From positions 1 to 16,871 of the forward strand of contig DHHG01000274.1 in the NCBI GenBank assembly GCA_002403175.1: a DNA stretch of 16,871 nucleotides, written 5' to 3'. The position numbers and the translations under genes are program-made. The notes beneath the pieces were generated by a model that saw only the letters and a list, made by a program, of their open reading frames with translations, was not told the origin of the DNA and did not search any database. Below, in pieces: positions 1 through 16,871 of this stretch. This DNA is from Syntrophaceae bacterium UBA4778 (lineage in GTDB: Bacteria > Desulfobacterota > Syntrophia > Syntrophales > UBA4778). The number at the start of each line of letters is the position of its first letter. Positions within the stretch are counted from its first letter, which is position 1.

Positions 1-1847
1 TCCAGTGCTGCCGCAAGGTCATCGGGATGAATCACATTCTGCCATTCCCAGATTCCGGATTTTCCCTTCTGAATGTCCGGGAACTCTTGATAACGGCTGT
101 TGAAAAAATCTATGCCGCCCTCAGGTGTTGCCGTCCAGACAAGCTGAGGCAGCATATCAGCCATCTCGCGGAAACGCTGTTCACTTTCTTTCAGTTTTCG
201 TTCAGCCTCTTTGCGCCAGGTAATATCCTGAAATACAAATGAAGAAAATACCTGCCCTTTTTTGTCCTTGAACATGACGGCAGAAGCTTCCACCGGGAAT
301 ATCCTTCCATCTTTAGTTTTTAAATTCAGCTCTCCCCGAAACTTCCCGGTACGCGAACGCTCTTCCAAAGCAGATCTAAGGCGAGGATCAGACAAATCTG
401 AAATGCCTTCTCTTCCGGCTTGAATGAATTCCTCTTCCGTCATTTCCAGCATCTTTTGTGCTGAGGGATTTGCACTGATAATCGAGCCGTCCGGCCTCAA
501 GAACAATATCCCGTTCAGGCTGGTTACAAAGATAAGTCTGTACCTCTCTTCGCTCTCCTCCAATGCCTCTTCCGCCCTCTTGCGTACGGTAGTATCACTT
601 ACAGCTCCAAACCATTCCAATATTTCATTTTGATCATCCAAAATCGGAACAGCACGTGAGAAGGCCCATCCCACACTTCCGTCCGCCAGCCAGACCCTGT
701 TTTCCACTTCAAAGAGACTCTTCTTCCTTATGGCTTCTTTAAGTGCAGCGAGCACGAGAGGCTTGTCATCCGTGTAAATAAAATCATCAAACCATGTGCG
801 GCTTGGTATTTTTATATCCTTCAAAAAATTATGGCCATAGATCTCGATTATTTCACTCGCATCCGGGCTTGCGCGAAATAAGAACTCCGAAGTGGCGCTG
901 ACCAGCGCGCGGAAGCGAGTCTCGCTCTCACGTAAACCCCTTTCAGCCTGTTTTAGCTCGGTAATGTCCTGAACAGTACCGAACATGCGCACTACTTTGC
1001 CTTTGGCATCCTTTGAGGCATATCCAATGATCCGAATGGTTTTGATGGCACCACGAGGTGTAATAATTCTGCATTCAAACTCAAACGGTTCTCCACTTGC
1101 TCTGATTTCTGCGTTGGCTTTCTGAACCAAGTGAAGGTCTTCGGGATAAACCCGATTCAGAAAGGACTCAAATTGATCGCCTATTTCCATCCTGTCGGTT
1201 TCAAAAACGCGGTAAAGCTCATCGGACCATTTGAATCGATCAGTGGCTGTATCAATGATCCAACCTCCTATTTTTGAAACCCTCTGCGCTTCGGCCAATT
1301 CCATTTCCCGCTCACGCAATGCCTCCTCTGTGCGCTTACGTTCTTCTATTTCAGTTTGAAGCGCTTGTGCCCTCTCTTGAACACGTGATTCCAGTTCCTT
1401 TATAAGGGTATCCCGTTCCGCTTCCGCTTCCTTGCGTTTTCGATGCTCATGTGATTCATCTAAAGCGCGGGTAACAGCCGGGAGGAGTCTGGAAAGGTTC
1501 CTTTTTAAAACATAATCGGTTGCCCCTCCGGTGAGCATTTGGATTGCCCTTTCTTCCCCGACAGCACCGGTCACGAGAATGAAAGGAGTTTCAGGGGACA
1601 GCTTCTTTTTTAAAGTTAGGGCTTCAGCGCCGGAGAAAGCAGGAAGATCATAATCGGAAAGGATGATGTCTGGTCGAAATTCACGGATGGCCTTTATATA
1701 GGATTTCCTGTCCTCGACAATCTTGGAGCGAAAAACGATCCCGTTATTCTTCAGTTCGTTCTCCATAAGCTCTGCATCGGCCCGATTGTCTTCGAGGATG
1801 AGGGCGCGAATATCCTTACTTGCTTCTGTACCGTTCAGGTGAGGCAT
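1..1847 (-). CDS. Receiver plus multi-PAS sensor protein (likely hybrid histidine kinase), 3' end beyond the window
   Basis: The frame is open from an ATG at 1847 to the left edge, giving 615 codons with no stop. Residues about 13-130 form a response-regulator receiver domain: acidic pair E19/D20, phospho-acceptor D65 in LSDYDLP, T93 in LVTGA and K115 in YVLKR. A charged coiled-coil follows (about 133-190), then four PAS/PAC units at roughly 195-320, 330-440, 450-565 and from 575 to the edge. The recurring joints QDITELKQAE, SDTTVRKRAEEALEESEERYR and QDITWRKEAERKLKESEQRFR mark PAC ends. The start lies a few bases after AAAGG. In this family such an order normally ends in a HisKA/HATPase module, but that part is outside the window, so kinase activity is inferred. 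The receiver at the N-terminus suggests it is controlled by another kinase. The signal sensed is unknown. A promoter-like pair lies about 30 bases upstream. Confidence 0.9.
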   Translation of the reverse strand, partial: MPHLNGTEASKDIRALILEDNRADAELMENELKNNGIVFRSKIVEDRKSYIKAIREFRPDIILSDYDLPAFSGAEALTLKKKLSPETPFILVTGAVGEERAIQMLTGGATDYVLKRNLSRLLPAVTRALDESHEHRKRKEAEAERDTLIKELESRVQERAQALQTEIEERKRTEEALREREMELAEAQRVSKIGGWIIDTATDRFKWSDELYRVFETDRMEIGDQFESFLNRVYPEDLHLVQKANAEIRASGEPFEFECRIITPRGAIKTIRIIGYASKDAKGKVVRMFGTVQDITELKQAERGLRESETRFRALVSATSEFLFRASPDASEIIEIYGHNFLKDIKIPSRTWFDDFIYTDDKPLVLAALKEAIRKKSLFEVENRVWLADGSVGWAFSRAVPILDDQNEILEWFGAVSDTTVRKRAEEALEESEERYRLIFVTSLNGILFLRPDGSIISANPSAQKMLEMTEEEFIQAGREGISDLSDPRLRSALEERSRTGKFRGELNLKTKDGRIFPVEASAVMFKDKKGQVFSSFVFQDITWRKEAERKLKESEQRFREMADMLPQLVWTATPEGGIDFFNSRYQEFPDIQKGKSGIWEWQNVIHPDDLAAAL

Positions 1848-1877
1848 TTCAGGACCTTTATAATTTCTTTAATCTTT

Positions 1878-1906
1878 CTTATAACCTGAAATTATTGAGA
1901 ATTCAA
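1878..1906 (-). promoter_or_regulatory. Candidate sigma-70 promoter for the PAS sensor gene
   Basis: On the minus strand TTGAAT (1906-1901) and TATAAG (1883-1878) are 17 bases apart, matching 4/6 and 5/6 of the sigma-70 consensus. The -10 box lies 30 bases upstream of the ATG at 1847. Assigned by eye only. Confidence 0.45.
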
Positions 1907-2000
1907 CTGATATGTAGCATTCTGCCAAAAGGTTCTCATTAAAGTCGACGAATGCTTATGGCCTGTTTGGTAATGGAAGCTGTTTTAAAACAAATTCTTT

Positions 2001-2901
2001 CTACGTTGGCTGCTTATCTTCAAGCTCGGATTTGTGCGGGATACCCTGTTCCGATCGTGCTTCATCTGTGATCGGGACGGCAATGGGTGCAGGTCGGATA
2101 CCGGACCCGTAACGGTTTGCAAAAACTTTCGTAAATTCTGCGCCAAAAAACATGATTTGGGCCGAGTAATAGACCCAAACAATAACAATGACAATCGAGC
2201 CGACAGCTCCATAAGCCGAGCTGAAACTGGTCTTTCCAAGATACAGCCCGATCAGGAATTTACCAATGGTGCCAGGTGATCTTTGCGTCCGGGAGAATCT
2301 TGAACATCATTGCAAAGAAAATCGTAATGACGAAGATAGAAATGATAAAATCTGCGATGTGCATCAGAACGGGTAACCCCTGGATATATAAATTCAGGTA
2401 CTTTCCAAAGGCGGAAAGGGCCGCACTGATAACCAACGAAACCAGAAGGAGAAAACCCGTACCCAGAACCACGCTGAATGAGAGCATTCTGGTCCTGAAT
2501 AAATTTTTCAAGCTGCTGCCCGGTTTGGGTTGAACACCCCAGATAGTCTTCAGAGAATCCTGAAGTTCACTGAAGACGCCTGTTGCGCCGAAAATCAGGA
2601 CAATAATTCCTATTGCCGAAGCAAACAGTCCTGATTTCGGCCTGTTTGCGCTTTGCAAAACCATTTGTATTCCCGCTGCCCCCTGGTCTCCAATCAACCC
2701 TTTGATCTGCCAGATCAGCTCTCTTTGAGTAGCTTCGGTACCAAATACAATTCCCGCAATAGCAGTAACAATAAGCAGAAGCGGGGCAATGGAAAAAATT
2801 GTGTAATATGCCAGAGCGGCAGACATTCGCGAAACCTTATCTTCGCTCCAGGAATGAAAGGCATCTTTAAACAGCGTTCCAATAGCTTTCAAGAGCCTCA
2901 T
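2001..2901 (-). pseudogene. YihY/UPF0761-family inner-membrane protein, frameshifted by an internal deletion
   Basis: The first frame starts at ATG 2901 (a GTG lies one codon upstream, with an AGGGGG ribosome site just before) and encodes about 213 residues. They are typical of the YihY family, once misnamed RNase BN: SRMSAALAYYTIFSIAPLLL near the N-terminus, then several hydrophobic segments. It reaches ILPDAKITWHHW and stops at 2260. The family normally continues here for about 90 more residues. These are present, in another frame, from base 2270 to a stop at 2001: TIGKFLIGLYLGKTSFSSAY, then GSIVIVIVWVYYSAQIMFFG and a polar tail. About 14 residues usually found between ITW and TIGK are missing, so roughly 41 bases have been lost. 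Both halves are otherwise well preserved, which suggests a recent lesion or a sequencing/assembly error. If the lesion is real, the product lacks its last membrane segments. The family's function is not firmly known. Confidence 0.85.
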
Positions 2902-2905
2902 CACA

Positions 2906-2939
2906 GTTGCCCCCTTATGAAAATCTTACAGAGGGCAAC
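2906..2939 (-). promoter_or_regulatory. Hairpin sequestering the ribosome binding site of the YihY-family gene
   Basis: In the minus-strand transcript GUUGCCCUCU (2939-2930) can pair with AGGGGGCAAC (2915-2906). This gives a 10-bp stem with one G-U pair and a 14-base loop. The 3' arm contains the AGGGGG ribosome binding site, eight bases or so before the ATG at 2901, so folding would block translation. There is no U-run, so it is not an intrinsic terminator. It could be an RNA thermometer, a protein-binding leader or a chance fold. Confidence 0.45.
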
Positions 2940-3066
2940 CATAATTATCTATGGGGAATATCCTGAATCCGGCAGCGGGCATACTCTTCCTATTTGCAAG
3001 GTAAGGGCGAATCCTGTCTAAGACTGTTTAAAGAGGGAGAAAACTGATTTCCGGCTTTTTAACCGC

Positions 3067-3206
3067 ATTTTCGAGGTCTTTATTATAAAGGAATTGGGGT
3101 AGGGCTGGCGATCGTGAAGAGAATCGTAGAAAGGCACGGAGGACGGGTTTGGGCGGAAGGAGAGGTCGGGGCAGGGGCCACTTTCTATTTCTCACTTCCG
3201 GTATAA
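3067..3206 (+). pseudogene. Remnant of a sensor histidine kinase ATPase domain (C-terminus)
   Basis: From base 3081 to the TAA at 3204-3206 one frame reads [20 protein letters not shown], then [21 protein letters not shown]. This is the G2-box end of a HATPase_c domain, typical of PAS-type and phytochrome-like histidine kinases. Just before it, in a different frame (3067-3081), is IFEVF, the segment that normally sits about ten residues upstream. The intervening stretch (usually like QRLHRAEE) is missing, so a deletion of roughly 25 bases has shifted the frame. No start codon, HisKA domain or N box was found upstream on this strand, so this is a non-functional scrap. It ends 4 bases before the convergent fdhD stop. 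Confidence 0.75.
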
Positions 3207-3210
3207 GAAT

Positions 3211-4029
3211 TTATATCACCCTCTCCGCTCCGGTATAAATCTTCATCTCCTCTTTTTGAAAGGACCTGATCTCCATATCAACGGACATCTTGTGACCGGC
3301 ATATCGAACGGAACCAATCAGCGTCAGCCCGCATTTCTCCCCGATTTCCCGTGCCTTATCTGTGACGGCTGTTTTGGTTGCGACTATCGGGATGCCGGCG
3401 CGAACGATTTTCATGACCATTTCAGAGGCCATCCGGCCGGTAGAAACCATGAAGGTACGGCCGCAATCAATCCTGTTCAGGAGGGCATAGCCAATGGCTT
3501 TGTCCAGTGTGTTGTGTCGGCCGATGTCTTCCGTAACACAGCGGAGATTGCATTCTGAATCGAAAAGTGCCGCGGAATGCGCACCTCCCGTTGTTTGGTA
3601 AAGTGATCCTTTTTCAAAGAGAAGACCTATCGCCTTGTATATGTCTTTTCTGGCGATTTTAAAATCGGAATCAATATAAGGCAGGCTGGATGACTCGAAA
3701 TAAGCTGTCCGGCCGCCGCCGGAGACAATGCGGCAACTTGTTTTTGCCTTCCAGCTTGAATTGTAATCCGTTTTTGTCAAGACAGCGCAGGCGCCTTCTT
3801 CGGTGATTTCCAGGGTGGAGATCTCATCGGGGCTTTCGATAAATCCCTGTCCAAAGAGATACCCGATTACGAATTCCTTTTCCATAACGGGTGTTATCGA
3901 GGCTGTCGCCAGGTGCTCGCCATTTATGATAATGGGCAATTCTTTTTCCACAATCAGGGCGGCCTCTGAAGGAACCAATTTTCCTTCTTCGAATTTCCGG
4001 ACTTTAAACAGCTTGGATACTCCCGTCAT
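3211..4029 (-). CDS. fdhD: FdhD-type formate dehydrogenase accessory sulfurtransferase
   Basis: The product has 272 residues, normal length for FdhD. In the known family FdhD passes sulfur from a cysteine desulfurase to the bis-MGD molybdenum cofactor, activating formate dehydrogenase in the cytoplasm. Visible family marks are EKEFVIGYLFGQGFI (50-64), TTGGAHSAALF (146-156), EDIGRHNTLDKAIG (167-180), VSTGRMASEM (195-204) and AGIPIVATKTAVT (211-223). The loop that carries the CxxC pair in E. coli FdhD here holds a single cysteine, C99 (TSCRIVSGGG), which may be the sulfur carrier. The start codon overlaps the stop of the upstream paralog by one base (TAATG), implying translational coupling. No formate dehydrogenase gene lies in the window, so the target enzyme is unknown. 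Confidence 0.92.
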   Translation of the reverse strand: MTGVSKLFKVRKFEEGKLVPSEAALIVEKELPIIINGEHLATASITPVMEKEFVIGYLFGQGFIESPDEISTLEITEEGACAVLTKTDYNSSWKAKTSCRIVSGGGRTAYFESSSLPYIDSDFKIARKDIYKAIGLLFEKGSLYQTTGGAHSAALFDSECNLRCVTEDIGRHNTLDKAIGYALLNRIDCGRTFMVSTGRMASEMVMKIVRAGIPIVATKTAVTDKAREIGEKCGLTLIGSVRYAGHKMSVDMEIRSFQKEEMKIYTGAERVI

Positions 4030-4730
4030 TATTCAATCCTCTCAGGGTGCGAGTACACAATCATGCTGTTCTTCCTTACCAGGCCGACGATTGTAATTCC
4101 CGCCTTTTCCGCCAATTCCACGCCAAGCGAAGTGGGCACACCCTTGGTGGCAATGATCGGGATACCGGCGCTAATGCACTTTAAAATCATTTCAGTGGGC
4201 TGCCGGCCTGTTGACGTGGCCAGCGTTTTGGAAAAATCCACATCCTTCAACAATCCTGCTCCGATTGCCTTATCCAAGGCATTGTGACGGCCAAGATCTT
4301 CAGCGATGGCGACGGCTTCTTTGCCATCCAGAAAGAGACCTGCGGAATGCACGGCTCCGGTCTCCTCAAATATCGGTGATGTCAGGATGGCGCTGACGCA
4401 GTTAATGACGTCTTCGTTTCGAATTTTCAGGTCGGAATGGACCGTCTGCGGAAGGGCACGTTTTTCGATTCCGGGTTTGAGTTTGACACCGGCAATATTA
4501 TTTTCGATCTTGATGGAAAGGATGTCCGAAACACGATGGATGTATCCCTGTATATAAAGATATCCGGTGACATACTCCTTTGCCATGGCGGCAACGATCA
4601 TGGCAGTGGCAACATGCTGATTATCAATCAATATCGTCAGCGCCGTTTCCCGTATGATTCTTTCAGTAACGTGGGTTGATTCACCATTGACCCGGATGCA
4701 CTCTATTTCAGCATATATATTCTCATCCAT
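4029..4730 (-). CDS. FdhD-like paralog lacking the cysteine loop
   Basis: ATG 4730 is chosen as start because TTAGGA lies nine bases before it. An ATG at 4766 would add 12 residues but has a ribosome site only three bases away. From 4730 the protein has 233 residues, shorter than the usual 255-280. It keeps the FdhD core: AKEYVTGYLYIQGYI, EETGAVHSAGLF, EDLGRHNALDKAIGAG, STGRQPTEM and AGIPIIATKGVPTS. Compared with the downstream neighbour, about 20 residues are missing between the LKPGIEKRA region and HSDLKI. That is exactly where the neighbour has TSCRIVSGGG, and no cysteine remains there. It therefore probably cannot transfer sulfur in the standard way. It may act as a partner subunit, a cofactor-binding chaperone, or in another molybdo/tungsto-enzyme maturation step. 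The pair looks like a tandem duplication in one operon. Confidence 0.88.
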   Translation of the reverse strand: MDENIYAEIECIRVNGESTHVTERIIRETALTILIDNQHVATAMIVAAMAKEYVTGYLYIQGYIHRVSDILSIKIENNIAGVKLKPGIEKRALPQTVHSDLKIRNEDVINCVSAILTSPIFEETGAVHSAGLFLDGKEAVAIAEDLGRHNALDKAIGAGLLKDVDFSKTLATSTGRQPTEMILKCISAGIPIIATKGVPTSLGVELAEKAGITIVGLVRKNSMIVYSHPERIE

Positions 4731-4789
4731 AATTAATATTCCTAATCTGCGTAGGCGAGACTGCATTTATCCTATTTTCATGGAAATTG

Positions 4790-4817
4790 ATTATGCATTT
4801 TTCCTGTAAAAATACAA
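4790..4817 (-). promoter_or_regulatory. Weak candidate promoter for the fdhD pair
   Basis: On the minus strand TTGTAT (4817-4812) and CATAAT (4795-4790) are 16 bases apart. The -10 match is good (5/6), the -35 match poor (3/6). It precedes the start at 4730 by about 60 bases. Confidence 0.28.
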
Positions 4818-4862
4818 CGGGCAGGTTGACTTTTTGAATCTATCAGTTACGAGAAGATATTC

Positions 4863-6518
4863 TCATTTTATTTTTTCTTGAGGGACTGATACCTGCAGAA
4901 CCTGAATGTCAATCGTCCCGTCCTTTATAGAGAGCACTGCTTCACAGGCCTTTTTCGGCAAGCTGAAGACGAGTTCCTCCAGGTTGGTCGTTCCGGCCTC
5001 CATCTGTTCCAGCAGGTCTACAGGGTTATGGTTGAAGGTTACTCGGCGGGAGGCTGGATCCTGCCGTTCCGACTCCATTGTCTGGGCGTCCATCAGCTCC
5101 TCGGAATAACCAAAGTAGTTGATAATGTCCTCGGCGATGCCTCCCATTAGGGAATCGCCCCTTTCCTCGAAGAGAGATCTAATGAAATTGCATTGGGATT
5201 GGGTAATGTCTTCGGAAGGGTGGGATTCGAGCCAGGCAGCAAAGCGTTCAAATACCTCCGATGGCGACACTTCCAGAGCTTCCAGAATGATGTCGAACCA
5301 GGGCACTGCCTTGCCGTAATTGTAGAGGACATCGCACCCGTGAGCGATTCGCTCGGCCCTCGCCAGGTCTTCACTGTTGAAGGTCGGCGATTCGAGCACA
5401 TGATAGGGGTTGCACGCCTCGTGCTTTAAATTCAGCGCCGGTGCGTTTTCTGCCAGACGAGTGCCCGGGAGGACGGCGAGTCGAAAGACGTCTATATGAT
5501 TGGGAACGAGGCTCATGGCGAAATCAAGACTTGTGCGGAAGCCCTCCAGGGAGTCGCCGGGCAATCCATAGATGAGGTCGAAGCCGTAGACGACATCGGC
5601 ATTATGAAGGAGGAGCATCTTGGCTTCGAAATCCGCCGGATCGAAGCTGCGGCCTATGTTTCGAAGCACCTGAGGATGGGCACTCTGCAGGCCGATCTGC
5701 AAGGAACAACGGATTGTGGCGAATATTCCGGCCATCTCCCGGTCGAGAAACTCGCTACGAATCTCGAAGAAGAAATGGATGTCCGGAGCCTTTGTCGCGA
5801 TGAGGCGCAGCACCCGCTTTGCATTGGCTTTGTCATAGTTGAAGGTAGGATCCAGCACAAAAACCTCGCGAATGCCGCTGGATACAAAGAAATCCAGTTC
5901 GGCTTCCACCCGGTCCATGGGAATCCTGCGTGGTCCCACCTTGCCGCGGGATTCGAAGCAGAAATCGCAGGAGAAGGGGCAGCCGCGGGACAATTCCCAT
6001 AGCGCTCCGCCGTAGTCGGCCGGACTGAGCGTACCATCCAGGAAGGGGGAGGGGAGTGAGGCGAGATCATGAACGGGAATCGGGCCGGCGGAGTCGGCGA
6101 TTTCCCGGGGGGGCGCGCCCTTGAGAAGGCGGCCCAGGGTCTCGACGATGAGGACTTCCCCTTCTCCCGCCAGAACGAAATCCATAGCGGGATCGGCCAG
6201 GATGCCCGCTTGATCTGCCGTAGCTTCGGCCCCTCCAGCAAAGATGACGATACTCGGTTTCCGTTGTTTCAGGATCGAGGCAATCTCCAGGGCCAAACTG
6301 CGATTCCAGACATACATCGAAAATCCGACATGATCCGGATTCGATTCGAGGATTCGGTTCGCACACTCGGCCGCCGTTTGATCTAAATAGAGATCCAGAA
6401 GACGGGTCTGGATCTCTTCCCCGAATGCCCTGCGAAGCACCGACGCGAGCATGGCGGGGCCTAACGGTACGGCCCGGGAAGATGCCTTTATGTGGATGGC
6501 CGCCAGGACCAACTTCAT
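4863..6518 (-). CDS. B12-binding-type radical SAM protein of unknown substrate
   Basis: ATG 6518 is chosen because CAAGGAG lies eight bases upstream. A longer frame back to 6569 has no such site. The product has 551 residues. Residues 1-140 resemble the cobalamin-binding-like domain of class B radical SAM enzymes: FSMYVWN, IVIFAGGAEAT (90-100) and LAGEGE (117-121). The His of a DxHxxG motif is not seen, so cobalamin binding is doubtful. The radical SAM core has CPFSCDFC (C180, C184, C187), which would hold the 4Fe-4S cluster, followed by FVLDPTFNYD, LQIGLQSAHP and GFDLIYGLPGDS. The last 150 or so residues are a separate domain, probably the DUF4080 type common in this group. Related proteins do methylthiolation, methylation or ring rearrangements, and nothing here identifies the substrate. 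The gene stands alone, with an own promoter-like pair upstream. Confidence 0.88.
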   Translation of the reverse strand: MKLVLAAIHIKASSRAVPLGPAMLASVLRRAFGEEIQTRLLDLYLDQTAAECANRILESNPDHVGFSMYVWNRSLALEIASILKQRKPSIVIFAGGAEATADQAGILADPAMDFVLAGEGEVLIVETLGRLLKGAPPREIADSAGPIPVHDLASLPSPFLDGTLSPADYGGALWELSRGCPFSCDFCFESRGKVGPRRIPMDRVEAELDFFVSSGIREVFVLDPTFNYDKANAKRVLRLIATKAPDIHFFFEIRSEFLDREMAGIFATIRCSLQIGLQSAHPQVLRNIGRSFDPADFEAKMLLLHNADVVYGFDLIYGLPGDSLEGFRTSLDFAMSLVPNHIDVFRLAVLPGTRLAENAPALNLKHEACNPYHVLESPTFNSEDLARAERIAHGCDVLYNYGKAVPWFDIILEALEVSPSEVFERFAAWLESHPSEDITQSQCNFIRSLFEERGDSLMGGIAEDIINYFGYSEELMDAQTMESERQDPASRRVTFNHNPVDLLEQMEAGTTNLEELVFSLPKKACEAVLSIKDGTIDIQVLQVSVPQEKIK

Positions 6519-6546
6519 GGTTTCGTCTCCTTGGGTAATTCGGTTG

Positions 6547-6575
6547 ATTATGTCATGAGACGCAACCAAAGTAAA
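6547..6575 (-). promoter_or_regulatory. Candidate promoter for the radical SAM gene
   Basis: On the minus strand TTTACT (6575-6570) and CATAAT (6552-6547) are 17 bases apart (4/6 and 5/6 of consensus). The -10 box lies about 28 bases before the start at 6518. Confidence 0.38.
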
Positions 6576-6870
6576 TGATCAACGAAGAAGAATAGGGGCA
6601 TCAGGATCTCACTCTGTTGTAAACATCCAGATTTCCTTTTAAATACAACTGGTATGTATCAACTATGATCCGTTGTTAAGAGGAGACCGGCTGTTTTGGA
6701 TCTGAAATAAATCGCAACCAAGGTTATCGCGAGCGCAGTAGCTTCCAACGGTATAAGATATCTGCTTGAATAGACGAAAACGGGAGCCCTTCTGTTTCCA
6801 AGAAATATTCAGTTTTGCGCGAGAAGAAAAATCGGATTCTTATACCATGGGTTTTGTTCTTTAAGGAGGA

Positions 6871-6891
6871 GGGAGGTCGCTGGGACCTCCC
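6871..6891. repeat. Perfect hairpin GGGAGGTC / GACCTCCC
   Basis: Eight-base perfect inverted arms (6871-6878 and 6884-6891) around the five-base loop GCTGG. No T-run follows on either strand, so it is not a standard terminator. It sits in a purine-rich tract (AAGGAGGAGGGAGG) inside the long gene-free region. Confidence 0.6.
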
Positions 6892-6989
6892 TAGGAGGGG
6901 ATGTGAAGATCGCTGTTGATGATAATGGAATTTGGATCTTCGGTTTACAGTTGTTGTATATTGCATCGGGTGTGCCATCTGTTCAATCA

Positions 6990-7009
6990 CCTATATTTAT
7001 AGGTTTTTT
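6990..7009 (+). terminator. Weak terminator-like stem with T-run
   Basis: CCTAT (6990-6994) pairs with ATAGG (6999-7003) around a four-base loop, followed by six T. The stem is short and AT-rich, and no plus-strand gene lies upstream, so a real terminator role is doubtful. Confidence 0.2.
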
Positions 7010-7250
7010 GCCAATGTGGAGATAATACAGTTGGCAATGAATGTCGATGAACCGTTAAGGCCGAGAATTGATAATGTTGAAAAAAATCAATGACATCGGT
7101 GCAAAGGCAAAAGGTGTATGAGACCGACATTTACGTCGAATCAATTGCTATCAAACACTCCGGCTATAGTTTAAACATTAGAAAGCTTCTCCGAGCTGTC
7201 TAGGTTAAAACGATCCATCTGTTCGGGGGAATTGTTTTATAAGATCAACA

Positions 7251-7409
7251 ATGGCTTTCGGATATTTCTATACCGGAGAATGTTGGAGATTTCAGGCTCT
7301 GGATGAAATCGTGGTCGAAGCGCTTCGCAGCCTTCCTGAAAACCGCCGGTTCCTATTCAGTCGGATTGAAATCCAAAAATATCATTTTGTCTTCCGCTTT
7401 GAATTTTGA
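7251..7409 (+). CDS. Possible small protein of 52 residues, unrecognised
   Basis: An ATG at 7251 opens a frame ending in TGA at 7407-7409. The peptide begins MAFGYFYTGECWRFQ and ends FVFRFEF. Its composition is plausible for a protein, but no good ribosome binding site precedes it (GGGGGA is about 20 bases away) and no family is recognised. It could equally be a fragment of a decayed gene or chance. It is the only plus-strand frame worth noting in the gene-free region. Confidence 0.15.
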   Translation: MAFGYFYTGECWRFQALDEIVVEALRSLPENRRFLFSRIEIQKYHFVFRFEF

Positions 7410-7483
7410 GAGCGCCTCTGGTAAGGCAGAATCCAATCCATTGCGACATAAAAATTCTATCTAATGCAGATTTAGTCAGGATT

Positions 7484-8023
7484 CTAATTCGTGGCCTTTT
7501 GGGTCTTCAGATCCCAACCTGCTTTTGAACCGGTGGGTTTATACTCTACTTCGATTTTAGAGAAGTTCAGAGTCAGTTCATCTCTTGATCGGGCATCTTT
7601 GCCTTTCTCAAAAAAAGTCTTATAGGACGAAATCATCACATCCGATAGCTTCCAGGTAACCAGATCCTGAATGCCGGATGTATTAACACGCGACAGAGTA
7701 ATCGTGGCATTCCGGATGTGTGTCCCTGAAGCAGCAGTCACGAAGAGTTTGGGGGTTGCTGTGCTTGAGAACATCGTGACCATGACATCCTGCATATTGA
7801 TTTTACCTGCTCCCGCACGGGATCCTGCTGTCACGGAAGCACTCATGCTTTCACTCCAGAAATAGGAGAGCAACTCGATTTCGCCTCTGTGAGGAAGTGT
7901 GGTTGAATCTCCGGAAATGCCGTCCAGCTTCAGGAATGCCGTAACCTGCTCGGCATGAACGCTTCCAGAGTCAATGAGAATGGTAAAGACAGCCAGAAAC
8001 AAAATCAGATGGAATCGCTTCAC
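7484..8023 (-). CDS. Hcp-like (type VI tube family) protein with a Sec signal peptide
   Basis: The start is GTG at 8023, with GGAGG nine bases upstream. The product has 179 residues. Residues 1-24 are a clear signal peptide: basic MKR, a hydrophobic core and SVHA before E25. The mature part matches the Hcp family (ring-forming tube protein of type VI secretion) throughout: FLKLDGISGDST, HRGEIELLSYFWS, AGKINMQDVMVT, PKLFVTAASGTHI, KLSDVMISSYKT, and LNFSKIEVEYKPTGSKAGWD near the end. Canonical T6SS Hcp is assembled in the cytoplasm and has no signal peptide, so this one is probably exported to the periplasm or outside and not part of a sheathed machine. No other T6SS gene lies in the window. 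It follows the LplT-PlsC fusion on the same strand by about 130 bases and may have its own promoter. Its role is unknown; fold assignment is strong, function weak. Confidence 0.87.
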   Translation of the reverse strand: MKRFHLILFLAVFTILIDSGSVHAEQVTAFLKLDGISGDSTTLPHRGEIELLSYFWSESMSASVTAGSRAGAGKINMQDVMVTMFSSTATPKLFVTAASGTHIRNATITLSRVNTSGIQDLVTWKLSDVMISSYKTFFEKGKDARSRDELTLNFSKIEVEYKPTGSKAGWDLKTQKATN

Positions 8024-8049
8024 AATATTTCTCCTCCTTCTTTTTCAGA

Positions 8050-8116
8050 ATGCAATTTCCTTTTTGCATCATCATGAAAGAAATGCAAGTCGTAATTGTT
8101 CGGGAAGTTAATGCAA
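8050..8116. promoter_or_regulatory. Cluster of ATGCAA / TTGCAT hexamers upstream of the hcp-like gene
   Basis: ATGCAA occurs at 8050-8055, 8083-8088 and 8111-8116, the last two extended to ATGCAAG, and its inverse TTGCAT at 8064-8069. The first and inverse copies form an inverted repeat with an 8-base gap. All four lie in the 129-base gap between the LplT-PlsC fusion and the hcp-like gene, a place for regulator sites. No known regulator motif is claimed. Confidence 0.3.
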
Positions 8117-8152
8117 GATTTTTCGGATTTACTGATTCTGATGCTCTGAGGA

Positions 8153-10027
8153 TCATGACTCGTCATGTTTCATGCTGCTTATAGCTTCAAACAGTTTTGC
8201 GGCTGAAAATTTTTCCGGTGGAATTGGGGGGGCGAATTCCAAAGATATCCTGGACCATCTTCTGCGGAAGGGGATGCGTTTGCCTGTATACTTACGGCTG
8301 AATATGCTGCCCCAGAGTCCGTTCAGACATGCAGGCACTACAGGAACGGGATTGTGATCGATAATGGTCTCGATTCCCTCCTGGAATGGCTGAATTTTCC
8401 CGTCTCTCGTGATGCCTCCCTCGGGGAAAATAACGACCACCCCTTTATTATTCAGCTCCTGTTTAATGCGCCTGAATGCGCCGAGCAAGATTGCCCGGTT
8501 TTCGGCTGATTCGGCAATCGGTATTACTTTAATATCTCTGAAGATCCATTTCAGAAAGGGCAGGTTCATGAAGGAGTAATGCATAATGAACCGGGGAGGA
8601 ACGGGACAGGCGCTGGCGATAATCAATGCATCTACGAAGGAAACGTGATTGCAGGCGATTACGTAAGGTCCCCGGAGAGGAAGATGTTCGCGCCCCTTTA
8701 CTTTCAGCCGGTAAACCAGATTGACAATGAACCAGCTCATCATGCGCAGCACAAAATCCGGAATCGCTGAGTATATATAGCATGCAGCAGCCAAATTCAT
8801 CAGAGCGAGGATCAGGAAGATTTGGGGATAACTGAATTCAAATGCATACAGGGCCATCAGAAGCACGGAAGCGGCCACCATGAAGAAAGCATTTAAAATA
8901 TTATTGGCTGCAATGACACGTGAGCGGATGTCCGGATCGGGACGATTCTGGATAAATGTATAGAGGGGCACAGTATACAAACCGCCAAAGACAGCGAGGA
9001 GAAATAGATCCATTGCAATGCGTCTGCCTGAAGGGGCATTTAGAAAGTCAATCGCGCTGATCAACATACCATGTTGTCCAATAACGGGATGGCCGACCAG
9101 GAAGAGATCGAAAGCAAAGATGGACATTCCGAAGGAACCGATGGGAACAAGTCCGAGTTCGATTCTTTTGAAACTGAGCTTCTCACAGAGGATGGAACCT
9201 GCTCCTATCCCGATCGAAAACAGTGCCAGAAAGAGCGTCACTACCGAGGCGCCGGCGTGCAGAAAATCCTTGCAATATACCGGGAAAATGGAAATGAGCG
9301 AAATGCCGATAAACCAGAACCAGGATATAGCCAGAACGGATAAATATACGCTTTTCACACGCCGGGCAATTCCGATCGTCTCCCATGCGGTCGTGACCGG
9401 ATTCAAGCTTATCTTTAATAGCGGCGAGACAGCCTCAATGGGACGTATTGCAAGACTGGTAAGATATCCGGTAACGGCGACGCAAATGGTCATCCATCCG
9501 GCAAGCCAGGGTCCTCTGTCCGGAATGGAGATGATCTCCACCCCGAGGATGGAACCCAAAAGAATTGCAATGAAGGTGCCTGTTTCTACATAGGCGTTAC
9601 CCGTTACCAGTTCATCCTGATGGAGCAGGTGGGGGAGGATACTGTACTTGACCGGTCCGAACAGGGTGGAGTGGACTCCCATCAGAAAAAGACAAATGAG
9701 TAGAAGCAAAATATTGCCCCAAACAAAACCAATCAGGCCAAAAGTCATGATAAAGATTTCGAAGGCCTTGACTACGCGCATAATAACGGGTTTACGGAAT
9801 TTATCTGCAAGCTGTCCTGAAATTCCGGAGAACAGGAAAAAAGGCAGAATAAAAATACCTCCGCACAGGGAAACCATTTGCTCCGGCGAGAGTCCCCCCA
9901 GCGAATATGCTTTATACGCAATCAATATGCCTATGGCATTTTTGAAGACATTATCATTAAATGCCCCGAAGAACTGGGTGAAAAATACGGGCCAGAACCT
10001 TCGGTCCACCATTATGTTTTTGCTCAT
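8153..10027 (-). CDS. LplT-like MFS transporter fused to a PlsC-type acyltransferase
   Basis: ATG 10027 is chosen as start (AGGA nine bases upstream); the frame runs back to a TTG at 10051 without a ribosome site. The protein has 624 residues. Residues 1-420 are a major facilitator domain with lysophospholipid-transporter marks: FFGAFNDNVFKNAIG (19-33), SGISGQLADKFRKP (67-80) and LFGPVKYSILPHLL (122-135). Residues 430-615 are a glycerolipid acyltransferase: NHVSFVD (460-466, catalytic H461/D466) and FPEGGIT (534-540). The same two domains occur in Aas-type fusions, which also carry an acyl-ACP synthetase; that third domain is absent here. Likely role: flip lysophospholipid across the inner membrane and re-acylate it, using acyl-ACP or acyl-CoA made elsewhere. 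It is divergent from the Mla operon, fitting a lipid-homeostasis locus. Confidence 0.9.
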   Translation of the reverse strand: MSKNIMVDRRFWPVFFTQFFGAFNDNVFKNAIGILIAYKAYSLGGLSPEQMVSLCGGIFILPFFLFSGISGQLADKFRKPVIMRVVKAFEIFIMTFGLIGFVWGNILLLLICLFLMGVHSTLFGPVKYSILPHLLHQDELVTGNAYVETGTFIAILLGSILGVEIISIPDRGPWLAGWMTICVAVTGYLTSLAIRPIEAVSPLLKISLNPVTTAWETIGIARRVKSVYLSVLAISWFWFIGISLISIFPVYCKDFLHAGASVVTLFLALFSIGIGAGSILCEKLSFKRIELGLVPIGSFGMSIFAFDLFLVGHPVIGQHGMLISAIDFLNAPSGRRIAMDLFLLAVFGGLYTVPLYTFIQNRPDPDIRSRVIAANNILNAFFMVAASVLLMALYAFEFSYPQIFLILALMNLAAACYIYSAIPDFVLRMMSWFIVNLVYRLKVKGREHLPLRGPYVIACNHVSFVDALIIASACPVPPRFIMHYSFMNLPFLKWIFRDIKVIPIAESAENRAILLGAFRRIKQELNNKGVVVIFPEGGITRDGKIQPFQEGIETIIDHNPVPVVPACLNGLWGSIFSRKYTGKRIPFRRRWSRISLEFAPPIPPEKFSAAKLFEAISSMKHDES

Positions 10028-10062
10028 CGGTACCCATCCTGAATGGTTCAAAAAATTATCTT

Positions 10063-10092
10063 TTCATAATCGAAAAGAGGTTCATCTTTCAA
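10063..10092 (-). promoter_or_regulatory. Candidate promoter for the LplT-PlsC fusion gene
   Basis: On the minus strand TTGAAA (10092-10087) and TATGAA (10068-10063) are 18 bases apart, matching 5/6 and 4/6 of consensus, about 35 bases before the start at 10027. It lies in the shared region with the divergent mla operon. No convincing promoter was found for the mla side. Confidence 0.4.
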
Positions 10093-10282
10093 TAAGAATA
10101 TTCCTGAAATCAGTATTACTGAAGCGACCTTTGAGAGCATGAAATTTCAGATTTATGCTTAGGACATAGCTAAGTCCCAGGATAGAAGGAAATCAGGGAA
10201 ATCCGGATTGTTCCCCTCCGGTAATTATTGCTATCACAAATATAAGTAAGTTCTATTGCTGAAAATTTTATGGAGAACATAC

Positions 10283-11122
10283 ATGCCGACCGCAACCGAT
10301 GATCAATCCGCAGCGGAGGTGAAGGGCTGGCCTGGTATTTTCCTATCTCCTTTCCGTCTGACAGGTCAGATTGTCGTCGGATGGGTCAATGATCTCGGCG
10401 CCGTTTTCATTTTCCTCGCATTGGCAGCTTTCAAGGCATTTCGCCCGAGGCAGATTTCCAAAGTCATATATCAGATTTTTTATATCGGTGCACGATCGAC
10501 CACGATCATCATGCTGGTTGGACTCTTCACCGGCATGGTTCTTGGCCTCCAATCTTATTATGCACTGGTTAAATTTGGCGCCCAGGGTGCCTTGGGAACG
10601 CTGGTTTCGTTATCGCTGATCAGGGAGCTTGGTCCTGTTCTGACGGCCATCATGATTACTGCAAGAGCGGGCTCTGCCATGACGGCGCAAATCGGAATTC
10701 AGCGAATCTCCGATCAGATAAGCGCCCTTGATACCATGCGGGTTGATTCAATCAGGTACCTGATCAGTCCGCGAATAACTGCTTCCATTATCAGTTTCCC
10801 AATCCTGACAGCCGTTTTCGACATGATCGGAATCGTGGGAGGCTATATCTCCGGGGTTCTTCTGCTTGGGGCGAACTCTGCCACCTATATCCAACGCGTT
10901 CAGTCCAGTGTGGATTTTCAGGATATCCGGGATGGATTTATCAAGTCGTTAGTCTTCTCAGTTCTTGTTACGACTATCTGCAGCTTTGAAGGATATTTCG
11001 CCCATATGCGCTCCGACAGTCACGGAGCAGAAGCTGTCGGTCTTTCGACAACTTCCGCAGTCGTGATCTCCTGTGTGATGGTGCTGATATCGGATTATGT
11101 AGTGACCTCCTTGCTCATCTAG
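10283..11122 (+). CDS. mlaE: MlaE-family phospholipid ABC transporter permease
   Basis: ATG 10283 is chosen (GGAG seven bases upstream) over a TTG at 10256. The product has 279 residues, usual for MlaE, with a polar N-terminus, an amphipathic segment and about five hydrophobic helices. Family marks are GLFTGMVLGLQ (80-90), LIRELGPVLTAIMITARAGSA (112-132) and the coupling region QIGIQRISDQISALDTM (136-152), where relatives often have E in place of the Q. It forms the inner-membrane channel dimer that works with MlaF and an MCE protein (MlaD) to move phospholipid between the inner and outer membranes. It is the first gene of the operon. The next gene starts 209 bases on, after an inverted-repeat element. 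Confidence 0.93.
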   Translation: MPTATDDQSAAEVKGWPGIFLSPFRLTGQIVVGWVNDLGAVFIFLALAAFKAFRPRQISKVIYQIFYIGARSTTIIMLVGLFTGMVLGLQSYYALVKFGAQGALGTLVSLSLIRELGPVLTAIMITARAGSAMTAQIGIQRISDQISALDTMRVDSIRYLISPRITASIISFPILTAVFDMIGIVGGYISGVLLLGANSATYIQRVQSSVDFQDIRDGFIKSLVFSVLVTTICSFEGYFAHMRSDSHGAEAVGLSTTSAVVISCVMVLISDYVVTSLLI

Positions 11123-11123
11123 T

Positions 11124-11227
11124 CAGGCTGTTGAAAAAGGCTCATATACTGCGGTGCGCTTCGGCTCTCCCCGAAAGGCCCCGGGACAAGCGCTTCTCCT
11201 TATCTCTGAGCCTTTTTGAACAGCCTG
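11124..11227. repeat. 104-bp element with 21-bp terminal inverted repeats (MITE/REP-like)
   Basis: The left end (11124-11144) starts CAGGCTGTTGAAAAAGG and the right end (11207-11227) is its inverse, with 20 of 21 positions matching. The middle is GC-rich and holds another short inverted pair (GCGCTT / AAGCGC). No target-site duplication is evident, and no transposase is encoded. It begins 2 bases after the mlaE stop and lies inside the operon, so its RNA would form a long hairpin that could weaken expression of mlaF onward or protect the mlaE message. Whether it is mobile depends on finding other copies in the genome. Confidence 0.7.
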
Positions 11228-11331
11228 CAAGACAGGGTTATTTTTCAAACCTGCTATTCAGGCGCAAATCTTTCCCAACGGTGGAAATAGTAAATCAGGT
11301 CTGAGTTCCTGGATCCTGGAAACTGAATGCA

Positions 11332-12579
11332 ATGCAAACGCCTCTGATTGAATTCCGGAATGTAAGTAAGCGCTTCGGTTCATTGGTTGTACTGGATCGT
11401 GTCAATCTGAAGATCTATGAGGGAGAGGTCACGACCATTATCGGTCTGAGCGGTGCCGGAAAAAGTGTTTTGCTCAGGCACATTATCGGACTGCTCAAAC
11501 CGGATGAAGGAGAAATCTATTTCCGAGGCAAAGCCCTGTCAGGAATGAAACAAAGAGAACTGGATCAGAGCTTTGCAACCATGAGTTACATGTTTCAGGG
11601 GAATGCACTTTTTGATTCGATGAGTGTTTTTGAAAACGTTGCTTTACCACTTAAGGAAACGACAGATCTCAAGAAAAGCGAAATTGAGCAAAGGGTGATG
11701 ATGAGAATTGATCAGATGGAACTCGGAGAGGCCGCCAACAGCTTCCCTTCGGAATTATCCGGCGGTATGCAAAAGAGAGTTGCTCTGGCAAGGGCACTGG
11801 TCACCAATCCGCAGATTGTTCTTTTTGATGAGCCGACGTCCGGTCAGGATCCGGTCCGAAAAAATGCTATCCTCAGCATGATTGCCGAATACCAACATAA
11901 ATTTAATTTCACGGCTGTTCTGGTAAGCCACGCCATCCCTGATGTCTATTTTATTTCCAACCGCATTCTGGCAATTTTTGAACGCAGCATTGTTTTTCAG
12001 GGCACGCCGGAGGAATTTGAAAATTTCGATCACCCGTTCAAGAATGAGGTCCTCCATAGCCTGGAAGAGCTTCAGCGGGAACTGACCGGCCTCTACTCGC
12101 GCCGCCAGTTTAAGATTCAGTACCGGCTTGAATTGTCCCGTCCTTCGTTCCAGGAAAAATATGTCATGATCGTTTTCACGATTGATAATCTGGAAGGTTT
12201 GATTTCAGGGTCGGGTCATGAAGCTGCCCAGGAAACCATACACAGGCTGGGGGTCTTAATCGATAAGCACTTTGGCGCTGTTGGCGGCTTTTCAACCCGC
12301 CGTGGCTTCAATGAATTCGTAACGGTTCTACCCTATTCGAACATTGAGGAATCAGAGGGAATCCTCAGTAAGCTCATCGAAGATTTCCAGGCTCAGGGAA
12401 TGAGTGCTCAATCCTTCCAAAAATATGGAGACAGACAGGTCTGCATAGAATTTGGTATTTCAGCGGGAATGGCTCAGGGACTGCCGATTGCGGATATGGA
12501 GGTTATCATTGCGAGCGCCGAAAAGGGTCGGCGGGAAATTGCGCGATTCATGTGCGCTCCCGAAGGAGCAGCCGAATGA
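11332..12579 (+). CDS. mlaF: MlaF-family ABC ATPase with a C-terminal degenerate GGDEF-like domain
   Basis: The protein has 415 residues, whereas MlaF is usually near 250-270. Residues 5-240 are a complete ABC ATPase: Walker A GLSGAGKS (38-45), Q-loop Q89, signature LSGGM (142-146), Walker B IVLFDEP (162-168) and switch H200. It would drive the MlaE permease from the cytoplasm. After a helical link, residues about 276-405 follow a GGDEF diguanylate-cyclase pattern: VFTIDNLEGL with a conserved Asp (D285), GHEAAQETIHRL (295-306), STRRGFNEFVTVLPY (321-335), EFGISAG (373-379) and a final SAEKGRREIAR like the ADxALYxAKxxGRN end. GGDEF is replaced by GFNEF (325-329), so catalysis is unlikely; a nucleotide-sensing or protein-contact role is inferred. 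The start has only a weak ribosome site. The stop overlaps mlaD by four bases. No MlaB-type STAS gene is present. Confidence 0.92.
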   Translation: MQTPLIEFRNVSKRFGSLVVLDRVNLKIYEGEVTTIIGLSGAGKSVLLRHIIGLLKPDEGEIYFRGKALSGMKQRELDQSFATMSYMFQGNALFDSMSVFENVALPLKETTDLKKSEIEQRVMMRIDQMELGEAANSFPSELSGGMQKRVALARALVTNPQIVLFDEPTSGQDPVRKNAILSMIAEYQHKFNFTAVLVSHAIPDVYFISNRILAIFERSIVFQGTPEEFENFDHPFKNEVLHSLEELQRELTGLYSRRQFKIQYRLELSRPSFQEKYVMIVFTIDNLEGLISGSGHEAAQETIHRLGVLIDKHFGAVGGFSTRRGFNEFVTVLPYSNIEESEGILSKLIEDFQAQGMSAQSFQKYGDRQVCIEFGISAGMAQGLPIADMEVIIASAEKGRREIARFMCAPEGAAE

Positions 12580-13055
12580 AAAAATTTTCAATGGAAACAA
12601 CCGTGGGCATCTTTGTCGTGATTGGGCTGATCCTGATCGGTTACATGACTGTGAAGCTTGGAGATGTCTCCATTTTAAGCGACAGGACCTATCCGCTGTA
12701 CGCGAAATTCTCTGATGTTACAGGTTTGAAGTCCGGCAGCCCTGTCGATATGTTCGGAATCGAAATAGGCAAAGTCGAGCAATTGACCATGGATCCCAAA
12801 TCGGTTCAGCCCATGGTGAAATTGAAAATACGAAACAACGTCCAAATTTATGATGATGCGATTGCCTCCATTAAAACGGAAGGCCTCCTTGGGGATAGTT
12901 ATATCAGCGTCGATCCCGGTGGCGGAGGAGATCTTCTCGGTCCAGGCGGAATGATAACGGATACGCATCCACCTGTAGATATCATAGATCTGATCAGTAA
13001 GTACGCGTTCGGCGATATCAGTAAGAAAAAGAATGAAAAAAAACCTCAGGAGTAA
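12576..13055 (+). CDS. mlaD: MlaD-family MCE-domain protein
   Basis: ATG 12576 overlaps the mlaF stop as ATGA and has AAGGAG seven bases upstream. The product has 159 residues. One membrane anchor (about 9-25) is followed by a single MCE domain (about 38-116): SDVTGLKSGSPVDMFGIEIG, VEQLTM, and ASIKTEGLLGDSYISVDPG. The short charged tail ends KKKNEKKPQE. In the Mla system MlaD hexamers sit on the periplasmic face of MlaE and form the pore through which lipid passes to or from MlaC. Length is close to that of E. coli MlaD. mlaC begins four bases after its stop. Confidence 0.94.
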   Translation: MKKFSMETTVGIFVVIGLILIGYMTVKLGDVSILSDRTYPLYAKFSDVTGLKSGSPVDMFGIEIGKVEQLTMDPKSVQPMVKLKIRNNVQIYDDAIASIKTEGLLGDSYISVDPGGGGDLLGPGGMITDTHPPVDIIDLISKYAFGDISKKKNEKKPQE

Positions 13056-13059
13056 AAAA

Positions 13060-13644
13060 ATGAAAAGATTTGTACTGATCCTGATCCTTTCAATCCTCTT
13101 TTTTTCCGTATCGCCGTTATTTGCTGCCGATACGCCAGATGAATCTGTGAAGGCCAATGTTGATCAGGTGCTCGCTGTATTGAGGAATAAATCACTGGGA
13201 AGAGAAGCCAAAACTGAGAGACTGGAATCGATTTATAAAAAAATGTTCAATGAAGTCGAACTTTCAAAAAGAAGCATGGGAAGACATTGGAAGCAATTGA
13301 ACCCCTCTCAGCAAAAAGAATTTGTGGATATATTCCGCCGGATACTCGAAAAAGCTTACATAGATAAGATTCTCGCCTATAAGGATGAAAAGGTAGAGTT
13401 CGATAAATCGTCCATGATCGCCCAAAACAGGGCGGAAGTTCCGACCACAGTTGTTTCTTCATCTCGCCGGACACCCATCACCTACAGATTGATCAAGCAG
13501 GAGAATGACTGGAGGGTTTACGATGTCGTTATCGAAAATGTGAGTCTGGTTCAGAATTACAGAAGTCAGTTCAACGAGTTGATGACAAAGAACTCGCCGG
13601 AACAACTGATCGAAATTCTGCGAAAGAAGGTCAAACAGAAATAG
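13060..13644 (+). CDS. mlaC: MlaC-family periplasmic phospholipid-binding protein
   Basis: ATG 13060 is chosen: AGGAG lies seven bases upstream, and the product then opens with a proper signal peptide (MKRFVLILILSILFF, cleavage probably after LFA at residue 22). An upstream in-frame ATG at 13033 would put extra charged residues before it. The mature protein of about 172 residues shows the MlaC/Ttg2 pattern: TERLESIYKKMFNEVELSKR, HWKQLNPSQQKEFVDIFRRI, then beta-strands around VEVPTT-like EVPTTVVSSSRRTPITYRL and WRVYDVVIENVSLVQNYRSQF. It would shuttle phospholipid between MlaD and the outer-membrane MlaA complex. The tight spacing after mlaD supports one transcript. Confidence 0.94.
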   Translation: MKRFVLILILSILFFSVSPLFAADTPDESVKANVDQVLAVLRNKSLGREAKTERLESIYKKMFNEVELSKRSMGRHWKQLNPSQQKEFVDIFRRILEKAYIDKILAYKDEKVEFDKSSMIAQNRAEVPTTVVSSSRRTPITYRLIKQENDWRVYDVVIENVSLVQNYRSQFNELMTKNSPEQLIEILRKKVKQK

Positions 13645-13684
13645 ATTCAGTTATAATCCTATTATGTTTAAACAGGAGCTTGCT

Positions 13685-14683
13685 ATGTACAAGATCTCCA
13701 GGGCCATGTTGTTATTGGTCATGATTTTTATCGGATGTGCTCATGTTAACTCGTCCCAGAACTTTTCAAATTCAAAAGATTCGGTAACAGAATCAGCCGG
13801 TGTGAAAGAATTTGTTTCCCCCCCGATCCGCTTGACATCCGACGCATCCCCTCCATTTCGATCCGAATCGAAATTGATTTTCCGGAAGGATCTGTGCTCG
13901 CATGCAAATGAAGGAGCTGTCTTCTTCTGTGTGGAACCGCAATTGATCGGGGTTGCAGTTTCAAAAGATCAGGAAATAGAAACCAAAAATGATACTGATA
14001 ACGAAACAGATATGGAAGAGGAAGAAGAGGTAAAAATAGCCGATCCCATAGAACCCTTCAATCGCGCGATGTTCGTATTCAATGATCGCCTTTATTTCTG
14101 GGTCTTGAAACCCGTAGCTCAAAAATACAGTGACATCGTTCCTGAACGGGCGCGCACAGGGATTGACAGATTCTTTGAGAATCTCAAATTTCCCATTCGT
14201 TTTGTTAATAACCTGCTTCAAGCGAACCTGAGCGGCGCTTTTTCCGAGCTGGGGCGTTTTACCGTCAATACAATCTGGGGCATCGGAGGATTTCTCGATC
14301 CTGCTTCGAAGGAAGGACTGGAGCTTCGCCGATCCGATGCTGATTTTGGACAGACCCTTGGCATCTACGGGTTGGGACAGGGAATCTATATCATATGGCC
14401 GGTACTCGGTCCTTCCAGCGCCCGGGATTCGGTGGGACTGGTCGGCGACTATTTCCTGTATCCGGTCTCCTATATTTCACCAATTTATGCTGGCCTTGGA
14501 GTGAGGGGATACAGCACGGTGAACAATACCTCGCTACGGATCGGCGATTATGAGTCGCTCAAGGAAGCGGCCATCGATCCTTATGTCTCTTTGAAGAACG
14601 CTTATGCCCAGTATCGGGAAAAGAAAATAAGCATGAGAGCTTCGAAAAATGGTCCGCCGAAACCGGGTGGAGTATATGACTGA
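13685..14683 (+). CDS. mlaA: MlaA (VacJ)-family outer-membrane lipoprotein with a long acidic linker
   Basis: ATG 13685 is chosen (AGGAG six bases upstream) over an ATG at 13664. The product has 332 residues. A lipoprotein signal ends in FIGC with C18 as the lipidated residue. Residues 19-118 form an unusual linker with little order and an acidic stretch (TDNETDMEEEEEVKIAD). The MlaA domain follows: ADPIEPFNRAMFVFNDRLY (119-137), KFPIRFVNNLLQANLSGAFSE, GRFTVNTIWGIGGFLDPAS, DFGQTLGIYGLGQGIYIIWP, and LGPSSARDSVGLVGDYF. In known systems MlaA, often with a porin, removes phospholipid from the outer leaflet. MlaA relatives usually have a much shorter N-terminal link. The end of the gene overlaps the next one by eight bases. 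Confidence 0.93.
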   Translation: MYKISRAMLLLVMIFIGCAHVNSSQNFSNSKDSVTESAGVKEFVSPPIRLTSDASPPFRSESKLIFRKDLCSHANEGAVFFCVEPQLIGVAVSKDQEIETKNDTDNETDMEEEEEVKIADPIEPFNRAMFVFNDRLYFWVLKPVAQKYSDIVPERARTGIDRFFENLKFPIRFVNNLLQANLSGAFSELGRFTVNTIWGIGGFLDPASKEGLELRRSDADFGQTLGIYGLGQGIYIIWPVLGPSSARDSVGLVGDYFLYPVSYISPIYAGLGVRGYSTVNNTSLRIGDYESLKEAAIDPYVSLKNAYAQYREKKISMRASKNGPPKPGGVYD

Positions 14684-15536
14684 AAGCGAATCAGCCGCCA
14701 GGAATCATGAGAATATGCAGCTCATGGACACAATCTCTGGGAAAGGGGGAATCACTACGAAAAAGATAATAGTCGCTTGTTTATCGATCTTCATTGCTCT
14801 TTGGTTCACGATTTCAGCAGAAGCAGCAGGTCTCTTTGGCCCGCCGGAGCCTATCGGTAAAAAAGAGGGGGGCTTACGTACTGGTATCGGATACCAGAAT
14901 TATCAGGATCGTTTTAAGAACGGTTCGGATTACATCTTTAAGCAGCGTGTGATCTATTCGGAGGCATCGTATGTCGCCCGTAGTCTGTGGGAAATATTCG
15001 GCCGAATTGGAATTGCGGATCTGAAGATTATAGATGCCTTTCCAAATTCGTCTGTTTTATCCATGTCCAAAAATGATTTTGAGGATAACTGGTCCTTTTT
15101 TGGGACACTGGGAGGCAAACTGTTTCACCCTGCAGGCGACAATTACGGGATAGGTATTTTCTTCCAGGCTTCTCATGCACTGAGTGATTACAACGATTCC
15201 GTTTCAGGCATTTTCAATGGGATACCTATTCTTTCTGAAATTAAAATAAAAAATCTCTGGGATGCTTCGATGGGTATAGGTTTTCAGGCAATGATATTCT
15301 CCAATACAAAATTGTACGGCGGACCTTATGTCTCCCATGCAGAGGCCGAGGTATCCCCTTCTCCATCGATCGGCTCAGCCGGTTTGACCTCAGGGGATAA
15401 TACGATCCAGAATAAGACAAAGGTCGGCGGATTTGTCGGAGTCGCTTTCCCACTGTACAAGATGTTCAATCTGAATATCGAGGCACAATGTACGGAGAGA
15501 GTGTCTATCGGTGCGGCAGTCACCTTTTCTTATTAA
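14676..15536 (+). CDS. Outer-membrane beta-barrel protein of the mla operon, unknown function
   Basis: The likely start is ATG 14676, overlapping the mlaA stop by eight bases, with GGAG close upstream. This gives 286 residues. A signal peptide (KKIIVACLSIFIALWFTISA, then EAAG) begins about 28 residues in, leaving an oddly long N-terminal region; an alternative start nearer the signal is possible but no ATG or GTG fits well. GGGGGA lies just before an ACG codon at the signal's start. The mature part has alternating polar/apolar strands rich in Gly, Tyr and Phe (GGLRTGIGYQNYQDRF, SFFGTLGGKLFH, NYGIGIFFQAS, LWDASMGIGFQAMIFS) and ends in VSIGAAVTFSY with a terminal aromatic residue, as outer-membrane barrels do. 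No family is recognised. Its place at the end of the operon suggests a partner of MlaA, taking the role that porins play in E. coli. This is inferred from position. Confidence 0.75.
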   Translation: MTESESAARNHENMQLMDTISGKGGITTKKIIVACLSIFIALWFTISAEAAGLFGPPEPIGKKEGGLRTGIGYQNYQDRFKNGSDYIFKQRVIYSEASYVARSLWEIFGRIGIADLKIIDAFPNSSVLSMSKNDFEDNWSFFGTLGGKLFHPAGDNYGIGIFFQASHALSDYNDSVSGIFNGIPILSEIKIKNLWDASMGIGFQAMIFSNTKLYGGPYVSHAEAEVSPSPSIGSAGLTSGDNTIQNKTKVGGFVGVAFPLYKMFNLNIEAQCTERVSIGAAVTFSY

Positions 15537-15651
15537 CACTCTCACTAATTGCAGGGCTGAAGTGCGCCGGATCGACGCTCATGAGACGAGATCGTCAAAC
15601 GAAGAAAAGGAATTACCTCTAATCGGGAAAACGGAAGAATGTTGAAGCCGC

Positions 15652-15766
15652 GACTTTAGCGAGCAAAGTCACGGGAGAATCCACCGGAGCAAGCTCCGGC
15701 GAACCCCCGATCCTTGAGGAAGATATTTTAAACATGATCCGCCGCTTACCCTGCCGCAAGCAGCGG
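15652..15766. repeat. Palindrome-rich intergenic region between convergent transcripts
   Basis: The 288-base gap 15537-15824 holds no gene but three hairpins in a row: GACTTT/AAAGTC (15652-15657 and 15665-15670), CCGGAGC/GCTCCGG (15684-15690 and 15693-15699, perfect), and CCGCCGCTT/AAGCAGCGG (15739-15747 and 15758-15766, one mismatch). The mla operon and the rubrerythrin gene converge here, so it may stop transcription from both sides, although T-runs are lacking. It also resembles a REP-like repeat or the debris of a mobile element. A genome-wide search would decide. Confidence 0.5.
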
Positions 15767-15824
15767 GGAATGCGCTCGCTGCCGGATTCAAATCGAATTT
15801 ATTTTCATTGTAAGCACAATTGAT

Positions 15825-16403
15825 CTAATAATTTTCCGCCAGCAATTCGTAATAGGCTGTGGGATGTTTGCAGGCGGGACATTCTTCGGGAGCTGCAGAC
15901 CCCTCGAATACATAGCCGCAGTTAATGCAGTGCCATTGGACGGGAGCAGGTTTGTTAAAGACCTCCTGTTTTTCAATGTTGTTCATCAATTTTCGATAAC
16001 GCGATTCGTGAAATTTTTCGACCTTCGCGATTTGCTCAAAGGAAACGGCGATTTCGGGGAAACCCTCATCGCGTGCAACCTTGGCAAAGTCGGAATAGAT
16101 GGTTGTCCATTCCAGATTTTCTCCAGCGGCAGCTTCCTCCAGGTTTGTCCTGGTATCGCCGATTACGCCTGCCGGGTAGCCGGCTGTAATCTCCACGTCT
16201 CCTCCCTCAAGGTAATTGAAAAAAACCTTGGCGTGTTCTTTTTCATTATCAGCGGTTTCGAGAAAAAATCTGGCAATCTGTTCGTAGCCTTCTTTTTTGG
16301 CTTTGCTTGCAAAATAAGTGTACCTGTTTCGCGCCTGGGACTCACCGGCGAATGCCTTCAGAAGATTTTTTTCCGTTCTTGTTCCTTTAATGCTTTTTCC
16401 CAT
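15825..16403 (-). CDS. rbr: Rubrerythrin
   Basis: The product has 192 residues, the usual length. ATG 16403 follows GAGGAG by about six bases. Residues 1-145 are the four-helix di-iron domain with ligands visible as E21, E54xxH57 (ETADNEKEH), E95/E98 (GENLEW) and E129xxH132 (KVEKFHE). Residues 155-192 are the rubredoxin-type domain, C159/C162 (CINCGY) and C175/C178 (CPAC), which holds one iron. Rubrerythrin reduces hydrogen peroxide to water in the cytoplasm of anaerobes, with electrons from a rubredoxin or NAD(P)H-linked donor. It lies downstream of a PerR/Fur-type regulator on the same strand (gap 162 bases), the common arrangement for peroxide-responsive control. A promoter-like pair lies in the gap. 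Confidence 0.97.
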
Positions 16404-16518
16404 ACAGTTCTCCTCTCAATAAGAATATTGGATGAATCACGACAAGCAAAGTCGCTTCCGGCCAGTTATTTGTGCTTCTGTTTTCTATTCGGTCGCTTCA
16501 TGGTTTTATGTTTTTACA

Positions 16519-16548
16519 TTTATAATTCGGAAGCATTCCAGATTGTAA
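16519..16548 (-). promoter_or_regulatory. Candidate promoter of the rubrerythrin gene
   Basis: On the minus strand TTACAA (16548-16543) and TATAAA (16524-16519) are 18 bases apart. The spacer contains GGAATGCTTCC, a small inverted repeat, and the stretch ATTATAA recalls one half of a PerR box (TTATAAT). No full box is seen. It is about 115 bases before the start. Confidence 0.3.
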
Positions 16549-16565
16549 TGTTATGTCTTTTCCAT

Positions 16566-16871
16566 TCATTTATTCTGGAAGGAACGACTGCTGCCGGTTT
16601 TTTTCTGTATTTCCTTTTCCTTCGCTGAAATACAGACTCGGCAAACACCATAAAATTCCAATCTGCTGTCTGTAATCAGAAATCCGGTTTGCCTGGCGAT
16701 TTTCGTCCGAAGTGCAGGATCAAGGGGATCGAAATCGATGATATTTCCGCACTCTTCGCAAATCAGGTTTGCATGATCACTCAGGTCAGATTCATAGCGG
16801 TTTTCAGCCCTGTCAAACTGCAGGGTTTTTATCATGTGCAGTCGCGAGAATTCCTTAAGGGCGGCATAGGT
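16566..16871 (-). CDS. PerR/Fur-family metal-dependent repressor, 5' end beyond the window
   Basis: The frame is open from the right edge to a stop at 16566, giving 101 residues, the C-terminal two thirds of a Fur-family protein. The visible part opens YAALKEFSRLHMIKTLQFD, the hinge after the winged helix. The structural zinc site is present as CEEC (C38, C41 of the visible part) and CRVC (C77, C80). ITDSRLEFYGVCRVC matches PerR more than Fur. Lined up with Bacillus PerR, the regulatory metal site keeps H33 and D46, but has E27 for an Asp and N35 for a His. Its place before rubrerythrin supports peroxide sensing. An iron-sensing Fur cannot be excluded. The DNA-binding part lies outside the window. 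Confidence 0.85.
   Translation of the reverse strand, partial: TYAALKEFSRLHMIKTLQFDRAENRYESDLSDHANLICEECGNIIDFDPLDPALRTKIARQTGFLITDSRLEFYGVCRVCISAKEKEIQKKTGSSRSFQNK

What the first reader, a model, noticed from the sequence alone, without database searches (positions are those of the whole stretch)
12157..12546. MlaF ATPase fused to a degenerate GGDEF-like domain
The ABC ATPase of the Mla system ends near residue 250, but this one has about 165 more. The extra part lines up in order with GGDEF hallmarks: a beta-strand ending in DN (D285), GHxAAxE, RRGFNEFVTVLP where active enzymes have R.GGDEF...LP, EFGISAG like SxGvA, and a closing SAEKGRREIAR. Two of five signature residues are changed (GFNEF), so it is probably non-catalytic. 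It could bind GTP or c-di-GMP, or act as a dimer contact. This would couple second-messenger state to lipid transport at the outer membrane. No MlaB (STAS) gene, the usual regulatory partner, is seen in this operon, so the extra domain may replace it.
Basis: partly seen in the sequence, partly recalled or inferred. Interest (0 to 1): 0.75.

Follow-up and report, generated by a model that had tools for sequence, protein, structure and literature searches.

The report
Lipid pump with dead GGDEF domain
The motor protein of a bacterial outer-membrane lipid transporter carries, at its tail, a relic of a signalling-enzyme domain that has lost its active site but has been kept across a group of anaerobic bacteria, probably to hold or regulate the motor.

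Summary
Window 11332-12579 encodes an MlaF-type ABC ATPase of 415 residues. Residues 251-379 match Pfam GGDEF above its cut-off (E 3.1e-8). A profile of the tail from 36 relatives matches 51 PDB sequences, mostly named GGDEF or diguanylate cyclase (best E 2.6e-21). An AlphaFold model fits the GGDEF order of strands and helices. At least 50 of 395 sampled genomes of the phylum carry the fusion, nearly always in an mlaE-F-D-C operon. At E <= 1e-90 it appeared in 0 of 299 and 0 of 132 genomes of two other phyla. An ATPase tree needs only two label changes, so one origin is likely.

The domain is not a cyclase: none of 217 relatives has an intact signature or the metal-binding Asp. The RxxD (c-di-GMP inhibitory-site) motif is absent here but present in 34 of 217, all in the branch with Desulfococcus/Desulfonema. 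'It replaces MlaB' is not supported: unfused operons of the phylum lack MlaB too. Best reading: a dead GGDEF fold used as a C-terminal dimerisation or regulatory domain. Five searches listed no paper describing it.

The parts
10256..11122 (+). mlaE, permease
   Evidence: TIGR00056 E 3.8e-66, above cut-off
11124..11227 (.). 104-base palindrome between mlaE and mlaF (21-base arms, 62-base loop)
   Evidence: the repeat finder 95% complementary; folds at z -5.0
11332..12579 (+). mlaF-GGDEF fusion gene, 415 aa
   Evidence: ORF; PF00005 and PF00990
11332..12036 (+). ABC ATPase part, residues 1-235; Walker A GLSGAGKS at 38, signature SGGMQKR at 143, Walker B IVLFDEP at 162, His200
   Evidence: MlaF chains are the top PDB fold matches
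12082..12549 (+). degenerate GGDEF-like domain, residues 251-406
   Evidence: PF00990 251-379 E 3.1e-8; profile against PDB E 2.6e-21; model
12178..12180 (+). Thr283 in place of the metal-binding Asp of the DxD motif
   Evidence: alignment; Asp in 0 of 217 relatives, Glu in 1
12298..12318 (+). RRGFNEF, position of the R-x-GGDEF signature; Arg323 is invariant in 217 of 217
12576..13055 (+). mlaD; its ATG overlaps the mlaF stop (ATGA)
   Evidence: TIGR04430 MlaD E 7e-42, above cut-off, scanned from residue 2; overlap read from the ORF coordinates and frames
13033..13644 (+). mlaC-like (HpnM/MlaC)
   Evidence: HpnM E 2.1e-26 and MlaC E 2.7e-10, both under their cut-offs
13664..14683 (+). mlaA-like lipoprotein gene
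   Evidence: PRK15091 MlaA E 1.3e-37, under its cut-off
14649..15536 (+). unnamed protein found downstream of mlaA in relatives of the window; an outer-membrane barrel is a guess
   Evidence: seen in 13 of 51 loci with a fused MlaF (fetched stretches may end before it); no Pfam or NCBIfam match

Best explanation
Shown: MlaF here is an ABC ATPase fused to a C-terminal domain of GGDEF ancestry that has lost its catalytic residues, and the same fusion is found in mla operons across a large clade of Thermodesulfobacteriota. Likely, not proven: the fusion arose once. Inferred: the domain works as a C-terminal dimerisation and regulatory module of the transporter's motor. A pair of these domains would bring the two ATPase subunits together and set how readily they dock on MlaE. 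That is the job proposed for the short C-terminal 'handshake', with MlaB, in E. coli MlaF, and for the C-terminal domain in MetN. In the window's protein any control would come through protein contacts or an unknown ligand, not through the canonical GTP or c-di-GMP sites.
For: Homology: (33 of 36 tails match PF00990 at E <= 0.001). Spread and intact frames: 51 full-length fused ORFs in 50 of 395 genomes. Operon: mlaE directly upstream in 49 of 51 loci, mlaD downstream in 50, mlaC nearby in 48. ATPase tree: 52 fused and 45 unfused rows need 2 changes, shuffled mean 32. Lost active site: signature intact in 0 of 217, Asp283 in 0 of 217, second Gly in 0 of 217, while Arg323 is invariant, which looks like a maintained but re-purposed fold. 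Model with mean pLDDT 86.7 and a helix 235-252 leading from the ATPase into the domain. Role by analogy: PMC7367683 passages report that artificial dimerisation of truncated E. coli MlaF restores function to a large degree, and compare this with MetNI's dimeric regulatory domains.
Against: No dimer was modelled and no experiment exists. GGDEF-like tails diverge faster than the ATPase (mean pairwise identity 30% against 63%), which fits a loosely constrained spacer as well as an interface. Two unfused close relatives (L132, L133) show the operon can exist without the domain. At least one fused member scores under the Pfam cut-off (L161, 20.6 bits) and 3 of 36 tails miss E 0.001. Fold searches with the whole model were filled by ABC domains, so the GGDEF fold was not tested by structure search on its own.
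Confidence: 0.5

Rival explanations
1. The tail is a c-di-GMP receptor: c-di-GMP binds the inhibitory site (RxxD) of the dead GGDEF domain and switches the lipid transporter.
For: RxxD at the canonical spacing (RxxD, five residues, then the signature position) in 34 of 217 relatives: all 28 used proteins, the search from the Desulfococcus-type member, and 6 of the 10 loci of that branch. 49 of 50 fused genomes hold a strong GGDEF match (best E 3.2e-42 or lower), so c-di-GMP is probably made there. Dead GGDEF domains that bind c-di-GMP by RxxD are known (BcsE, PelD; recalled).
Against: The window has AVGG where RxxD should be, and no relative outside that branch has the motif. Asp at that place with Arg before it is also common in ordinary GGDEF domains (recalled), so it may be an inherited remnant; the proteins are also close kin of one query. 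G381 keeps the fusion with only one GGDEF match at E <= 1e-10 (8.5e-15), though its completeness is unknown.
Confidence: 0.2
2. The tail is an adaptor for another protein, for example a cyclase, phosphodiesterase or envelope factor, with no ligand of its own.
For: GGDEF domains often act through GGDEF-GGDEF contacts (recalled); residues unlike those of enzymes are conserved in the window's branch (KHFG, GG, S and R at 312-323).
Against: No dedicated partner gene stood out among the small ORFs scanned near the operons (39 ORFs, 25 of 45 families shown); larger neighbours were not surveyed.
Confidence: 0.2
3. The tail replaces MlaB.
For: No STAS gene beside a fused MlaF among the listed matches (a cut list) or with a home-made profile.
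Against: Unfused operons of the phylum also lack it: 0 of 40 have a PF13466 match within 5 kb of the primary MlaF. MlaB is sparse among diderms (PMC10665443).
Confidence: 0.05
4. The tail is a decaying leftover without function.
For: Fast divergence; one truncated case, L137.
Against: The 51 fused ORFs from the genomes run 383-467 aa without a stop in the match; a residue invariant in 217 of 217; retained although tails share only about 21-57% identity with the window's.
Confidence: 0.05

Closest known systems
E. coli MlaF/MlaFEDB (6xgy, 6xbd)
   Same: ATPase fold and motifs, operon partners MlaE, D, C, A; top structural matches
   Different: E. coli MlaF ends in a ~25-residue extension and pairs with MlaB; here a ~155-residue GGDEF-like domain and no adjacent MlaB seen
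GGDEF diguanylate cyclases (PleD, WspR, 6zxb)
   Same: Sequence homology and predicted order of strands and helices
   Different: Signature, metal and guanine residues lost
Degenerate GGDEF receptors (FimX, LapD, BcsE, PelD; roles recalled)
   Same: Dead GGDEF kept as a regulatory module; FimX and a 'cyclic dimeric GMP binding protein' are among the PDB matches
   Different: Not fused to ABC ATPases (recalled); the window lacks RxxD
MetN and other ABC ATPases with C-terminal regulatory domains
   Same: Order: ATPase, then a regulatory domain; a MetN chain aligns over 321 residues, though at 6.9 A rmsd
   Different: MetN's domain is an unrelated methionine-binding fold (recalled)
Chains named ammonium transporter (8qj3, 8qj4, 8qpf)
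   Same: A transporter protein with a stretch that matches the tail profile (E 8.1e-13)
   Different: Not an ABC motor; what the domain does there was not read

Membership tests
GGDEF domain (PF00990), as homology | Profile match above the curated cut-off | tested here: met
   34.0 bits against 23.8; 33 of 36 relatives at E <= 0.001
GGDEF domain (PF00990), as homology | GGDEF fold by structure search of the domain alone | tested here: inconclusive
   Strand and helix order fits, but searches were filled by the ABC part
Active diguanylate cyclase | GG[DE]EF signature | tested here: not met
   GFNEF in the window; pattern [GSA]G[DE][EF]F in 0 of 217 relatives
Active diguanylate cyclase | Metal-binding Asp of DxD | tested here: not met
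   Thr283; Asp in 0 of 217, Glu in 1
c-di-GMP receptor through the GGDEF inhibitory site | RxxD five residues before the signature | tested here: not met
   AVGG in the window; present in 34 of 217 relatives, all in another branch
c-di-GMP receptor through the GGDEF inhibitory site | Binding of c-di-GMP | not testable with these tools
   Needs purified protein
MlaF | ABC ATPase closest to MlaF, with Walker A, B and SGGM signature | tested here: met
   PRK11831 MlaF is the best NCBIfam match but under its strict cut-off (203.4 of 441 bits); motifs; MlaF chains lead fold matches
MlaF | Encoded with mlaE and mlaD | tested here: met
E. coli-type MlaFEDB | MlaB (STAS) partner in the operon | tested here: inconclusive
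   No ORF in the operon stretch reads as MlaB, but the window's ORFs were not each scanned for STAS except through the home-made profile, and the window's genome is not held

The most novel reading that the evidence does not exclude
Lipid traffic between the membranes is under second-messenger control in several lineages by domain capture on MlaF. Desulfococcus/Desulfonema MlaF would sense c-di-GMP by the RxxD site kept in a dead GGDEF tail, and a separate class of Pseudomonadota would do so by an N-terminal MshEN-like domain on MlaF (extension aligned in 35 of 48 genomes). The window's branch would have kept the GGDEF scaffold but moved to another signal.
Probability: 0.15. Interest if true: 0.8.

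Novelty: new variant of a known kind. Interest (0 to 1): 0.58.

Why it matters
How the Mla transporter is regulated is open: how active MlaB is controlled in E. coli is called an open question (PMC7367683 passages). Here a regulator-like part is covalently attached, conserved and separable, so its role can be tested by deleting it. Some related proteins also bear the source name 'diguanylate cyclase' (Desulfonema ishimotonii, and Thermodesulfobacteriota and Thermodesulfatator MAGs), which would mislead counts of c-di-GMP enzymes.

Tried and rejected
The first AlphaFold model, from 36 close sequences, was poor (pLDDT 61); a more diverse 69-row alignment gave the usable one. Foldseek and VIA searches with the full-length models showed ABC chains only in the rows listed, so they neither confirm nor deny the GGDEF fold. 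The genome-contig scan found one fused locus (L001) among the 80 kept, probably because its patterns need exact peptides; the profile search was used instead. A home-made STAS profile (13 ORFs, not validated) found nothing and is weak evidence; the PF13466 genome searches are better, but the list stops near E 2e-6. Among the matches listed there, those on the contig of a fused MlaF lay 19 kb or more away (G037:C59, G207:C5, G381:C14, and the single-contig genome G162). PF01740 (STAS) was searched only in G001, with no match. Long MlaF ORFs in the control set (such as 483 and 505 aa) carry N-terminal extra sequence that reads as frame run-on, and no C-terminal domain. Rfam found nothing in the window. 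tblastn of the tail against plasmids found nothing. Pfam does not recognise MshEN on L266/L267; only the PDB sequence search does.

Rows dropped: of 59 genomes matched, 50 carry a full fusion, 1 is truncated (G330), 5 are unfused (G187, G214, G233, G278, G392), and 3 (G098, G225, G356) gave partial matches (two of them at a contig start) that were not fetched. Of 191 proteins listed passed length >= 375 and the profile, and were used with 52 locus proteins, the window included. One search found 868 proteins but listed only 120. Of 30 MshEN-type loci, the script aligned 18.

Full report
What is there. The ORF 11332-12579 (+) encodes 415 residues. Residues 21-170 are an ABC ATPase and residues 251-379 match PF00990 GGDEF at E 3.1e-8, above the curated cut-off. 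Walker A, signature and Walker B motifs are present. The gene sits in mlaE-mlaF-mlaD-mlaC-mlaA order. The mlaD ATG overlaps the mlaF stop (read).

Is the tail really GGDEF? A single-sequence search of PDB chains is led by GGDEF proteins (1.1e-4 at best). A profile of 36 tails (A4) finds 51 PDB sequences at E <= 0.001, best 2.6e-21, PleD at 7.5e-16; most are named GGDEF or diguanylate cyclase, others 'uncharacterized', 'response regulator', 'motility regulator', FimX or 'ammonium transporter'. 33 of the 36 tails match PF00990 at E <= 0.001, and no other family is matched. Eight distant members scanned whole all pass the cut-off; L161 does not (20.6 bits). The second model (69 sequences, mean pLDDT 86.7, pTM 0.79) has strand 277-285, helix 287-315, strands 320-323 and 328-334, helix 338-355, strand 374-383, helix 389-398, strand 401-406; residues 351-370 are poorly predicted. 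The signature position falls between the two strands 320-323 and 328-334, as in GGDEF domains (recalled). Structure searches with the whole model were filled by ABC domains and do not bear on the tail.

How widespread. The tail search found 868 proteins, of which 120 were listed, most of them about 414 aa with ABC and GGDEF domains, three of them named Syntrophales. Searches from two distant members found 33 and 38 proteins, among them Desulfococcus, Desulfonema and Thermodesulfobacteriota, with a few ordinary GGDEF proteins at the weak end. In 395 genomes of the phylum of L001 (Syntrophaceae; Thermodesulfobacteriota by the NCBI lineage), drawn from a larger group, 59 matched the full-length profile at E <= 1e-90. 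After reading the loci, 50 have a full-length fusion, one of them (G136) with two copies on one contig. Among 54 other genomes of the same sample, 42 have an MlaF-like match at E <= 1e-65, and each of the 44 listed matches ends at or before profile position 263. At E <= 1e-90 no fused match was seen in 299 genomes of the phylum of L051 (Marinobacterium; Pseudomonadota, recalled) or in 132 of the phylum of L003 (a Zixiibacteriota MAG): the 2 and 3 matches end at position 243-245. More diverged fusions there could have been missed.

Origin. A quick tree of the ATPase part (52 fused, 45 unfused) needs two label changes, against 32 in shuffled sets. All 52 fused rows lie in one group with two unfused rows, L132 and L133; support is modest (SH-aLRT 82, or 73 for the group with L132 only). 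One gain, with perhaps one or two losses, is the simplest reading, not a proven one.

Active site. In 217 relatives (59 at under 75% identity) the pattern [GSA]G[DE][EF]F occurs in none, the metal Asp in none (Glu in one), the second signature Gly in none, while Arg323 is invariant. Window residues at the guanine positions are Ile291 and Gln300. I conclude no cyclase activity and no canonical GTP binding. The residue roles are recalled from PleD.

Inhibitory site. RxxD at canonical spacing is present in 34 of 217: 28 of 28 used proteins and 6 loci, all in the branch with Desulfococcus and Desulfonema, where 34 of 38 rows have it. 45 of 217 keep the Asp. The window has AVGG. So c-di-GMP sensing is open for that branch and unlikely by this route here. 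49 of 50 fused genomes have a strong GGDEF match (best E 3.2e-42 or lower); G381 has one at 8.5e-15 only.

MlaB. In 40 unfused control loci, none has a PF13466 match within 5 kb of the primary MlaF (coordinates; 10 of the 40 contigs end inside 5 kb); STAS lies near second MlaF copies in G021 and G059. In fused genomes no listed match is near MlaF, but that list is cut. Absence of an adjacent MlaB is therefore general in this sample and cannot be credited to the tail. PMC10665443 (passages) says MlaC, MlaA and MlaB are sparsely distributed, and models a Veillonella MlaEFD with a shorter C-terminal extension but no MlaB.

Mechanism. PMC7367683 (passages) shows that E. coli MlaF has a C-terminal extension that wraps around the other subunit and contacts MlaB, says that artificial dimerisation restores truncated MlaF to a large degree, and compares this with the dimeric regulatory domains of MetNI. 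GGDEF domains also act as pairs (recalled). The fused tail starts about where the handshake would start (near residue 246). A dimerisation or regulatory role is thus the best-supported inference; ligand and partner are unknown.

Literature. Searches for MlaF with GGDEF, degenerate GGDEF with ABC ATP-binding proteins (20 of 59 papers listed), MlaB with Deltaproteobacteria, mammalian cell entry with GGDEF and a five-term search listed no paper that, by title and start of abstract, describes such a fusion. Only listings were seen for these. Most papers of subscription journals are not held.

Noticed in passing
Support is PDB sequence matches only: PilF 2.5e-6 summed over several weak stretches (best single one not significant), PilB 6.5e-4, MshE 0.0024. 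Pfam finds nothing, and the guanine-stacking Arg is mostly missing in 18 aligned loci (motif from PMC5013675 abstract and passages). No paper holds both MshEN and MlaF.
   Followed up: partly
window 11124-11227: A 104-base palindrome with 21-base arms between mlaE and mlaF, folding far better than shuffles (z -5.0); 46 of 49 loci have a gap of 35 bases or less there, the window 213. No other copy in the window and no exact 15-base core in 300 loci. It looks like a mobile or regulatory hairpin.
   Followed up: partly
window 14649-15536: A protein without any Pfam or NCBIfam match sits last in the mla operon in 13 of 51 loci. It could be the porin partner of MlaA in this branch; that is a guess.
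   Followed up: partly
L125 (G136): Two fused MlaF genes on one contig, one scoring 734 bits with the window-branch profile, the other 397, in the range of the Desulfococcus-type members; this suggests transfer or an old duplication.
   Followed up: no
L137 (G330): MlaF of 286 aa whose tail stops early in the GGDEF region: a loss in progress or an assembly error.
   Followed up: no
window 3211-4766 (-): Two fdhD (formate dehydrogenase sulfurtransferase) genes in tandem.
   Followed up: no
window 7484-8023 (-): An Hcp-family protein (PF05638 E 3.8e-28) with what reads like a signal peptide; no other type VI secretion gene was recognised among the window proteins scanned.
   Followed up: no
window 8153-10051 (-): A transporter-acyltransferase fusion that matches only the first half of acyl-ACP phospholipid acyltransferase models, so it seems to lack the ligase part; another lipid-remodelling gene, upstream of mla on the other strand.
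   Followed up: no
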